Assembly: GCA_947630325.1 (NCBI GenBank)
Contig: CANRHB010000007.1
Span: forward strand, 34,527-98,526
Direction of reading: 5' to 3'
DNA from: an uncultured Clostridia bacterium
Lineage (GTDB): Bacteria; Bacillota; Clostridia; Christensenellales; Borkfalkiaceae
DNA: 64,000 nt
This document shows positions 1-64,000 of this stretch, piece by piece. The notes beneath the pieces were generated by a model that was given only the letters and a program-made list of their open reading frames with translations, made no database searches and was not told where the DNA came from. Numbering within the stretch: position 1 is the first letter of the stretch; every line of letters starts with the position of its first letter. Position numbers and translations under genes: made by a program.

Positions 1-3000
1 GAGGGTGGGATCGTGGAGACGCACACGGTGACGGGGGACGCTACCTTTTACGCGCAGTTTACCGCCTCCGAGATCGCGCCCGAGAAACCGACGAGGACCC
101 TCTATCTGCACACCCTCGGCAAAACGGAGGAAAGGCAGATAAAGGAGGGGGAAAGCGTCTCCCTTTCCGCGCCCGCGCTAGACGACCTCCTCTCCTTTGA
201 GGGGTGGTATGAGGACGAAGCGTTCACGCAGGCGGCAAACTTTACCGCAATGCCCGCCCGCGACGTCCACCTCTATGCAAACTGCACGCTCGACCTCCCC
301 GCGGGAGAACTCAAGGGGGAGGGAAATTTCCTCTATGGCGAAAAGAGTTATGTGCGCATCGAGGGGCTCAGAGAAAAGGAGGGGCTTTTGTATGCCGTCA
401 CGTGGCAGGGCGCAGAGGGAGAGGGGAACAGCGTCTGTTTGGAGGCGGCGGGGGAGTATGCCCTTACGGCGACCATCGAGGCAAGCTATCTCGGGCTTAC
501 CTCGACCCACACCCTTTCGGGCAGCTTTACCGTGCAAAAGCGGGGGTTGCAGGCGTCCGTCTCGGTAAACGATCCCTATCTCTATGGCGAGGAAATTTCT
601 CCCGTCCTCCACTTGGAGGGGCTCGTGCACGGGGACAGCGCAAGCACGCTCGGCGCACGGTTCGTCTTTTCGGGGGGCGGCGCGGCCGTCTCGGAACCTT
701 TTCCCGTCGGCGAATACACGGTGACGGCCGAATTCTCCCACCTCGAAAATTACGACCTCTCTCCCATTACGCCCGCCCCGTTTTCGGTGGAGAAACGTCC
801 CCTGTCCGCAAGCGTCTCCGTGTCCGACTTCACTTACGGCGAGGAGCCCGAGGTGCAGATCGCGTGGAGCGGCCTTATCGAGGGGGAGAGCGGCGAGGGA
901 CTGCTCGGAGAAAGCGCCTATTCCTATTTGAAGAGCGGGGAGGCGCACACGGGCCGCTTTACCCCCGGAAGTTACACGCTCGAGGTGGACGCTTCTGCGC
1001 TTACTTCCCAAAACTATGCGCTGTCCGAGGTCAACTCCTGCACCTTCCGCGTCAAAAAGGCGCCGCTTGATTGCACCGTCACCCTTGCGGAGGGGAGTAT
1101 CGTGTACGGCGATCAGCCCGAACCCGCGCTTACGTTGGAGGGCTTCGTCTTTGGCGAGAACGCCGCCGTCTCTCCGCTCTTCCGTTACCGCGGCGAAAAG
1201 CAGGGGGACCCCCTCCCCGTGGGGACGTATGAGGTGACTGTTGAGATCGTCCCGCCCGAACACTATGAACTCGGCAAGATGACCTCTGCGGCGCTCAGGG
1301 TGGAAAAACGCAGTCTCGTTCCCGCCGTCTCCGTCGAGGAGGAGTGGGTGTACGGGCAGACGCCCTCGCCCGTCCTCTCCTTTTCGGGCTTCACCGCGGG
1401 AGAGGGGGAGGAGCAAATTTCCCTATCCGAGGGGGCGATCTCCTTTACACGAAACGGCGCGCCGCACGAGGGACCCCTTTTCCCCGCGGGAGAATATACG
1501 GCGGAGGCCGACCTTACGAAACTTTCGGCGGAGAATTACGCCTTCCAAGAGAGCAACCGCGCCAAGTTCACCGTAAACAAGGCGCAGGGGACCCTCGATG
1601 TGAGCGGCGTCCCCCGCGAATACACCTATACGGGCGGGCTCCAGCGGGTGGAGACGGGCGCCGTTTCCAACAACACGGAGGACGGCGTCATCTCGTACAC
1701 CGATAACACCTTTACCACGGTCGCGGAGGGGGAAGCGCTTTCCGTCACCGTCACCCTCTCGGAGGGGGAAAATTACACGGGCGCGACGGAGACGGTCACG
1801 GGCTTTACCGTGCACAAGCAGACCCTCTCCTCCCTTCCCGTCCCTCTTCCCGAGATCCCCGAGCAGGTCAACCGCGCGGGGAGGACGCTCAAAGAGGTAG
1901 AAATCCCCGACCCCCGCTTTACGTGGAAAACGGAGGGGGACCCTCTCGTGCTCGGGCGGCACGGCTATGGGGCGGTGTACAGCGGCGATCCCGACAACGT
2001 GCTCCCGTTTGAAACTTCTCTTCCCTTCTCCACGCGCAAGGAGGAGGTGGAACTCTCCGTTTCGGGCGGGGAGGCGGACTTTACCGAGAACGCGTCGCCC
2101 TCCGATCTTACCCTCGCCCATTATACTCTTACGGGGGAGGACGGCGCGCCCTATCCCGAAAACGGCGATCCTTATGTCCGCTTTACCCCCACGGCGAGCC
2201 TTACCCTCTCGGTCGGCGGCACCTATCCCGTGTCGTGGACATTCGACCTTACCGAAAACGACTATTTCGGCGTGCAGTTCGGGGAAGAGCGGGCGGAGGA
2301 GCGCACATTGAGCGGCGTTGTGCCCTTCAAATGGAAATCGGTGGAACTGAGTGGGAAACTCTATACCGCCGAGGACGCCCTCTTTACCCTTCTTTCGGGG
2401 GAGCGGGCGACGGTAAAGCACAACACAACGTTCTCCCCCGATTTTTACGGGGAAGAATATTACAAGGTAAAGAGCGGGGCGTGCCTGCTCGTGCCCTTCG
2501 GGGAGGAGGATGCGGGGGAGACGGTGCAGCTTACCGCAAACCGCTCCTATGAGGCGGTCGCGCCCACGGGGTATCTTTCCCTCTCCCTTCCCAAGGGGGA
2601 ACTCGTTGTGGAGGGAAAACTCATCGTCAATGCCGACCGCGTGTCGAACTCCAACCAGACGAGCAACGTGCGCGGGAGCGCATATGCGACTTTCGACCTC
2701 GGAAAAGAGGCGCAGGTGACGGTCAGAAGCGGGGGCGTATTCGAGAGCATGGGCTTCACTTGCGGCGAGGGGCAGGTAACAGCCGAGGCGGGCGCCACCG
2801 TCTATGAGCCCTTCTCCATGCCGGGGTGGAAGGGCGGCACCGTCTCGACGGGCATCCGCGGCACCGTCTTTCCCATCAACCAATACACGGCAAGCAGTCT
2901 TGTCGCAAAGACCGAGTTCGCGGCGGGATCGACCTATTCTTTGCGCGTTGCCGTCACCGCGTCGAACAGTGCGCAGAACGGGCTCATCAACTTCGTGGGC

Positions 3001-3717
3001 ACGGAGAACGCCCTCATGCTCTTAAAAAGCGGAACGATCACAAAGTGGGTGGAGGAAAAGAGCGGCAAGGTGTGTTTCGAGGCGGCGGGGGAGGCCGAAT
3101 TCGGCAACGTCTCCATCGCGGTAAGCGTGGGAAGCGCAAGCACGTCGGGCTTGCAGGTCCCCCTTCCCGGGCACTTTTCCCTGCGCCTTCGGGAGGGGAG
3201 CATGAAAATTCCTTCAACGGTCGGGCTCAAACTGTTGCCCGGGGCAGAACTTTCCACGGCGGCGGGAACCTCCTTCACGGTGGAAAAGGGCGGCTCCCTC
3301 TATGCTTACGGCGCAAACAACTATTCCCTTTCGGACGTCTCCGCGTTTGAGGACGGCAATTTGTCCTCTTTGAAGGGCTATCCCAACGGCTATGTGGCGG
3401 GGTGCTATAAAAAGACGCCCGCGCTCGGCTACACGGCGTCAACTCCCGCAAAGGTGACGGTGGGCGGCACGTTTACGGCGGAGGAGGGCGCGCACGTCGG
3501 CGTAACGTTCACGGGAGAGGAGGGGGCGCGTCTCTCCCTTGCGGAGGGCGGCGTGTACGAAAACGTCGTCAAAGAGGACCACAGTACGACCAGCGACATC
3601 GGCGGGTTCATGAGTTCCCTCATGGGCACGGGCGGGAAGTTCTTCCAAACCACCTTTACGCTTGCGGGGCTTTCCGCGGGCAACTACCGCTATGAGGGCG
3701 GCTGGGAGGCCGAATGA
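1..3717 (+). CDS. Large secreted MBG/Ig-like repeat protein, 5' partial
   Basis: The frame is open to the left window edge, so the true start lies upstream; the GTG at 13 is only the first start-like codon inside the window. Residues about 28-90 resemble an InlB-type B repeat (FEGWYEDEAFT). Four MBG-like repeats of about 85-90 residues follow (about 176-530), each with a YGEE/YGD/YGQ motif and a closing VEKR or VKKA linker, then a YDG-like unit to about 610. The rest is Gly/Thr/Ser-rich beta-type sequence. No LPXTG motif or C-terminal membrane segment is visible, so how it is held at the cell surface is unclear. Its stop overlaps the ABC ATPase start by ATGA, which points to one operon. Function unknown; adhesin or wall protein is an inference. 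Confidence 0.75.
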   Translation, partial: EGGIVETHTVTGDATFYAQFTASEIAPEKPTRTLYLHTLGKTEERQIKEGESVSLSAPALDDLLSFEGWYEDEAFTQAANFTAMPARDVHLYANCTLDLPAGELKGEGNFLYGEKSYVRIEGLREKEGLLYAVTWQGAEGEGNSVCLEAAGEYALTATIEASYLGLTSTHTLSGSFTVQKRGLQASVSVNDPYLYGEEISPVLHLEGLVHGDSASTLGARFVFSGGGAAVSEPFPVGEYTVTAEFSHLENYDLSPITPAPFSVEKRPLSASVSVSDFTYGEEPEVQIAWSGLIEGESGEGLLGESAYSYLKSGEAHTGRFTPGSYTLEVDASALTSQNYALSEVNSCTFRVKKAPLDCTVTLAEGSIVYGDQPEPALTLEGFVFGENAAVSPLFRYRGEKQGDPLPVGTYEVTVEIVPPEHYELGKMTSAALRVEKRSLVPAVSVEEEWVYGQTPSPVLSFSGFTAGEGEEQISLSEGAISFTRNGAPHEGPLFPAGEYTAEADLTKLSAENYAFQESNRAKFTVNKAQGTLDVSGVPREYTYTGGLQRVETGAVSNNTEDGVISYTDNTFTTVAEGEALSVTVTLSEGENYTGATETVTGFTVHKQTLSSLPVPLPEIPEQVNRAGRTLKEVEIPDPRFTWKTEGDPLVLGRHGYGAVYSGDPDNVLPFETSLPFSTRKEEVELSVSGGEADFTENASPSDLTLAHYTLTGEDGAPYPENGDPYVRFTPTASLTLSVGGTYPVSWTFDLTENDYFGVQFGEERAEERTLSGVVPFKWKSVELSGKLYTAEDALFTLLSGERATVKHNTTFSPDFYGEEYYKVKSGACLLVPFGEEDAGETVQLTANRSYEAVAPTGYLSLSLPKGELVVEGKLIVNADRVSNSNQTSNVRGSAYATFDLGKEAQVTVRSGGVFESMGFTCGEGQVTAEAGATVYEPFSMPGWKGGTVSTGIRGTVFPINQYTASSLVAKTEFAAGSTYSLRVAVTASNSAQNGLINFVGTENALMLLKSGTITKWVEEKSGKVCFEAAGEAEFGNVSIAVSVGSASTSGLQVPLPGHFSLRLREGSMKIPSTVGLKLLPGAELSTAAGTSFTVEKGGSLYAYGANNYSLSDVSAFEDGNLSSLKGYPNGYVAGCYKKTPALGYTASTPAKVTVGGTFTAEEGAHVGVTFTGEEGARLSLAEGGVYENVVKEDHSTTSDIGGFMSSLMGTGGKFFQTTFTLAGLSAGNYRYEGGWEAE

Positions 3718-4433
3718 CCGTCCTCAACGTGGAAAACCTCTCAAAGCGGTATCATAAAAGGGGAGAGTTTGCCGTAAAAAACGTCTCCTTTACCTGTGAA
3801 GAGGGGGAGATCGTCGGGCTCGTGGGGCACAACGGCGCGGGCAAGTCCACTACCGTAAAGTGCCTCGAGGGAATGCTCCCCTTCGACGGCGGAAGGGTGG
3901 AGATCTGCGGCTTCGACATGCGCAAAAAGCCCCTTGCCGCCAAGGCGAATTTCGGCTTTGTCACCGACGACCACGCCACGTTCGTCCGCATGACGGGCAG
4001 GGGGTATCTCTCCTTTTTGGGGGATATTTACGGCGTTCTCACCAAAGAGCGGAGGGGGAGGATCGAGGAGCTTGAAAAAGTGTTTTGCCTCGGAAAGGCG
4101 ATCGACAACCTCATCTCCTCCTACTCCCACGGCATGAGGCAGAAAATTTGCATGATGGGCTCCCTTCTCCACCGCCCCAAGCTGTGGGTGCTCGACGAGC
4201 CCATGACGGGGCTCGATCCCGTCACCGTGCGCTCCGTCAAAGATTATATGCAAAAGTATGCAAGGGAGGGGCACGCCGTGCTCTTTTCCTCGCACGATCT
4301 TCCCGCCGTTGCGGCTCTGTGCGACCGCGCGGTTTTGCTCAAAAGGGGGAGACAGGTGGACGTGCTTCCCCTCAAAGAGTACGGAAATGAGAGCGGAAAA
4401 CTGCTCGAGGAGAGGTATTTTCATGAAAATTAG
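3714..4433 (+). CDS. ABC transporter ATP-binding protein
   Basis: 239 residues, the usual size for an ABC-2 exporter ATPase. Walker A is GHNGAGKST (about residues 38-46), the signature region is YSHGMRQKI and Walker B is LWVLDEPMTGLDP, followed by the H-loop SSHD. The start overlaps the stop of the upstream surface protein by four bases, and its own end overlaps the permease start by 11 bases, so it is translationally coupled to both. With the next gene it probably forms a membrane exporter; the substrate is not evident. The two flanking giant secreted proteins suggest a cell-envelope role, which is inference. Confidence 0.93.
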   Translation: MTVLNVENLSKRYHKRGEFAVKNVSFTCEEGEIVGLVGHNGAGKSTTVKCLEGMLPFDGGRVEICGFDMRKKPLAAKANFGFVTDDHATFVRMTGRGYLSFLGDIYGVLTKERRGRIEELEKVFCLGKAIDNLISSYSHGMRQKICMMGSLLHRPKLWVLDEPMTGLDPVTVRSVKDYMQKYAREGHAVLFSSHDLPAVAALCDRAVLLKRGRQVDVLPLKEYGNESGKLLEERYFHEN

Positions 4434-6015
4434 GCTGTTTTTCGCCCTCCTCCGCAAGGAAATGGAGGAACGCTTCCGCGGCGAGGGGGTGTGGGCGCTC
4501 CTTCTGCGGGCGGTCCTTTACGGCGGGCTTGCGGCGGCGTTCGTGTGGTTTTACCTCAAATTCGCGGCAGTCTATCTGAATATCGGGGAGCGGGAGGAGC
4601 GCGTCTTCGAACTCTCCGCGCTCAGCCTCGCCCTTTTGCTCCTTCTCATGTCGCTGGGTTCTGCGACCTCCCTCGTGCGCTCGGTGCGGCTCTCGGGCGA
4701 TCTGCGCCTCTATGCCGCCCTGCCCGTCCCCCGCAGAACGTTGCTTTCGGCAAAACTTACCAATATCGCTCTCGGGCAGCTGCTTTTGTCCCTCTTCGTC
4801 CTCTGCGTTATCGGCGCGGCGGGTGGTTTTAGGTGGGAAAAGGTTGCGATCGCGGCGGTCTGCCTGCCCCTTCTCTCCCTCGGGATAGGGGCAATTCTCT
4901 CCTATCCCGTGTACGCCGCCATGCGCTTCTTCCGCGGAAAGTTTTTTCTCTCCTTTCTTGCGGGCACGGCGGTGTTTGCCGCGGGGCTCTTCCTCTATTC
5001 CTATCTCCTCGGCGGGGTCAAGGAACTGCTCCTCGGGGGCGATCTCAAATATTTCTTCGGAGAAAAGACGCTTCGAGGCATTGCGCTTGCGGCGCGTTTT
5101 TGCTATCCTGCCAACCTCGTTGCGCGCCTTCTTGCGGGGGAGACGCGTTCTCTCCTCTGGGTGGGGGGAGGGGCGGCCGCCGCGTTTCCTCTCTCCCTGC
5201 TCCTCGCCCGCGGACTGCTCCGCGGCGCATATTCCTTCAAAGCCCCGCCCGAGCCCCGCTTCTTTGCAAGCGAAAAGGCGGGTCCAAAGTTTTTTGCCCT
5301 CCTCAAAAAGGAATTCATCAACATCTTCCGCACGCCCGCATATGTCTTTTCCTACTTCTCCGTCGCCGTGGTCATGCCCCTCATGGTGTATTTCTGTATG
5401 TCGGTGGGAGGGTCCCTCCTTCTGCGCCTTCTCGGGGTAGATTGCACCTTCGAACTCGCCGTCTTTCTTACCCTCTTGTATAGTTCGCTTACCAACGTGT
5501 TCTGCGCCACCAACGTAAGCAGAGAGGGAAAGATGTTCTGCGTCCTCAAGGGAATGCCCGTGCGCGCGGGGCAGGTGTTTGCGGCAAAGGTGCTCTTTTG
5601 TATGCTCGTCGTCGCCCTCTCCCTTCTCGCCTCCTCGGCGGCATTGTTTATCGCGGGGTATCTTACATTGCCTGCCTCTGTCTTTATCTTCTTCCTTGGG
5701 CTTACTTTCTCCTTTGCGCAGGTATGTTTTGCCACCCGTTACGACTTTTCGCACGCCCGCTTTCCCACGGAGACGGACGGCGAGGTGGGGGAGGGGAGCG
5801 GCTTTTCCCTGCTCTTTACGGGGGTAGCCCTCCTCGTCGGCGGGGGTCTGCTTGCCTTAAAACTCTTCCGTGTGCTCGGGTTCGGCTCCTTTCCCGCCTC
5901 CTATTCCGCCCTTCTTTCGGGGGGAGTTTGTCTGGTCGCCGCTCTCCTTTCGGCTCTCTATCTCTTCTTGCACCTCAACAGGCGTTATGAAACCTTTGCG
6001 GGAGGGGACATATGA
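4423..6015 (+). CDS. ABC-2-type transporter permease
   Basis: 530 residues from the ATG at 4423, which follows GGAGAGG at a good distance; the frame also reads further upstream but that part overlaps the ATPase. The protein has about a dozen hydrophobic segments in two halves separated near residue 280 by a charged loop (ASEKAGPKFFALLKKEF), the layout of large Firmicute ABC exporter permeases. The N-terminus KIRLFFALLRKEMEERF is the amphipathic lead typical of ABC-2 permeases. It is the membrane partner of the ATPase just upstream, and its stop overlaps the next gene's ATG by four bases. Substrate unknown. Confidence 0.85.
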   Translation: MKIRLFFALLRKEMEERFRGEGVWALLLRAVLYGGLAAAFVWFYLKFAAVYLNIGEREERVFELSALSLALLLLLMSLGSATSLVRSVRLSGDLRLYAALPVPRRTLLSAKLTNIALGQLLLSLFVLCVIGAAGGFRWEKVAIAAVCLPLLSLGIGAILSYPVYAAMRFFRGKFFLSFLAGTAVFAAGLFLYSYLLGGVKELLLGGDLKYFFGEKTLRGIALAARFCYPANLVARLLAGETRSLLWVGGGAAAAFPLSLLLARGLLRGAYSFKAPPEPRFFASEKAGPKFFALLKKEFINIFRTPAYVFSYFSVAVVMPLMVYFCMSVGGSLLLRLLGVDCTFELAVFLTLLYSSLTNVFCATNVSREGKMFCVLKGMPVRAGQVFAAKVLFCMLVVALSLLASSAALFIAGYLTLPASVFIFFLGLTFSFAQVCFATRYDFSHARFPTETDGEVGEGSGFSLLFTGVALLVGGGLLALKLFRVLGFGSFPASYSALLSGGVCLVAALLSALYLFLHLNRRYETFAGGDI

Positions 6016-9005
6016 GAAAAAATCTTTTGGCGCTCTCCCTCATTCTGCCCCTTCTGTTCCTCTTCTCCGTCTTTTCGGCGGCAAAGACGGTTTCGCTCGG
6101 CGTGCAGGTGTCGGCAAGCGGGATAGAACTTGTCGGCGTGCCCGAAAACGGCTACCGTATCGACATTTCGGCTCCACAGGAGGAAATTCAAATCAAGGCG
6201 AAGGTGCTTCCCGAGGCGGCGTCCGAGCGGGGATATACCCTCCGCGCGGAGGGGGAGGCGATCTCGATCGAAAACGGCGTTCTCCGCGCAAACGGCGTGG
6301 GGGAGGGGACGGTGACCGCCATTTCACGAGATGGGGGATTTACGGACAGCGTGAAGGTCGCCGTGTACGCCTCTTCGCCCTATGATATTACTTGTTCGCT
6401 CCATGACGGCACGGGCGAGAGTTTGCTTGAAGAGGCAGACGGGGGATATTTTGCCCGTCTTGCAACGGGGGTCTATTCTTACGCGGCGCGGGCGGTGCCG
6501 AATGGTGCAGGTCCCGAACTTTCGGCCTCCGAGTTCGCCTTTCCCGACCGTGCGGCGGGGACACTCTTTCTGCCCTTCGGCGGAGAGCACACCCTTAACG
6601 TCTCCTCCGAGGGCAAGTTCAAGGGGGAAGAGCTCTCCCTTCGAAAAACGGTCACCCTTTTTTGCGAAACGCCCAAAACGGCGTCGGGGTTTTCGGTCAA
6701 CGGCGGCAACCCCGTGCTCAAAGCGGAGCGGGCGGGCGCGGGGCTCTCCTTCTTCATCGAGGGGGAAGAGACGCCCGTCATCGCCCCCGACGAACACATT
6801 ACGGAGAGCGACATCGAGCACCTCGGGGGAAACCGCTACCGCGCGAATATCACGTTCGGAGGGGCGAGGGAAGATTTCACCTTCTTCGTCCAAAACGGCG
6901 CGGGGGACAAAAGGGAGGAGGGGAAGGTCACCTTTGCCGACTTCGATTTTTCCATCCGTCCCGAACTTCCCGTGCAGACGGACGAGCCGAGCATTCTCAT
7001 CGGGGAGCCCGTCAGCTTTTACGCGGTGCCCGTCCTGCCCGCCGAGGGGGTTTCCTACACGTGGGAAGCGGAGGGGGACGCCGTGCTCTCTCCCTCAGGC
7101 GGCGTCTGCACCGTCACGGCGGGAAAAACGGGGGAACTTACCCTGCGCGTGAAGGCGTTCCGCGGGGAACTGCTTGCGGAGCGGGAACTGCATGTCTTTT
7201 GCGTGCGGCGGGTGCGGACCCTCCAATTTGCCGATAAAACGGACTTGGGGCTTGGGCGTTCTCTCGTCGTCGCGGGGCAGAAGTACGAGGGCGGCCGTGT
7301 CGTTCCGAACAAATTCCCCCTCCACCCCGTGCTTACGGACGGCATGACGGAACTATCGGGCACGGAGGACATCCTCTTTTCGGTCTCGGGAGAAGCGCAG
7401 ATCGAGGGAGAAAACGTCCCCGTGCTCCTTCCCACGGGCAGGGGAGAGGTCACGGTTACGGCCGAGTGGCGGGGGAACGGCTCCTATGGCGAACGGGTGC
7501 AAACTTCGCTCTCCCTCTTTGTTGCGGGCGACGGCGTGGAGGTGAAAACGAGCGGGGAACTCTTCCGCGCGGAGGAGGAAAAACGGGACGCCGTATTAAG
7601 CGCGGATATTCTGCTCGGCACGGACGAAAAAGGCCCTCTTCCCGTTCAAGAGCGGGCGGCGCTCCTCAAAGAGATGCCCTCCACTTTCAACACCGCCTAC
7701 TATCAAAACGCCTCCACCGAGCGCCCCGAAAACGCAAAAGTCAAATACGTGTTGGAATTTACGGGCAACGTCTATGGCAACGGGCATGAGGTGAGCGCAG
7801 AACTTTTCACCGCGGAGAAGGACGGCGCGGTCCCCCGCTTCTTCCGAGGGCCTCTGTGCTTTGTCAAATTCGGACAGCTTGCCTCCGTCGCCGCGCAGGA
7901 CAACATCTCCTTTCTCGTGCGCACGGACGGGATCGTTCTGTATAATCTTACCCTCCTCGGGTGCGGGGACGGGGAACTCAAAACGGAGGAGGGGTACGAC
8001 CTTTCCCGTCTCAACACGGTGGGCACCGTGCTCGAACTCAACGGGAACTGCCGCCTTCTCAACTGCCGCGTGCGCAACGGCAGAACGGTCGTGCGCGCCT
8101 ATGGTGGAAACCGCGAGGGGGACCGCTACTTTTCTCCCCGTTCGGCGGATGAGGAGCGCATTCTCGTACACATCGAGGGGTGCCACCTCTCGCAGGGGAG
8201 GGAGTTTCTGCTCAAACTCGGCGCAAACGCCGCCGTCCGCGCCGACGCCGACAACTTGGAGCCGAACCTCTTCTCCTATCCCTTGGAGGGGGAGCGCGGC
8301 GAAAACTTTTACCGCGACTGCGTGATGACGGACGTCACCTTAAAGGACAGCGTGCTTGAAAAGAGCGGGCTCTTCTGCATCGGGGTGGAGAGCAACTTTT
8401 CGGGGCCTCTGCTTGCCACGGGCGGCGGGGGAGGGTTCGACGGCTGGGCGGGCACGGGCGGCACCTCCTTCGCCTCCCTTCTGCGCCTCGAGGGAGAAGT
8501 GCGGCTGTACGATTGGAAGGACATCTCCCTCATCGACAGTTCCACCCTCATCGAAACCGAGCTGAATGAACTCAAACTCGACCTTGCGGCCATGCTCTCC
8601 TTTGTCGCCTCCCGCGCGCCCGAGAAATACGGCGAACTTTTGGAGGAGGCGGAGGGGAAGAAATATGTCCACGGCGGCATCGCCTTTTACGGCGGCGGGA
8701 AGAACTATTCCCTCCTCGAAGATCACACCGCGCGCGGCGGACTTCAAGAGTACCGCGTCAACCTGTCCGTTTTGAGCGGTGCGGAGGGGAACACGGGCTA
8801 TCAGGGACAGATCCTTCCCGCGGCGGCGGGCTCCAACGACTTCCGCTTCTTCCTCTATGGAAAGAGCGGGCAAAACAGCCGCGCCGCCCAGCAAAAGGAG
8901 ACGGAGGAGGGGATAAAGTACGAAAAAATTTCCCCCCTTTCCCCCTTCTTTTATGAAAAAGAATTGCAAAGCGCTGTGCAAAATGGTATAATGAAAACGG
9001 CTTAA
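6012..9005 (+). CDS. Large secreted Ig-like (Big) domain protein
   Basis: 997 residues. A signal peptide is clear (MRKNLLALSLILPLLFLFSV, likely cleavage near residue 24 after FSA). A bacterial Ig-like domain covers about residues 28-118 and another Ig-like unit about 315-400. Residues about 580-760 have the short repeating beta pattern of a right-handed beta-helix (for example NGNCRLLNCRVRNGRTVV). No membrane anchor or sorting motif is visible at the C-terminus. It overlaps the permease stop by ATGA, the last member of the four-gene operon. The promoter of the next gene lies inside its last codons. Precise function unknown. Confidence 0.75.
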   Translation: MRKNLLALSLILPLLFLFSVFSAAKTVSLGVQVSASGIELVGVPENGYRIDISAPQEEIQIKAKVLPEAASERGYTLRAEGEAISIENGVLRANGVGEGTVTAISRDGGFTDSVKVAVYASSPYDITCSLHDGTGESLLEEADGGYFARLATGVYSYAARAVPNGAGPELSASEFAFPDRAAGTLFLPFGGEHTLNVSSEGKFKGEELSLRKTVTLFCETPKTASGFSVNGGNPVLKAERAGAGLSFFIEGEETPVIAPDEHITESDIEHLGGNRYRANITFGGAREDFTFFVQNGAGDKREEGKVTFADFDFSIRPELPVQTDEPSILIGEPVSFYAVPVLPAEGVSYTWEAEGDAVLSPSGGVCTVTAGKTGELTLRVKAFRGELLAERELHVFCVRRVRTLQFADKTDLGLGRSLVVAGQKYEGGRVVPNKFPLHPVLTDGMTELSGTEDILFSVSGEAQIEGENVPVLLPTGRGEVTVTAEWRGNGSYGERVQTSLSLFVAGDGVEVKTSGELFRAEEEKRDAVLSADILLGTDEKGPLPVQERAALLKEMPSTFNTAYYQNASTERPENAKVKYVLEFTGNVYGNGHEVSAELFTAEKDGAVPRFFRGPLCFVKFGQLASVAAQDNISFLVRTDGIVLYNLTLLGCGDGELKTEEGYDLSRLNTVGTVLELNGNCRLLNCRVRNGRTVVRAYGGNREGDRYFSPRSADEERILVHIEGCHLSQGREFLLKLGANAAVRADADNLEPNLFSYPLEGERGENFYRDCVMTDVTLKDSVLEKSGLFCIGVESNFSGPLLATGGGGGFDGWAGTGGTSFASLLRLEGEVRLYDWKDISLIDSSTLIETELNELKLDLAAMLSFVASRAPEKYGELLEEAEGKKYVHGGIAFYGGGKNYSLLEDHTARGGLQEYRVNLSVLSGAEGNTGYQGQILPAAAGSNDFRFFLYGKSGQNSRAAQQKETEEGIKYEKISPLSPFFYEKELQSAVQNGIMKTA
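8964..8992 (+). promoter_or_regulatory. Sigma-A-type promoter for the 9.05 kb gene
   Basis: TTGCAA at 8964-8969 and TATAAT at 8987-8992 with a 17-base spacer, located inside the end of the upstream coding region. Transcription would begin near 9000, before the SD-like GGAGAGG at about 9035-9041. Confidence 0.7.
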
Positions 9006-9045
9006 CGTTCGGGGGACCCCTCGTGCGGCCTTTTCGGAGAGGATC

Positions 9046-9828
9046 ATGAAGATCAAATGGTACGGCACGGCGTCTTTGCTCATCGAATCGGGCAAGACGC
9101 GCATCCTTGTCGACCCGTACTTGAAAGAATATAACAAAAAACTTCCACCCCTTCCCGTCGAGGAGGGGGCGGGCGCGGACGCGGCGTTCATCACCCACCC
9201 GCACCTCGACCACTTTGCGGACATCGGCGCCTTTCTCGAAAAGGGGCTCAAAAAGGTGTTCGTGTGCGAACGCGGCATTTCCATCGCGCGGGAGAACGGC
9301 ATTCCCGACGGCAGAATGATCCCCCTTTCCGCCAACGAAAAGGTCACGGTGGGGGAGATCACCGTACATACCTTCCACAGCCGCCACTGCAAGTTCGACG
9401 CCGCAACGGTGCTCTCCGTCGCCCTCTCGCCCGCCACCTATCTCTGCCACTTCAAGGACGGCGTCTCCCTTCTCAAGGGGACAAAACGCTTCCGCATCGG
9501 AGAGGAGGACATCTTCGCCCTCGAATTTTCGGCGGAGGGGAAAAAGATCATGGTGCTCGGCTCCGCGGGCATGGAAGAAAATACCGAATATCCCGACGGC
9601 GCGGATCTTCTCGTCTTTCCCTACCAAGGGCGGGCGCACATGCACAAATACATGATCCCCTTTTTGCATGAGTTCGCGCCCAAGGCGGTGATGATCGACC
9701 ATTTCGACGACGCGTTTCCGCCCCTTACCCATGCGGTCAAGACAAAAAAATTCGAAGCGACGGTCAAAAAACATCTCCCCGGGGCGAAAGCCATCGTGCC
9801 GACGGAGGGGGAGTGGTACGAAGTATGA
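9046..9828 (+). CDS. UlaG-like metallo-beta-lactamase-fold hydrolase
   Basis: 260 residues, beginning MKIKWYGTASLLIESGKTRI, the lead strand of the UlaG/L-ascorbate-6-P lactonase-like MBL families. The metal motif is THPHLDHFAD (about residues 46-55), with further candidate ligands at HSRHCKFD and MIDHFDD. The family cleaves varied phosphodiesters, lactones or nucleic acids, so the substrate cannot be named. The start is preceded by GGAGAGG and the stop overlaps the next gene by ATGA. It has its own promoter. Confidence 0.85.
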   Translation: MKIKWYGTASLLIESGKTRILVDPYLKEYNKKLPPLPVEEGAGADAAFITHPHLDHFADIGAFLEKGLKKVFVCERGISIARENGIPDGRMIPLSANEKVTVGEITVHTFHSRHCKFDAATVLSVALSPATYLCHFKDGVSLLKGTKRFRIGEEDIFALEFSAEGKKIMVLGSAGMEENTEYPDGADLLVFPYQGRAHMHKYMIPFLHEFAPKAVMIDHFDDAFPPLTHAVKTKKFEATVKKHLPGAKAIVPTEGEWYEV

Positions 9829-10274
9829 CGAGAGCGGAACAGGCAAAACAAAATTTTCTCGCGGGAGATACCTGCGCGCAGGCGGTGCTCCTCGCCTTTT
9901 CAAAGGACGTGTGCGAAGATGAGAATGCCCTTCGCGCGCTCTCCCGTCCCTTCGGCGGGGGAATGGGGCGGCTCCGCCTCACCTGCGGCGCCCTTTCGGG
10001 AGGGGTGATGGCGCTCGGGCTCTTCTTCCCCGATCTTCCCAAGAGCGAACTTTATGCCCTCGTGCAGGAGTATGCGCGGCGGTATTCTGCCCGCTTCGGG
10101 AGCTGTATCTGCGGGGAACTCCTCGCGGGCGCGGGCGTGCGTGCGGATACCTCTGCAAAAGCCGAGCCCCGCACCCCCGAATATTACAAAAAACGCCCCT
10201 GCCCCGACCTCGTTTACGGCGCGGCGGACCTGCTTGAAACGCTTTTGAAAGAACAGGGCATTTCCTTGGCTTGA
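9825..10274 (+). CDS. C_GCAxxG_C_C family protein (putative redox protein)
   Basis: 149 residues. The cysteine arrangement (DTCAQAV, LTCGALSGGVMALG, GSCICGELL, KRPCPD) matches the C_GCAxxG_C_C family, small proteins thought to carry redox-active cysteines or a metal cluster; the biochemical role is not established. The start is the ATG of the ATGA overlap with the upstream hydrolase; upstream in-frame codons would run further into that gene. The two genes form a short operon ending at a repeat-filled gap. Confidence 0.8.
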   Translation: MTRAEQAKQNFLAGDTCAQAVLLAFSKDVCEDENALRALSRPFGGGMGRLRLTCGALSGGVMALGLFFPDLPKSELYALVQEYARRYSARFGSCICGELLAGAGVRADTSAKAEPRTPEYYKKRPCPDLVYGAADLLETLLKEQGISLA

Positions 10275-10289
10275 CGGTATAACGAATTG

Positions 10290-10385
10290 CCCCCCTTATC
10301 CCCCTCCATTGGAGGGGGTTTGCGCGGTTCCCGTTTACGTGCCCCCTCCTTAGGAAGGGGGAGGGGGGTGGTGTTCTTTGTTCTA
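10290..10385. repeat. Family C extragenic repeat (pair)
   Basis: Two GC-rich palindromes of the CCCCCTCC-TTA-GGAGGGGG type, one ending in the family tag GTGGTGTTCTTTGTTCT. The same unit recurs near 12.9, 19.2, 50.6, 53.5, 53.7, 58.7, 63.05 and 63.4 kb, always outside genes. Confidence 0.8.
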
Positions 10386-10390
10386 AATTA

Positions 10391-10509
10391 TGTCATTTCG
10401 ACCAAGCCGCTATGCGGCGCGTGGAGAAATCTCGCCTTATTATAATGCGGTAGAGATTCCTCGACTGCGCTCGGAATGACGCATATGAGGCGCGGGCTCG
10501 AAATGACAA
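10391..10509. repeat. Family A extragenic repeat
   Basis: About 120 bases starting TGTCATTTCGA and ending TCGAAATGACA, with internal GAGAAATCTC and TAGAGATTCCTC arms around CCTTATTATAATGCGG. The arms can fold into a long imperfect hairpin. The rest of the gap to 10595 contains no gene. Confidence 0.85.
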
Positions 10510-10594
10510 TTTAGAATAGCTCTTTTTCACACCCCCTTCCGTCACATTCATTCTCCCCTCAATAAAAATCTTCCCGCTTGCGCATACTTCTTGT

Positions 10595-10993
10595 ATGAAG
10601 AAACTTGTTTGCGCATGGATACTTGCGTGCGGGTTGCTCTTTACGGGGTGCAACGTGGAGGAAATGAGCACCCTCCGCGAGATCTCCCGCCCGTATGCGG
10701 GGGAATACAAATGCAAAAAGCTGAATTTGGGCGGAGAGGACGTGCTCGAAAATTTCCGCTTTCTCAAACTCGAACTTGCAAACGGCGGAACGTTTACCCT
10801 CAAATATGAGGACGTCCGCGGCGGCAGGGGAGAATATGCGGGAGAATACGAAATGGGGGAGGATTCGATCACCTTCCGCTCCCTTTCGGGCGGGGAGGAA
10901 AAAAAGTTCGTGTTCCCCTACGAAAAGGGGTTGGTGCTTATCGAACTTCCCTTCGGGGGGAAGTTGCTTCTCGCGGAATTCGGCACGTCTTGA
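10595..10993 (+). CDS. Small predicted lipoprotein
   Basis: 132 residues with a lipoprotein signal: a KK start, a hydrophobic core and the lipobox LFTGC, giving a lipidated Cys near residue 20. The mature part is beta-rich with repeated GEY motifs (YAGEYKC, GEYAGEYEMGED) and a late FVFPYEKGLVLIE strand, like small secreted lipocalin-type or DUF lipoproteins, but no family is recognised. No Shine-Dalgarno sequence is visible before the ATG; CATACT at 10583-10588 would place transcription start about at the ATG. It is monocistronic, with a terminator just downstream. Confidence 0.7.
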   Translation: MKKLVCAWILACGLLFTGCNVEEMSTLREISRPYAGEYKCKKLNLGGEDVLENFRFLKLELANGGTFTLKYEDVRGGRGEYAGEYEMGEDSITFRSLSGGEEKKFVFPYEKGLVLIELPFGGKLLLAEFGTS

Positions 10994-11022
10994 AACAAAA
11001 CCGAAAAAGATAGAAATTTGCG

Positions 11023-11050
11023 AAAAAACCGCCACCGAGGGCGGTTTTTT
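11023..11050 (+). terminator. Rho-independent terminator after the lipoprotein
   Basis: CCGCC (11029-11033) pairs with GGCGG (11040-11044) across a 6-base loop, flanked by an A run and followed by six T residues. Confidence 0.85.
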
Positions 11051-11116
11051 ACGTTCCTTTTTTGCAAAGAAAGAGGAAAATTTGCACATTCCCGCCCACA
11101 TATCCTTGTGAATCGA

Positions 11117-11145
11117 TTGACAGCGGCAACAAAATATAGTATAAT
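11117..11145 (+). promoter_or_regulatory. Consensus promoter of rny
   Basis: TTGACA (11117-11122), 17-base spacer, TATAAT (11140-11145), both hexamers perfect. The predicted leader is about 75 bases long and ends in a strong AAGGAGG at about 11213-11219. Confidence 0.9.
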
Positions 11146-11226
11146 GCTTTTGACAATGTCTAATTATGCCCTTTTTCGGGGCGTCTTAGGATAAAAGTCG
11201 AAATCATCATACAAGGAGGCTAACAT

Positions 11227-12840
11227 ATGAACACCATTGTCAGCCTGCTCCTTGCGGTAGACACATGGGCGATCGCCCTGCTCGTTGTACTTCCGGTTAT
11301 CGGAATTGCGATCGGCGGCGGCGCTGTGTGGCTTATTCTCAAACAAGTTTCCAAGAAAAGAAATGCACAAAAACTCGACGAAACGTCGCAGAAAGTGGAA
11401 GAAATGCTTGCAAAAGCCAAAGACGATTGCAAACAGTTGAAGCGGGAAACGATTTTAGAGGCAAAGGAACAGGTAGAAAAGCGAAGAAACGAATTCGAAC
11501 AGGAGATGCGGGAAAAGCGCGCCGAACAGCAACGGCAGGAGGCCCGCCTCAACAAGCAGGAGGACCAGCTCGAAAAGCGGGAAACGGAAATTTCCCGTAA
11601 AGAGCAGTCCCTCGACGACCAGAAGAAGAACCTCGTCAAAAAGACCGAAGAGGTCGACAAGATGCAGGAGCAAGTCTCCCATCAGCAGGAACTCGTCACG
11701 CAGGAACTCGAGCGCATCGCCCAACTTACCCGTGAAGAGGCGAAGAAGCAACTTACCGACGAAATTCTCGAAGAGACCCGCCGCGACTGCGCGGTGCAGG
11801 TGCGCAATTTAGAGGCGCAGGCAAAGGAAGAGGCGGACATGAACGCCAAAAACATCATCTCCCTCGCCATCCAACGCTGTGCTTCCGACCACGCGTCCGA
11901 GAGCACGGTGTCGGTGGTGCCCCTTCCCAACGACGACATGAAGGCGCGCATCATCGGCAGAGAGGGCAGAAACATCCGCGCCATCGAGAACGCAACGGGC
12001 ATCGAACTCGTCATCGACGATACGCCCGAAGTCGTCATCTTGTCGGGCTTCGACCCCGTGCGAAGGGAGATCGCCCGTCTTACCCTTGAAAAACTCATCT
12101 CGGACGGCAGGATCCACCCCGCCCGCATCGAGGAGACGGTGGAAAAGGTCACCAAGGAACTCGACCAGCAGATCAAGGCGGCGGGCGAGAACGCGATGTT
12201 CGAAGTGGGCATCTTCGGGCTTCATCCCGAACTCATCAAACTCATCGGGCGGCTCAAATTCCGCACAAGCTATGGGCAGAACGTCTACCGCCACTCCATC
12301 GAGGTGGCGCAGCTTGCGGGGCTCATGGCGCAGGAACTCGGTCTTGACGTCAACTTTGCAAAGCGCGCGGGACTTCTGCACGACATCGGCAAGGCGGTCG
12401 ACCACGAGCAGGAGGGGACCCACATCCAGCTGGGCGCCGATCTTGCCAAGAAGTATAAAGAGAACGCGATGATCGTCAACGCAATTATGGCGCACCACGG
12501 CGACGTGGAGCCCAAAACGGTCGAGGCGATCTTGGTGCAGGCGGCGGACGGCATTTCGGGCGCGCGCCCCGGGGCACGGAGAGAGACGGGCGCAGGATAC
12601 GTAAAACGGCTTGAAAAACTCGAAGAGATCGCTTCCTCCTTCAAGGGAGTGGACAAGAGCTATGCGATCCAGGCGGGCAGAGAGGTCCGCGTCATCGTAA
12701 AGCCCGACGTGGTGGACGACGCGCAGGCGCTCTTCCTTGCAAAGGACATCGCCAAGAAGATCGAAACGGAGCTCGAATACCCCGGGCAGATCAAGGTGAA
12801 CGTCATCCGCGAATTCCGCAGTGTGGAATACGCGAAGTAA
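11227..12840 (+). CDS. rny: Ribonuclease Y
   Basis: 537 residues, a membrane-anchored endoribonuclease that starts mRNA decay in Firmicutes. Residues about 14-38 form the N-terminal membrane segment, followed by a long Glu/Lys/Gln coiled coil to about residue 200. A KH domain follows ([17 protein letters not shown]), then the HD domain with [15 protein letters not shown] and MAHHGDVEP. Length and order match the family (about 515-540). AAGGAGG precedes the ATG at 7-8 bases. It has a consensus promoter and its own terminator, so it is transcribed alone. Confidence 0.97.
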
Positions 12841-12863
12841 TATGGAATGAAAATAAAAAAAGG

Positions 12864-12890
12864 CGGCGGGAATGTTTTTCCGCCGTTTTT
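12864..12890 (+). terminator. Terminator of rny
   Basis: CGGCGG (12864-12869) pairs with CCGCCG (12880-12885), followed by TTTTT and preceded by an A run. Confidence 0.85.
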
Positions 12891-12910
12891 CTATGTTGCG
12901 AATGGATAAA

Positions 12911-13112
12911 GAGGCTCCTCCTCAGGAGGAGGGGGCTCCGCTTCCTCTTACCCCCTCCGTGGGAGGGGGGTAGGGGGGTGGGGCGTGTTCTAATTATGTC
13001 ATTTCGCCCCGCCCGCACGTTCTGATTGCGTCACCCTGAGCTCTGTCGAAGGGCGTCCGCATTGTAATAAGGACATGTTTCGACTTCGCTCAACATGACG
13101 TGATTGGGAACA
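12911..13112. repeat. Family C repeat followed by family A2 repeat
   Basis: 12911-12990 carries the Pu/Py-rich palindromes (CTCCTCCTCAGGAGGAG, then CCCCCTCCGTGGGAGGGGG). From 12997 comes TGTCATTTCG with the CCCCGCCCGCACGTTCT tag, and 13029-13108 is an A2 variant (CGTCACCCTGAGC to CTCAACATGACG) also found at about 46058-46142. No gene lies in the 12841-13216 gap. Confidence 0.75.
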
Positions 13113-13216
13113 GTGTTTCGCATATGACCGGTCTCTTCTTCCTCACCTCTTTTCGGCACTTGGGCATATACTGACAGTGCGGAAATCTCCGTAAATTTTA
13201 CGACAGAGGTCTCACT

Positions 13217-13558
13217 ATGTGCAATACTTGTAATTCCTGCGGCTGTAACAACGGTTGCGGAAATAACACAAACAACGGTTGCGGTTGCGGAAACAACGGT
13301 TACGATCCGCTCCTTGCGGCGCTCACCAATCTCTTCACCCCGCTCGGCGGATGCGGCTGTAACAACGGTTGCGGCAGTCTCTATTTCGTGCAGAATCTCG
13401 GCACGGTGCAGTCGCGCGGCAACAACGGAGGAAGCGGTTGCGGCTGTAATAACGGTTGCGGTTGTAACAACGGCAACAACGGTTGCGGCTGTGGAAGTAC
13501 CTATGACGCTTACTATGTGCGCCAATATGCGCTCTGCGGTTGCGGTTGTAACCGTTGA
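13217..13558 (+). CDS. Cys/Asn/Gly-rich small repeat protein
   Basis: 113 residues with 19 cysteines, about 17 percent. The motif CGCNNGCG occurs three times, together with CGCG and NNGNNGC runs. Two non-Cys segments break the pattern: DPLLAALTNLFTPLGG (about 30-45) and LYFVQNLGTVQSRGNN (about 54-69), with DAYYVRQYALCG near the end. There is no signal peptide. A metal-binding or disulfide-linked structural protein, such as a spore-layer component, is possible but not shown. A CATATACT at 13165-13172 resembles a mother-cell sigma -10, without a clear -35. It is a single gene between repeats and a terminator. Confidence 0.7.
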   Translation: MCNTCNSCGCNNGCGNNTNNGCGCGNNGYDPLLAALTNLFTPLGGCGCNNGCGSLYFVQNLGTVQSRGNNGGSGCGCNNGCGCNNGNNGCGCGSTYDAYYVRQYALCGCGCNR

Positions 13559-13578
13559 GGGGTCGTTCGGGGAATACA

Positions 13579-13613
13579 AAAGAAGGGCGGGGAGTTGTCT
13601 CCGCTCTTTTTTT
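13579..13613 (+). terminator. Terminator after the Cys-rich gene
   Basis: GGGCGGGGAG pairs imperfectly (one bulge) with CTCCGCTC across a TTGT loop, followed by a run of seven or more T residues. Confidence 0.7.
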
Positions 13614-13660
13614 GCGGCACAAAGCGGGGAATTTTTTTCGTGAATTTCGTCCGAAATATC

Positions 13661-13689
13661 TTGCCAAGCGAGGGGTGAAATGCTATAAT
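13661..13689 (+). promoter_or_regulatory. Promoter of the yitT-like gene
   Basis: TTGCCA (13661-13666), 17-base spacer, TATAAT (13684-13689). Confidence 0.75.
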
Positions 13690-13711
13690 AATCGCCGAAA
13701 CGGGGGATAAC

Positions 13712-14737
13712 ATGAAATTCACAAAACCCAAATTCACAAAGCCCACAAAGACGCAAGTCAAAAAATTTCTCATCTACTGTCTCATCGTCCTGAGCGGCAA
13801 CGCGCTTGCGGCGGCGGGGACGGCTTTTTTCATTGAACCGAACGGTCTCGTCATGGGCGGCACCACGGGCGTCGGCATCTTCGTGCGCAACTTGCTCGAA
13901 AAGGGCGGCTCGGCGGACGAAACGCTGATCAACTGGATCGTCAACATCACCGTCTACACGGCAAATATCATCCTCTTCGTCATCGGCGCGGTCCTGCTCG
14001 GCAAGAAGTTTGCGGCGTCCACCCTTGCGGGCACCCTGCTCTATCCCTCCTTCATGAGTTTATATAAACTTATCAGCGGGGGGAAACCGCTTGTGACGGA
14101 CACTGTTCTTGCGGTGTTTTTCGGCGCACTCATCTTCGGCCTCGGCGTCGCAATGGTCGTCCGCGTGGGGGCGAGTACGGGCGGCACCGACATCCCGCCC
14201 CTCATCCTCTATAAGTTTTTCGGGCTTCCCGTCTCCGTCACCATGTGGTGTCTGGACGCCTCCATCGTCCTTCTGCAACTCTTTGTGGTGGAGGACATCG
14301 GCCTCGTCTTTTACGGCATCATCATCTGCCTCATTTCCTCCGCCGCCATCGAAAAACTCTCGCCCATCGGCATGAAAAAGACGCAGGTGAAGATCGTCAG
14401 CAAAAAGTACCGCGCCATCCGCGAAATGATCCTGAGCGAACTCAACCGCGGCGTCACCGTCCTGTACGGCCAGACGGGTTACCTCAAGGAGCGGTGCCAC
14501 ATGATCCTTACGATCGTAAGTAACCGCGAACTTGTTAAACTCAAAAACAAGGTGCAGGAGATCGACCCCGAGGCGTTCATGACCATCTCCGTCGTCTCCG
14601 AAGTGCGGGGGAGAGGGTTTAGTACGGAGGGGATCCGCCTGCCCAAGGAACTCGAGGTGAAGGACGAGGAGGACATAGAGGAAGTCCCCGCGGCAACTGC
14701 GGGAGATAAGTCCCACACCTCCGAGACGCCCGCTTAG
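13712..14737 (+). CDS. YitT family membrane protein
   Basis: 341 residues. After a basic N-terminus (KFTKPKFTKPTKTQVKKF) there are about five or six membrane segments up to residue 220, including the family signature FFIEPNGLVMGGTTGVGIF and GASTGGTDIPPLILYKFFG. A soluble C-terminal DUF2179-type domain follows (KKTQVKIVSKKYRAIREMIL to SVVSEVRGRGF). Length is somewhat above the usual 280-300 because of an acidic C-terminal tail. These proteins are common in Firmicutes and their transport role is unproven. It is driven by its own promoter. Confidence 0.9.
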   Translation: MKFTKPKFTKPTKTQVKKFLIYCLIVLSGNALAAAGTAFFIEPNGLVMGGTTGVGIFVRNLLEKGGSADETLINWIVNITVYTANIILFVIGAVLLGKKFAASTLAGTLLYPSFMSLYKLISGGKPLVTDTVLAVFFGALIFGLGVAMVVRVGASTGGTDIPPLILYKFFGLPVSVTMWCLDASIVLLQLFVVEDIGLVFYGIIICLISSAAIEKLSPIGMKKTQVKIVSKKYRAIREMILSELNRGVTVLYGQTGYLKERCHMILTIVSNRELVKLKNKVQEIDPEAFMTISVVSEVRGRGFSTEGIRLPKELEVKDEEDIEEVPAATAGDKSHTSETPA

Positions 14738-14800
14738 CCCCTTCCGAAGGAGAAATGACCGCAGTTGTTCCCTCTTCGGGGCGAAACCTATGAAATTTTC

Positions 14801-14829
14801 TTGCTTTTTTCTACCGTATATGGTATAAT
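14801..14829 (+). promoter_or_regulatory. Promoter of nrdR-ispG
   Basis: TTGCTT (14801-14806), 17-base spacer, TATAAT (14824-14829); a GAGGGGTGAGG purine stretch lies just before the nrdR ATG. Confidence 0.75.
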
Positions 14830-14859
14830 ATCTCCGATAAAACACAAGAGGGGTGAGGT

Positions 14860-15330
14860 ATGCGCTGTTTATATTGCAACTGCACGGAGAGCAAGGTGAT
14901 CGATTCCCGTTCGGCGGACGACGACAAGACCATTCGCCGCCGCAGGGAATGTCTTGGTTGCGGAAGAAGATTTACGACCTATGAGACGATCGAAATTTCC
15001 CCGCTCCTCGTCGTCAAGTCGGACGGCACGCGGCAGGCCTTCGACATCGGCAAGATCAAGCGCGGCATCGTGAAGGCGTGCGAAAAGAGGCCGGTGTCCA
15101 TCGAGCAGATCGACGCACTCGCCGAGGAGATCGCCAAAAAGGTGTATAACTCCATGGAGCAGGAAGTCAGTTCCAAGCAGATCGGCGAAATGGTGATGGA
15201 GGGGCTCAAGGAACTCGACGAGGTCGCCTATGTGCGCTATGCCTCGGTGTACCGCTCCTTCAAGGACATCAACTCCTTCATGTCCGAACTGCAACGTATG
15301 ATGGAGCGCAAAGAGACGGAAAAGAAATAA
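14860..15330 (+). CDS. nrdR: Transcriptional repressor NrdR
   Basis: 156 residues, the family's usual length. The N-terminal zinc ribbon has MRCLYC and CLGCGRRFTTYE (four Cys), followed by an ATP-cone domain (VVKSDGTRQAFDIGKIKRGI through SVYRSFKDINSFM). NrdR represses ribonucleotide reductase genes through NrdR boxes when bound to dATP/ATP. No nrd gene is present in the window. The last base of its TAA stop is the first base of the ispG ATG, so the two are translationally coupled. Confidence 0.97.
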   Translation: MRCLYCNCTESKVIDSRSADDDKTIRRRRECLGCGRRFTTYETIEISPLLVVKSDGTRQAFDIGKIKRGIVKACEKRPVSIEQIDALAEEIAKKVYNSMEQEVSSKQIGEMVMEGLKELDEVAYVRYASVYRSFKDINSFMSELQRMMERKETEKK

Positions 15331-16370
15331 TGTCGAAAAAACAGGTAACAGTCGGAAATTGCATTCTCGGCGGCGGGAAGATCGCCGTGCAGAGCATGAC
15401 GACGGAAAAGACGAGCGACGTGGAAAAATGCGTCGCTCAAATTCTGCGCCTCGAAGAAGCGGGGTGCGACATCGTGCGGGTCGCCGTGCTCGACGAAGAG
15501 GACGCCCGCGCCATTTCCGCCGTCAAACAAAAAATACATCTCCCGCTCGTGGCGGACATCCACTTTTCGGCAAAACTCGCGGTGCTTGCCGCGGAGAACG
15601 GTGCGGATAAACTGCGCGTCAACCCGGGCAACATCGGCGGGGAAAGGGAACTTTCCCTCGTGGCGGACTGCGTCAAGGCGCACCGTATCCCCGTCCGCGT
15701 GGGGGCGAACACGGGGAGCATCGAGCCCCATTTTCTTGCAAAGTACGGCAGAAGCGCAGAGGCGCTCGTCCTCTCCGCCCTCGAAAACGTGAAGATCTTC
15801 GAGCGGCACGGGCTAAACGACCTCGTGATCTCGGTGAAGGCCTCCGACGTCCCCCTTACGGTGAAGGCGTATGAACTCATCGCAAAGGAGACGGACTACC
15901 CCCTCCACGTCGGCGTCACCGAGGCGGGCACCGAGCGCATGGGGATCGTCAAGAGCAGTATCGGCATCGGTTCGCTTCTCCTTCAAGGGATCGGCGACAC
16001 CATCCGCGTCTCTCTTACCTCCGACCCCGTGAAGGAGGTGTATGCGGCGCACGACATTTTGCGCGCGTGCGGGCTCGAAAAAGACTATATCGAGGTCGTC
16101 TCCTGTCCCACCTGCGGGCGGTGCCGCTATGACTGCATGGGGCTTGCCGAACGGGTGAACGAGCGGGTGCGCGGCGTCAAAAAGAGGGGGAAGATCGCCG
16201 TGATGGGGTGCGTGGTCAACGGCCCCGGGGAGGCGAAGGACGCCGATCTCGGCATTGCGGGCGGCGAAAAGTACTGCGTCATCTTCCGCGGGGAAGAGAT
16301 GGAGCGCGTGCCCGCGGAGAAGGCGGAACAAGTCTTTTTCGCCCGCTTAAATGAATATTTGAACAGTTGA
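15330..16370 (+). CDS. ispG: 4-hydroxy-3-methylbut-2-en-1-yl diphosphate synthase
   Basis: 346 residues, the short bacterial form. IspG converts MEcPP to HMBPP in the MEP isoprenoid pathway using a [4Fe-4S] cluster. The N-terminal TIM barrel is seen (VGNCILGGGKIAVQSMTTE, VADIHFSAKLA, LRVNPGNIGGE). The cluster cysteines lie in SCPTCGRC and MGCVVNGPGEA near the C-terminus. In Bacillus this region of the chromosome carries the other MEP gene dxr before polC; here ispG holds a similar place before the PolC-like gene. It is coupled to nrdR by overlap. Confidence 0.97.
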   Translation: MSKKQVTVGNCILGGGKIAVQSMTTEKTSDVEKCVAQILRLEEAGCDIVRVAVLDEEDARAISAVKQKIHLPLVADIHFSAKLAVLAAENGADKLRVNPGNIGGERELSLVADCVKAHRIPVRVGANTGSIEPHFLAKYGRSAEALVLSALENVKIFERHGLNDLVISVKASDVPLTVKAYELIAKETDYPLHVGVTEAGTERMGIVKSSIGIGSLLLQGIGDTIRVSLTSDPVKEVYAAHDILRACGLEKDYIEVVSCPTCGRCRYDCMGLAERVNERVRGVKKRGKIAVMGCVVNGPGEAKDADLGIAGGEKYCVIFRGEEMERVPAEKAEQVFFARLNEYLNS

Positions 16371-16394
16371 CGGGCGAACGCCCCGTGCTGTTTC
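16362..16394 (+). terminator. Weak terminator-like hairpin after ispG
   Basis: AACAG..ACGGG at 16362-16375 can pair with CCCGT..CTGTT at about 16382-16392; the T tail is short (TTTCT). Confidence 0.4.
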
Positions 16395-16396
16395 TA

Positions 16397-16860
16397 TATG
16401 TCATTTCGAGCGGAACGAAGCCGTTCTTAATATGTCATTTCGAGCGGAACGAAGCCGTTCTTAATATGTCATTTCGAGCGCAGTCGCCCCGCCCGCACGT
16501 TCTATGTTGCCTAAGGGCGGCACGAGGAGCTTGCGACGAAGTAGCCGAATTGTGTTTACGCAGTTCTCGGAAGCAAGTCCGCGAAGGCATCTTAGTACGT
16601 TCGGGTTTGGTTTTAATCGTGCTTGGACGTAACAAGATTCCCTCGAAGAATTTCCATGTCGGACTTCGTAATTTCCCCTGCGGCTCGGAATGACGCGGGT
16701 TTTGCGGGAAGCGAAGCGGCTCATCCAAAGCGTCATGCTGCCCCGCCCGCACGTTCTATGTTGCCTAAGGGCGGCACGAGGAGCTTGCGACGAAGTTGAA
16801 ATCTCGCCTTATTATAAGGCGGTAGAGATGTCTCCACTTCGGTCGACATGACATTTGAAG
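16397..16860. repeat. Composite family A / family D repeat cluster
   Basis: Two perfect 34-base tandem units (16397-16430, 16431-16464) start TATGTCATTTCGAGCGG, and a third begins at 16465. From about 16485 a family D element runs to 16694 (CCCCGCCCGCACGTTCT, GGGCGGCACGAGGAGC, then GGTTTGGTTTTAATC to CTCGGAATGACG). From 16738 a second D tag joins a family A arm (AAATCTCGCCTTATTATAAG to TCGACATGACA). No coding sequence is credible here. Confidence 0.8.
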
Positions 16861-16861
16861 G

Positions 16862-16990
16862 ATGGCTACTCTCGCTGTCCCTTTTAGGGAAAGTACCCGC
16901 GCAGCGGGGGAAAGGGTTTCTACAAGGCTCTCCGGAGAACCCTTCAGTCACCTGCGGTGACAGCTCCCCTACGAGGGGAGCCAAGGGGCA
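16862..16990. repeat. Family B extragenic repeat
   Basis: Begins CTGTCCCTTTTAGGGAAAGT and continues through AACCCTTCAGTCACC, TGCGGTGACAGCTCCCCT and ACGAGGGGAGCC. The same unit is found at about 42.75, 46.23, 56.05, 56.36 and 58.55 kb. Apart from repeats, 16371-17052 holds nothing else that I can see. Confidence 0.8.
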
Positions 16991-17052
16991 CAAGAAGCCC
17001 CCTCCGTGGGGCTCGGATGAACAGTGAAATGAATAAATGAGCTTTTGAACAG

Positions 17053-18579
17053 ATGAAGAGCGAAGCATACTTAAACGAAATACGTCTTTCGGCGGGGCTC
17101 AGGCGCGCCGTCCTCAAAAAGATCGTCATAGAGGGGGAGCGCATCACCTTCTACCTCGTCACCGACCTTACCTACCGCAAAGAGGATACCGACTATGCGC
17201 GGGAGGTCTCTTTGCGCTATGTGCCCGAGGGGTACACGGCGGAGGTGAACGTCGTCAAGTCGGTGCCGAGCGAGGAGGGGATACGGGCGACCGTTTTAGA
17301 CCTTCTCAAAACCCGCTTTCCCGCGGCGGCGGCATTCTTCACCCCCGAGGACGTGGAGGTCACCTTAAGCGGCACGGGCGGGAAGTTTTTGCTCTGCGTC
17401 GAGGAAAAAGAGCGGGAGAAATTCGCGGCGGCGGACGTTTTGAACACCCTCTGCTCCGAACTCGACCGCCGTTTTTGCGGGAATTGGATCGGGGATTACC
17501 GCCGCGTGGAAAAGGCCCCGCGCGAGATCGTGCACGAGGCGCCGCCCCCCGCGGAGGTCGTGGTGGGGCCCCGCGTCTTTCCCGTGGAGAATTTCGGGGC
17601 GATCGACGGCGCGGAAGTCACGAGCGCGCTGTGCATTGCCGACCTCAAGGGGGAGGAACCCATGGTTACGCTGTGCGGGGAACTCGTCCACCTCGAGGAG
17701 CGCACCACCAAGACGGGCAAGCCCTATTTCCGCATGACGGTGCGCGATTCGAGCGGCTCTTTGAGCCTTTCCTACTTTGCGAAGAAGGCCACGGTGGAGA
17801 AGGTGCGCGCGTTGCAGGCGGGAACGAGCGTGTGTCTTACGGGGGCGAACGAACTCTTCAACGGCAGTTTCCGCTTTACGGCAAACAAGATCGACCTCGG
17901 CACCCCGCCCGAGGGGTACGTTGCAAAGAAGATCTATCTACCCGTGCCCGCGGTGTATAAGACAGTGCGCCCCGAGCCCGTTTCCGACCCCGTGCAGGCC
18001 GACCTGTTCGGCGCAAAGCCCCTCCCCGAAGAGTTTACAAAGGGGAGTTTCGTTGTGTTCGATTTAGAGACGACGGGGCTCAACCACACCCCCGTAGGGG
18101 GGAGCATGGACCGCATCATCGAGATCGGCGCGGTCAAGATCGAGAGCGGCGCGATCAAGGAAAAGTTCTCCTCCTTCGTCGCCTGTCCCGTGCGTCTTAG
18201 CGGCGAGATCAAACAGCTGACGGGCATCACGGACGACATGCTCCTCGGCGCGCCCGAAGTGGAGAAAGTGCTTGCCGACTTCTGCAAATTCTGCAAAGAT
18301 TGCTCCCTCGTCGCCCACAACGCCGCGTTCGACAGCGCGTTCGTCCGCTTTTACGGCGAGGAGGCGGGCTACCGCTTCGACCACCGCCTGTTCGATACGG
18401 TCGCCATCGCGCAGGAGACGCTCCGGCTGAGTAATTACAAACTCAACACCATCGCCGATTATTACGGCTTTACCTTCAACCACCACCGCGCATTCGACGA
18501 CGCGTTCGTCACGGCGAAAATTTTCATCGAACTCGTGCGCGAAAGAGGGGCGATGCCCAAGCCTTTCTCCTCCTTTTGA
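17053..18579 (+). CDS. PolC-derived 3'-5' exonuclease lacking PHP and polymerase domains
   Basis: 508 residues. About 1-200 resemble the N-terminal domains of Firmicute PolC. About 205-300 form an OB-fold (VTLCGELVHLEERTTKTGKP). A DEDDh exonuclease covers about 333-500 (VVFDLETTGLN, AHNAAFDSAF, HHRAFDDAFV). PolC is normally about 1400 residues with a PHP domain split around the exonuclease and a large polymerase; both are absent here and the frame ends cleanly after the exonuclease. The position immediately before rimP-nusA is the usual polC place. It may proofread or process DNA separately from another replicase, which is inference. Could otherwise be called a DNA polymerase III epsilon-like exonuclease. 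Confidence 0.85.
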   Translation: MKSEAYLNEIRLSAGLRRAVLKKIVIEGERITFYLVTDLTYRKEDTDYAREVSLRYVPEGYTAEVNVVKSVPSEEGIRATVLDLLKTRFPAAAAFFTPEDVEVTLSGTGGKFLLCVEEKEREKFAAADVLNTLCSELDRRFCGNWIGDYRRVEKAPREIVHEAPPPAEVVVGPRVFPVENFGAIDGAEVTSALCIADLKGEEPMVTLCGELVHLEERTTKTGKPYFRMTVRDSSGSLSLSYFAKKATVEKVRALQAGTSVCLTGANELFNGSFRFTANKIDLGTPPEGYVAKKIYLPVPAVYKTVRPEPVSDPVQADLFGAKPLPEEFTKGSFVVFDLETTGLNHTPVGGSMDRIIEIGAVKIESGAIKEKFSSFVACPVRLSGEIKQLTGITDDMLLGAPEVEKVLADFCKFCKDCSLVAHNAAFDSAFVRFYGEEAGYRFDHRLFDTVAIAQETLRLSNYKLNTIADYYGFTFNHHRAFDDAFVTAKIFIELVRERGAMPKPFSSF

Positions 18580-18600
18580 GGAAAAATTTGCGCAAAATGC

Positions 18601-18629
18601 TTGCATTTTCCCTTCGGATATGCTATAAT
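18601..18629 (+). promoter_or_regulatory. Promoter of the rimP-nusA operon
   Basis: TTGCAT (18601-18606), 17-base spacer, TATAAT (18624-18629); transcription would begin near 18636, just before the leader hairpin. Confidence 0.75.
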
Positions 18630-18654
18630 GCGGTTGCTTGATCAAGGAAAGGTG

Positions 18655-18680
18655 ATTGAGAGCGGGTCCCCGCTCTCAAT
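18655..18680 (+). promoter_or_regulatory. Leader hairpin before rimP
   Basis: ATTGAGAGCGGG (18655-18666) and CCCGCTCTCAAT (18669-18680) form a perfect inverted repeat, separated by two bases, in the predicted 5' leader. It sits 11 bases before the GGAGAGAG ribosome site. It has no long T run, so a translational or attenuation role is more likely than simple termination; this is inference. Confidence 0.6.
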
Positions 18681-18699
18681 TCTTTATAAAGGAGAGAGT

Positions 18700-19152
18700 A
18701 TGAAAGTCAAGTCCGCCGCGGAGATCGCCGCCTATCTTGCCCCCATCGCGGAGGAGGTCGGCGTGGAGATCGTGGAGGTAAAATGGGAGCGGAACAACAC
18801 GCTCGCCGTCTATATCGACGCCGCGGGCGGGGTGGATCTTGTCCTCTGCGAAAAGTTCCACCGCGCGGTAGACGGGCCGTTGGATGAACTCGATCCCACC
18901 TTCGGCGCGGCGTACACTTTGAGCTGTTCGTCTGCGGGGCTGGATAGGCCCTTCAAAACGGAGAAAGATTATCTTCGCCACATCGGCGAAAAGGTGGAGA
19001 TCCATCTGTTTGCGCCGCTCTTTGGGGCGAAGTATCACGAGGGGACCCTCCTCGGGATCGGAGAGGGCGCTGTCAAGGTAGAAACGGCGGCGGGGGAGGC
19101 CTCCTTCCCGCTCGAAAAAATTTCCAAAGCCTGCCTCTTGATAGAGGTGTAG
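18700..19152 (+). CDS. rimP: Ribosome maturation factor RimP
   Basis: 150 residues from the ATG at 18700, preceded by GGAGAGAG; the longer open frame would include the promoter and leader hairpin, so it is rejected. RimP helps 30S subunit maturation. The N-terminal alpha/beta domain (EEVGVEIVEVKWERNNTLAV, IDAAGGVDLVLCEKFHRAVD, then LSCSSAGLDRPF) and C-terminal SH3-like domain (GEKVEIHLFAPL through LEKISKACLLIE) match the family. First gene of the nusA-infB cluster, but separated from nusA by about 330 bases with repeats. Confidence 0.95.
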   Translation: MKVKSAAEIAAYLAPIAEEVGVEIVEVKWERNNTLAVYIDAAGGVDLVLCEKFHRAVDGPLDELDPTFGAAYTLSCSSAGLDRPFKTEKDYLRHIGEKVEIHLFAPLFGAKYHEGTLLGIGEGAVKVETAAGEASFPLEKISKACLLIEV

Positions 19153-19169
19153 GGGAAAGCGATACTCGT

Positions 19170-19402
19170 GTCACGCCCCACCCCCTACCCCCTCCCACGG
19201 AGGGGGTAAGAAAGGCCACCCTTGCTGTCCCTAATAATGTCATTTCGAGCGTAGTCGAGAAATCTCTACCGCATTATAATAATGTGAGATTTCTCCACGC
19301 GCTTCGCTTGGTCGAAATGACAAATTGAGAACGGCGGGTCGAAATGACATATTGAGAACAGCGCGGGACGAAATGACAAATTGAGAACGGCGGGTCGAAA
19401 TG
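19170..19402. repeat. Family C unit and family A cluster between rimP and nusA
   Basis: 19170-19210 is a C palindrome (CCCCTCCCACGGAGGGGG). From about 19238 (GTCATTTCGAGCGTAGTCGA) comes a family A element, followed to 19402 by repeats of about 34 bases that each contain CGAAATGACA and TTGAGAAC. This interrupts the classic rimP-nusA linkage. Confidence 0.8.
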
Positions 19403-19486
19403 ACAATTAGAGCGATTTGCGCATAGCACAAGGAAAAGAATTGTGCGAAACTAATTTTTTTGAAAACATTACAAGGAGAAAATATC

Positions 19487-20611
19487 ATGGTCAACAAGGA
19501 TTTCTTTGCGGCGCTTGCCGATCTCGAACGGGAAAAGGGGATCAGCGAGGAAGTGTTCTTCGAGGCGCTCCGCGGCGCCCTCTCTTCTGCCTACAAAAAG
19601 CAGTATGAGGACGAGACGGGCGCGGTCCGCATCGACTTCGACGCCGAAAAGGGCACCATCCGCTTCTTCCTCGAACACGTGGTGGTGGATAACGACGAGG
19701 CGCTCGACGGCGAGATCCTCTTAAAAGACGCGGTCGAGATCAAAAAGGACGTGCAGATCGGGGACACCCTCTCCGAGGAATTCGTCCCCAAGGACTTCTC
19801 GCGCATCGCCGCACAAACCGCAAAGCAGGTCATTCTGCAAAAGATCCACGAGACGGAGCGCGACAACACCCTCTCCGAGTTCTCCGACAAAGAGGGCGAA
19901 CTCATGAACGGGCTGGTGCGCAAGGTCGATATGAAAAACGTGTATATCGAACTCGGCAAGGGGCAGATCGAGGGGCTCATGCTCCCGCAGGACCAGGTCC
20001 CCGGGGAACGCTATGAGACGGGCGACCGCCTCAAAGTGTTCGTAAAGCGGGTAAAGAGCGGCGGCAAAAATGCGCAGGTGCTCGTCTCCCGTGCCGCGCC
20101 CGGGTTCGTAAAACGCCTCTTCGAGGAGCAAGTGCCCGAAATCAAGCAGGGCACGGTCGTCATCAAATCGGTCGCCCGTGAAGCGGGGCACCGCACCAAG
20201 ATGGCGATCTATTCCTCCGATCCGCGCGTCGACGCCGTCGGCGCGTGCGTCGGCAACAAGGGGGCGCGCGTGAATGCGGTCGTCGCCGAACTCGGCGGCG
20301 AAAAGGTGGACATCATCCTCTGGAGCGAAAACCCCCTCGAATTCATCGCAAAATCTCTCTCGCCCGCCACGGTCATCTCGGTCACGCAGATGTCCGAAAA
20401 ATCGGCGGTCGCCGTCGTGCCGGACGACAAACTCTCCCTTGCGATCGGCAGAGACGGGCAGAACGCGCGGCTTGCGGCAAGGCTTACGGGCTGGAAGATC
20501 GACGTAAAGAGCGAGAGCGCGGCGGCAAAACTCGCGCTTACCGAGCAAGAGACGGAGCCTGCAGAGCCTGCCGAAGAGGTTCCCGCGGAGCCCGGAACGG
20601 AGGCGGAATGA
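19487..20611 (+). CDS. nusA: Transcription termination/antitermination factor NusA
   Basis: 374 residues from the ATG at 19487, which follows AAGGAG by about 8 bases; an upstream in-frame ATG at 19460 lacks such a site. The N-terminal RNA-polymerase-binding domain (FFAALADLEREKGISEEVFF), S1 domain (GLVRKVDMKNVYIELGKGQI) and tandem KH domains (DPRVDAVGACVGNKGARVN; LAIGRDGQNARLAARLTGWK) are all seen, ending with a short acidic tail. This is the Firmicute length without the long C-terminal repeats. Its stop overlaps the next ATG. Confidence 0.97.
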   Translation: MVNKDFFAALADLEREKGISEEVFFEALRGALSSAYKKQYEDETGAVRIDFDAEKGTIRFFLEHVVVDNDEALDGEILLKDAVEIKKDVQIGDTLSEEFVPKDFSRIAAQTAKQVILQKIHETERDNTLSEFSDKEGELMNGLVRKVDMKNVYIELGKGQIEGLMLPQDQVPGERYETGDRLKVFVKRVKSGGKNAQVLVSRAAPGFVKRLFEEQVPEIKQGTVVIKSVAREAGHRTKMAIYSSDPRVDAVGACVGNKGARVNAVVAELGGEKVDIILWSENPLEFIAKSLSPATVISVTQMSEKSAVAVVPDDKLSLAIGRDGQNARLAARLTGWKIDVKSESAAAKLALTEQETEPAEPAEEVPAEPGTEAE

Positions 20612-20868
20612 AACAGATCCCCATGCGCACCTGCATCGCCTGCCGCGAAGAAAAGCCCAAGCGGGAGATGCTCCGCGTCGTAAAGAACGCGGCGGGGGAG
20701 ATCCGTCTCGACTTCTCGGGCAAACTCCCCGGGCGGGGCGCGTACATCTGCGACAGCGCCGAATGTATCAAAAAATTGCGCAAATACCGTCTGCTCAACA
20801 AAAATTTTTCCTGCGAGGTGCCCGAAGAGGTGTATTCCCGCATCGAGGAAGAATATGGAACGAAGTAA
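20608..20868 (+). CDS. rnpM: YlxR/RnpM family RNA-binding protein
   Basis: 86 residues starting at the ATGA overlap with nusA. Family motifs: MRTCIACREEKPKREMLRVV, GKLPGRGAYICDS and CIKKLRK. YlxR of B. subtilis has been reported to bind RNase P RNA and modulate its activity; that role here is by homology. It overlaps the next gene by 14 bases. Confidence 0.95.
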   Translation: MKQIPMRTCIACREEKPKREMLRVVKNAAGEIRLDFSGKLPGRGAYICDSAECIKKLRKYRLLNKNFSCEVPEEVYSRIEEEYGTK

Positions 20869-21154
20869 AACGGCAAGCTATCTCGGGTTTGCGCGTCGGG
20901 CGGGGAAACTTACCCTCGGCGTGCAGGCGGCGGGAACGGTGAAAAAGGGCGTCTATCTGCTCGTCGCCGACCAAACGGTCGCAAAGAACAGCTTGAAAGA
21001 GATCGGAAAACTGCAGAGAAGGTTCGGCTGTCCTCTTCTCTTCGTGCAGGATCTCGAGGGCATGACGGGCAAGAGCGCATGTAAACTCGCCGCCGTGCGG
21101 GACGAACATCTCGCCGCGGCGATCCTCAACGAGAATAAAACATCACAGGAATAA
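20855..21154 (+). CDS. L7Ae/L30e-family ribosomal protein (YlxQ)
   Basis: 99 residues, the usual size. ASYLGFARRAGKLTLGVQAA is the lead motif of the YlxQ group, and LLVADQTVAKNSLKEIGKL forms the L7Ae fold core. These proteins bind kink-turn RNA; the YlxQ role is only partly known. It begins 14 bases inside the ylxR gene and is followed by infB after 18 bases, the conserved nusA-operon order. Confidence 0.92.
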   Translation: MERSKTASYLGFARRAGKLTLGVQAAGTVKKGVYLLVADQTVAKNSLKEIGKLQRRFGCPLLFVQDLEGMTGKSACKLAAVRDEHLAAAILNENKTSQE

Positions 21155-21172
21155 GGAAAGATCAAAAACCGT

Positions 21173-23737
21173 ATGGCATACGAAAACATTGAAAAATTAG
21201 GGACGCTCGTCGAGAGCAAGAAGGTCGGCGATCTTCAAAAGTCGGTGTCGCAGGGAGAGAAGCAACTCTCGGATATCCTCAAAAAACTCACCGAAATGGA
21301 AGCGGCGGCAAACGCAAAGCGGCTTGCCGAAGAGGAGATAAGGCGGCAGGAGGAGGCGCGCGCCTTGGAAGAAGCGCGCGCAAAGGAGGAAGCGCGGCTC
21401 AAAGAGGAGGCCGAAAAAGAGGCCGAAAGAGCGGCAAAGGAGGCGCCCGTCCCCGTACCCGAACAGCCCGCGCCTGCGCCCGTTCCCGCGCCCGCGCCCG
21501 AGGAAAAGCCCGCGCCCGCGCCCGCCGCGAAAGCGGAACGCCCGCGCCAGGAGCGGCCTCCGCGCCGCCCCGAGCAGCCGCAGGGCTCGTATAAGACGCC
21601 CTCGACCTCGCCCGCGCCCCGCGCCACCTTCCGCCCAGAAGCAAGGCCCGAACGTCCCGCCCGCACGGGCACGGGGCCCCGCACGGGTATGGGAACGGGA
21701 CCGCGCACGGGCACAGGCACGGGGACCCGTCCCATGCGTCCCGCCACGGGGACGCAACGTCCGCTCCGTCCCGCCGCGGTGACGCCCGTCCCGCCCACTC
21801 CCCGCAGAGAGCCGGCAGGCGGTAAAAAATTCGAAAAGACGTATGTGGAAAAGCGCCCCGAAAACAAGCGCGCCCTCCAAAAGAGACAGGGCGCCACGGT
21901 GGGGGACTTCGACGAGGACAAGAGCGGCTACCGCAAGGCCCGTTTCGCAAAGAAAGGGGTGAAAAAGGAGACGCAGACGGTCAAGATCGACCACGCCGTC
22001 GTCACGAGCAAGGAGATCCCCATCAAGGTGCTCTCCGAAAAACTCGGCATCTCCGCGGTGGAGATCACAAAGCGGCTCTTCCGCGAAGGGGTCATGAAAA
22101 CGGTCAACGAATCGGTGGACTACGACAACGCGGCGTTCATCGCCTTGGAGCTCGGCATCGATCTCGAATATAAACCCGAAAAGACGGCGGAGGACGCCCT
22201 CTTCGAACAGCACGGCGACGACAGTGCGGAGAACACCGTTCCGCGCGCGCCCGTTGTCACGGTGATGGGGCACGTCGACCACGGCAAGACGTCCCTCCTC
22301 GACTGTATCCGCAAGACGAACGTCACCGCGGGCGAGGCGGGCGGCATCACCCAGAGCATCGGCGCCTACACCGTCTCCCTCGGCGAGGGGAAGAAGATCA
22401 CCTTTATCGACACCCCCGGCCATGCGGCGTTCACGGCAATGCGCGCACGCGGCGCACAGGTGACGGACATCGTCGTGCTCGTGGTGGCGGCGGACGACGG
22501 CATCATGCCGCAGACCATCGAGGCCATCGACCACGCAAAGGCGGCGAACGTTCCCATCATCGTCGCCATGAACAAAATGGATAAACCCCATGTCGATCCC
22601 GACAAGGTGAAGCAGGGGCTCGTCAACCAGAACCTCGTCCCCGAAGAGTGGGGCGGCGACGTCATCATCGTCCCCGTCTCGGCAAAGACGGGCATGGGGA
22701 TCGACAGTTTGCTCGAAAACATCTATCTCGTCGCCGAAATGCAGGAACTCAAAGCCAACCCCGACCGCAAGGCGAAGGGGGTCATCATCGAGGCGAAACT
22801 CGACAAGGGCAAGGGCCCCATGGCGAGCGTGCTCGTGCAGAACGGCACCCTGCGCACGGGCGACAACCTCATTTCGGGCACCACGATGGGCAGAGTGCGC
22901 GCCATGATCGACGACAAGGGCAGAACGGTCAAGGAGGCGGGGCCCTCCACGGCAGTCTCCGTGCTCGGGCTTGAAGACGTGCCAAATGCGGGCGACACCA
23001 TCTTTGCGGTGGACCAGTCCCTCATGAAGCAGGTGCAGGAGGAGCGCAGGAACAAACAGCGCGAGTCCATGATAAAGGAGACGACAAAGGTCACTTTGGA
23101 CGACGTGTTCGCGCAGGTCTCGGACGGCATGAAGGAACTCAACGTCATCGTCAAGGGCGACGTGCAGGGCTCGGTGGAGGCGGTGAGGGCCTCGCTTGAA
23201 AAACTCTCCAACGAAGAGGTGAAGGTCAAGGTCATCCATGCGGGCGCGGGCGCGGTCAACGAGAGCGACGTCATGCTTGCGGACTCCGCGAACGCCATCA
23301 TCATCGCCTTCAACGTGCGCCCCGATACCAAGGCGAAACAGCTTGCCGAACGCAGTAAGGTGGATGTGCGGACCTACCGCATCATCTATGAACTCATCGA
23401 CGACATGGAGGCGGCGCTCAAGGGAATGCTCGCCCCCAAGTACCACGAAATTTACATGGGCAAGGCGCAGGTATTGCAGACGTTCAACATCACGGGCGTC
23501 GGCACGGTCGCTGGGTGCTATGTCACCGAGGGCAAACTCGTGCGCGGCGGGAAGCTGAGAATTTACCGCGACGACGTGATGATCGTCGAGGGGAACGTGA
23601 AGCAGCTCAAACGGTTTAAGGACGACGCAAAGGAAGTCTCGGGCGGGCTCGAATGCGGCTGCGCCATCGACGGCTTCAACGAGATCAAGATCGGCGACTT
23701 CATCGAATGCTATCTGATCGAGGAGATCAAACAATGA
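21173..23737 (+). CDS. infB: Translation initiation factor IF-2
   Basis: 854 residues. It brings fMet-tRNA to the 30S subunit. The N-terminal part is a Glu/Ala/Lys helix, a Pro/Ala-rich stretch and an Arg/Gly/Thr-rich stretch ([19 protein letters not shown]). The IF2N domain follows ([20 protein letters not shown]), then the GTPase core with G1 GHVDHGKT, G3 DTPGH and G4 NKMD (about residues 363-480), and domains II-IV to the end. The stop overlaps rbfA by ATGA. The low-complexity N-terminus creates long antisense open frames that are not genes. Confidence 0.98.
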
Positions 23738-24108
23738 AACCGACGCGCACACAGCGGCTGGACAGCGAAGTGCGCCGCGCCGTCTCGGAGATCGTCGCAG
23801 GGCCCTTAAAGAACAGGGAACCAAGTCTTAGCGGCATCATCTCGGTGACGGAGGCGGACGTTGCGCCCGACCTCAAGACTGCGAAGATCTATGTCAGCAT
23901 CTTGGCGGCGGAGGAGAGCGAAAAGAGAGAGAGTTTCCGTATCTTGAAGGAGAACGCGGGCTTTGTGCGGCACGAACTTTCGCAGATGATGCGGATGCGC
24001 ACGGTGCCGAGCCTTACCTTTTTGGAGGACGGGAGCATGGAATACGGCTCGAGGATGGACGCCCTCCTGTCCGGGCTCGACATCAAGCCCGATAAGGACG
24101 GAGAATGA
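23734..24108 (+). CDS. rbfA: Ribosome-binding factor A
   Basis: 124 residues from the ATG in the ATGA overlap with infB. Family motifs: TQRLDSEVRRAVSEIV, LSGIISVTEADVAPDLKTAK and YVSIL, then RHELSQMMRMRTVPSLTFLED. RbfA is a KH-fold factor for 16S rRNA 5'-end processing and cold-adapted 30S assembly. Its stop overlaps nrnA by four bases. Confidence 0.96.
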   Translation: MKPTRTQRLDSEVRRAVSEIVAGPLKNREPSLSGIISVTEADVAPDLKTAKIYVSILAAEESEKRESFRILKENAGFVRHELSQMMRMRTVPSLTFLEDGSMEYGSRMDALLSGLDIKPDKDGE

Positions 24109-25067
24109 ACACGATCGAAGAAATCGCAGGTATCTTGAAGAGCCTGAAAAGCGCGGTGATCTTTTCCCATACACGGCCCGACGGCGACGCGCTCGGGTCG
24201 GCTATGGCGCTTTCCCGCGCTCTTTCTTTTTACAATATCAAAAACCAGGTGGTGAACGACAGCGAGATCCCCGAAAAGTTCTCCTTTTTGGGGCTCAACA
24301 TCAAGCCCTTTCCCACCCTCGACGCGGAGGGGTACATCTGCGTGGACGCAAGCGACGACAGCCGCCTCGGGGAACTTACGAGCACCTTCCGCAAGGGGGT
24401 GCGCAAGGGGAAGGTGACGGTGAACATCGACCACCACATCTCCAATACCCGCTTCTGCAAATACAATTACGTGCGGGAGCGCGCAAGCAACTGCGAGAAC
24501 ATCGCCGACCTCATCGAGACGCTCGGCGTGCCCTTCGACGAACAGATCTGCCGCCTGCTCATGACGGGCGTCGTCACCGATTCGGGCGGCTTTTCGCACA
24601 GCGGCGTCGGCGGCGACACCTTCCGTGCGGCGGCGAGGCTTGCGGACGGCGGCGCGGACGTGAACGCCATCACCTACTACACCTTCAAAAAACAGAGCAA
24701 GGCGCGCGCGGAGATGTACGCAGAGACGATCTCCAAGTTGCGCTACCTCTTGGACGACCGCCTCGTTCTCGCCCTCGTCACGCAGGAAATGCTCTCCCGC
24801 TATGGGCTCGGGCAGGACGCCACCGAGGGCATCGTGGACTTCGGGCTTACCGTGGAGGGCGTGGAGGTCAGCGTCTGCCTCATGGAGTACAAAAAGGGGC
24901 AGTATAAGGCCTCCTTCCGCTCCAAGGGGAAGGTGAACGTCAACGAGGTCGCGGGCGTATTCGGCGGCGGCGGACATGTGTTCGCCTCGGGTTGCATGTT
25001 CTTCGGCGAATATGAAGAGGTCGTCGATAAATTGCGCTATGCCGTGTTGCAACATATGGGGGAATAG
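24105..25067 (+). CDS. nrnA: DHH-family bifunctional oligoribonuclease/PAP phosphatase
   Basis: 320 residues. DHH domain motifs are FSHTRPDGDALGSAMAL, VDASDDSRLG and NIDHHISNT; TGVVTDSGGF follows. The DHHA1 domain has the GGGGHVFASG loop near the C-terminus. NrnA degrades nanoRNA and dephosphorylates pAp. It stands between rbfA and truB, the standard Firmicute placement; the truB ATG follows its TAG directly. Confidence 0.95.
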   Translation: MNTIEEIAGILKSLKSAVIFSHTRPDGDALGSAMALSRALSFYNIKNQVVNDSEIPEKFSFLGLNIKPFPTLDAEGYICVDASDDSRLGELTSTFRKGVRKGKVTVNIDHHISNTRFCKYNYVRERASNCENIADLIETLGVPFDEQICRLLMTGVVTDSGGFSHSGVGGDTFRAAARLADGGADVNAITYYTFKKQSKARAEMYAETISKLRYLLDDRLVLALVTQEMLSRYGLGQDATEGIVDFGLTVEGVEVSVCLMEYKKGQYKASFRSKGKVNVNEVAGVFGGGGHVFASGCMFFGEYEEVVDKLRYAVLQHMGE

Positions 25068-25901
25068 ATGACGGGATTTGTCAACATCGATAAGCGGGAG
25101 GGAGTTTCCTCCACCTATGCCGTAAACAGGCTCAAACGGCTGTTCGGCGTCCCCTGCGGACACATGGGCACCCTCGACCCCCTCGCCTCCGGCGTGCTTC
25201 CCATCGGCGTCGGAAACGCCACCCGCCTCTTCGAGTATTTTTTGCAAAAGGAAAAGACTTACCTCGCCCGCTTCCGCTTCGGCGTCACCTCAAAAAGTTT
25301 CGACCGCGAGAGCGAACTCATCTTCGGCGGAAGGGTGCCAAAAGAGAGCGAGATCGAGCAAATTCTGCCCCGTTTTTTGGGGGAGATCGAACAGGTCCCG
25401 CCCGCTTACAGTGCCATTTCGGTGGGGGGCAAACGGAGTTATGAATACGCGCGGCAGGGGAAGGAAGTGCCCTTAAATGCAAAACGGGTGCGCATTTCGG
25501 CCTTTCGCCTGCTCGGACAGACGGGCGCGGACGAGTTCTCGTTCGAGATCGTCTGCGGCGGCGGCACCTATATCCGTTCGCTTGCGCGCGATGTTGCCGA
25601 AGCGCTCGGCACCAAGGGGCTCATGGCGTCCCTCAGGCGCACGAAGAGCGGCATTTTCACCGAGGAGACGGCGGTCCCGCTCGACGCTCTTACCCCCGAA
25701 AACGCGCAAGATTTCCTCATTCCCACAGAGGACGTTTTGCCCTTCCCCGTGCTCGCCTGCGACGACGAGCGGCTCTATCACGGGCTCCCGGTGCCGTATG
25801 AGGGCGCGGACGGGCTGTATAAACTCTACCGCGGCGGCCTGTTTTACGGGCTTGCAAGGGCGGAAAAGGGGCTTTTGAAGACGGAGAAAAAGCTATGCTG
25901 A
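25068..25901 (+). CDS. truB: tRNA pseudouridine(55) synthase
   Basis: 277 residues. The catalytic motif is GHMGTLDPLASGVLP (Asp of TLDP), preceded by IDKREGVSSTYAVNRLKRL. KTYLARFRFGVTSKSFDRES and YEYARQGKEV follow, and CGGGTYIRSLARDVAEALG is the late family signature. TruB makes pseudouridine 55 in the T loop of tRNA. It has no spacer after nrnA and overlaps ribF by seven bases. Confidence 0.97.
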   Translation: MTGFVNIDKREGVSSTYAVNRLKRLFGVPCGHMGTLDPLASGVLPIGVGNATRLFEYFLQKEKTYLARFRFGVTSKSFDRESELIFGGRVPKESEIEQILPRFLGEIEQVPPAYSAISVGGKRSYEYARQGKEVPLNAKRVRISAFRLLGQTGADEFSFEIVCGGGTYIRSLARDVAEALGTKGLMASLRRTKSGIFTEETAVPLDALTPENAQDFLIPTEDVLPFPVLACDDERLYHGLPVPYEGADGLYKLYRGGLFYGLARAEKGLLKTEKKLC

Positions 25902-26800
25902 CCGTCTTGAAGGAAGGGGAAGGCTTTTGCGAAGGGTGCGCGCTCGTCTTGGGCGGGTTCGACGGTTTGCACCTCGGGCACCGCGCCCTTTTGAGCGTTG
26001 CGGTAAAGAGCGGGCTCCCCGTCGGCATCACGTCGGTGCTGAGCGGAAAGGGCAGGGAACTGTTCACGCGGGAGGAGCGGAATTACCTCTTTTCGCAAAA
26101 CGGTGTGCGTTTTGTGCTCGAATTTCCCTTTACGGAGGAACTCAAAAACACTCCCGCAGAGGAATTTTTGAAGGCGCTCTTCGGGCGGCTTGATGTAAAA
26201 CTTGCCGTCTGCGGCGAAGATTTCCGCTTCGGGAAGGGGGCCTTGGGGACGGCGGAACTTCTCAAAACACTCGCGCCTTGTCCCGTGGAAGTCGTAAAAA
26301 CGGTCGGCTTTCCCGAGGAGGGCGGAATGCGGAAGTATTCCTCCACGGCCTGTAAGGCGTTTTTGGAGAGAGGGGACCTTTCCCGCCTCAACGCCTGCCT
26401 CTCTGCCTCAGCGGAGGAGTTTTACCGTAGCGCCTATTTTATCGGCGGAACGGTGGAGCACGGGCGGCAGGTGGGCAGAACTTACGGCTTTCCCACCCTC
26501 AATCTGAGCGTTCCCGAGCGCAAACTTCTCCCGCCCGACGGGGTGTATTGCGGGCTCTGCGCAACGCCGAAGGGCAACTTTCCCACCATCGTCAACATCG
26601 GCGCGCGCCCCACGTTCGGGGTGGAGGAGCGCAAGATCGAGGCGTATTTAGACGGCTTCTCGGGCGATCTCTATGGGGAATACGTGCGCGTCTTTCCCAC
26701 GAAGTTTTTGCGCCCCATCTATCAATTTTCCTCCGTGGAGGAGCTCAAAAAACAACTTCTCGCGGACATACGAATTTTACGAAAAGAGGGATACGTATGA
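25895..26800 (+). CDS. ribF: Bifunctional riboflavin kinase/FAD synthetase
   Basis: 301 residues. The N-terminal FMN adenylyltransferase domain has GGFDGLHLGHRALL and AVCGEDFRFGKGALG; the C-terminal flavokinase domain has GRTYGFPTLNLSVPE, GVYCG and NIGARPTFGVEERKIEAYL. The protein turns riboflavin into FMN and FAD. ATG at 25895 lies inside the end of truB; its stop overlaps the next gene by ATGA. Confidence 0.96.
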   Translation: MLTVLKEGEGFCEGCALVLGGFDGLHLGHRALLSVAVKSGLPVGITSVLSGKGRELFTREERNYLFSQNGVRFVLEFPFTEELKNTPAEEFLKALFGRLDVKLAVCGEDFRFGKGALGTAELLKTLAPCPVEVVKTVGFPEEGGMRKYSSTACKAFLERGDLSRLNACLSASAEEFYRSAYFIGGTVEHGRQVGRTYGFPTLNLSVPERKLLPPDGVYCGLCATPKGNFPTIVNIGARPTFGVEERKIEAYLDGFSGDLYGEYVRVFPTKFLRPIYQFSSVEELKKQLLADIRILRKEGYV

Positions 26801-27663
26801 TAAAATTCGGGCCGAGCGGCAACTCGGAGAGTTTTTATGCGGCGGGCTACTCCCACACGGAGGAGTCGGCAAAATTTGTGAAGGAGAGGGGGCTCGACTG
26901 CTTCGAATACTCCTTCGGGCGGGGCGTCCGCATGACGGAGGACAAGGCGATCTCCATCGGCGAGGCGTTCCAAGAGAACGGCGTGGAAATTTCGGTGCAC
27001 GCGCCCTACTTTGTCAACTTCGCAAACCCCGACGACGAGATGGCGGCAAAGTCCTATGGATATGTGCTCGACAGCGGCAAAATGGTCAACCTCATGGGAG
27101 GGAAGCGGGTCGTCTTTCACCCCGCCGCGCAGGGGAAGGAGGAGCGCGAGATCGCCGTCTCCCGCACCGAGGACCGCCTCAAAGTTCTGCGCGATTACAT
27201 CTATCTCAACAATTTGGAACACCTCATGTTCTGCCCCGAGACGATGGGCAAGACGGCGCAGATCGGCACCGTGGAGGAGGTCGCGCGGTTCTGCCTCGTC
27301 GATCCCGTCTTTACGCCCTGCGTCGATTTCGGGCACGTCAACGCCCGCGAGCAGGGGAGCTTAAAGACGAAAGGGGACTATCTTGCCCGCCTCGGATATC
27401 TCATCGAGAAACTCGGCTATGAGCGCATGAAGCACTTCCACGTGCATTTTTCCAAGATCCAATACGGCGCGAAGGGGGAGATCAGGCACCTTACCTTTGA
27501 GGACGAGGTGTTCGGCCCCGAATTCATGCCCCTTGCCGAGGCGCTTTTCGAACTCAGATTGGAGCCCTATATCGTCTCCGAGTCCGCGGGCACCCAAGCG
27601 GAGGACGCAAGCGCGATGAAACAGATGTACGCGCAGACAATCAGGGCGCATACTTTCTCTTAA
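26797..27663 (+). CDS. Endonuclease IV-like TIM-barrel protein
   Basis: 288 residues from the ATG overlapping the ribF stop. The metal-ligand pattern of the AP endonuclease 2 family is visible: SVHAPYFVNFANPD, VVFHPAAQG, FCPETMGKTAQIG, VDFGHVNAREQG, HFHVHFSKIQYG and a final SESAG. It probably cuts abasic DNA, but similar TIM barrels include sugar isomerases, so the symbol nfo is withheld. It ends the long nusA-ribF operon; a new promoter begins eight bases after its stop. Confidence 0.85.
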   Translation: MIKFGPSGNSESFYAAGYSHTEESAKFVKERGLDCFEYSFGRGVRMTEDKAISIGEAFQENGVEISVHAPYFVNFANPDDEMAAKSYGYVLDSGKMVNLMGGKRVVFHPAAQGKEEREIAVSRTEDRLKVLRDYIYLNNLEHLMFCPETMGKTAQIGTVEEVARFCLVDPVFTPCVDFGHVNAREQGSLKTKGDYLARLGYLIEKLGYERMKHFHVHFSKIQYGAKGEIRHLTFEDEVFGPEFMPLAEALFELRLEPYIVSESAGTQAEDASAMKQMYAQTIRAHTFS

Positions 27664-27670
27664 AAAGTTG

Positions 27671-27699
27671 TTGACTTGCATGGCCGTATTTGGTATAAT
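27671..27699 (+). promoter_or_regulatory. Promoter of the M24 peptidase gene
   Basis: TTGACT (27671-27676), 17-base spacer, TATAAT (27694-27699). The expected start of transcription, about seven bases on, falls on the A of the ATG at 27706. Confidence 0.85.
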
Positions 27700-27705
27700 A
27701 TGGGT

Positions 27706-28761
27706 ATGTCAGAAGAAGAAAAGCGCAAAATATACCGTGAAGCGGGGGCGGACGCCCTCTTTGTGGAGGCGGATCACCTCCGCAGATACCTTACGGGCTT
27801 CTATTCCACGGACGGTTACGTCGTTTTGAACGGGGAGGGTTGCTTCTTCTTTGCCGATCCCCGCTACTTCGAGGCGGCCGAAAAGGAACTCAGAGGGTCG
27901 GATATCACCGTCGTCGCGGGCGCGCGGAAAGAGGCGCTCGAGCTCGTCAAAGACTGCAAGACGCTCGGCGTTCCCTATCCTTTCGTCACCCTCTCCTCGG
28001 CGGAGGACCTGCGCAAAGCGGGGTTCACGCTTACCGACTGTATGCCCGCCCTCAAAAAGGCGATGGAAGTCAAGACGGAGCGGGAACTCTCCCTCATCCA
28101 AAAGGCTTGCGATGTCGCGGAGGACGCCCTCTTAAACCTCCTTCCCGAGATCAAAGAGGGAATGACGGAGAGCGAGGTCGCCGCCCTTCTCGAATACAAA
28201 ATGCGGCAGCTCGGCGCAAGCGGGACCTCCTTTGAAACCATCGTGGCGTTCGGCGCGAATTCGAGCGTTCCCCATCACGAGACGGGGGAGACGAAACTCA
28301 AATTCGGCGACGTCGTCCTCATCGATTACGGTTGCAAGGTGGAGGGGTACTGCTCGGACTGCACCCGCACCTTCCTCTTCGGCGACGACGGAGCGCATGA
28401 GGAGTTCAAAAAAGTGTACGAAGAGGTGCTCAAAGCGCACGAACTCGTGAAAACGAACGTGAAGGCGGGCATGACGGGCAAGGAGGCGGACGAAGTCGCC
28501 CGCGGCTCCCTGCGTCAAGCGGGTCTTGCCGAGTATTTCACCCACTCTTTGGGGCATGGAATCGGGCTCCAGATCCACGAATACCCCACTCTCTCCCCCC
28601 GCGGAGAGGAGGTTTTGCAGGACGGCATGGTCTTTTCGGACGAGCCGGGGGTGTATCTTGCGGGCAAGTTCGGGGTGCGCATCGAGGACAGCTGCTGTAT
28701 GAAGGGCGGCAAAGTGCATTCCTTTATGCACAAGACGGAGCGGAAACTCATCATTTTATAA
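27706..28761 (+). CDS. M24 family Xaa-Pro aminopeptidase
   Basis: 351 residues from 27706. The N-terminal creatinase-like domain (YREAGADALFVEADHLRRYLTGF) is followed by the pita-bread catalytic domain with metal ligands in VLIDYGCKVEGYCSDCTRTF (two Asp), SLGHGIGLQIHE (His), SDEPGVYL and VRIEDSC (Glu). Length matches YpdF/PepQ-like enzymes. ATGs occur at 27700 and 27706; there is no ribosome-binding sequence before either, and the -10 element ends at 27699, so the mRNA is probably leaderless with the start at 27706. Confidence 0.92.
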   Translation: MSEEEKRKIYREAGADALFVEADHLRRYLTGFYSTDGYVVLNGEGCFFFADPRYFEAAEKELRGSDITVVAGARKEALELVKDCKTLGVPYPFVTLSSAEDLRKAGFTLTDCMPALKKAMEVKTERELSLIQKACDVAEDALLNLLPEIKEGMTESEVAALLEYKMRQLGASGTSFETIVAFGANSSVPHHETGETKLKFGDVVLIDYGCKVEGYCSDCTRTFLFGDDGAHEEFKKVYEEVLKAHELVKTNVKAGMTGKEADEVARGSLRQAGLAEYFTHSLGHGIGLQIHEYPTLSPRGEEVLQDGMVFSDEPGVYLAGKFGVRIEDSCCMKGGKVHSFMHKTERKLIIL

Positions 28762-28765
28762 AACC

Positions 28766-28782
28766 TTGCCGCGGCGCGGCAA
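28766..28782 (+). promoter_or_regulatory. Short hairpin in the efp leader
   Basis: TTGCCGC (28766-28772) and GCGGCAA (28776-28782) form a perfect 7-base stem with a 3-base loop. No T run follows, so it is not a terminator; a role is unknown. Confidence 0.35.
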
Positions 28783-28815
28783 TGAGAAGCGAAATCAATT
28801 AAGGAGAACAGATAT

Positions 28816-29379
28816 ATGGCACAAATTTTGGCAGGCGACATCAGAAAGGGCACCACGTTCGAATACAAGAGCGGCGTGTACACGGTCACCGAATTCCAGC
28901 ACGTAAAACCCGGCAAGGGCGCGGCGTTCGTCCGCACAACGCTTAAAAACGTGGTCACGGGACAAGTCCTCTCGGACGAGACCTTCAACCCCACCACCAA
29001 GCTCGAGACGGCGCAGGTCGAGACCAAGAAGATGACCTACTCCTACAACGACGGGGAGTTCTACTACTTCATGGACGACGAGTTCAACCTCACCCCCCTC
29101 AACCATTCGCAGGTGGAGGACGCCCTGCAATACATCCGTGAAAACGACACCGTCACCGTGCGTTTCCTCTATGGCAACGCCTTCTCGGTGGAGCCCGAAA
29201 ACTTTGTGGAACTCAAAGTCATCGAGGCGGAGCCCGGCGTCAAGGGCAACACGGCGACCAACGTCACCAAGGCCGCAAAGGTCGAGACGGGCGCGACCTT
29301 CCAGGTCCCCATGTTCGTCGAGGAGGGAGACACCATCCGCATCGACACGAGAACAGGGGAATATATGTCGAGAGTATAA
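28816..29379 (+). CDS. efp: Elongation factor P
   Basis: 187 residues, the standard length. EF-P prevents ribosome stalling at polyproline stretches. Domain I has the [16 protein letters not shown] loop with the Lys that is the modification site in other species. The middle OB domain ([17 protein letters not shown]) and C-terminal OB domain ending [14 protein letters not shown] follow. TTAAGGAGAACAG before the ATG is a strong ribosome site. It follows the Xaa-Pro peptidase gene, a pairing common in Firmicutes. Confidence 0.97.
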
Positions 29380-29404
29380 CGGCGACCCACAGAAAGGACG
29401 CGGC

Positions 29405-29842
29405 ATGAGATTCGTTGCGCAACGGGTGCTCGGCGCACGTCTTACGGTAAACGGCGAGCTCGTCTCCGAGATCGGACGCGGGCTTGTCGTTTATTTCGGC
29501 GTGAAGGCGGGCGACGGGGAAAAACAGGCCGAAAAGTGTGCCGAAAAGATCGCCGCCCTGCGCGTCTTTGAAGATGACGCGGGCAAGATGAACAGGTCGG
29601 TGAAGGAGGTCGGGGGCGAAATTCTGTTCGTCTCCCAATTCACGCTGTACGGCGACGCGCGCAAGGGGAACCGCCCGAGCTTTACCGAGGCGGAACGTCC
29701 CGAGCGGGCCGAACCCCTCTATGAGTACGCCGCAACCTGTCTGCGCGCCCGGAACGTGCCTGTAAAGACAGGGATCTTCGGTGCGGACATGCGCATCGAA
29801 CAGATAAACGACGGCCCCGTCACCATTCTCTTCGAACTCTGA
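29405..29842 (+). CDS. dtd: D-aminoacyl-tRNA deacylase
   Basis: 145 residues, the family length. It hydrolyses D-amino acids from tRNA. Signature motifs: MRFVAQRVLGARLTV at the start, SQFTLYGDARKGNRPSF and NDGPVTILFEL at the end. GAAAGGACG precedes the ATG at 29405; the open frame upstream overlaps efp and is ignored. It sits 25 bases after efp, likely co-transcribed. Confidence 0.97.
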   Translation: MRFVAQRVLGARLTVNGELVSEIGRGLVVYFGVKAGDGEKQAEKCAEKIAALRVFEDDAGKMNRSVKEVGGEILFVSQFTLYGDARKGNRPSFTEAERPERAEPLYEYAATCLRARNVPVKTGIFGADMRIEQINDGPVTILFEL

Positions 29843-29863
29843 AAATACATAACGGGAAAAAAT

Positions 29864-30697
29864 ATGAAAGTAACTTTTTTGGGAACGGGGGCCGCCGAGG
29901 GCGTGCCCGCCATGTTCTGCAACTGCCCATTCTGCCAAAAGGCGAGAAAGGAGGGCCTCTTCCGTTCGCGCACGCAGATCCTCCTCGACGGGGAACTCTC
30001 CATCGACTTCCCGCCCGACGCATTCTACCACATGTACAGAAGCGGTGCGGACTTTTCGGCCATCCGCTATCTTCTCGTCACGCACGCCCATCAGGACCAC
30101 TTTTTTGCGAACGACCTCATGCTCCGCGGCTATAAGTTCGCCTCGGATATGAAAGAGCCCGTCCTCGACATCTTCGGGAGCGAGGAGGTGTGCGAGATCT
30201 TCTGCGAGAGCACGCGGCGGGAGATCAAGCCCGACGTCAAGGAGAGCATCCGCCTCTTTGTCATCAACGCCTTCGAGGAGGCGCGCTTCGGCGATTGGAG
30301 GGTATATCCCCTCAAGGCAAAGCATTCCTCGCGCGAACCTCTTCTCTTCCTCATCGAAAAGGGCAAAAAGCGTATTTTGCACCTGCACGATACGGGACTT
30401 CTGCCCGAGGAGGACTATGAGTACCTCGCAAAGATCGGAGGGAAACCTGTCGACCTCGTCACGCTCGACTGCACCTATGTCTATAACCGCGCAGACGAGA
30501 ACGCGCGGCACATGGGGGTGTATGAGGATGAGGAGGTGCTCATGCGGCTGAAAAAACTCGGCCTTGTCGACGGGCACACCAAAAAGGTCATCTCCCACTT
30601 TTCGCACAATTCCCATCCGTCGGATGAACTCTTGCGCCGCGCGGAGGAGGAATTCGGCTTCATCGCCGCCTATGACGGCATGGAACTTACCATCTGA
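29864..30697 (+). CDS. MBL-fold hydrolase (PhnP-like)
   Basis: 277 residues. The start MKVTFLGTGAAEGVPAMFCN and the two Cys in CNCPFCQKARK resemble PhnP/RNase Z-like phosphodiesterases with a structural zinc site. The metal motif is THAHQDHFFAND, with later His in LHLHDTG and ISHFSHNSHPSD. Substrate unknown; not next to phn genes. It follows dtd by 21 bases and ends before a terminator. Confidence 0.85.
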   Translation: MKVTFLGTGAAEGVPAMFCNCPFCQKARKEGLFRSRTQILLDGELSIDFPPDAFYHMYRSGADFSAIRYLLVTHAHQDHFFANDLMLRGYKFASDMKEPVLDIFGSEEVCEIFCESTRREIKPDVKESIRLFVINAFEEARFGDWRVYPLKAKHSSREPLLFLIEKGKKRILHLHDTGLLPEEDYEYLAKIGGKPVDLVTLDCTYVYNRADENARHMGVYEDEEVLMRLKKLGLVDGHTKKVISHFSHNSHPSDELLRRAEEEFGFIAAYDGMELTI

Positions 30698-30721
30698 AAA
30701 ATTTTTCGGCAAAAGAGAATG

Positions 30722-30745
30722 ACCCCGTAAAGGGGTTTACTTTTT
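30722..30745 (+). terminator. Terminator overlapping the next promoter
   Basis: CCCC (30723-30726) and GGGG (30732-30735), extended by A-T, form a small hairpin followed by TTTACTTTTTATT; the tail also contains the -35 of the following gene. Confidence 0.6.
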
Positions 30746-30764
30746 ATTAAAAATCGTGTAAAAT
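30736..30764 (+). promoter_or_regulatory. Promoter of the patatin-aro operon
   Basis: TTTACT (30736-30741), 17-base spacer, TAAAAT (30759-30764). Confidence 0.7.
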
Positions 30765-30783
30765 AATGGACAAGGAGCACAGG

Positions 30784-31620
30784 ATGGGATTGTTCGCCCG
30801 CATCAAAAATTTATTTTCCCGCAAAAGGGTCGTCGGCATCGCCCTCGGCAGCGGCGGGGCGAAGGGCATGGCGCACCTCGGCGCACTCAAGGCGTTCGAG
30901 GAGGCGGGCGTGCGCTTTCAAGTCGTTGCGGGTTCCTCCATCGGCTCCATCGTCGGCGCGCTGTATGCAAAGGGATATACGGCGGACGACATGATCCAGA
31001 TCATCGAAAATTTGAATGCCAAGGAATTCGGCAAAAACCTGCGACCCTTTGCCGACCTCGGCTTTGCGGAGGAGTTTCTCTCCCGCTACCTCGAAGGGGA
31101 CATCGAAGGGCTCCCCATGCCCTTTGCGGCGTGGGTGACGGACGGCGAGACGAACGGGGGAGAGATGCTCTCCTCGGGGAACATCGCGCGCGTTCTGACG
31201 GCGTCCTCGGCGATCCCTCCCTTTTTCCGCGGCGTGGAGATCGGGAAGAAACGCTACTATGACGGCGCCTTTTCCAACGCCATTCCCTCGGAGGCGTGCA
31301 GAGCGCTCGGCGCGGACGTCGTCATCGGCGTCGACCTCTCGGCATTTGCGCGGCAGGAGGACGAAAAGAGCCGCATTTCCCGCATCTTCGGGCTGGCGGT
31401 CGCCAAAATCACGCCCGTGCGCTACACCGAGGACAGCCGCTCCCGCGGCTATGAAAACGCCGACTTTATGTTGCGGCCAAACCTGCTCGATTTCCGCGCA
31501 ACGGACGTGAGCCGCGAAGGAATGGCGAAGATGTTCGAGATCGGCTATGAGACTGCCAGGGAGAACATGCAAAAGATCAAGGAAGTGATCCGCAAATGCC
31601 CGCGAAGAAAAGGCTCTTAA
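30784..31620 (+). CDS. Patatin-like phospholipase family protein
   Basis: 278 residues from the ATG at 30784, chosen because AAGGAG lies 6 bases upstream; the earlier ATG at 30766 is next to the -10 element and has no ribosome site. The patatin features are the oxyanion loop GSGGAKGMAHLGALKAF, nucleophile elbow AGSSIGS and catalytic Asp in YYDGAFSN. It resembles the RssA/YlbK group of predicted membrane lipid hydrolases. It overlaps the following gene by 25 bases. Confidence 0.93.
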   Translation: MGLFARIKNLFSRKRVVGIALGSGGAKGMAHLGALKAFEEAGVRFQVVAGSSIGSIVGALYAKGYTADDMIQIIENLNAKEFGKNLRPFADLGFAEEFLSRYLEGDIEGLPMPFAAWVTDGETNGGEMLSSGNIARVLTASSAIPPFFRGVEIGKKRYYDGAFSNAIPSEACRALGADVVIGVDLSAFARQEDEKSRISRIFGLAVAKITPVRYTEDSRSRGYENADFMLRPNLLDFRATDVSREGMAKMFEIGYETARENMQKIKEVIRKCPRRKGS

Positions 31621-32552
31621 AGCGGCTTATTTTGGCGGGAGTTGCGGTCTTGCTCGTGTGCGCACTTGCCGTTTTGTTTGCGATAGAGCCCTTTGCCATG
31701 CTCTTGCCCGCATATGCGCTTCCCAAGCGGGAGGAGGGGGAACTTCGGCTCCACTTTCTCGACGTGGGACAGGGGGACTGCACCCTCATCGAATTTCCCG
31801 ACGGCGAAGTGCTTGCGGTGGACGGTGGCGACGGCTCCTTTTCCTGCACCAACAAGATCGCGCGCTACTTAAAGGCGCTTTCTCCCGCGCGGCTTTCCCT
31901 TCTCGTCACCCATGCGGATGTCGACCATTTCGGCGCCTTTCCCTTCCTTTTGAAGGAGTTCGAGGTGCAAACTTGCTACCTTCCCCTCCTGCCCGAGGAG
32001 AACGCCGCCTATCTCGAACTCCTCTCCGCGGTGGAAGAGGCGGGATGCACAACGGACGTTCTTACCCGATACGACAGGATGGAAAAGGAGGGCGGGTATC
32101 TCGTCTGCCTCTCCCCGAGGAGCAAAGAGGAGGACGACGCGAACGACACCTCTACCGTTCTCTATCTTGCGTTCGGCGGGGTGAAAATTCTCCTGTGCGG
32201 GGACATCTCCTCCTCGCGGGAGAAGTTGCTTCTGCGGGAATACGCCCTCATGACGGGCATCTTTGACAGCGGCGATTGCACGGTGGACCTTGACGGCATC
32301 GATATTCTCAAAGCGCCGCACCACGGCTCCGAGAACTCCTCTTCGCGGGAATTTTTGGACCTTCTCCGCCCGCAGACTTTTATCGTCTCCTGCGGCAGGG
32401 ACAACGGCTATCACTTTCCCAAGGGAGGCGCGCTCGAAAACTTTCGTGCGGCGTCTCCCGAGGGCAAAATTTATCGCACGGATGAACTCGGGGACGTCAT
32501 CGTCTCCGTCAAAGACGCAAGCTATACCGTCTCTTCAAGGGAGGAATTATGA
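31596..32552 (+). CDS. ComEC-like MBL hydrolase with N-terminal membrane anchor
   Basis: 318 residues. A basic start and one membrane segment (LILAGVAVLLVCALAVLFAI) are followed by the MBL domain: LRLHFLDVGQGDCTLIEFPD, VDGGDGS, THADVDHFGAFP, CGDISSS and APHHGSENSS. This is the C-terminal hydrolase domain of ComEC without its channel part, placed outside the membrane. Such stand-alone proteins are common in Firmicutes; the role is uncertain. It overlaps the upstream gene by 25 bases and aroC by four. Confidence 0.88.
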   Translation: MPAKKRLLKRLILAGVAVLLVCALAVLFAIEPFAMLLPAYALPKREEGELRLHFLDVGQGDCTLIEFPDGEVLAVDGGDGSFSCTNKIARYLKALSPARLSLLVTHADVDHFGAFPFLLKEFEVQTCYLPLLPEENAAYLELLSAVEEAGCTTDVLTRYDRMEKEGGYLVCLSPRSKEEDDANDTSTVLYLAFGGVKILLCGDISSSREKLLLREYALMTGIFDSGDCTVDLDGIDILKAPHHGSENSSSREFLDLLRPQTFIVSCGRDNGYHFPKGGALENFRAASPEGKIYRTDELGDVIVSVKDASYTVSSREEL

Positions 32553-33673
32553 AACTGAAGACAGCCGGAGAATCGCACGGAAAGGGGCTCTTCGCCATTT
32601 TGGAGGGGGTCCCCGCGGGCTTGAAGCTCGACATCGCCCAAATCGACGCCGAACTTGCCCGCCGTCAGAGCGGTTACGGCCGCGGCGGACGGCAGAAGAT
32701 CGAACAGGACCATGTGGAACTTTTGTCGGGGGTAAGAGACCTTACGACCCTTGGCAGTCCCATCGCGCTCGCCGTGTGGAACCGCGACTATGAGAATTGG
32801 AAAGAGTTCATGGCGCCCGAGGGGTGCGACGTCTCTTCACGGCGGCTTACCAAAGTCCGCCCGGGGCACGCCGACCTTGCGGGGATGCTCAAATTCGGAA
32901 CGGAGGACGCCCGCAACGTATTGGAGCGTGCCTCCGCCCGCGAAACGGCGGCAAGAGTGGCGGCGGGGGAGATCTGCCGCGCTTACCTCAAAGAATTGAA
33001 TGTTGCCGTCACGGGCTATGTCCGCTCCCTCGGGCAAGTCTTTGGCGGAAGAGAATATACTTTCGAAGAAATTCAAACGGGGCGCCGTCCCCTCCTCGGC
33101 ATGATGGAGGAAGCGGCGGAAAAGGCCTCAGTCTCCCTCATCGAAGAGGCGAAGGGGGCGGGCGATACCCTCGGCGGGGTCATAGAACTCCGCGTCAAGG
33201 GGCTCAAGAGCGGTTTCGGCAGCCCCATGACCTATCAAGAGAAGTTGGACGCCCGCATCGCCGCGGCTCTCATGAGCGTGCAGGCGGTGAAGGGGGTGGA
33301 GGTCGGCGGCGGCTTTTCGCTTGCGCATGAAAAGGGGAGCGCCGTCCACGACGAGATTTTTGCCTCGGACGGGAAATTTTTCCGCAACACCAACCGCGCG
33401 GGCGGGATAGAAGGGGGCATGAGCAACGGCGAGGAACTCGTCTTCCGCGCCGCAATGAAGCCCATTCCCACCCTCATGAAGGGGCTCAAAACGGTCGATT
33501 TTGCAACGGGTCGGCCCGCGGTCGCCGCGCCCGAGCGGAGCGATACCTGCGCCGTCACGGCGTGCGAGGTCGTCTTGGAGAGCGCCCTCTGCTTCGCCCT
33601 TGCCGAGATCGTGTCCGAGCGGCTCGGCGGGGACAACATGGCGCAGGTCAAGGAGCGGTACGAAAGACTATGA
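32549..33673 (+). CDS. aroC: Chorismate synthase
   Basis: 374 residues. It removes phosphate from EPSP to give chorismate, using reduced FMN. Signatures: GESHGKGLFAILEGVPAG (family signature 1), RRQSGYGRGGRQKIEQD, RPGHADLAGMLKF with ERASARETAARVAAG, and GGIEGGMSNGEELVFRAAMK. The C-terminal FATGRPAVAAPERSDTC matches the FMN-binding end. First gene of an aroC-B-E-Q-K cluster with overlapping starts and stops. Confidence 0.98.
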   Translation: MKLKTAGESHGKGLFAILEGVPAGLKLDIAQIDAELARRQSGYGRGGRQKIEQDHVELLSGVRDLTTLGSPIALAVWNRDYENWKEFMAPEGCDVSSRRLTKVRPGHADLAGMLKFGTEDARNVLERASARETAARVAAGEICRAYLKELNVAVTGYVRSLGQVFGGREYTFEEIQTGRRPLLGMMEEAAEKASVSLIEEAKGAGDTLGGVIELRVKGLKSGFGSPMTYQEKLDARIAAALMSVQAVKGVEVGGGFSLAHEKGSAVHDEIFASDGKFFRNTNRAGGIEGGMSNGEELVFRAAMKPIPTLMKGLKTVDFATGRPAVAAPERSDTCAVTACEVVLESALCFALAEIVSERLGGDNMAQVKERYERL

Positions 33674-34722
33674 AAACCTTCCGCATCACCGAGCGCGAGG
33701 CGCGGGAGAGCGTCATCGTCTGCAGAAAGAATGCCTTTGCAAGCGAACTTGCCCCTCTCAGAGAGAAACTTCTCGGCGGCGGGGGGATAATTTTTACCGA
33801 CTCCAACGTGTTCGCGCTCTACAAAAAACAAATCGAAAAATACCTCGGCGGCGTGCCTGTGTTCGTCATGCCCGCGGGGGAGGAACATAAAAACGAGGAG
33901 ACCCTCTTTCATCTCCTCAACGCCATGCGGGAGGCCGATCTAAGGCGGAATTCCTGCCTTGTCGCCCTCGGCGGCGGGGTCGTGGGGGATGTCGGCGGAC
34001 TTGCTTCCGGCCTCTACATGCGGGGAATTTCCTGCATACAGGTCCCCACCACTTTGCTGGCGCAGGTGGATAGTTCGGTCGGCGGCAAGACGGCGGTCGA
34101 CTTCGGAGGGGTGAAAAACCTCATCGGCGCCTTTCACCAGCCCGCGCGGGTGATCGCGGACCCCTCCTTTTTCAAGACCCTTCCCCGCCGCGAACTTCGT
34201 TGCGGGCTCGGGGAGATCGTCAAGCACGGCGCGCTCTCTGCCCCTCTCTTTGAAAAACTCGTCTCGGCGACCGACCTGCTCGACCTTTCTTTTCTTGGGG
34301 GGATCGTGCCCGAGAACGTTGCGTTCAAGGCCTCCGTCGTCCGCAAGGACCCGAGGGAAAAGGGGCTGAGGAGGTGCCTCAACTTGGGACACACCACGGG
34401 GCACGCCATCGAACTTTGTTCTAATCTCTCGCACGGGGAGTGCGTGCTGTGGGGGCTTCTTTTCGAGAGCAAACTCGCCGCCCGCCATCTGCGCACAGAC
34501 AGAGAGTTCGGGGAAAAACTCGCCGCCCTCTGTTTCCGCGCCCTCGAGGGGGGAAAGATGCCCCCGCTCGAACTTGAGAGCGCCCTGCTCGACAAAAAGA
34601 ATACCGCCTCGGGGGAAGTCACGCTTGCCGTGCCCGTCGCCGCGGGAGCGTTCGAAATATTGCAACTTCCCTTTGCGCAGTACCAAGCGGAGATCATGAA
34701 GATCGCGGAGGAACTATGTTAA
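33670..34722 (+). CDS. aroB: 3-dehydroquinate synthase
   Basis: 350 residues from the ATG that overlaps the aroC stop. It converts DAHP to 3-dehydroquinate with NAD and a divalent metal. Motifs: PAGEEHKNEETLFHLL, ALGGGVVGDVGGLASGLYMR, VPTTLLAQVDSSVGGKTAVD, ELRCGLGEIVKHG and the metal site LNLGHTTGHAIEL with HGECVLWG. Overlaps aroE by seven bases. Confidence 0.97.
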   Translation: MKTFRITEREARESVIVCRKNAFASELAPLREKLLGGGGIIFTDSNVFALYKKQIEKYLGGVPVFVMPAGEEHKNEETLFHLLNAMREADLRRNSCLVALGGGVVGDVGGLASGLYMRGISCIQVPTTLLAQVDSSVGGKTAVDFGGVKNLIGAFHQPARVIADPSFFKTLPRRELRCGLGEIVKHGALSAPLFEKLVSATDLLDLSFLGGIVPENVAFKASVVRKDPREKGLRRCLNLGHTTGHAIELCSNLSHGECVLWGLLFESKLAARHLRTDREFGEKLAALCFRALEGGKMPPLELESALLDKKNTASGEVTLAVPVAAGAFEILQLPFAQYQAEIMKIAEELC

Positions 34723-35549
34723 AACTCGCAGTCATCGGTAAGGACGTCTCGAAATCGGACAGTCCCGCCATTCACGAATTTATCCTTCGCCGCCGCTTTT
34801 CGGCCGAATGCTCGTATGAAAAAGTCAGCATTTGTCCCGAGGAATTTTCCTTGCGCGCGGAGGAACTCTTCTCCCGCTATTTCGGCTTCAACGTCACCAT
34901 TCCCTTCAAGCAGGAGATCTTGCCCTACTTAAAGGAACTCAAGGGAGACGCCGCTTCCTTCGGCGCGGTGAACACCGTGCTCTCGGGCCCCCGCTTCGGC
35001 TTCAATACCGACGGTTACGGCTTCCTCTTGATGCTCAAAAACGAGGGCGTGGAGGTGAAAAAAAAGTCCGTTCTCGTGCTCGGCGCGGGCGGTGCGGGCA
35101 GGAGCTGCATCAAAAAACTCGCCGAAGAGGGCGCGGAGGTGTACGTGTTCGAACGGGACGAAAAGCGCCTTCAAGCGGTCTATGGGGAGTTCGGCGGCTT
35201 CACGCCCCTTGAACGGGTCCCCGAGCGGAAATTCGATCTCCTTTTGAACTGCACGGGGGTCGGGATGCACATCACGGAGGGGCAGCTTCCCACCCTGCGT
35301 TACGAGAGCGGGGAGACGGACACCGCAGAGCGGCTTTTAGCGTTGTGCGGCAAAGCGGCGGACCTCATCTATGTGCCCGCCCGTTCCCAATTTCTGCGCG
35401 TTGCGGAAAGGTTTGGAAAGCCTGCGATAAACGGAGCGTCCATGCTCTTCTATCAGGCGTACATGGCGGACTGCATCTATCTTTCCGCCACCGCAAATGC
35501 AGAGGAAGCCGCAAAACTTTGGGAAGAATACAGGGAGGAAATAAAATGA
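34716..35549 (+). CDS. aroE: Shikimate dehydrogenase
   Basis: 277 residues. Reduces 3-dehydroshikimate with NADPH. The substrate loop KSDSPAIHEFIL is a variant of the usual SxSPxxHN. Catalytic Lys lies in NVTIPFKQEILPYL and Asp in FNTDGYGF. The nucleotide-binding loop is VLGAGGAGRSCIKKL, and NCTGVGMH and NGASMLFYQA occur near the end. Overlaps aroQ by ATGA. Confidence 0.95.
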   Translation: MLKLAVIGKDVSKSDSPAIHEFILRRRFSAECSYEKVSICPEEFSLRAEELFSRYFGFNVTIPFKQEILPYLKELKGDAASFGAVNTVLSGPRFGFNTDGYGFLLMLKNEGVEVKKKSVLVLGAGGAGRSCIKKLAEEGAEVYVFERDEKRLQAVYGEFGGFTPLERVPERKFDLLLNCTGVGMHITEGQLPTLRYESGETDTAERLLALCGKAADLIYVPARSQFLRVAERFGKPAINGASMLFYQAYMADCIYLSATANAEEAAKLWEEYREEIK

Positions 35550-35968
35550 AATTTTTGGTGGTCAACGGCGTCAACCTCGCAAGAACGGGCATCCGCGAAA
35601 AGGGGGTGTACGGCGGGGAAACTCTTGAGAAGATCAACGGCGAACTGAAGGAGTTCGTCAAGGCACATGGGCACGAGGTGGACTTCTTCCAATCGGACGA
35701 AGAGGGAAAACTCTGCGAAAAGCTCGGTCAGGCGGACGGAAAGTACGACGGGATCGTGCTCAACGCGGGGGCATATACCCACTATTCCTATGCGATTAGG
35801 GACGCGATCGCGGGCATCTTCACCCCCGTTGTGGAGGTGCATATGAGCAACGTCCAAGCGCGGGAGGAGTTCCGCAAAAAGTCCGTCCTTACCGAAGTTT
35901 GCAAGGGCGAAGTGCTCGGCTTCGGCAAGAACAGCTATAAATTGGCATTGGAGAGTTTTTGGCTATGA
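35546..35968 (+). CDS. aroQ: 3-dehydroquinate dehydratase, type II
   Basis: 140 residues from the ATG in the overlap with aroE. Type II features: VVNGVNLARTGIREKGVYGG with the catalytic Tyr, VLNAGAYTHYSYAIRDAI, and EVHMSNVQAREEFRKKSVL with the catalytic His. Some positions differ from the common NGPNLNLLG and SNVHAREEFR wording, so it is slightly divergent. It catalyses trans-dehydration of 3-dehydroquinate. Overlaps aroK by ATGA. Confidence 0.95.
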   Translation: MKFLVVNGVNLARTGIREKGVYGGETLEKINGELKEFVKAHGHEVDFFQSDEEGKLCEKLGQADGKYDGIVLNAGAYTHYSYAIRDAIAGIFTPVVEVHMSNVQAREEFRKKSVLTEVCKGEVLGFGKNSYKLALESFWL

Positions 35969-36477
35969 ATATCGTTCTTTGCGGCATGATGGGGGTGGGA
36001 AAGTCCACCATCGGCATCAAACTCGCCGAACTGACGGGACGGCGCTGGGTGGATACCGACGGCATCATCACCACGCGCTATGGCAGGATCTCGGACATCT
36101 TCGAGTATTACGGCGAGGCGCACTTCCGCTCCCTCGAGACGGAGGTCACCAAGGAATTTGCGGAGCAGGATGGGCTCGTCATCTCCACGGGGGGCGGGCT
36201 GGTGCTCAACTATGACAACTGCGAACTGCTCAAAAAGAACGGGAAACTCTTCTTTTTGCGCGCTTCGCTGGAGACGATCCTCGAGCGGGTGTATGCCGAC
36301 GAGACGCGTCCCCTTCTCCGCGGTGCGGATAACGCCGAGGAGCGGTTGAAGGGCTTGCTCTTCGAACGCCTCCCCGTCTATGAACATGTGGCGGACTATA
36401 TCATCGACACGGACGGAAAGTCGGTAGAACAGACGGCGGCCGAAATTTTGGCGCTTGCCGCGGGAGAAAAGGCGTGA
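35965..36477 (+). CDS. aroK: Shikimate kinase
   Basis: 170 residues from the ATG at 35965, overlapping the aroQ stop. P-loop GMMGVGKSTIG, then DTDGIITTRYGRISDIFEYYG (shikimate-binding Asp), FRSLETEV with the Arg, the STGGGLVL loop and RPLLRG in the lid. It phosphorylates shikimate. The next pathway enzyme, EPSP synthase (aroA), is not in the window. Confidence 0.96.
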   Translation: MNIVLCGMMGVGKSTIGIKLAELTGRRWVDTDGIITTRYGRISDIFEYYGEAHFRSLETEVTKEFAEQDGLVISTGGGLVLNYDNCELLKKNGKLFFLRASLETILERVYADETRPLLRGADNAEERLKGLLFERLPVYEHVADYIIDTDGKSVEQTAAEILALAAGEKA

Positions 36478-37175
36478 AACAGGCCCTCATCACAGGCGGC
36501 ACCCGCGGGATCGGGCTCGCCTCAGTGGAACGCTTTTTGAAGGCGGGATACCTTGTCACCGCCCTCTATTCGCGCGGCGAAGAGGACGCGGAAAAAGCGC
36601 GGGAGAAATTTCCCGCGGCTTCCTTTGTCCGCGCCGACGTTTCCAAGGAGGAGGAAGTGGAAAAGGTGTTTTCCCGCCTCCCCGCTTTAGACGTTCTTGT
36701 GAACAACGCGGGCGTCTCCCTCTTTTCGCAGGTGCAGGACACCTCGTGGGAAGAGTGGGAGCGCGTGATGAAAGTCAACGCGGGCGGCGTGTTCCTCTGC
36801 TGTAAATACGGCGTGAAGAAACTCCTCGAAAGGGGAGGGGGCGCCATCGTCAACGTCGCCTCCGTGTGGGGGGAGACGGGGGGAAGCTGCGAAAGCGTCT
36901 ACTCCGCCTCAAAGGGTGCGGTCATCGCCTTTTCCAAAGCGCTTGCAAAGGAACTTGCCCCTTCGCACATCACCGTGAATTGCGTCTCCCCGGGGGTCAT
37001 CGACACCCAAATGAACGCCCGCCTCAACAAAGAGGAGAAGAAGGCGCTCAAAGAGGAGATCCCGCTCGGCAGATTCGGCAGGGCAGGGGAGGTGGCGGAG
37101 CTTATCTACCGCGTCTCGGTGCAAAAGTACCTTACCGGGCAGGACATCGCCCTCAACGGCGGCTATTATATATAA
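36474..37175 (+). CDS. FabG-like short-chain dehydrogenase/reductase
   Basis: 233 residues. Cofactor loop TGGTRGIGLASVERF, NNAGVSL, catalytic Ser in NVASVWGETG, and YSASKGAVIAFSKAL with catalytic Tyr and Lys. Ends GQDIALNGGYYI, as in 3-oxoacyl-ACP reductases. Placed at the end of the aro operon (ATGA overlap with aroK), where its role may be unrelated to fatty acid synthesis; the name FabG is from family resemblance only. Confidence 0.9.
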   Translation: MKQALITGGTRGIGLASVERFLKAGYLVTALYSRGEEDAEKAREKFPAASFVRADVSKEEEVEKVFSRLPALDVLVNNAGVSLFSQVQDTSWEEWERVMKVNAGGVFLCCKYGVKKLLERGGGAIVNVASVWGETGGSCESVYSASKGAVIAFSKALAKELAPSHITVNCVSPGVIDTQMNARLNKEEKKALKEEIPLGRFGRAGEVAELIYRVSVQKYLTGQDIALNGGYYI

Positions 37176-37200
37176 TTGCAAGCAAAACCATACAAAAAAT

Positions 37201-37220
37201 GCCCCGAAAGGGGCTTTTTT
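37201..37220 (+). terminator. Terminator of the aro operon
   Basis: GCCCC-GAAA-GGGGC followed by TTTTTT, a compact strong hairpin. Confidence 0.85.
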
Positions 37221-37229
37221 CGTTGTTAG

Positions 37230-37323
37230 CATAGTACTATGCGTGACATAATAATACTATGTCAGACATAATAGGGTACTATGCGTGACGTAAATGCACT
37301 AATACTATGACAGACATAGTATT
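37230..37323. promoter_or_regulatory. Palindrome cluster (family E) before dgt
   Basis: CATAGTACTATG (37230-37241) is a perfect palindrome, TATGTCAGACATA (37258-37270) is a 6+1+6 palindrome, and AATACTATG (37301-37309) with CATAGTATT (37315-37323) is a 9-base inverted repeat with a 5-base gap. TACTATGCGTGAC occurs twice (from 37235 and 37277), so there are two tandem copies of a 40-odd base unit. The last palindrome covers the -35 of the predicted dgt promoter. Related sequence occurs at 44658-44737. These look like operator sites; the regulator is unknown. Confidence 0.6.
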
Positions 37324-37339
37324 ATATTTTTGATAAAAT
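37311..37339 (+). promoter_or_regulatory. Predicted promoter of the dgt-dnaG-rpoD operon
   Basis: CAGACA (37311-37316), 17-base spacer, TAAAAT (37334-37339). The -35 lies inside the 37301-37323 palindrome. Confidence 0.55.
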
Positions 37340-37418
37340 TGGGTAAGTTTTCTTTTTTTACAAAAATTTTTTTCAAAAAAGAGGAGTTTTGCACGCTTCC
37401 GTCGAAATAATTACTGTT

Positions 37419-38411
37419 ATGAAGGAAAAAATTTATGAAAGAGAGCGCGCCTATCTCTCGCCCTATGCCCAGCTGTCCGAAAACACGCGGGGAAGGGTGC
37501 GGGAGGAGGAGCCCTGCCATATGCGGACGGATTTCCAGCGCGACCGCGACCGCATCATCTATTCCAAGGCCTTTTTGCGGCTCAAGAACAAGACGCAGGT
37601 CTTTTTCGCGCCCGACGGCGACCACTACATGTCCCGCCTTACGCACACCCTCGACGTCAGCCAGATCGCCCGCTCCCTTGCGCGGTGTCTATGCCTCAAC
37701 GAGGATCTCTGCGAGGCGATCGCGCTCGGCCACGATCTGGGGCACACCCCCTTCGGGCACGTGGGGGAGCGGGTGCTCGACCGCATCGCGCCCTGCGGGT
37801 TCCACCACTATGAGCAATCTCTGCGTGTTGTGGACAAGCTCGAAAAGGACGGCAAGGGGCTCAACCTTACCTATGAGGTGAAAAGCGGCATTCTCAACCA
37901 TACTCCCGCGGGCACGCCCGAGACGCTCGAGGCGGAGGTCGTGCGCCTCGCCGATCTCATCGCCTACATCAATCACGACATCGAGGACGCCATCCGCGCG
38001 GGATTTTTGAAGGCCGAACAGCTTCCCAAGGGTCCCATTTCTCTCCTCGGGCACGCGACGTCCGAGCGCATCAACTCCGCCATTCTCGATATTTACGGCG
38101 AATCTTACGGCAAGCCCTATGTCAAGACGTCCGAGAAGATGGGGGAGGCGCTCAGAGAGCTCCGCGCGTTCATGTTCCGCACGGTGTACGAGCAGGCGAA
38201 CAAACTCATCCAGGAGAGTGCGGAGCGTATGCTCGGCGCGCTCTATACATATTTTGCCGAGAGACCCGAAGAACTCCCGCCCCTCTATCTTTCGGTGATG
38301 GAGGAGGACGGGACCGACCGCGCCGTGTGCGACTATCTCTCCTCCATGAGCGACCGCTATGCGGTCAACCTCTTCAAGCGTTTGTTCGTACCGCGGGAGG
38401 GGAGCGTATGA
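37419..38411 (+). CDS. dgt: Deoxyguanosinetriphosphate triphosphohydrolase-like protein
   Basis: 330 residues from the ATG at 37419; a TTG at 37389 is possible but has no better ribosome site, so the start is uncertain. It is an HD-domain protein: RLTHTLDVSQIARSLA, ALGHDLGHTPFGHVGE, FHHYEQSLRV and LADLIAYINHDIEDAI give the metal ligands. Members hydrolyse dNTPs to nucleoside and triphosphate. Placement directly before dnaG-rpoD is typical of Clostridia. ATGA overlap with dnaG. Confidence 0.93.
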   Translation: MKEKIYERERAYLSPYAQLSENTRGRVREEEPCHMRTDFQRDRDRIIYSKAFLRLKNKTQVFFAPDGDHYMSRLTHTLDVSQIARSLARCLCLNEDLCEAIALGHDLGHTPFGHVGERVLDRIAPCGFHHYEQSLRVVDKLEKDGKGLNLTYEVKSGILNHTPAGTPETLEAEVVRLADLIAYINHDIEDAIRAGFLKAEQLPKGPISLLGHATSERINSAILDIYGESYGKPYVKTSEKMGEALRELRAFMFRTVYEQANKLIQESAERMLGALYTYFAERPEELPPLYLSVMEEDGTDRAVCDYLSSMSDRYAVNLFKRLFVPREGSV

Positions 38412-40186
38412 GCGAGGGCGTTTACGCCGAATTTCTGACGAAGCTCAAAGAGAAATGCGATCTTGTCGAGGTCATCGGCTCCTACATAAAACTCGACAAG
38501 AAGGGCAACACCTATTGGGCGTGCTGTCCCTTCCACCACGAAAAGACGCCCTCCTTTGCGGTGAATGCCGCAGACAGATACTATCACTGTTTCGGGTGCG
38601 GCGTTTCGGGGGACGTCGTCTCCTTTGTCAAGGAGTACGAGAACGTCGATTTCCGCGGGGCCGTGGAGATCCTTGCGGGGCGCGCGGGGATGGAGGTGCC
38701 CGTCTTTGACAACCGCTCCTCCGAAGAGGCGCAAAAGAAGAAGGCGCAAAAGGACAGGCTCTCTGCCCTCATGAAGGACGCCGCCCGCTTCTATCTCAAC
38801 AATCTTTGGTCGGGAAGGGCCGAAAAGCACCTCGAATATCTCGGCAGGAGGAAGGTGGAACCCACCACGATGAAAAAGTTCGGGCTGGGCGCGTCGCTCG
38901 ACTTTAATTCCCTTCCCAAATTTCTGAGAGAGAAGGGCTACACTCCCGAGGAATGCGTTTTAAGCGGCGCGTGCGGCAGAACGGAGGAGGGGCGGCTGTT
39001 CGACGCTTTGGGCGGCAGGCTCATCATTCCCATCATCAACAATCTCGACGAGGTGATCGCGTTCGGCGGGCGGATGCTCGAAAAAACGGATCGCGCCAAA
39101 TATAAGAACACCTGCGATACACCCCTCTTCGACAAGCGCAAAAATTTATACAACATCAACCTCGTCAAGAGGGAAAAGCGGGTCGCCGCCATTCCCTATC
39201 TCATCATGCTCGAGGGGTATATGGACGTGATCTCCCTCTACCAGGCGGGCTTTCACAACGTTGTGGCGAGCATGGGGACGTCGCTCACCAAGGAGCAGGT
39301 GCGGCTGTGCAAGCGGTACTCCGATACCGTGCTCATCAGCTATGACGGGGACGCGGCGGGGCAGTCGGCGAACCTCCGCGGGCTCAAATTGCTCGAGGAC
39401 GAGGGGGTGAACATCCGCGTGGTGCCTCTTCCCGACGGTCTCGACCCCGACGACGTCATCGTGAAGAGGGGGGCGGAGGAGTACAAAAAGTGCTTATCTG
39501 CCGCCATGCCCCTCATCGACTACCGTCTTCTTTCGGTAAAGCGCAAGTTCGACCTTTCCGACCCCTATCAAAGGCGGGAATACACCCGCGAGGCGCTTTC
39601 GGTCGTCAAGGAGGCGGAGAGCGCGTCGGAGCGGGAGGAACTTTTGAAGCGGGTCTCCAAGGAGGCGAACGTAAGCTATGCCTCCCTTCTGCGCGACCTC
39701 GAGAGTTCCGCGGGCTCAAAGAAGGAGCCGCCCCCGCCGCGTGCGCGGGAGGAGACGGACGGGGTCCGCAAGGCAGAGCGGTTTATCCTCGCCGCCTGTC
39801 TCTTCAATAAAGAATATGCGCGATCGTGCAATCTGTACGAATTCGGTTTCCGCGACGAGACGCTCGAACAGCTCTCCGAGTATATCATGGACGAGCGGGA
39901 GAAGGGCAAAGTGCGCCCGAGCGGGGTATTCGACCTCTTCGGCTCGGACAACGCCGAACTCAACGCCGTGCTCGAAAGGAACAACGGCGATTTGGAGGGG
40001 GCGGTTGCGGAGAAGTACTTTGGCGACTGCGTGCGCCTCTTGCGGCAGAGGGAGATAGAGGAGCAGATCGCCGTCTGCCGCGCCGCAAGCGTGCAGGCCG
40101 CAAATTTGGAAGAGCGCGGGGAATATCTTACCCGCATCAAAGAACTGACGAAAAAATTGTCCCGGTTAAAAAGGCAGGAGGAATAA
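38408..40186 (+). CDS. dnaG: DNA primase
   Basis: 592 residues from the ATG overlapping dgt. The N-terminal zinc domain ([12 protein letters not shown] and [14 protein letters not shown]), the RNA polymerase core, the TOPRIM motifs [15 protein letters not shown] and [12 protein letters not shown], and a C-terminal helicase-binding region (from about residue 430) are all present. It makes RNA primers at the replication fork. The last base of its TAA is the first base of the rpoD ATG. Confidence 0.98.
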
Positions 40187-41274
40187 TGGATAACATCGAA
40201 CAAACTCCCGAGGAAAGCAAGTCGGTCGGCGAACAAAAACTCAACGAACTCATCGACGGCATTGTTTCCTCCTATAAGATGAAAGGAAGCATCTCCACCA
40301 ACGCGCTGTGCGAATTGCTGGAGCGTTACGACTTGAGCCCTCTGCAGATCGAACAGATCTACCGCACCCTCCCCGAACAGGGGGTGCAGATCTTCGACGA
40401 GGACGAGCGCGACCGCGAACTCTTCGAACAGGCGCTCTCGGACATCGGGCTCGACGACCCCGTAAAGATGTACTTAAAGGACATCGGCAGGGTGCCCCTT
40501 CTTTCGACGGACGAGGAGATCGAACTCGCCCGCAAGATGCAGGAGGGGGACGAGGCCGCCAAAAAACGGCTGTCAGAGGCCAATCTCCGCCTCGTCGTGT
40601 CCATTGCCAAGCGGTATGTGGGCAGAGGAATGCTCTTTTTGGACCTTATCCAGGAAGGCAACCTCGGGCTCATGAAGGCGGTGGAGAAATTCGACTACCA
40701 GAAGGGCTTCAAGTTCTCCACCTATGCGACGTGGTGGATCAGGCAGTCCATCACCCGCGCCATCGCCGACCAGGCGCGCACCATCCGCATCCCCGTGCAC
40801 ATGGTGGAGACGATCAACCGCCTTACCCGCGTCTCCCGTATGCTCTTGCAGGAGAATGGCAGAGAGCCCACCCCCGAGGAGATCGCCGAGGCGATGGAGA
40901 TCGACGTTGCGCGGGTGCGCGAGATACAAAAAATCGCGCAGGATCCCGTCTCGCTGGAGACGCCCATCGGCGAGGAGGAGGACTCCCACCTCGGCGACTT
41001 CATCGAGGACGACAAGACGCAGACCCCCGGGGACAGCGTCGCCTTCATCATGCTCAAAGAACAGCTCTTGGGGGTGCTCGACACCCTTACCCCCCGCGAG
41101 GAGAAGGTGTTGCGTCTGCGCTATGGCATCGACGACGGCAAGCCCCGCACCCTCGAGGAGGTGGGCAGGGAGTTCAACGTCACCCGTGAACGCATCCGCC
41201 AGATCGAGGCAAAGGCGCTCAGAAAGCTCCGCCACCCCTCGCGCAGTAAAAAGCTGAGGGACTTCCTCGACTGA
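40186..41274 (+). CDS. rpoD: Primary RNA polymerase sigma factor (sigma-A)
   Basis: 362 residues. A short region 1.1 is followed by [18 protein letters not shown] (region 1.2), [17 protein letters not shown] and [20 protein letters not shown] (region 2), [17 protein letters not shown] (-10 recognition and melting), region 3 with [13 protein letters not shown], and region 4 helix-turn-helix with [20 protein letters not shown] and [18 protein letters not shown]. It fits the TTGACA/TATAAT promoters seen in this window. It starts on the last base of the dnaG stop and its own stop overlaps trmK by one base. Confidence 0.98.
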
Positions 41275-41924
41275 TGACGGAGCGGCTTGCGGAGATCTGC
41301 CGCCGCATCCCCCGCGGCAAGGTGTTTGCGGACATCGGTTGCGACCACGGCTATTGCACCCGCTATGTCCTCTCGCACGGGCTGTGCGAGCGGGCGTACC
41401 TCTCGGACATCAGCGCGGGAAGTTTGAGAAAGGCCGAAAAACTGCTTTCCCGCTCCATTGCGGCGGGGAAGTGCTTTGCTGTCGTTGCGGACGGTATGAA
41501 GGGGCTCCCCGAACGGGCGGACGTCGTGCTCATCGCGGGGCTGGGCGGCGAGGAGATCGTGAAAATTTTGGAGGAGGGGTACCTTCCCGAAAAATTCGTC
41601 CTCCAGCCCATGCACAACCAGGAAAAACTCCGCGCCTATCTCATGGCGAAAGGGGCGAACCTCATGCGGGACTACACCTTTGCGGACGGGAATTACTATT
41701 ACGACCTCATCGCAGGGGAGAATGCGGGAGGAAAAAAGGACTACACCGGGGAGGAACTCTTCTTCGGCAGAGAAAATTTGCGCTCCCCCTCGCCCGCCTT
41801 TTATGGGAAGTGGCGGCAGGAGGAAACAAAGCTCCGCTCCTATCTCTCCCGCGAAAATTTGAGCGAAAAGAGCAGGGAGGAACTTGCTTCGCGCCTTGAA
41901 CGCATCGAGGCATTACATTTATAA
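41274..41924 (+). CDS. trmK: tRNA (adenine(22)-N(1))-methyltransferase
   Basis: 216 residues. Starts [20 protein letters not shown], with the SAM loop FADIGCDHGYCTRYV and the late PMHNQEKLRAYL that typify TrmK (COG2384). Usually found after sigA and before the Nif3-like gene in Firmicutes, as here. The start overlaps the rpoD stop by one base. The -10 of the following gene overlaps its stop codon. Confidence 0.93.
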   Translation: MTERLAEICRRIPRGKVFADIGCDHGYCTRYVLSHGLCERAYLSDISAGSLRKAEKLLSRSIAAGKCFAVVADGMKGLPERADVVLIAGLGGEEIVKILEEGYLPEKFVLQPMHNQEKLRAYLMAKGANLMRDYTFADGNYYYDLIAGENAGGKKDYTGEELFFGRENLRSPSPAFYGKWRQEETKLRSYLSRENLSEKSREELASRLERIEALHL

Positions 41925-41925
41925 T
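41896..41925 (+). promoter_or_regulatory. Internal promoter before the Nif3-like gene
   Basis: TTGAAC (41896-41901), 18-base spacer, TATAAT (41920-41925); the -10 contains the TAA stop of trmK. Transcription would begin near 41932, three bases before the next ATG. Confidence 0.55.
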
Positions 41926-41934
41926 CAAACAGTT

Positions 41935-42705
41935 ATGGAACTTAAGAGAATATACGAAATCGCAAACGAACTTGCGCCCTTTGCGCTCTCCAAAGAGTAC
42001 ATCGCGCGGGGCGCATACGACAACAGCGGCGTCATGCTCGACTGCGGGCAGGAGATAAGCGGGGCGCTCTTCTCCCTCGACCTCTCCCTCGCCGCCGTGG
42101 AAGAGGCGAAAAAGCGGGGGTGCAATTTGATTGTTACCCATCACCCCGCCATTTGGGAGGGGATCAAGCAACTCGACGAAGCGCACGCGCCCGCCCTCTT
42201 CGCCTGTGTGAAGGAGCACATCTCCGTCCTCTCGGCGCACCTCAATTTGGACGCCGCGGAGGGGGGGATCGACGAGTGCCTCATGCGCGGTTTGGGAGGG
42301 GAGAGCCCCCTTGCCGTCATGGAGGAACTCTCCTCAGGCGGCTATGGCAGGGTGTACGAGGTTTCCACCCGCCCTTTGAAGGAGTTTGCCGAAGAGGTGA
42401 AGAGGACGTTTGAAACGGAGCGGCTCGTCGTGTACGGCGAAAAGCCGGTAAAAAGGGTGGCGAGTTTCTGCGGCGGCGGATTCACTTACGGCGCGTTAGA
42501 GTTTGCCCTTGAAAAGGGGGCGGACACCCTCGTCTCGTCGGACGGCAAGCACCACCTTGTCGCGGAGGCGGTGGAGCGGGGGCTCAACGTTCTGCTCCTT
42601 ACCCACTATGCGGCGGAGAGTTACGGCTTCGGGCAGTTCAGCTCCCGCATGAAGCAACGCCTTTCCGTTCCCTGCTTCTTCTTCTCGGACGCCCGCCTGC
42701 GGTAA
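41935..42705 (+). CDS. Nif3-like dinuclear metal center protein
   Basis: 256 residues from the ATG at 41935. Motifs: LALSKEYIARGAYDNSGVML-like lead (PFALSKEYIARGAYDNSGVM), VTHHPAIWEGIKQL, SAHLNLDAAEGGID with metal ligands, CGGGFTYGALEFAL and SSDGKHHLVAEA. The family is often labelled GTP cyclohydrolase 1 type 2 homolog, though activity is not settled. It lacks the insert present in longer members. No ribosome site is visible before the ATG, and the predicted transcript start is only about three bases upstream. Confidence 0.9.
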   Translation: MELKRIYEIANELAPFALSKEYIARGAYDNSGVMLDCGQEISGALFSLDLSLAAVEEAKKRGCNLIVTHHPAIWEGIKQLDEAHAPALFACVKEHISVLSAHLNLDAAEGGIDECLMRGLGGESPLAVMEELSSGGYGRVYEVSTRPLKEFAEEVKRTFETERLVVYGEKPVKRVASFCGGGFTYGALEFALEKGADTLVSSDGKHHLVAEAVERGLNVLLLTHYAAESYGFGQFSSRMKQRLSVPCFFFSDARLR

Positions 42706-42744
42706 GCAGGAGGCCCTCCTCCTCAGGAAGCAAGAGTAGAGGTG

Positions 42745-42862
42745 GTTCCCTCTTGCTGTCCCTTTTAGGGAAAGTACCCGAGCAACGCGAGGGGGAAAGG
42801 GTTTTTGAGAACCCCTCAGTCACTCGCAAGCTCGTGACAGCTCCCCTACAGGGGCGCCGAGG
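42745..42862. repeat. Family B extragenic repeat
   Basis: GCTGTCCCTTTTAGGGAAAG through AACCCCTCAGTCACTCG, GTGACAGCTCCCCT and ACAGGGGCGCC. It separates the nif3-like gene from its usual zinc-ribbon partner. Confidence 0.8.
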
Positions 42863-42920
42863 CTATAATGTCACCAGGAATACATTACATCAAAAAATCA
42901 TCAAAGGTAGGAAATAGAAC

Positions 42921-43619
42921 ATGGCAGTACTCAAAGAATTATTGGCTTATCAGAGCGTTGACGGCGAACTGAGAAAGATCGAACAGGAGATCGCCGCCAG
43001 CGAAGAGCGCAAAAAGTTCATCCAGGCGAAAAAATTTATGGAGACGGCGGGCGAAAAACTCGAGGCGCAGGACAAGCGCGCCCAAGACCTCAAAGCCCTC
43101 TTCGAAAAACTTACCGAGGAATTCGAGGAGATCAACAAGACGATCGCCGAATACGCCGACCTCGACGAGTTGGTGGAAAACGGCGGGGACATCGCCTTTT
43201 ACAAAAAGAGCGTGCAGTCCCTCGTGGATCGCCTCCGCGCCATGAAAGGAGAACTTTCCAAACTCGCCGCGGACATCGAAGCCGCCTCCGAAGAGTATAA
43301 AAAGATGAAAAAACAGACCATCTCCATGCAGAAGCAGTACAAGGAGTACAACGAGAAGTTCAAGGAGGTGAAGAACTCCCGCGCCGAGGAGGTGAAGGAG
43401 ATCAACGCCCGTCTGGAGAAACTCGGCGAAAAGATCCCTCCCGAAATTCTCGAACGGTACAAGGCAAAGCGGCGGGACAAAATTTTCCCCGTCGTCGTCC
43501 CCCTCAACGGCGAATTCTGCATCTGCGGCAGAGATTTCCCCCTCGCCCAACAGGGTCGGCTCTCGGGCGGCGGGGTCGTCGAGTGCGAACACTGCCACCG
43601 CTTCATCTATAAAGATTAA
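42921..43619 (+). CDS. Coiled-coil zinc-ribbon protein (DUF164 type)
   Basis: 232 residues. Long Glu/Lys helices forming a coiled coil up to about residue 180, then a C4 zinc ribbon (CICGRDFP and CEHCHRFIY). This gene usually follows the Nif3-like gene in many bacteria; its role is not firmly known. A GGTAGG ribosome site precedes the ATG at 42921. A TATAAT at about 42863 might be a promoter, but its -35 falls in the repeat and is poor. Confidence 0.88.
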   Translation: MAVLKELLAYQSVDGELRKIEQEIAASEERKKFIQAKKFMETAGEKLEAQDKRAQDLKALFEKLTEEFEEINKTIAEYADLDELVENGGDIAFYKKSVQSLVDRLRAMKGELSKLAADIEAASEEYKKMKKQTISMQKQYKEYNEKFKEVKNSRAEEVKEINARLEKLGEKIPPEILERYKAKRRDKIFPVVVPLNGEFCICGRDFPLAQQGRLSGGGVVECEHCHRFIYKD

Positions 43620-43674
43620 ACCGCCCCTTTTCACGGCGGCACCGCGGCGCGCACCTTCCGCATAAAATGGGGAG

Positions 43675-44667
43675 ATGCAACAACTCGCCGCAAAAATTTC
43701 ACTTGAAACCATCGTGCGGAACGCCCAACTCGTCAAAAAGCGTGCGGGCGTTCCGCTTCTTGCTGTCGTCAAGGACGACGCATACGGCCACGGCGCCGAA
43801 ATGGTCGCCTGCGCCCTCTCATCCGAAGCCCAAATGTTTGCCGTCTCCACCGTGCGGGAGGGGGTCGCCCTCCGCGTTGCGGGGGTGGATAAGGAAATTC
43901 TCGTGTTCACGCCCCCTCTGCGTATGGAAGATGTCTTGCTCGGCGGGGCGCACGGGCTCATCTTCACCCTCTCCTCGCCCGCCTCTCTGCGCCTCGTGGG
44001 GGAAGGGGGAGGGCTGTCGGCGCACATCGCCGTCAACACGGGGATGAACCGTTACGGCTTCCGTCCCGAGGCGGTGGGAAGGGCTTGCCGCGAAGCAAAA
44101 AAGAGGGGGATAGAGGTCACGGGCGCATATTCCCACTTTTACGCTCCCCAAAACGATGAGGCGAGGGAGGCGCAGTATCTCGCCTTTTCGGGGGCGGCGG
44201 AGGAAGTGAAAAAGCAATTCCCCGGGGCGGTAATGCACCTCTCGGCAACGGGCGGGCTCCTCGCGGGCGAAAAGTACAACTTCGACCTTGTGCGGAGCGG
44301 CATTGCGCTGTACGGCTACCTGCCCGAGGGGTTTTCGGGGCTGCCTGTCCGTCCCGCCGCGAAACTGTATGCGACCGTCTCGCACAGGGGGAAGCCCTTC
44401 GGCGGGGGAGCGGGGTATGCGGTGGCGGAGCGGGAATATTCCTCGCTCTATACTCTGCGCGTCGGCTATGGCGACGGGCTGTTCCGCACGGGCGGCAACT
44501 TTTTGGGAAAGCTGTGTATGGACGCCTGCGTGCGGGAGGGGGACGCGCCGCTCGGCAGAAGAATGCGCATTTTAAGGGATCTTCCCGCCTATGCCTCGGC
44601 ACACGGAACAACGCCTTACGAGGTCCTTGTGCACATCCTCCGCTTTGCCGATAAATACTATGTCTGA
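43675..44667 (+). CDS. alr: Alanine racemase, divergent
   Basis: 330 residues, shorter than the usual 370-390. The PLP Lys lies in LLAVVKDDAYGHG and the partner Tyr in LRVGYGDGLF; VNTGMNRYGF, YSHFYAPQ and VRSGIALYGYLP also match. The C-terminal domain is compact, and the common RVPR end is replaced by ILRFADKYYV. It makes D-alanine for peptidoglycan. TAAAAT at 43663-43668 places transcription start on the ATG, though no good -35 is visible, and GGGGAG touches the ATG with no spacing. Confidence 0.88.
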   Translation: MQQLAAKISLETIVRNAQLVKKRAGVPLLAVVKDDAYGHGAEMVACALSSEAQMFAVSTVREGVALRVAGVDKEILVFTPPLRMEDVLLGGAHGLIFTLSSPASLRLVGEGGGLSAHIAVNTGMNRYGFRPEAVGRACREAKKRGIEVTGAYSHFYAPQNDEAREAQYLAFSGAAEEVKKQFPGAVMHLSATGGLLAGEKYNFDLVRSGIALYGYLPEGFSGLPVRPAAKLYATVSHRGKPFGGGAGYAVAEREYSSLYTLRVGYGDGLFRTGGNFLGKLCMDACVREGDAPLGRRMRILRDLPAYASAHGTTPYEVLVHILRFADKYYV

Positions 44668-44737
44668 CATAGCAAGGCTGATTTTTGACCGATTTCCCCG
44701 TTTTTTGCCCTTAACATAGTACTATGCGTGACATAAT
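44658..44737. promoter_or_regulatory. Family E palindromes at the end of alr
   Basis: CTATGTCTGACATAG (44658-44672) is a perfect 7+1+7 palindrome containing the alr stop codon. At 44715-44737 a 23-base stretch is identical to 37230-37252 near dgt (it begins CATAGTACTATG). The same two motif types thus occur at both ends of the dgt-alr block. Confidence 0.6.
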
Positions 44738-44756
44738 TAGGGGCGAATAGCGGTGA

Positions 44757-44995
44757 AAAGCGTCATGCTGAGCCGAATTGTGGGTACGCAGTCCGCGAAA
44801 GAAAGTCCGCGAAGGCATCTTGGTACGTTCGGGTTTGGTTTTCATCGTACTTAAACGTAACAAGATTCCCTCGGGGAATTGCCGTGTCGGACTTCGTTAT
44901 TTCTGTTACGGCTACTTCGTCGCAGGCTCCTCGTGCCGCGCTTAGAGAATCAGAACTGCGCGCGGGGCGACAAGCTCAACATGACGTGATTTGGA
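44757..44995. repeat. Family D extragenic repeat
   Basis: GCGTCATGCTGAG, GCGAAGGCATCTTGGTACG, TTCGGGTTTGGTTTTC and CTTCGTCGCAGGCTCCTCG in the same order as the element at 16485-16694, and reverse-oriented at 54012-54238. No gene in 44668-45103. Confidence 0.8.
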
Positions 44996-45039
44996 AGCTT
45001 ACGTACAACGCCATTTTCTCCATATCCCCGCGGGAATGC

Positions 45040-45068
45040 TTGACATCCCCGCGCGTTTGTTTTATAAT
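45040..45068 (+). promoter_or_regulatory. Promoter of the 45.1 kb membrane protein
   Basis: TTGACA (45040-45045), 17-base spacer, TATAAT (45063-45068). Confidence 0.85.
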
Positions 45069-45103
45069 GGAGTGTACGAAAAAAGTTACAATGGGGGGAA
45101 AGG

Positions 45104-45883
45104 ATGCTGAACGAGGCTCCGAAGAAACCGAAGAAGGCGGTCGATTACGCCCATCCGACTGCATGGCAGCTCTTTTACCGCACACAGCGGGAGTGCTGGC
45201 GGCGGATGGTCACGCCCTATCTCATGTATCTGTTTATGAGTTTGCTCCTGCTTGCCTGCCAGGCGATCCCGAACATGTGGGCGCAAATTTTGCTGGGGGC
45301 GGCGTGCATCGTGGGCGGAGCGGGCTATAATGCGCACCTCTGCTATCAATACGGCAAACTGCATTACGGCGCGCTCGTCGCGGGCGATCTGCACCGCAGG
45401 AACGAGGAGCAAGGGATCGTCTCGGGCGGCGACCACCACGTCGAGCGGGAATACAGCCCGTGGAAGGGATTTTATATCGGGCTCCTTGTGGGGGTGCCCG
45501 TCATCATTTTGGGGTGCCTTGCGGGCGCGCTGTTCGAAAAGATCAATGACGGCAACATTCTCAACGGGCTCCTCGGCGGATATTCGGCGCTTGCGCTCGT
45601 GATGTTTGCGGCGTGGGCGATCATGCCTGTTCTTTGGGTGCGCAACTATGTACCCGGAATGGCGGGGCTGAGCCTGTATTGGTCGCTCATCATGATCGTT
45701 CTGCCCATTCTCGTAAGCGGCATTTTCTATATCATCGGCGCACATGCGGAGCGGAAGTCCCGTCTTGCCGAAACGGAGTGGGAACGCCGCTTGGAGGAGG
45801 CGCGCGAGGCGGCGAAAAACCGCGTGCACGTCCAAACCGAAGAACAGCGCAAAAAAACCCTGCAAAGCAAGAGAAAAAAGTAA
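45104..45883 (+). CDS. Predicted multi-pass membrane protein, unknown family
   Basis: 259 residues with about five membrane segments: near 38-58 (MVTPYLMYLFMSLLLLACQA), 62-82, 124-146 (GFYIGLLVGVPVIILGCLAG), 155-180 and 188-212. The N-terminus is Lys/Pro-rich and cytoplasmic; the C-terminus is a highly charged helix ending in KKTLQSKRKK. No catalytic motif or family recognised. GGGGGGAAAGGATG before the ATG may act as a ribosome site. It stands alone between repeats. Confidence 0.8.
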   Translation: MLNEAPKKPKKAVDYAHPTAWQLFYRTQRECWRRMVTPYLMYLFMSLLLLACQAIPNMWAQILLGAACIVGGAGYNAHLCYQYGKLHYGALVAGDLHRRNEEQGIVSGGDHHVEREYSPWKGFYIGLLVGVPVIILGCLAGALFEKINDGNILNGLLGGYSALALVMFAAWAIMPVLWVRNYVPGMAGLSLYWSLIMIVLPILVSGIFYIIGAHAERKSRLAETEWERRLEEAREAAKNRVHVQTEEQRKKTLQSKRKK

Positions 45884-45914
45884 GGAGTGCCAATGGGGAA
45901 ATGAGGAAATGCAC

Positions 45915-46328
45915 CCTTGCTGTCCTAAATATTGTCATTTCGACCAAGCCGCTATGCGGCGCGTGGAGAAATCTCGCCTTATTATAGTGCGGTAGAGATG
46001 TCTCCACTTCGGTCGACATGACAATTTAGAAATGGCTCTCGCTCTTATTCCAATAACGTCACCCTGAGCGAAGTCGAAGGGCGTCCGCAGTATAATAAGG
46101 ACATGTTTCGACTCCGCTTCGCTCCGCTCAACATGACGTGATTTGAGAATGCGGTAGAGATTTCTCGACACGCCTCGTTCCTCGGCGGCTCGAAATGACA
46201 TTTGGGAATGGTGTTTCGTATTCTTTTGCTGTCCCTTTTAGGGAAAGTGGCATGAGCGGAGCGAATGCCGAAAGGGTTCTCTAAAACCCCTCAGTCGCGC
46301 GGAGGCGCGACAGTTCCCCTTCGAAAAG
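45915..46328. repeat. Family A, A2 and B repeats in series
   Basis: A: TGTCATTTCGACCAAGCCGC (from 45932) to TCGACATGACA (about 46022). A2: CGTCACCCTGAGCG to CTCAACATGACG (46058-46138). A short A arm ends at 46201. B: GCTGTCCCTTTTAGGGAAAG (from 46228) to about 46325. The rsmD start lies 45 bases further on. Confidence 0.8.
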
Positions 46329-46372
46329 GTTGGGCAAGGACGCGAAACCGACCGCGGAAATCATTATCGTTT

Positions 46373-46903
46373 ATGCGTATTATAGCAGGCAAATATCGCG
46401 GGCGGGCGCTCGCCGAATTCAAAGGGGAGGCGGTAAGGCCCACGTCCGACCGCGTAAAGGAGTCCCTCTTTCAGATTCTCTCCCCAAAACTCGTCGGGGC
46501 AAGGGCGCTCGACCTCTTTTGCGGGAGCGGCGCACTCGGACTCGAATGTCTCTCCCGCGGAGCAAAAGAAGTCCTCTTCAACGACATCTCCGCGGAGAGC
46601 CTCGCTATTCTCCGCAAAAATCTCGAAAAACTCGGCGAGAGGGGGCAGATCACCAACCGCGATTTCCGCGCCTGTCTCAACAGTGCGGAGGGAAAGTTCG
46701 ATCTCATCTTCTCCGACCCGCCCTATAAGGAGGACTACCTTCCCGACATCTGCGCCATCATCGAAAAGCGCCGCCTTCTCAAGGAGGGGGGATTGCTCAT
46801 CCACGAGAGCGAACGGGAGGAGGTCGCGCCCGAGGGGTTCGAATGTTCGGACGTCCGCCGCTATGGAAGGACGAAAATTTGGTTTTTGAGGTACAAAGCA
46901 TGA
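46373..46903 (+). CDS. rsmD: 16S rRNA (guanine(966)-N(2))-methyltransferase
   Basis: 176 residues from the ATG at 46373; the open frame upstream is family B repeat sequence and is excluded. MRIIAGKYRGRAL, RPTSDRVKESLF, ALDLFCGSGALGLE (SAM), and catalytic DPPY in FSDPPYKEDYL are all present. Overlaps coaD by ATGA, the normal pair in Firmicutes. No convincing ribosome-binding sequence before the ATG. Confidence 0.95.
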   Translation: MRIIAGKYRGRALAEFKGEAVRPTSDRVKESLFQILSPKLVGARALDLFCGSGALGLECLSRGAKEVLFNDISAESLAILRKNLEKLGERGQITNRDFRACLNSAEGKFDLIFSDPPYKEDYLPDICAIIEKRRLLKEGGLLIHESEREEVAPEGFECSDVRRYGRTKIWFLRYKA

Positions 46904-47370
46904 AAAAATGCGTGTTTGCGGGGACCTTCGATCCCTTTACCGTCGGACACGAGGACACGGTGACAAAGTGCCTTGCCCTCTTCGACGAGGTGGTGGTGGC
47001 GGTCGCCTCCAACCGCCGAAAGAACTGCATGTTCTCCGAAAAGGAGCGCGCGCAAATGATCTCCGCCGTCTATGAGGGGGAGCCGCGCGTCAAAGTCGTC
47101 CTCTGGGACGGGGTGATGGCGGACCTCTTAAAAAGGGAGAACACCCCCTTCTATGTGCGGGGCCTGCGCAACGCGACCGACTTCGACTATGAGACTGCCG
47201 ATTTCTATGCAAGCCGAGATTTAAGCCCCGAGATGATCACCCTCTACATTCCCTCCGAGCAGAAGAATCTGCACATCAGCTCCACCTTGGTGCGTAACTG
47301 CATTTTCTTCGGCACGCCCTATGAAAATTACGTTCCCGAAGCGGTTTACCGCCTCATCAGGAGAAAATAA
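46900..47370 (+). CDS. coaD: Phosphopantetheine adenylyltransferase
   Basis: 156 residues from the ATG overlapping rsmD. GTFDPFTVGHEDTVTK carries the T/HxGH nucleotidyltransferase motif (TVGH), followed by RGLRNATDFDYE and ISSTLVR. It adenylates 4'-phosphopantetheine in CoA synthesis. Two bases separate it from the first DAHP synthase, which therefore probably belongs to the same transcript. Confidence 0.96.
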   Translation: MKKCVFAGTFDPFTVGHEDTVTKCLALFDEVVVAVASNRRKNCMFSEKERAQMISAVYEGEPRVKVVLWDGVMADLLKRENTPFYVRGLRNATDFDYETADFYASRDLSPEMITLYIPSEQKNLHISSTLVRNCIFFGTPYENYVPEAVYRLIRRK

Positions 47371-47372
47371 CC

Positions 47373-48401
47373 ATGTTTGAAAAGCAAATTCTCATTCCCT
47401 CCGCGGAGGAGATCATCGCCGAGCGTCCCGTGCCCGCCTCCCTCAAAAAGATCAAGGAGGAGCGGGACCAACTTGCAAAGGACGTCATCGCGGGCAGGAG
47501 CGACAAACTCCTCGTCATCGTGGGGCCCTGTTCGGCGCACGAGCCAAAGCCCGTTTTGGACTATGTCTCCCGCCTCGGCAAACTCAACGAAAAAGTAAAG
47601 GACAAACTCGTGCTCGTCCCCCGTATCTACACGGCAAAGCCCCGCACAAAGGGGGTGGGGTATAAGGGCATGTTCTCCCAGCCCGACCCCGAACACGAGG
47701 AGAACACTTTGCGCGGCATCCGCACCATCCGCGATCTGCTCCTCTCGTCCATCGAGCAATCGGGGCTGTCCGCGGCGGACGAGATGCTCTACCCCGAGAA
47801 TTACGCCTATGTGGAGGACCTCCTTACCTATGTTGCGGTGGGGGCGCGCTCGAGCGAGAACCAGCTCCACCGCCTCGTCGCAAGCGGGGTGGAACAGCCC
47901 GTCGGCATCAAAAACCCCATGAGCGGGAGCATTCCCGTGCTCATGAACTCCATCTTTGCGGCGCAGAGCGCGCAGGTGTTCAAGTATCACGAGTGGCAGG
48001 TAAAGACAGGCGGCAACCCTTATGCCCACGCCGTCCTTCGGGGCAGAGTGGACAACTATGGCAACGACATCCCCAACTACCACTATGAAACGGTGATGCA
48101 AGTCTATGAGAGCTATCTCCACGCCGAAGGGGGGCTGAAAAACCCCGCCGTCATCATCGACTGCAACCACTCCAACTCGGGAAAGCGTTTCAAACAGCAG
48201 ATCCGCATCGTGGAGGAGGTCATGCAAAACCGCCTCTATGACGCCGATTTCAAAAAGATCGTCAAGGGCTTTATGATCGAAAGTTTCCTCGTGGAGGGGT
48301 GCCAGCAACACGACGTCGTGTACGGGCAGTCCATCACCGACCCCTGCCTTGGGTGGGAGGACACCGAGCGGCTCATCTGCGACATCGCCGCAAAAGTATA
48401 A
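47373..48401 (+). CDS. aroF: 3-deoxy-7-phosphoheptulonate synthase (copy 1)
   Basis: 342 residues, class I AroF/G/H type. It joins PEP and erythrose-4-P in the first shikimate step. Motifs: VIVGPCSAHEPKPVLDY, PRIYTAKPRTKGVGYKG, AVGARSSENQLHRLVASG, VGIKNPMSGSIPV, DCNHSNSGK and QSITDPCLGWEDTERL. The feedback amino acid cannot be read from sequence. The near-identical copy 2 follows after 62 bases, which are AAGTATAA-rich. Confidence 0.95.
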   Translation: MFEKQILIPSAEEIIAERPVPASLKKIKEERDQLAKDVIAGRSDKLLVIVGPCSAHEPKPVLDYVSRLGKLNEKVKDKLVLVPRIYTAKPRTKGVGYKGMFSQPDPEHEENTLRGIRTIRDLLLSSIEQSGLSAADEMLYPENYAYVEDLLTYVAVGARSSENQLHRLVASGVEQPVGIKNPMSGSIPVLMNSIFAAQSAQVFKYHEWQVKTGGNPYAHAVLRGRVDNYGNDIPNYHYETVMQVYESYLHAEGGLKNPAVIIDCNHSNSGKRFKQQIRIVEEVMQNRLYDADFKKIVKGFMIESFLVEGCQQHDVVYGQSITDPCLGWEDTERLICDIAAKV

Positions 48402-48463
48402 TCGCCGCAAAAGTATAAAAGAAAGTATAAGAAAAAGTATTATAAAAAGCACAGGAAAAGAAG

Positions 48464-49492
48464 ATGTTTATCAAGAGACAGGCGATCCCTTCGCCCGAAC
48501 AGATCAAGGAAGAACAGCCCCTGCCCGCCTCCCTCAAAGCGATCAAGGAGGAGCGGGACGCGCTCGCAATGGACGTCATCGCGGGCAGAAGCGACAAACT
48601 CCTCGTCATCGTGGGGCCCTGCTCGGCGCACGAGCAAAAACCCGTTCTGGACTATGTGGCGCGGCTCGGAAAGTTACAGCAAAAGGTGGAAGAAAAACTC
48701 GTGCTCGTGCCGCGCATCTACACCAACAAGCCCCGCACCAAGGGGGTGGGGTATAAGGGGATGTTCTCCCAGCCCGACCCCGAGAACAAGGAGGACATCT
48801 TAAAGGGCATCCGCACCATCCGCCGGTTGCACCTTAATGCCATCGAACTTTCGGGGCTGTCTGCGGCGGATGAGATGCTCTACCCCGAAAATTACGCCTA
48901 CCTCGAGGACGTGCTTACCTACAACGCGGTGGGGGCGCGCTCGAGCGAGAACCAGCTCCACCGCCTCGTTGCAAGCGGTATCGACCTGCCCGTGGGCATC
49001 AAAAACCCCATGAGCGGGAGCATTCCCGTGCTCCTCAATTCCATCTATGCGGCGCAGAGCCCGCAGGTGTTCAAGTATCACGAATGGCAGGTGGAGACGA
49101 ACGGCAACCCCTATGCCCACGCGGTGCTCCGCGGAAGAGTGGACAACTATGGGAACGACATCCCCAACTACCACTATGAAACGGTGATGCAGGTGCTCGA
49201 AGGGTACCGCCACACCGAAGGGGGACTTAAAAACCCCGCCGTCATCATCGACGCAAACCATTCCAACTCGGGCAAGCAGTTCAAACAGCAGATCCGCATC
49301 GTGGAAGAGGTCATGCAGGATTGCCGTTACGACAGAGATTTCAAAAACATCGTAAAGGGGTTCATGATCGAGAGTTTCCTCGTGGAGGGGAGCCAGAAGC
49401 ACGACGTCGTGTACGGTCAGTCCATCACCGATCCCTGCCTCGGGTGGGAGGACACCGAGCGGCTCATCTGCGACATCGCGGAGAAGGTATAA
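48464..49492 (+). CDS. aroF: 3-deoxy-7-phosphoheptulonate synthase (copy 2)
   Basis: 342 residues, roughly 80 percent identical to copy 1 by eye with no gaps. All active-site motifs are kept (GPCSAHE, PRTKGVGYKG, ARSSENQ, KNPMSGS, NHSNSGK, DPCLGW). Differences concentrate in the first 25 residues and in short patches such as IRRLHLNAIELSG against IRDLLLSSIEQSG, where allosteric contacts lie in relatives. A recent tandem duplication giving isozymes with different feedback control is likely, but inferred. Confidence 0.95.
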   Translation: MFIKRQAIPSPEQIKEEQPLPASLKAIKEERDALAMDVIAGRSDKLLVIVGPCSAHEQKPVLDYVARLGKLQQKVEEKLVLVPRIYTNKPRTKGVGYKGMFSQPDPENKEDILKGIRTIRRLHLNAIELSGLSAADEMLYPENYAYLEDVLTYNAVGARSSENQLHRLVASGIDLPVGIKNPMSGSIPVLLNSIYAAQSPQVFKYHEWQVETNGNPYAHAVLRGRVDNYGNDIPNYHYETVMQVLEGYRHTEGGLKNPAVIIDANHSNSGKQFKQQIRIVEEVMQDCRYDRDFKNIVKGFMIESFLVEGSQKHDVVYGQSITDPCLGWEDTERLICDIAEKV

Positions 49493-49515
49493 AGATATAA
49501 ATAAGGTATATGGCC

Positions 49516-50316
49516 ATGGAGACAAAAAAGGTAAGCTGCCTCGGACCTTACGGCAGTTATTCGGAATATGCCGCACAGCGCATGTGCGAGGGGTATGAGA
49601 TCGTGCTCTGCCACAACTTTTCGGAGACGGTAAGAAAGCTCACTTCGGGAGAGGTGGACCAAGCGGTCGTGCCCGTCGAAAACAGCCTCAACGGCGGGGT
49701 GTCGGAGTGCCTCGACCTCATCAATGCGGAGGACGTATTCGGGGTGCGGGAGTATCTGCTCCTCATCGACCACCGCCTCGCCATGCTCGAGGGGACGAAG
49801 GAGGAGGAGATCGACGTCGTCTGTTCCCACCAGCAGGCGCTCGGGCAGTGTGTGGAATACCTCGAACGGCGGTTCCCCTCGGCGCGGTTCGTGGAGACGA
49901 CCTCCACGGCGGAGAGTTTGAAGATGCTCAACGCGCACACGGCGGGTATCGTGGGGGCACACGTAAAGCGGGAGGGGGTGGTTCTCTCGGAGGAGAACAT
50001 TGCCGACCACAAGGGCAACTACACCCGCTTTTTACTTCTCGAGAGGGGGGTCAAAGTCCCTCAGCGGAGCACGATGGTGTTCTTTTCGGCGGTGTGTATG
50101 CACAAGCCGGGCGCGCTCGTCAATCTGTTGAAGATTTTCCAGCGTTACAGTTTGAATTTAACGAGGATCCAGTCCCGTCCCGTCAAGGAGGAGTTCGGGC
50201 AATACCGCTTTTTCATCGAGATCGCGGGGGACATCGGCAGTGAACGCGTCATTTCGGCCCTCTCCGAAGCGCGCAAATACTGCGCAAGTTTCAAGTTGTT
50301 GGGGGCGTATAGCTAA
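49516..50316 (+). CDS. pheA: Prephenate dehydratase
   Basis: 266 residues from the ATG at 49516; AAGG at about 49503 fits this start better than the ATG at 49510. It converts prephenate to phenylpyruvate. The dehydratase domain shows CLGPYGSYSEYAAQ, VPVENSLNGGVSECLDL and NYTRFLLLE (catalytic TRF). The ACT domain has KPGALVNLLKIFQRYSLNL and TRIQSRPVKEEFGQYRFFIE, in place of the usual ESRP, for Phe feedback. No chorismate mutase is fused. Co-directional with both DAHP synthases. Confidence 0.95.
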   Translation: METKKVSCLGPYGSYSEYAAQRMCEGYEIVLCHNFSETVRKLTSGEVDQAVVPVENSLNGGVSECLDLINAEDVFGVREYLLLIDHRLAMLEGTKEEEIDVVCSHQQALGQCVEYLERRFPSARFVETTSTAESLKMLNAHTAGIVGAHVKREGVVLSEENIADHKGNYTRFLLLERGVKVPQRSTMVFFSAVCMHKPGALVNLLKIFQRYSLNLTRIQSRPVKEEFGQYRFFIEIAGDIGSERVISALSEARKYCASFKLLGAYS

Positions 50317-50328
50317 TTCACGCGTTTA

Positions 50329-50444
50329 GTTTCGCACAATTCTTTGCTCCTCGCCCGTTGAGCCCTACCCTTCGCTTGCGAGGGGGAGGGTGGCACCGCA
50401 GGTGACGGGTGGGGGTGGGCTCGTCGAAAATAATTGTGCGAGGA
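50329..50444. repeat. Small element with inverted ends (family F)
   Basis: TTTCGCACAATTC at the left and AATAATTGTGCGAGG at the right are inverted copies around about 90 bases of GC-rich sequence. A matching half (AGAATTGTGCGAAACTA) occurs at about 19435-19452 just before nusA. Confidence 0.5.
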
Positions 50445-50563
50445 AACGTACATTATCGTCTTAACCTACCCATCCTCTCGTTCGTTTCGTCGGACACTAA
50501 GCCGTAAGAGTGCGGCAAATTGGGTGCGCTGCCGCAGGGAGACCCTGCTCCGCGCAGTGATTT

Positions 50564-50760
50564 TGGAAACGCCCCACCCCCCTACCCCCCTCCCACGGAG
50601 GGGGTAAAAGAAGCCCCCTCCTTAGGAGGGGGACTAAGGGGGTGGTGTCCTCGCCCGCCCTCGCGTCAGGGGGGGAGGGGTAGGGGAGGGGGCGCCTTAT
50701 TTTGCCCCCTCCTTAGGAGGGGGACTAAGGGGGTGGTGTCCTTTGTTCTAATTACGCACT
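50564..50760. repeat. Family C repeats, multiple copies
   Basis: A 39-base sequence starting GCCCCCTCCTTAGGAGGGGG is identical at 50613-50651 and 50704-50742. Another C form (CCCCCTCCCACGGAGGGGG type) begins at about 50566. The segment 50445-50563 shows no gene or clear repeat. Confidence 0.8.
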
Positions 50761-50769
50761 ACCTTATTC

Positions 50770-50819
50770 ACCACCTCAGTCACTTCGTGACAGCTCCTCC
50801 TGAGGAGGAGCCTTTTTTG
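50770..50819 (+). terminator. Repeat-derived terminator between pheA and ylbJ
   Basis: CACCTCAGTCACTTCGTGAC followed by GCTCCTCCTGAGGAGGAGC and CTTTTTTG: two hairpins, the second with a T run. It could end the aroF-aroF-pheA transcript 450 bases after the stop. The same unit is at about 58725-58777. Confidence 0.6.
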
Positions 50820-50832
50820 CACCCCTCGGCCT

Positions 50833-51792
50833 TCACACACAGCCTGTCAAGGCGAAAAGGCCCCAGCAGAGGAAAAACGCCACAACCGCCTGCAAAAATT
50901 TTACGAGCACAAAGGGGAGCATCTTCACCCCCGCGCGGGTAAGGAACGCCGCCTGCTGGCACAAAACGCACATCCCCCCAAACGTCACGAGCGCGCAAGC
51001 GATCGCGCACGAGAGGGGAGTTTTTTCTGCCGAGAGGATCGCGCACCCGCCCGTCATCTCCAAAAGTCCCTTCAAAACCCCCTCGGTGTACTTCCCGAAG
51101 AGGGGAAAGGAGAACAGCCCCAGGTCGCCCAGCATCTGCCCGAGGCAGGAAAAGAGGGCGATAAACCCTCCCACACACAACACGGAGATCACCGCGCCGT
51201 ATAAACTATCGTGTAACAGGTTGTCGTTTTGCACGGCGAGAGCAGGGGGCGCGGACGGCCGTTTTCCCCCAAAGCGCATACAAAAACACACCAGCCATAC
51301 GGCGGCGAGATGGGAAACAAGCATCACCCACCCCGCCGCCGCGTTTTCATACATCATGCCGCCCACCGTCCCCACGAGAAAGATGGGCCCCGACGTCGTG
51401 GCAAGGCACGCAAGGCGGAACTCCTCCCCCTTCCCGAGCCTGCCCGAAGAGGAGAGCGCGTACACCGTCCTCGCGCCCACGGGATAGCCCGAAAGAGCGG
51501 CAAGCAGGGCGGCTCCTCCTCCCGCGCCCGAGAGGCGGAACAGCTTCCCCATCGGCGCAGAGAGTTTGCGCGAAAACGCCGCAAAGGTGGGAAGCCCCGT
51601 AATAAGCGCCGTGAGAAAGAGAAAGGGGAACACCGCGGGAAGGACGCTCGCCGCCCAGAGCGAAATGCCCTTTGAAACGCTCCCTGCATACCGCACGGGG
51701 TCGGAGAGGAAGAGCGCGGCAAAAAAGAGGAGAAGTGCGGTCAGACAGAGATAGAAGAGGGTGCGTTTTTTCGGCGTGGCAGGTGCGGACAT
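50833..51792 (-). CDS. ylbJ: YlbJ-like sporulation integral membrane protein
   Basis: 319 residues with about eight membrane segments and Gate/nucleoside-recognition-type motifs: GISLWAASVLPAVFPFLFL, LSGYPVGARTVYALSSSGRL, LACLATTSGPIFLVGTVGG and LEMTGGCAIL. YlbJ is a mother-cell membrane protein needed for spore formation in Bacillus. It is shorter than the roughly 400-residue Bacillus protein. It is the only confident - strand gene here. Its upstream region has a sigma-E-like promoter, which supports the assignment. Confidence 0.8.
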   Translation of the reverse strand: MSAPATPKKRTLFYLCLTALLLFFAALFLSDPVRYAGSVSKGISLWAASVLPAVFPFLFLTALITGLPTFAAFSRKLSAPMGKLFRLSGAGGGAALLAALSGYPVGARTVYALSSSGRLGKGEEFRLACLATTSGPIFLVGTVGGMMYENAAAGWVMLVSHLAAVWLVCFCMRFGGKRPSAPPALAVQNDNLLHDSLYGAVISVLCVGGFIALFSCLGQMLGDLGLFSFPLFGKYTEGVLKGLLEMTGGCAILSAEKTPLSCAIACALVTFGGMCVLCQQAAFLTRAGVKMLPFVLVKFLQAVVAFFLCWGLFALTGCV

Positions 51793-51797
51793 ACCTC

Positions 51798-51826
51798 AAC
51801 CTATGAATGCCTTCTCAAAAATATAA
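51798..51826 (-). promoter_or_regulatory. Sigma-E-like promoter of ylbJ
   Basis: On the - strand, TTATATT (51820-51826), a 14-base gap, then CATAGGTT (51798-51805) resembles the mother-cell sigma-E pattern (kmATATT, about 14 bases, CATACAnT). The -10 ends five bases before the start codon. Confidence 0.5.
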
Positions 51827-51839
51827 CTTCCCAAAACAA

Positions 51840-51868
51840 TAGACTTTTTTTTCGGCGTATGGTATAAT
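51840..51868 (+). promoter_or_regulatory. Promoter of the ABC-F gene
   Basis: TAGACT (51840-51845), 17-base spacer, TATAAT (51863-51868); CAAGGAGGGCG precedes the ATG. Confidence 0.65.
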
Positions 51869-51897
51869 CGACCGCGGAGACCCACAAGGAGGGCGTT

Positions 51898-53475
51898 ATG
51901 TTACAAGTAAACGGCGTAAGCCTGCAATACGGAAGCAAAAAACTGTTCGAGGACGTCAACTTAAAATTCACCGCGGGGAACTGCTACGGCATCATCGGCG
52001 CAAACGGCGCGGGCAAGTCCACCTTCCTCAAAGTGCTTTCGGGGGAGATCGAACCCAACAAGGGGGAGGTCATCCTCGGCAAGAACGAGCGCATGTCCGT
52101 GCTTGCCCAAAACCAGAATAAATACGACAGCGAAACGGTGTTGCGCACCGTCATGCTCGGGCACAAGCGGCTCGTGGAGATCATGGACGAGAAGGACGCC
52201 CTCTATGCCCATGCCGAATTCACCGAGGAGGACGGCGTGCGCGCCTCCGAACTCGAGAGCGAGTTTGCCGAGCTCGGCGGCTGGGAGGCGGAGAGCGAGG
52301 CGGAGACCCTTCTCAACGGCCTCGACATCGGCAGCGAATTCCACTACACCCTCATGGGGGAGATGGACGCCAAGCAGAAGGTGAAGGTGCTCCTCGCGCA
52401 GGCGCTCTTCGGCAATCCCGACGTCCTCCTTTTGGACGAGCCCACCAACAACCTCGACCTCAAAACGGTGCGCTGGCTGGAAAATTATCTCCTCGACTTC
52501 GAGAACACCATCATCATCGTCTCCCACAACCGCCACTTTTTGAACAAAGTCTGCACCCACATCTGCGACGTCGATTTCGGCAAGATCAACCTCTATCTCG
52601 GCAACTATGATTTTTGGTACCAGACTTCCCAGCTCATGGCGCGCCAGCAGAGGGACGCCAACAAGAAGGCCGAACAGCGCGCCGCCGAACTCAAAGAATT
52701 CATCGCGCGGTTCGCGGCGAACGCAAGCAAGTCGCGGCAGGCGACCTCCCGAAAAAAAGAACTCGAAAAACTTACCATCTCCGACTTCAAGCCCTCCCTC
52801 CGCAAATATCCCTTCATCGAGTTCAAGTACGAGCGGGAGATCGGCAACGACATCCTCATGGTGGAAAACCTCTCCAAGAAGGGGTACTTCGAAAACGTCT
52901 CCTTCACGGTGCAGAAGGGGGACAAGATCGGCATTCTGTGCGATAAGTCCACTTCGGTGACCATGCTCTACGATATTTTAACGGGCAAGCAGGAGCCCGA
53001 CGCGGGCACGGTGAAGTGGGGCAAGACCATCAATTATTCCTACTATCCCCTCGACAACGGGGAGTTCTTCGACGGCTGTACGCTGACGCTGGTGCAGTGG
53101 CTGTCGCAGTTTTCCAAGGACCATTACGAGGAGTACCTGCGCGGCTGGCTGGGGCGGATGCTCTTCTCGGGGGAGGAGGCACTCAAAGAGGCGCGGGTGC
53201 TCTCGGGCGGGGAAAAGGTGCGCTGTATGCTGGCGAAAATGATGCTCGAAGGGGGGAATTTCCTCATTTTGGACGAGCCCACCAACCACCTCGACCTGGA
53301 GAGCATCACCTCGCTCAACAATGGCTTAACGGCGTTCAAGGGGTGCCTTCTCATGACCTCGCACGACCAGGAGCTGATGAACACGGTGTGCAACCGCATC
53401 ATTGTTTTGAACGGCACCAAGACTTACGATAAGTCCATCACCTTCGACGAATATCTGGACACCATCAGCGGTTGA
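51898..53475 (+). CDS. ABC-F family ATPase
   Basis: 525 residues with two ABC domains and no membrane segment. Domain 1: GANGAGKSTFLKVLSGE, DVLLLDEPTNNLDL, but a weak signature MGEMDAKQKVKVLLAQ. The linker (about residues 240-310) is a charged helix (KELEKLTISDFKPSLRK). Domain 2 has an altered Walker A (GILCDKSTSVTMLYD instead of GxxGxGKST), a good signature LSGGEKVRCMLAKMML and FLILDEPTNHLDLESI. This matches the YkpA/YbiT-like group that act on ribosomes or in resistance. Substrate or antibiotic unknown. Confidence 0.9.
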   Translation: MLQVNGVSLQYGSKKLFEDVNLKFTAGNCYGIIGANGAGKSTFLKVLSGEIEPNKGEVILGKNERMSVLAQNQNKYDSETVLRTVMLGHKRLVEIMDEKDALYAHAEFTEEDGVRASELESEFAELGGWEAESEAETLLNGLDIGSEFHYTLMGEMDAKQKVKVLLAQALFGNPDVLLLDEPTNNLDLKTVRWLENYLLDFENTIIIVSHNRHFLNKVCTHICDVDFGKINLYLGNYDFWYQTSQLMARQQRDANKKAEQRAAELKEFIARFAANASKSRQATSRKKELEKLTISDFKPSLRKYPFIEFKYEREIGNDILMVENLSKKGYFENVSFTVQKGDKIGILCDKSTSVTMLYDILTGKQEPDAGTVKWGKTINYSYYPLDNGEFFDGCTLTLVQWLSQFSKDHYEEYLRGWLGRMLFSGEEALKEARVLSGGEKVRCMLAKMMLEGGNFLILDEPTNHLDLESITSLNNGLTAFKGCLLMTSHDQELMNTVCNRIIVLNGTKTYDKSITFDEYLDTISG

Positions 53476-53481
53476 GTTTTC

Positions 53482-53765
53482 ATGCCCCCTCCGGGGGAGG
53501 GGGCATGAAGAACCCAACGGAACCCCCTCCATTGGAGGGGGATCAAGGGGGTGGGTACCGTTCCCTAATGTCATGTCGAGCGAAGTCGAGACATCTCTAC
53601 CGCATTATAATAAGGCGAGATTTCTCCACTTCGCTCGCGGTGCTCGCTTCGGTCGAAATGACATGATCAGAACACGCCCCACCCCCCTACCCCCCTCCCA
53701 CGGAGGGGGCATGAGGAAACCAACGGAACCCCCTCCATTGGAGGGGGATCAAGGGGGTGGGCAAC
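53482..53765. repeat. Family C, A, C repeats
   Basis: C units at about 53482-53555 and 53675-53762 (CCCCCTCCATTGGAGGGGG with a GATCAAGGGGGTGGG tail), enclosing a family A element (GTCATGTCGAGCGAAGTCGA at 53570 to TCGAAATGACATG about 53665). Confidence 0.8.
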
Positions 53766-53816
53766 ATTCACCTCCACGCTCCCACAAAAATTTTCCAAAA
53801 AATTTCCGAAAAACGC

Positions 53817-53846
53817 TTGACAAGGGTTTTTTGTTTGTGATAGGAT
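53817..53846 (+). promoter_or_regulatory. Promoter of the Met-rich leader transcript
   Basis: TTGACA (53817-53822), 18-base spacer, TAGGAT (53841-53846). Start of transcription is expected around 53850-53853. Confidence 0.65.
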
Positions 53847-53855
53847 GTAGGAGTT

Positions 53856-53933
53856 ATGAAACATTCGAACTATCGCAACTACATGTACATGCGTCGGTCC
53901 CGGGCAGGAATGCGCGGGTTTTCGGCGATGTAA
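53856..53933 (+). CDS. Met- and Arg-rich 25-residue leader peptide
   Basis: ATG at 53856 is preceded by AGGAG (53849-53853); the stop is TAA at 53931-53933. Met occupies positions 1, 10, 12, 19 and 25, with the cluster NYMYMRRSR at 8-16. It lies directly between a promoter and a strong terminator, before metN-metI-metQ. The layout is that of a ribosome-stalling leader peptide sensing charged tRNA-Met. Arg is equally frequent (7, 13, 14, 16, 20), so arginine sensing cannot be excluded by composition alone. Too short for ordinary gene callers. See the terminator/antiterminator entry. Confidence 0.6.
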   Translation: MKHSNYRNYMYMRRSRAGMRGFSAM

Positions 53934-53988
53934 AAAACCGGAAACTTGTTCATCTCCGCTCGGGACGTTTTCCCCGGGCGGTTTTTTT
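53897..53988 (+). terminator. Attenuator: terminator and competing antiterminator pairing
   Basis: Terminator: CCGCTCGGG (53956-53964) pairs with CCCGGGCGG (53973-53981), one G-U, an 8-base loop and seven T residues (53982-53988). Antiterminator: GTCCCGGGC (53897-53905, codons 14-17 of the leader peptide) can pair with GCTCGGGAC (53958-53966), which uses most of the terminator's 5' arm. The two structures exclude each other. A ribosome stalled at Met codons 10-12 would leave or partly leave 53897-53905 free; one reaching the stop would not. An additional AAAAAACCG/CGGTTTTTT pairing is possible. Confidence 0.6.
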
Positions 53989-54011
53989 GTGCCTTGGGGA
54001 GGCTTGGCGCC

Positions 54012-54238
54012 CATGCGTCATTCCGAGCCGTAAAGGAAATTACGAAGTCCGACATGGATAGTCCCCGAGGGAATCTTGCTACGTCCAAGTACGTTTTAAC
54101 CCAACCCGAACGTACCAAGATGCCTTCGCGGACATGCTAAAACGGACTGCGTAAACACAAGACGGCTACTTCGTCGCAGGCTCCTCGTGCCGCCCTTAGG
54201 CAACATAGAACGTGCGGGCGGGGCAGCATGACGCGAAC
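54012..54238. repeat. Family D repeat, reverse orientation, between attenuator and metN
   Basis: CGTCATTCCGAG through CGAACGTACCAAGATGCC, CTTCGTCGCAGGCTCCTCG and CGTGCGGGCGGGGCAGCATG: the reverse complement order of the element at 16485-16694. It would be part of the metN mRNA leader if the attenuator is read through. A further copy of the GCGGGCGGGGCAG end lies at 54258-54270. Confidence 0.8.
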
Positions 54239-54315
54239 AAAGCACGATAGAACGTGCGGGCGGGGCAGCCAAGAGAAAGCCTTCCACCCAACCACCAACT
54301 CCAAAAGGAGAATTT

Positions 54316-55305
54316 ATGATAGAACTCAAAAATCTGACCAAGATTTATCCCTCAAAGGCGGGGGAGACCGTCGCGCTCGAGGACATCAGCCTCGTCATTC
54401 CCGACGGCTCCGTGTTCGGCGTCATCGGGCTGTCGGGCGCGGGCAAGAGCACCTTGGTGCGCTGTCTCAACCTCCTCGAAAAGCCCACCCGCGGACAGGT
54501 GCTCATCGACGGGGAGGACATCACCGCCGTCTCCAAAAAACGGCTGGGACAGATCCGCCGCTCCATCGGCATGATCTTCCAAAACTTCAATTTGTTGGAA
54601 CAGCGCACGGCGGCGGCGAACGTCCGCTTCCCCCTCGAACTTAGCAAGGTCCCCCGCGAGGAGGCAAAGAAGAGGGTGGAGGAACTTCTCTCCCTCGTCG
54701 GCCTCTCCGAAAAGGCGGACGCCTATCCCTCCCAACTCTCGGGCGGACAGAAACAGCGGGTCGCCATCGCAAGGGCTCTCGCCACCGACCCCAAATATCT
54801 TCTCTGCGATGAGGCGACGAGCGCGCTCGACCCCACCACCACCGAGAGCATTTTGGAACTTCTCAAAAAAATCAACCGCGAACTCGGGGTCACCATCGTC
54901 GTCATCACCCACGAAATGCGGGTGGTGGAGAGCATCTGCACCGACGTCGCCGTTCTCGACCAAAGCCACGTCGCCGAGGCGGGCAGGGTGGAGGAGGTGT
55001 TCTCCTTCCCGCAGTCGGAGATCGCAAAACAGCTCGTCATTCCAAACCTCATCCGCTCTCTTGCGGGGAGCGGCGCAAACAAACTCCGCCTCGTCTTTCA
55101 CGGCGAAACGAGCGACACTCCCGTCATCTCGGGGCTGGCTATGGAGTGCGGCGTGCCCGCGAATATCCTCTTTGCCGACACCCGCAGGATCGACGGAAAG
55201 ACGTTCGGGCACATGGTGATAGAACTTCCCCAAGACGAAAAGCAGATACAAGCCGCAAAGCAGTATTTAACGGCGCACAATGTTGTATTCAAGGAGGAAA
55301 TTTAA
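54316..55305 (+). CDS. metN: Methionine ABC transporter ATP-binding protein
   Basis: 329 residues. Walker A GLSGAGKSTLVRCLN, Q-loop FQNFNLLEQRTA, signature LSGGQKQRVAIARAL, Walker B LLCDEATSALDP and H-loop VITHEM. The C-terminal NIL domain (about 255-329; LRLVFHGETSDTPVISGLA) is the methionine-binding regulatory domain of MetN. AAAAGGAGAA precedes the ATG. One base after its TAA comes the gap to metI. Confidence 0.96.
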   Translation: MIELKNLTKIYPSKAGETVALEDISLVIPDGSVFGVIGLSGAGKSTLVRCLNLLEKPTRGQVLIDGEDITAVSKKRLGQIRRSIGMIFQNFNLLEQRTAAANVRFPLELSKVPREEAKKRVEELLSLVGLSEKADAYPSQLSGGQKQRVAIARALATDPKYLLCDEATSALDPTTTESILELLKKINRELGVTIVVITHEMRVVESICTDVAVLDQSHVAEAGRVEEVFSFPQSEIAKQLVIPNLIRSLAGSGANKLRLVFHGETSDTPVISGLAMECGVPANILFADTRRIDGKTFGHMVIELPQDEKQIQAAKQYLTAHNVVFKEEI

Positions 55306-55306
55306 G

Positions 55307-56014
55307 ATGGGTGAAGTACTTATCTCTCTTTTTCGGGACAATACGATGTGGATCGGGGTTTGGGAGACGATCTATCTCACGCTGCTCTCCACCGCATTCG
55401 CCTACGTGATCGGTCTACCGCTCGGCATTTTACTCTGCACGACCGGAAGGAACGGGCTCACGCCTGTGATATGGTTAAATAAATTGCTCGGGATCGTCGT
55501 CAACATCTTCCGCAGTATTCCCTTCATCATCCTCATGGTCGCATTTTTGCCTGTGGCGAAGGTGATAGTGGGAAAAACGTATGGCCCCGCCGCAATGGTG
55601 GTCATGCTTGTGATCGCCGCCGCACCCTATATTGCGCGCATGGTGGAATCTTCCTTGAAGGAGGTGGACGCGGGGGTCGTGGAGGCGGCAAAATCGATGG
55701 GAGCGAGCACCCTGCAGATCATTTGGAAGGTGTATCTGCCCGAGGCGAAGCCCTCCCTGCTCGTGGGGGCGGTCATCAGCATGGTGACGGTACTCGGCTA
55801 TTCGGCGATGGCTTCCACGATTCATGGCGGCGGGCTGGGAGAAATCGCTATCTTTTACGGATATAACAACTTCCAAGACGACGTGATCTGGATGTGCGTA
55901 TTCTTTACGGTGATCATCGTGCAGTTCATACAGGAGGGGGGGATGTACTTCGCCACCCGCACGGACAAGCGCGTCCGCGTCAAGGGCCGCAAAAAGAAGG
56001 CAAAAGCGGAGTAA
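55307..56014 (+). CDS. metI: Methionine ABC transporter permease
   Basis: 235 residues from the ATG at 55307, preceded by AAGGAGG; the frame upstream overlaps metN. About five or six membrane segments and the permease EAA-type loop (EAAKSMGASTLQIIWKVYLPEA) are visible, with GYSAMASTIHGGGLGEIA typical of MetI. The C-terminus is basic (KGRKKKAKAE). Works with MetN and the MetQ lipoprotein. Confidence 0.95.
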   Translation: MGEVLISLFRDNTMWIGVWETIYLTLLSTAFAYVIGLPLGILLCTTGRNGLTPVIWLNKLLGIVVNIFRSIPFIILMVAFLPVAKVIVGKTYGPAAMVVMLVIAAAPYIARMVESSLKEVDAGVVEAAKSMGASTLQIIWKVYLPEAKPSLLVGAVISMVTVLGYSAMASTIHGGGLGEIAIFYGYNNFQDDVIWMCVFFTVIIVQFIQEGGMYFATRTDKRVRVKGRKKKAKAE

Positions 56015-56027
56015 ATGCATACGGAGG

Positions 56028-56446
56028 GGACAACTCCTTGGCTCCCCTTGTAGGGGAGCTGTCACCGCAGGTGACTGAGGGGTTTTTTGAAACCCTTTCG
56101 GCACTGCGTGCCACTTTCCCTAAAAGGGACAGCAAGTGGAATACAAAACGCTATTCCCAAGTGTCATGTCGTCCCGCCCGCACGTTCCCAAATGTCATGT
56201 CGAGCGCAGTCGTCCCGCCCGCACGTTCTATGTTGTCGAAGGGCGGCACGAGGAGCGCAAGCGACGAAGTAGACATCTCTACCGCATTATCATAAGGCGA
56301 GATTTCTCCACTCCGCCTGCGGCTTCGGTCGAAATGACATTATAACCCTTGGCGCCCCTGTAGGGGAGCTGTCACCGCAGGTGACTGAGGGGTTTTTTGA
56401 AACCCTTTCGGCACTGCGTGCCACTTTCCCTAAAAGGGACAGCAAG
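56028..56446. repeat. Two family B copies around a family A element, inside the met operon
   Basis: B copies (reverse orientation) at about 56040-56136 and 56349-56446 share a perfectly identical 88-base stretch (56049-56136 and 56359-56446). Between them (56152-56343) are family A/D pieces (TGTCATGTCGAGCGCAGTCG, CCCGCCCGCACGTTCTATGT, TCGAAATGACA). This fills the 492-base metI-metQ gap. Confidence 0.85.
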
Positions 56447-56506
56447 GGAAAACCCATAACCCTCAAACTCAAAACAAATAAAAAATATTTTTAAGGAGAT
56501 ATTGTT

Positions 56507-57349
56507 ATGAAAAAGTTACTCGCTACTCTTGCCGCAGTTGCGGCATCCTGCATCCTCGCTTGCTCCCTCGTCGGGTGCGGGCAGACCAAAGACAAAGACA
56601 AAGTCATCACTGTCGGCGCGAGTTCCACGCCGCACGCCGAGATCCTCGAAGCCGTGAAGGACACCCTCGCCGCGGACGGTTGGGAACTTAAGATCGTCAC
56701 TTACGGCGACTATGTTCTGCCCAACACCGCCCTCGAGGACGGCGAACTGGACGCAAACTATTTCCAGCACACTCCCTATCTCGATAATTTCAATAAGGAG
56801 CGCGGCACCCATCTTGTCTCCGTCGCAAAAGTCCACTACGAGCCCTTCGGCGTGTACGGCAATAACGTGACGAAGGACGAATTTTCCGCCACCAAGACGG
56901 GCAGAACGATCTATGTTCCGGACGACGGGACAAACTGCACCCGCGCGCTTCTTTTGCTTCAGGACGAGGGTTACATCACCTTAAAAGCGGGGGTCAGCGC
57001 CGCCGACTCGCTCACCGATAAGGATATTGTGGAAAAGAACGGAAACGAGATCGTGCCCGTGGCTGCCGAACAGGTGCCCGCACAACTTAGAAATTCCGAT
57101 AAAGGCGATCTTGCGGTCGTAAACGGCAATTATGCGCTCGCTTCGGGGTTAGAGGTGAAGAATGCGCTTGCCGTTGAAAAAGCAGACGGTGACGCCGCAC
57201 AACTGTATGCCAACATCGTTGCAGTGAAAGAAGGCAATGAGAACAGCGAAAAAACAAAAGCCCTTCTTTCCGCGTTGCTCTCGCAGAAAGTCATTGATTT
57301 CATCAATACCAAGTATGACGGCGCAGTGTTGCCCGTGTTCTCGGTATAA
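56507..57349 (+). CDS. metQ: Methionine-binding lipoprotein
   Basis: 280 residues. Lipoprotein signal with lipobox SLVGC (Cys near residue 24), followed by the NLPA family body: VITVGASSTPHAEILEAVKD, DYVLPNTALEDGELDANYFQH, HYEPFGVYGN, VPDDGTNCTRALLLLQDEG and late residues IDFINTKYDGAVLPVF. It binds D/L-methionine outside the membrane for MetNI. TTAAGGAGATATTGTT precedes the ATG. Separated from metI by repeats, so it may also have its own transcript; none was clearly seen. Confidence 0.95.
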   Translation: MKKLLATLAAVAASCILACSLVGCGQTKDKDKVITVGASSTPHAEILEAVKDTLAADGWELKIVTYGDYVLPNTALEDGELDANYFQHTPYLDNFNKERGTHLVSVAKVHYEPFGVYGNNVTKDEFSATKTGRTIYVPDDGTNCTRALLLLQDEGYITLKAGVSAADSLTDKDIVEKNGNEIVPVAAEQVPAQLRNSDKGDLAVVNGNYALASGLEVKNALAVEKADGDAAQLYANIVAVKEGNENSEKTKALLSALLSQKVIDFINTKYDGAVLPVFSV

Positions 57350-57376
57350 GGTCGGCAAAACGCTTTTATAAGCAGT

Positions 57377-57425
57377 AAAACGGGGCTCCCGCTGTGCAAA
57401 AATTGCGCGGCGGGGGCCTTTTTTT
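57377..57425 (+). terminator. Terminator of the met genes
   Basis: GGCTCCCGC and GCGGGGGCC form a long stem (one G-U) around TGTGCAAAAATTGCGCG, which itself folds, followed by TTTTTTTT. Confidence 0.8.
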
Positions 57426-57470
57426 CATGGGACAAATTCTCTCCCGCATATAATGGGAAGAGGTGATAAA

Positions 57471-58169
57471 ATGTTATCCATGATCTGCGCCATGCTATGC
57501 AGGCTGTTTTTTTTCACGGGCTCGGTGTCGGACGGCAGTTCCTATCCCAAGCCCCTCTCTCCCGAGGAGGAGGCGCGCTGTCTCGAACTTGCAAGGGAGG
57601 GGGACGCGAACGCCAAAGAGAAACTCATCCGCCACAACATGCGGCTGGTGGCGCACATCGTCAAAAAGTACAGCGGGGCGGCGGAGACGGACGACATGAT
57701 CTCGGTGGGCTCCATCGGGCTCATCAAGGCAATCAACACCTATGAACCCGGGCACGGCACGCGGCTTGCAACGTACACGGCGCGGTGCGTGGAAAACGAA
57801 ATTTTAATGCTCATCCGCGCGGGAAAGAAGCACAGGAACGACCTGTCTCTTTCCGACCCCGTGGGGACGGACAAGGACGGCAACGAACTTACCCTCATGG
57901 ACCTTTTATTCGAGAAGGAGGACAAGGTATTCGGCGGGGTGGAGCGTTCGCTCATGCAGGAGAAGTTTTTGAGTAAGGTGAAGGAGCTTTTAACGGAGCG
58001 GGAGGCGGAGATCGTGTGTATGCGGTACGCCTTGACGGGCGGGGTCCCGATGGCGCAGAGGGAGGTAGCGGCGAAGATGAAAATTTCCCGTTCTTACGTC
58101 TCGCGGCTGGAAAAAAAGGCTTTGGAAAAACTCCGCCAGGGCCTCAACCGCGACGACTTTTTGGAGTGA
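57471..58169 (+). CDS. sigK: Sporulation sigma factor sigma-K (pro-form)
   Basis: 232 residues from the ATG at 57471, preceded by AGGTGA; the ATG at 57453 overlaps the -10-like CATATAAT. The first about 20 residues (MLSMICAMLCRLFFFTGSVS) are the hydrophobic pro-sequence removed by SpoIVFB in Bacillus. SYPKPLSPEEEARCLELARE, HNMRLVAHIVKKYSG and DMISVGSIGLIKAINTYEP (region 2), ATYTARCVENEILM and the region 4 helix-turn-helix (AAKMKISRSYVSRLEKKALE) match SigK. The gene is uninterrupted, with no skin element. CATATAAT at about 57447-57454 resembles a sigma-E/K -10. Confidence 0.93.
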   Translation: MLSMICAMLCRLFFFTGSVSDGSSYPKPLSPEEEARCLELAREGDANAKEKLIRHNMRLVAHIVKKYSGAAETDDMISVGSIGLIKAINTYEPGHGTRLATYTARCVENEILMLIRAGKKHRNDLSLSDPVGTDKDGNELTLMDLLFEKEDKVFGGVERSLMQEKFLSKVKELLTEREAEIVCMRYALTGGVPMAQREVAAKMKISRSYVSRLEKKALEKLRQGLNRDDFLE

Positions 58170-58171
58170 AG

Positions 58172-58777
58172 AGGGCCTACCCCTTTTAGGGGGAGGCTCC
58201 CGCGTCAGCGGGTGGTGGGGGTTCCCCCTCCTATCCCCAATTCTGTCATTTCGCCCCACTGTTTTTGATTTGTCATTTCGCCCCACTGTTTTTGATTTGT
58301 CATTTCGACCAAGCCGCTTTGCGGCGCGTGGAGAAATCTCGCCTTATTATAAGCGGTAGAGATTCCTCGACTGCGCTCGGAATGACATTTGAGAAATGAG
58401 GTAGAGATTCCTCGACTGCGCTCGGAATGACATTTGAGAAATGAGGTAGAGATTCCTCGACTGCGCTCGGAATGACATTTGAGAAATGAGGTAGAGATTC
58501 CTCGCCTGCGCTCGGAATGACGTGTTTTGGAATGGTGTTTCGCTACTCTCGCTGTCCCTTTTAGGGAAAGCGGCATGAGCGAAGCGAGGGGGAAAGGGTT
58601 TTAACAAACTTTCGGAAACCCCCTCAGTCGCGCAAACGCGCCAGCTCCCCTACAGGGGCGCCAAGGGGACATGCCCCCTCCTTAGGAGGGGGGGTAGGGG
58701 GGGTGGTGTCCTTTGTTCCGCATATTCACCACCTCAGTCACTTCGTGACAGCTCCTCCTGAGGAGGCGCCTTTTTTG
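58172..58777. repeat. Long repeat cluster with 45-base tandem units
   Basis: A C-like stretch (58172-58236); two TGTCATTTCGCCCCACTG units; a family A element from about 58299; four tandem 45-base units starting at 58355, 58400, 58445 and 58490 (the last partial, with one change); family B at about 58549-58664; C at 58672-58720; and the repeat-derived terminator CTCCTCCTGAGGAGG plus TTTTTT at 58749-58777. No gene. Confidence 0.85.
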
Positions 58778-58824
58778 TCCGCCGCTTTGCAAATTCCCGA
58801 CGGAGAAATTTCCCTTAAAATCAC

Positions 58825-58853
58825 TTTACATTTGATTTTTCTTTTACTATAAT
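58825..58853 (+). promoter_or_regulatory. Promoter of the methyltransferase gene
   Basis: TTTACA (58825-58830), 17-base spacer, TATAAT (58848-58853). The expected transcription start is at about 58860, the A of the ATG. Confidence 0.8.
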
Positions 58854-58859
58854 ATAGAT

Positions 58860-59729
58860 ATGATAAAACTCGCCGAAAATTGGAAGGAGTTTGCCGTCCT
58901 GAAAACGGGGGGAGGGTATAAACTCGAACGCTGGAAAGACGTCTATCTCCTCCGTCCCGACCCGCAGGTCATCTGGCCCGCGCAGTGCGATCTCTTCTCC
59001 TTCCCTCAGCTTTCCGCCGTCTACCGCCGCAGTGAAAAGGGGGGAGGCGCATGGGAATTCCGCAAACCCCTTCCCGAAAGCTGGAACATTTCTTACGGCG
59101 AACTTACCTTCAAAGTAAAGCCCATGGGGTTCAAGCATACGGGGCTTTTCCCCGAACAGGCGGTAAATTGGGAGCGCACCGCCGCCCTCATAGATGGTCG
59201 CGTAAAACAGGGCAAAAAACCCAAAATTCTCAACCTTTTTGCCTATACGGGCGGGGCGACCGTCGCCATGTGCAAGGCGGGAGCCGAAGTCGTGCACGTG
59301 GACGCCGCCAAGGGCATGGTGGAGCGGGCGGGCGAAAACGCGCGGCTCTCGGGGCTTACAAGCGGCATCCGCTACATCGTGGACGACTGCAAAAAGTTTG
59401 TCCTGCGCGAACTTCGCCGCGGCAACCGCTATGACGGGATCGTGATGGACCCTCCCTCATACGGAAGGGGACCGAGCGGCGAAATGTGGAAGATCGAGGA
59501 GGAAATTTTCCCGCTCGTCAAACTGTGCGGGGAACTTCTCTCCGACGACCCGCTCTTCTTTCTCATCAACAGCTACACCACGGGCCTGCAACCCACGGTG
59601 CTTAAAAATATCCTTACCCTCGCCCTCGGGGGGAGAAAAGGAAATTATGAGGCCTATGAGGTCGGGCTCCCCACAGAGGAGGGGATCGCCCTTCCCTGCG
59701 GCGCGGGAGGAATGTATATCCATGAGTGA
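58860..59729 (+). CDS. Class I SAM-dependent methyltransferase (RlmK/I-like)
   Basis: 289 residues. SAM site ILNLFAYTGGATVAMCKAGA, VVHVDAAKGMVERAGENA, and the DPPSYGRG catalytic motif place it with the 23S rRNA cytosine/guanine methyltransferases of the RlmI/RlmK type, without a PUA domain. A preceding N-terminal region begins LAENWKEFAVLKTGGGYKLE. Target RNA is not known. No ribosome-binding sequence is before the ATG; the promoter makes it leaderless. It overlaps the following gene by eight bases. Confidence 0.88.
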   Translation: MIKLAENWKEFAVLKTGGGYKLERWKDVYLLRPDPQVIWPAQCDLFSFPQLSAVYRRSEKGGGAWEFRKPLPESWNISYGELTFKVKPMGFKHTGLFPEQAVNWERTAALIDGRVKQGKKPKILNLFAYTGGATVAMCKAGAEVVHVDAAKGMVERAGENARLSGLTSGIRYIVDDCKKFVLRELRRGNRYDGIVMDPPSYGRGPSGEMWKIEEEIFPLVKLCGELLSDDPLFFLINSYTTGLQPTVLKNILTLALGGRKGNYEAYEVGLPTEEGIALPCGAGGMYIHE

Positions 59730-60444
59730 CGAATTGAACAGGGCGGAAGCGGAAGAACTTACCCTGCTTTACGAGGACAACCATATCATCGTCGTCTTAA
59801 AGCCGCAGAACGTCGCCTCCTGCCCCGACGAGAGCGGGGACGACAACATGCTCGACCGCGTGAAAAATTACATCAAGACGAGCGCGGGAAAGCCCGGCAA
59901 CGTGTATGTGGGGCTCGTGCACCGTCTCGACCGCCCCACGGGCGGGGTGATGGTGTTCGCCAAGACGAGCAAGGCGGCGGGCAGGCTCTCTGCGCAGATG
60001 AAGACGGGGGACTTCGAAAAGAAGTACCTCGCCGTGCTCATGGGCGCCCCCCACGAGGAGAGCGGCACGCTTACCGGCTATCTCAAAAAGAACACCGTCA
60101 ACAACATGGTGTACTTAACGCCGCAGGCGACGGACGGGGCGAAGTTCGCCTCGCTCGACTACCGCGTCCTCCAAAAGGAGGGGGAACTCGCCCTCGTGCA
60201 GATCAAGTTGCACACGGGCAGGAGCCACCAGATCAGGGTTCAGATGGCGGGCATCTCCCATCCCGTGTACGGCGACATGCGCTATGGCGGGGAGAAGGCG
60301 GTAAAGGGCAAACTTGCGCTCTGGGCGTACTCTCTGGGCTTCACCCATCCCGTCACCAAGGAGCGTCTCCTCTTTCTGTGCGAACCCCCCAAAACGGAGA
60401 CGCCGTGGAAAAAATTCGACCTCTCTTCCGCCCTCAAACCTTGA
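59722..60444 (+). CDS. RluD-like pseudouridine synthase
   Basis: 240 residues from the ATG at 59722. Catalytic motif VHRLDRPTGGVMVFAKTSKA, plus ILYEDNHIIVVLKPQN-like start (TLLYEDNHIIVVLKPQNVAS) and LHTGRSHQIRVQMAGISHPV. Lacks an S4 domain. Modifies rRNA or tRNA; the site is not inferable. The start lies inside the methyltransferase gene's end. Confidence 0.93.
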   Translation: MSDELNRAEAEELTLLYEDNHIIVVLKPQNVASCPDESGDDNMLDRVKNYIKTSAGKPGNVYVGLVHRLDRPTGGVMVFAKTSKAAGRLSAQMKTGDFEKKYLAVLMGAPHEESGTLTGYLKKNTVNNMVYLTPQATDGAKFASLDYRVLQKEGELALVQIKLHTGRSHQIRVQMAGISHPVYGDMRYGGEKAVKGKLALWAYSLGFTHPVTKERLLFLCEPPKTETPWKKFDLSSALKP

Positions 60445-60492
60445 GAAATGGGTGAAAATTTTCGATTTCTTTCAAAGAAAGCGAAATACCGC

Positions 60493-60521
60493 TTGACTTG
60501 CCTTGAAAATTTTAGTAAAAT
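60493..60521 (+). promoter_or_regulatory. Promoter of the 60.6 kb surface protein
   Basis: TTGACT (60493-60498), 17-base spacer, TAAAAT (60516-60521). Confidence 0.75.
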
Positions 60522-60564
60522 AGAACAGATAGTCGGGCAAAATGCCCGTTATGGAGCAACATAC

Positions 60565-63009
60565 ATGAATAAGACAAAGATCCGCTTAACGACAATTTTC
60601 GCGCTGCTTGCGGCGCTCGCTCTTGTTTTGAGCTTTGCATTCGGCTCCCTTTTCACGAGAAAGGGCGCTTTGGCGGCGGACTACCGCCCGAGTGAGATCT
60701 TCTCCGCAGGCACCGGCGGAAGCGTGGGCGCCTCGGACGCGGAAGGGGAGGCGGACAAGTTTGTGCAGCTCACCTTCGGCGAAGAGGACGGCAGCGTCTA
60801 TTTCCGCCGCGACCTCGCCTTGAAGTGGCTCTCCCCTGCCGAAAAGGAAGAGACCCCCGGCGACGAGCCCGCCGAGCAGGCCGAAGAGGAAGCCCTTCCC
60901 TTTGAGACCAACTATTTCTCCATGACCTTCGCCTTCCCCACCTTCGATTTCTCCCGTTTCACCCTCGAGTTCGAGAGCGAGGAAGAGAACATCAGCAAAG
61001 ACGGAACGGCAGTCAACAGCCTCGTGTTCTTCTATGAAGGGGACAAGCTGTCCGCCGCCGTGCGCGATTCCTCCGCCCAGCCCGACGAGGACGTGAAGAA
61101 AGAGGACGACAAGTGGTTCACCGATACGGCAGTCAAGACGGACCTTGAAGCCGAAGCGGGCGCGGACATCACCGTGTCCTTCTCCGAGGCGGGCGTCGGC
61201 GAGTTCGATGTGCTCGTGAATGGCGTCAAAGTCGGCACCTTCACCAACATCGGCGGCTACTTTATGGAATACCTCTCCTCCGCTTCCTCCACCCCCCGCG
61301 ACCCCATCACTTTCCGTGCGGACGTTTTGCAGGAGGGCAAGAGCGAACAGAAGCTCCTCATGAAGGAACTCAACGGACAAAGTTTCAAACTCAACGACAA
61401 CTCCCGCATCGACGACAACGCCGATCCCGCGCTCGTCATCAACGAAGAGGTGTACGCCTACACTCTCGGCAGAAAGTGGTCCCTCTCCTATGAGGCGATC
61501 GACGTGTGCGATACTTCGGTCACCATCACGAGAAGATACGCCATGGTGAACGCCGCAAACGAGGACGGCACCTATTCCAAGCCCACAAACGACGATTATT
61601 CTTCCCTCTCCACCTCTACCGTGTTCATGCCCACAAGCGACACGCAGGAAGAGGAGCAGTACGTCTCCATCTACTTCGAACTCGACGACGGCACCAACCT
61701 CTCGGGTCTCAGCGACGAGGAGAAGGAGGCAAAGCGGGTGTACCTTGCCTGGTATGCGGCGGAAGGACAGACCAAGAGCCTTTTGGACGGCACCGAAGGA
61801 TTCACCTGCATCATCGTCAACCGCGGCGACACGGGCGACGTGCAGAGCGGCGAAAAGAGCGGCCCTTACTATGTGGGGGTGAAGCCCGACCACAACGAAC
61901 TCAACAACAAGGGCGGCGACGCCGCACTTGCGAAGGAACTCGCCGAAAAGTATCAGGCGGCGGTCGATGAAGTCGTGTACGAGGAGAAGGACGGCGTCAA
62001 GAAACTTGCCCTCAGCGCGGGCGACGGGGCGTACTTCTATCTTCCCTCCCTCCGCGGACTCATCGCCAGCGACAATGCCGACTACCGCAACCTCCGCTTC
62101 AGCATCTACTACAAAAAGCAGAGCCTCGAAACGAGCGCAAGCGCGTCGTCTGCGACCTCTCTCCGCTACAACGCCCTCCGCTTCGAGATCGACGAAGAGG
62201 GCAAGTACGTGTTCAAAGTGCTCGCCTCCGACGCCGCAGGCAACGCCATGAAGTACTATGTCGACGGCAAGTACGTGGCAGTCTCTTCGAGCAACATCTG
62301 GGACATCGAGGAGATCCCCACCTTCACCATCGAAGTCAGCTACACGGGCGCGACCATCAAGAACCCCGGCACGCAGAGCCTCGGCTATTGCGCCAGCAGT
62401 TATTCCATCAGTTCGTTCGACATCGTCGCTCTCGACGGCTATAAGGCGAGTTACAAACTCTACCGCTATGACGCCTCCAAAGAAAAGGAAGGCCAGAACA
62501 TGCCCTCCTACTCCGATTTCGTGGAGAACGTAAAGACCTATGTCAACGATTACAGCAACTGCCTTACGGAGATCAAGCAGTACAACAGCAGTATCACCGA
62601 GGACGACGCCCTTTGGGACAAGACGGACAACAAGTACCATTGGGACCCCGATAATTCTCTCAGCTTTGTGCCTCAGGAGCGCACCATTTACGTGGTTCAG
62701 ATCGACGTGACGGAGGAGAACCGTCTGCCCGGCTCCAAGGTGACGGCATATCAGGTCATCGAGGCGCAGAACCCGCTCGACCCCCGTCCCAACAACACCG
62801 AGTGGTTGGAGAGCAACGTCACCGCCATCGTGCTGTTCTCTGTTTCGGCGGTCCTTCTCATCGTCATCATCGTGCTGTTCGTGGTGAAGCCTTCGGAGAA
62901 GAGCATCGAGGAAGTGGACGTAAGCACTCTCCGCGGCAGAAAAGCCAAGAAAGCGGCCAAGCCCGAAAAAACCGAACCTCTCGAAAAGAAGGACGATTCG
63001 GAAAGGTAA
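60565..63009 (+). CDS. Large membrane-anchored extracellular protein, unknown family
   Basis: 814 residues from the ATG at 60565 (GGAG about 9 bases upstream); the frame extends upstream over the promoter, which is rejected. Signal peptide to about residue 38 (TTIFALLAALALVLSFAFG, then ALAADY). The main body is acidic and beta-rich, including VEEKDG-type and DGxY patterns, with no recognised domain. A single C-terminal membrane segment (about 750-772, AIVLFSVSAVLLIVIIVLFV) is followed by a Lys-rich cytoplasmic tail (GRKAKKAAKPEKTEPLEKK). Type I topology, a cell-surface role is likely but inferred. Confidence 0.8.
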   Translation: MNKTKIRLTTIFALLAALALVLSFAFGSLFTRKGALAADYRPSEIFSAGTGGSVGASDAEGEADKFVQLTFGEEDGSVYFRRDLALKWLSPAEKEETPGDEPAEQAEEEALPFETNYFSMTFAFPTFDFSRFTLEFESEEENISKDGTAVNSLVFFYEGDKLSAAVRDSSAQPDEDVKKEDDKWFTDTAVKTDLEAEAGADITVSFSEAGVGEFDVLVNGVKVGTFTNIGGYFMEYLSSASSTPRDPITFRADVLQEGKSEQKLLMKELNGQSFKLNDNSRIDDNADPALVINEEVYAYTLGRKWSLSYEAIDVCDTSVTITRRYAMVNAANEDGTYSKPTNDDYSSLSTSTVFMPTSDTQEEEQYVSIYFELDDGTNLSGLSDEEKEAKRVYLAWYAAEGQTKSLLDGTEGFTCIIVNRGDTGDVQSGEKSGPYYVGVKPDHNELNNKGGDAALAKELAEKYQAAVDEVVYEEKDGVKKLALSAGDGAYFYLPSLRGLIASDNADYRNLRFSIYYKKQSLETSASASSATSLRYNALRFEIDEEGKYVFKVLASDAAGNAMKYYVDGKYVAVSSSNIWDIEEIPTFTIEVSYTGATIKNPGTQSLGYCASSYSISSFDIVALDGYKASYKLYRYDASKEKEGQNMPSYSDFVENVKTYVNDYSNCLTEIKQYNSSITEDDALWDKTDNKYHWDPDNSLSFVPQERTIYVVQIDVTEENRLPGSKVTAYQVIEAQNPLDPRPNNTEWLESNVTAIVLFSVSAVLLIVIIVLFVVKPSEKSIEEVDVSTLRGRKAKKAAKPEKTEPLEKKDDSER

Positions 63010-63029
63010 ACATTAAGGAATTATATTTG

Positions 63030-63460
63030 AACTTTGACCCCCTCCCCCTCGGAGGGGGTTTAGCTTACATGCCCCCTCTTTAGGAGGGGGGTAGGGGGGC
63101 GTGTTCTATTGTCATTTCGCCCTGCGTCCTTAATTATGTCATTTCGCCCTGCGTCCTTAATTATGTCATTTCGACCCGCGCTCTCTCTATTGTCATTTCG
63201 AGTGGAGCGAAGCGGAATCGAGAAATCTCGCCTTATTATAATTAAGGTAGAGATGTCTCCACTTCGGTCGACATGACAATTTTAGAACGGCGTGCGGTAG
63301 AGATTCCTCGACTTCGCTACTTCGTCGCAGGCTCCTCGTGCCGCCCTTAGACAACATAGAACGTGCGGGCGGGGCGGAATGACATTTGAGAATGGCGTTC
63401 CGCATACATGCCCCTCCTTAGGAGGGGGGGTAGGGGGTGGTGTCCTTTGTTCTTCATCTT
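63030..63460. repeat. Family C, A/D and C repeats
   Basis: C at about 63039-63108 (CCCCCTCTTTAGGAGGGGG); two 30-base TGTCATTTCGCCCTGCG tandem units from about 63110; family A from about 63188 (TTGTCATTTCGAGTGGAG) to 63280; a D end (CTTCGTCGCAGGCTCCTCG, CGTGCGGGCGGGGCGGAATG) to 63385; C at 63408-63455. Confidence 0.8.
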
Positions 63461-63509
63461 GATGCATAAAAATTTTATGGCCGTGCAAACTGCGGATAGG
63501 AGGCAAAGA

Positions 63510-63752
63510 ATGGTTATTGCAAATCTCATTTCTTATATTCTCGTACTCACGGGCGCGTTGAATTGGGGGCTTTACGGCATTTTCAATTTCAACCTTGTAT
63601 CCGCCATTTTCACGGGTCCGCGCACGATCGGCGCCATCGTTGTGTATTCGCTCATTGCGGTCGCGGCGATCTGGCTGATCATCTCTCCCATCATCACGAG
63701 CGGTGCACTCAAGCTGATGGGCAACAGAGAAGTTCGCAAAGAACATTCGTAA
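63510..63752 (+). CDS. DUF378 family small membrane protein
   Basis: 80 residues from the ATG at 63510, preceded by ATAGGAGGCAAAGA. Two membrane segments: ISYILVLTGALNWGLYGIF and IGAIVVYSLIAVAAIWLII; the GALNWGLYG motif is diagnostic for DUF378/YuzA. The role is unknown. The longer open frame upstream is repeat sequence. Confidence 0.88.
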   Translation: MVIANLISYILVLTGALNWGLYGIFNFNLVSAIFTGPRTIGAIVVYSLIAVAAIWLIISPIITSGALKLMGNREVRKEHS

Positions 63753-63774
63753 AATACGCTACAATTTCACGGAG

Positions 63775-63797
63775 AGCGCCACATCGGCGCTTTTTCC
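63775..63797 (+). terminator. Terminator after the DUF378 gene
   Basis: AGCGCC (63775-63780) and GGCGCT (63786-63791) with a 5-base loop, followed by TTTTCCTTTT. Confidence 0.75.
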
Positions 63798-63824
63798 TTT
63801 TGTGCGATTTTATGCGCGTCATTC

Positions 63825-64000
63825 CGAGCGGCCATTCTCTAATAATGTCATTTCGCCCCGCGCTCTCTCTATTGTCATTTCGAGTGGAGCGAAGCGGAAT
63901 CGAGAAATCTCGCCTTATTATAATGCGGTAGAGATTCCTCGACTTCGCTACTTCGTCGCAGGCTCCTCGTGCCGCCCTTAGACAACATAGAACGTGCGGG
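63825..64000. repeat. Family A/D repeat running off the window
   Basis: GCGCTCTCTCTATTGTCATTTCGAG and CCTTATTATAATGCGG followed by the D end (GCAGGCTCCTCGTGCCGCC, AACATAGAACGTGCGGG) match the 63188-63380 cluster; the element continues beyond 64000. Confidence 0.8.

Follow-up and report, generated by a model that had tools for sequence, protein, structure and literature searches.

What controls the methionine-transporter genes metN, metI and metQ in this uncultured Clostridia bacterium? The first-pass annotation of the window, as we call the whole stretch of 64,000 nucleotides that was analysed, proposed a ribosome-mediated methionine attenuator upstream of metN. Sequence comparison supports this reading, since the frame, the alternative pairing and the terminator recur at every one of the 27 genus loci that carry metN. 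We consider it very probable that the element is a ribosome-mediated transcription attenuator which senses charged elongator Met-tRNA and controls metNIQ. Comparison and computation support the frame with its Met codons, the terminator, the co-fitting of arms A and T5, the link to metN and a stall position that would free A. From these we infer that the leader is translated, where its transcript starts, that ribosomes stall in it and that it responds to methionine; metN transcription may also start 3' of 53990. The features, in window coordinates, are the following:

53817..53846, + strand: putative sigma-70-type promoter, TTGACA at 53817-53822 and TAGGAT at 53841-53846, with an 18-nt spacer and TG ahead of the -10 hexamer
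53849-53853, + strand: AGGAG, read in the sequence
53853, + strand: predicted transcript start, 3 nt 5' of the leader ATG, placed by spacing (7 nt past the -10 hexamer)
53856..53933, + strand: leader peptide frame MKHSNYRNYMYMRRSRAGMRGFSAM and stop, 25 codons, ATG at 53856 and TAA at 53931-53933
53883..53891, + strand: Met10-Tyr11-Met12, the Met-x-Met motif, taken as the regulatory codons from comparison with metN loci
53897..53905, + strand: antiterminator 5' arm (A), GTCCCGGGC, within the leader frame, assigned from pairing with 53958-53966 and the swap test
53911..53918, + strand: A', TGCGCGGG, complementary to A, local hairpin in the frame, candidate role
53956..53966, + strand: terminator 5' arm (T5) at 53956-53964 and antiterminator 3' arm, GCTCGGGAC, at 53958-53966
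53973..53988, + strand: terminator 3' arm and T7 run
54316..55305, + strand: metN, ATPase with a C-terminal NIL domain (PF09383 and PF00005 above cut-off; TIGR02314 the best NCBIfam match, 392.7 bits, below its cut-off of 499.7)
55307..56014, + strand: metI, permease (PF00528; NF008049 the best match, 191.6 bits, cut-off 212; start codon read from the sequence)
56507..57349, + strand: metQ, substrate-binding lipoprotein (PF03180 above cut-off; NF008285 the best NCBIfam match, 151.6 bits, cut-off 374)

For all three genes the best NCBIfam match is a methionine-transporter model, each scoring below its curated cut-off. The promoter, the 25-codon frame with five Met codons and the 9-bp terminator followed by seven T residues are all present as the first-pass annotation described them. 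Met occupies codons 1, 10, 12, 19 and 25 of the frame, which also has five Arg codons. The terminator spans 53956-53981, with eight G-C pairs among its nine, and the T residues lie at 53982-53988. The complementarity that had been pointed out between 53897-53905 and 53958-53966, overlapping the 5' arm of the terminator, holds over nine positions, one of them a G-U pair. Taken by themselves, the window features are weak. The promoter scan finds one site versus 0.9 expected in shuffles, the terminator scan finds five in 3 kb versus 3.5 ± 1.8 in shuffles, and a short frame equally dense in Met arises in 10 of 2000 dinucleotide shuffles. It is conservation that makes the leader element real.

For the comparison, metN was used as bait and searched without reference to the leader, so that the leader was not selected for. 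The gene is present in 26 of 61 genus genomes, at 27 loci, two of which have identical upstream sequence. A Met-x-Met frame followed by a RAEMRG-like segment lies 5' of metN at all 27, a short conserved frame whose putative regulatory codons match the substrate of the operon; the motif, which was defined after inspecting these loci, occurs in none of the 27 reverse strands and in one of 2700 shuffles. Altogether there are 33 elements at these loci (27 type A, plus six second leaders of type B), and in every one of the 33 a terminator match lies between the frame and the first gene. Some terminator match is also found in 116 of 165 shuffled segments, but only two of the 165 score as high as the weakest real element and none as high as the real median. 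Thus, the search of relatives for a Met-rich frame plus terminator upstream of metN, which had been suggested as a check, returns the element at 27 of 27 genus loci. The leader peptide is identical in genome G023 and shares 73% identity over residues 4-25 with that of G006. A plain search with the window peptide has matches in only three of 41 genomes, its own included; the conservation thus emerges only when metN or a profile is used to look for it.

A covariance model built from 23 elements (R1) extends the link between leader and operon. At E <= 1.9e-10, R1 matches 44 sites spread over 42 of the 103 genus genomes, and all 44 have metN just downstream. They comprise the 27 known loci and 17 further matches in 16 genomes, each with metN 3' of it; metN of G007 is assigned from 43 residues at a contig end. 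Another 18 genus matches are weak (E > 1e-5). Four of these were read (G011, G099, G018:C15 and G068:C4) and none has metN downstream; those in G061, G095 and G047 correspond by coordinates to type-B second leaders of metN loci. The match in G011 (L165) is an MMQM frame ahead of an unrelated membrane-protein-like gene, and we take it as chance. In 201 family genomes R1 has eight matches in other genera, seven of them before metN, and metI and metQ follow metN in the six of these seven that are long enough. The weakest family match outside the genus, in G824, has no metN downstream. In another relative from a different genus with metN downstream, G839, Arg replaces the first Met.

The constant association with metN bears on a rival reading, in which the signal is not methionine but translation stress or an antibiotic, as it is for erm or msr leaders. 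Such a role would fit the ABC-F gene upstream, the conservation of the RAEMRG-like segment of the peptide and the MRRSR of the window leader. Against it, 44 of 44 strong genus matches of R1 precede metN, most leaders lack MRRSR when compared by eye, and Met-dense leaders of metN are also found in other Clostridia. We regard this reading as clearly improbable. The leader alignment likewise bears on arginine as the signal. The first-pass annotation had raised as a doubt that Arg codons are as frequent as Met codons; this is true of the window leader, with five of each, and as a rival signal it is largely answered by the relatives. Between the two Met codons, both of which are present in all 39 distinct leaders, the residue is Arg in 25, Tyr in eight and Cys in six. 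This list was drawn with the Met-x-Met pattern, yet no locus among the 27 + 16 lacked such a frame. With Tyr or Cys replacing the inter-Met Arg in 14 of 39 leaders, with the later invariant Arg falling in a pairing arm, and with an operon that encodes a methionine transporter by family, a frame responding to arginine is extremely improbable.

The distance between terminator and metN was a further doubt. The gap is real, metN starting 327 bases past the T run, and is not typical of the element. At 20 of the 27 genus loci only 20-48 bases separate the end of the last terminator stem from metN, and repeats lie in the window gap; we therefore count the 327-base gap as a local peculiarity of the window. 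The repeats are at 53485-53769, 54180-54269 and 56045-56451, around metNIQ and inside the gap, and include direct repeats of 97 nt and 79 nt, some shorter copies, and inverted copies 43 nt long (54180-54222 and 56214-56256). Stretches resembling them are seen by eye near the elements of G023 and G006. An ABC-F family ATPase gene (51898-53475) lies 5' of the attenuator.

Could metN instead be controlled by an unrecognised T-box or SAM-type riboswitch, with the frame incidental? T-boxes control methionine transporters in other bacteria (PMC2965389), and T-box matches do exist in these genomes, in 41 of 41 at E <= 0.001 and in 26 of 41 above the cut-off; this genome has two, the best at 69.9 bits versus a cut-off of 93. 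At the locus itself the searches are negative, as the first-pass annotation had supposed from the letters alone. Across the window, every Rfam family stays below its gathering score. The 31 sub-threshold matches at E <= 10 for 53480-54330 include neither T-box (RF00230) nor SAM families; many belong to microRNA families on G-rich repeats, and we take them as chance. SAM-I is absent from this genome and from 24 of 25 genus genomes. The 20 metN loci searched among at least 80, including four from the genus or close to it, have neither T-box nor SAM matches. Control by such a riboswitch is thus very improbable.

The attenuator reading further requires an antiterminator arm that competes for the 5' arm of the terminator. 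Arm A (CCCGGGCAG-like) lies within the codons after Met-x-Met and pairs with T5. In a swap test of 32 elements (one of 33 was omitted as identical), the A:T5 duplex of an element with its own partner has a mean of -22.8 kcal/mol versus -18.7 ± 0.60 for swapped partners, and none of 20,000 permutations is as good. Type A alone gives -22.6 versus -19.6 ± 0.57, again with 0 of 20,000 permutations, although four of the 26 type-A elements (L013, L021, L022 and L030) fit their own T5 worse than those of others on average. Competition for T5 is therefore supported for the elements together, the six near-identical type-B elements alone giving no signal. With 27 of 27 metN loci bearing the motif versus one of 2700 shuffles, and with this result of the swap test, there is next to no probability that a random short frame merely happens to stand before a commonplace terminator, near as the promoter and terminator scans alone come to shuffle expectation.

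Covariation of 53897-53905 with 53958-53966, which had been named as a check, adds partial support to the swap test. In an alignment of 23 of the 26 distinct type-A elements, 78.6% of antiterminator cells are paired, compared with 74.6 ± 1.2 in shuffles and at most 53.4% when the arms are slid. The antiterminator covariation score is reached by only one of 500 shuffles, a figure that overstates the signal because these shuffles disregard relatedness. The number of pairs with a change in each arm does not exceed that in shuffles (251 of 500). The terminator has strong covariation. Since relatedness inflates the shuffle comparison and arm A is also coding, single compensations matter. One is found in L016, where an extension changes from GAAA to GTTT and its partner is AAAC. 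The local A:A' hairpin is nearly invariant, with 97.5% of cells paired in the 23 sequences and a covariation reached by 53 of 500 shuffles; it is not populated in the ribosome folding model described below. A nested A':T5 helix, noticed by eye, was rejected as unsupported (mean z -0.03, negative in 13 of 26).

A stall at Met should free the antiterminator and further advance should cover it. We modelled this by folding the transcript as far as the 3' end of T5 while the ribosome hides everything up to 13 nt beyond the first base of the A-site codon; the model is one of equilibrium and ignores folding order. When the first Met codon occupies the A site, the predicted share of T5 paired with A has a median of 0.83 and exceeds 0.5 in 32 of 32 elements. 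With the second Met it is 0.50 (above 0.5 in 15 of 32), one codon further 0.21 (5 of 32) and two codons further 0.06, yet still above 0.5 in 7 of 32. Given this fall from 0.83 to 0.06, the Met codons are, in the model, close to the limit beyond which a stalled ribosome no longer frees the antiterminator. In computation, then, the expected switch is clear at the first Met and half-formed at the second, in agreement with the earlier remark that Met10 and Met12 sit just before the antiterminator arm, suitably placed for stalling control. Even when no ribosome is included, the antiterminator is the favoured fold in 29 of 32 elements, and the model thus fails to yield an off state for untranslated RNA.

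The proposed switch would work as follows. When Met-tRNA is plentiful, the ribosome would pass Met10-Tyr-Met12 and cover arm A (53897-53905) while RNA polymerase makes T5. With A covered, T5 would pair with T3 and transcription would end within the T residues. If Met-tRNA runs short, the ribosome would stall with a Met codon in the A site, leaving A free to pair with T5. Formation of A:T5 would prevent the terminator, and metNIQ would be transcribed.

How the leader would be translated is a separate matter. The AGGAG sequence noted in the first-pass annotation is present. Its proposed role as a ribosome-binding site is probably wrong, because the predicted transcript start, at about 53853, puts AGGAG at or upstream of the 5' end. 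The window leader is probably leaderless or nearly so. At ten loci of the window subclade (L006-L010, L027, L158 and L162-L164), a TAnnnT hexamer stands 6-9 nt ahead of the leader ATG, as judged by eye; given this distance, their transcripts should start at the ATG or at most 3 nt 5' of it. An AGGAG-like site is absent by eye from eight of these ten, and many other genus loci have SD-like sequences, also judged by eye.

Some loci carry the element in tandem. At six of the 27 (L018, L019, L021, L022, L026 and L030), a second leader of the MMQM type with its own terminator lies nearer to metN; in L026, the second frame has no stop ahead of its terminator. G095, G104 and G106 also carry a second leader, and G111 has two successive type-A matches. 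By locus, tandem methionine attenuators before metN, the second usually MMQM, are noted at the six loci above and at L151, L155, L156 and L159.

Is the design confined to the genus and its family? A wider MetN scan gave at least 80 loci, mostly from MAGs of Clostridia. From 80 of these, 73 upstream regions were kept after dropping five genus-like ones (L041 perhaps outside the genus) and two with fewer than 300 bases upstream. A frame with at least five Met in 14 codons is found in 12 of the 73, in none of the 73 reverse strands and at 0.00 in shuffles (40 each); at least four Met in 14 codons are found in 20 regions versus two reverse strands and 0.30 in shuffles. Since the remaining 53 of 73 have no frame that reaches four Met in 14 codons, the Met-leader design is common in Clostridia but not universal. 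All 18 outgroup leaders that were written out have a terminator match, and 16 were judged plainly Met-rich. A cultured relative, Agathobaculum massiliense (L059), also has a Met leader. Counting the start, L043, L044, L045, L048, L049 and L054 have 8-11 Met each (10 in L043 and 11 in L044), and L179 has 12 or 13 depending on start choice. The order has 55 metN matches outside the genus; of the best 26 of these, nine have at least four Met in 14 codons plus a terminator match, 16 have at least three Met in 14 codons, both counts made without a shuffle control, and several have none. In ribosome profiles computed for 16 outgroup leaders, predicted T5 pairing drops past the Met run in many, not in all, and is flat in L049, L063 and L066.

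A pattern scan blind to metN (MMMxMxM) has a match in 85 of 391 class genomes. The 30 loci examined gave 26 stop-to-stop frames below 70 codons, most of which were rejected as leaders, apparently being out-of-frame readings of genes or low-complexity runs. Two resemble leaders, L179, with leader and terminator before metN, and L180. The latter, in G027, has the leader MSRMMMRMFMCESVSSCLLCCA and a terminator-like hairpin, and the next frame begins MRVWTIKDEK.

Outside the genus, the Met-rich leaders are also rich in cysteine. In 26 of them, hand-picked for Met and not for Cys and including L180, whose downstream gene is unassigned, Cys makes up 69 of 540 non-Met residues (12.8%) compared with 18 among the 1369 residues of four window proteins; it is also the commonest residue after Met (37 of 113). 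L079, from Candidatus Galacturonibacter soehngenii, has an MMCCCC frame 5' of metN with a weaker terminator match. The abundance of Cys suggests dual sensing of sulfur amino acids in these outside lineages; ATGTGC runs may also have other causes. We offer it as a tentative and rather doubtful extension that a sulfur-amino-acid attenuator class is common in Clostridia, in which Met and, in many lineages, Cys codons would control MetNIQ-type transporters, with leaderless forms in one subclade and tandem forms in others. Cys accounts for only 2.8% in leaders of the window's genus, so under this extension the window element would be a Met-only member.

Methionine starvation also limits initiation, and any Met leader must cope with this. 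A leader of the kind proposed here would therefore have to distinguish the supply of elongator from that of initiator Met-tRNA. Because the family offers natural leaderless, SD-led, single and tandem forms, this question is testable. The leader rule also allows the control of methionine uptake to be annotated from sequence in Clostridia that have not been cultured.

Ribosome-mediated attenuators control the trp, his, leu and ilv operons, and leader-peptide attenuation is textbook knowledge for Trp, His and Leu. The element described here shares with them leader codons for the amino acid putatively sensed, mutually exclusive hairpins and an intrinsic terminator. It differs in its Met codons, in the transporter operon, in the apparent leaderless start in the window's subclade and in the tandems of some relatives. 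T-boxes bind tRNA directly and do not need a leader frame. Like the Met T-box of the methionine transporter genes of Lactococcus lactis (PMC7058034), the element would be RNA control of a methionine transporter; unlike there, no T-box was found at the window locus. A closer likeness is the histidine leader peptide before hisS paralogues in bacilli, a leader-peptide attenuator replacing a T-box in Firmicutes (PMC2965389); it concerns histidine and a synthetase gene family, and the accessible text of that paper names no methionine leader peptide. A leucine-rich attenuator peptide is described for S. aureus (PMC5794164), and according to PMC1262725 methionine operons in Actinobacteria showed no conserved RNA structures in their upstream regions. 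In the open full-text literature, a scope outside which most subscription papers lie, a methionine leader before metNIQ is named, in the accessible texts, only in PMC8079986. There, a predicted metL leader on a leaderless transcript of Streptomyces lividans TK24 precedes metNIQ and is proposed to be an attenuator. Among open full-text papers, therefore, the mechanism is known and its methionine specificity is in print only as one single-species prediction. In both systems metNIQ is preceded by a leader frame containing several Met codons, on a leaderless transcript, here a predicted one. The S. lividans peptide is dissimilar, and a typical Rho-independent terminator is reported absent in the accessible text of the same paper (PMC8079986). 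By contrast, the element described here has a terminator and a competing arm, is conserved across the genus and in further genera of its family, and recurs as a design in other Clostridia.
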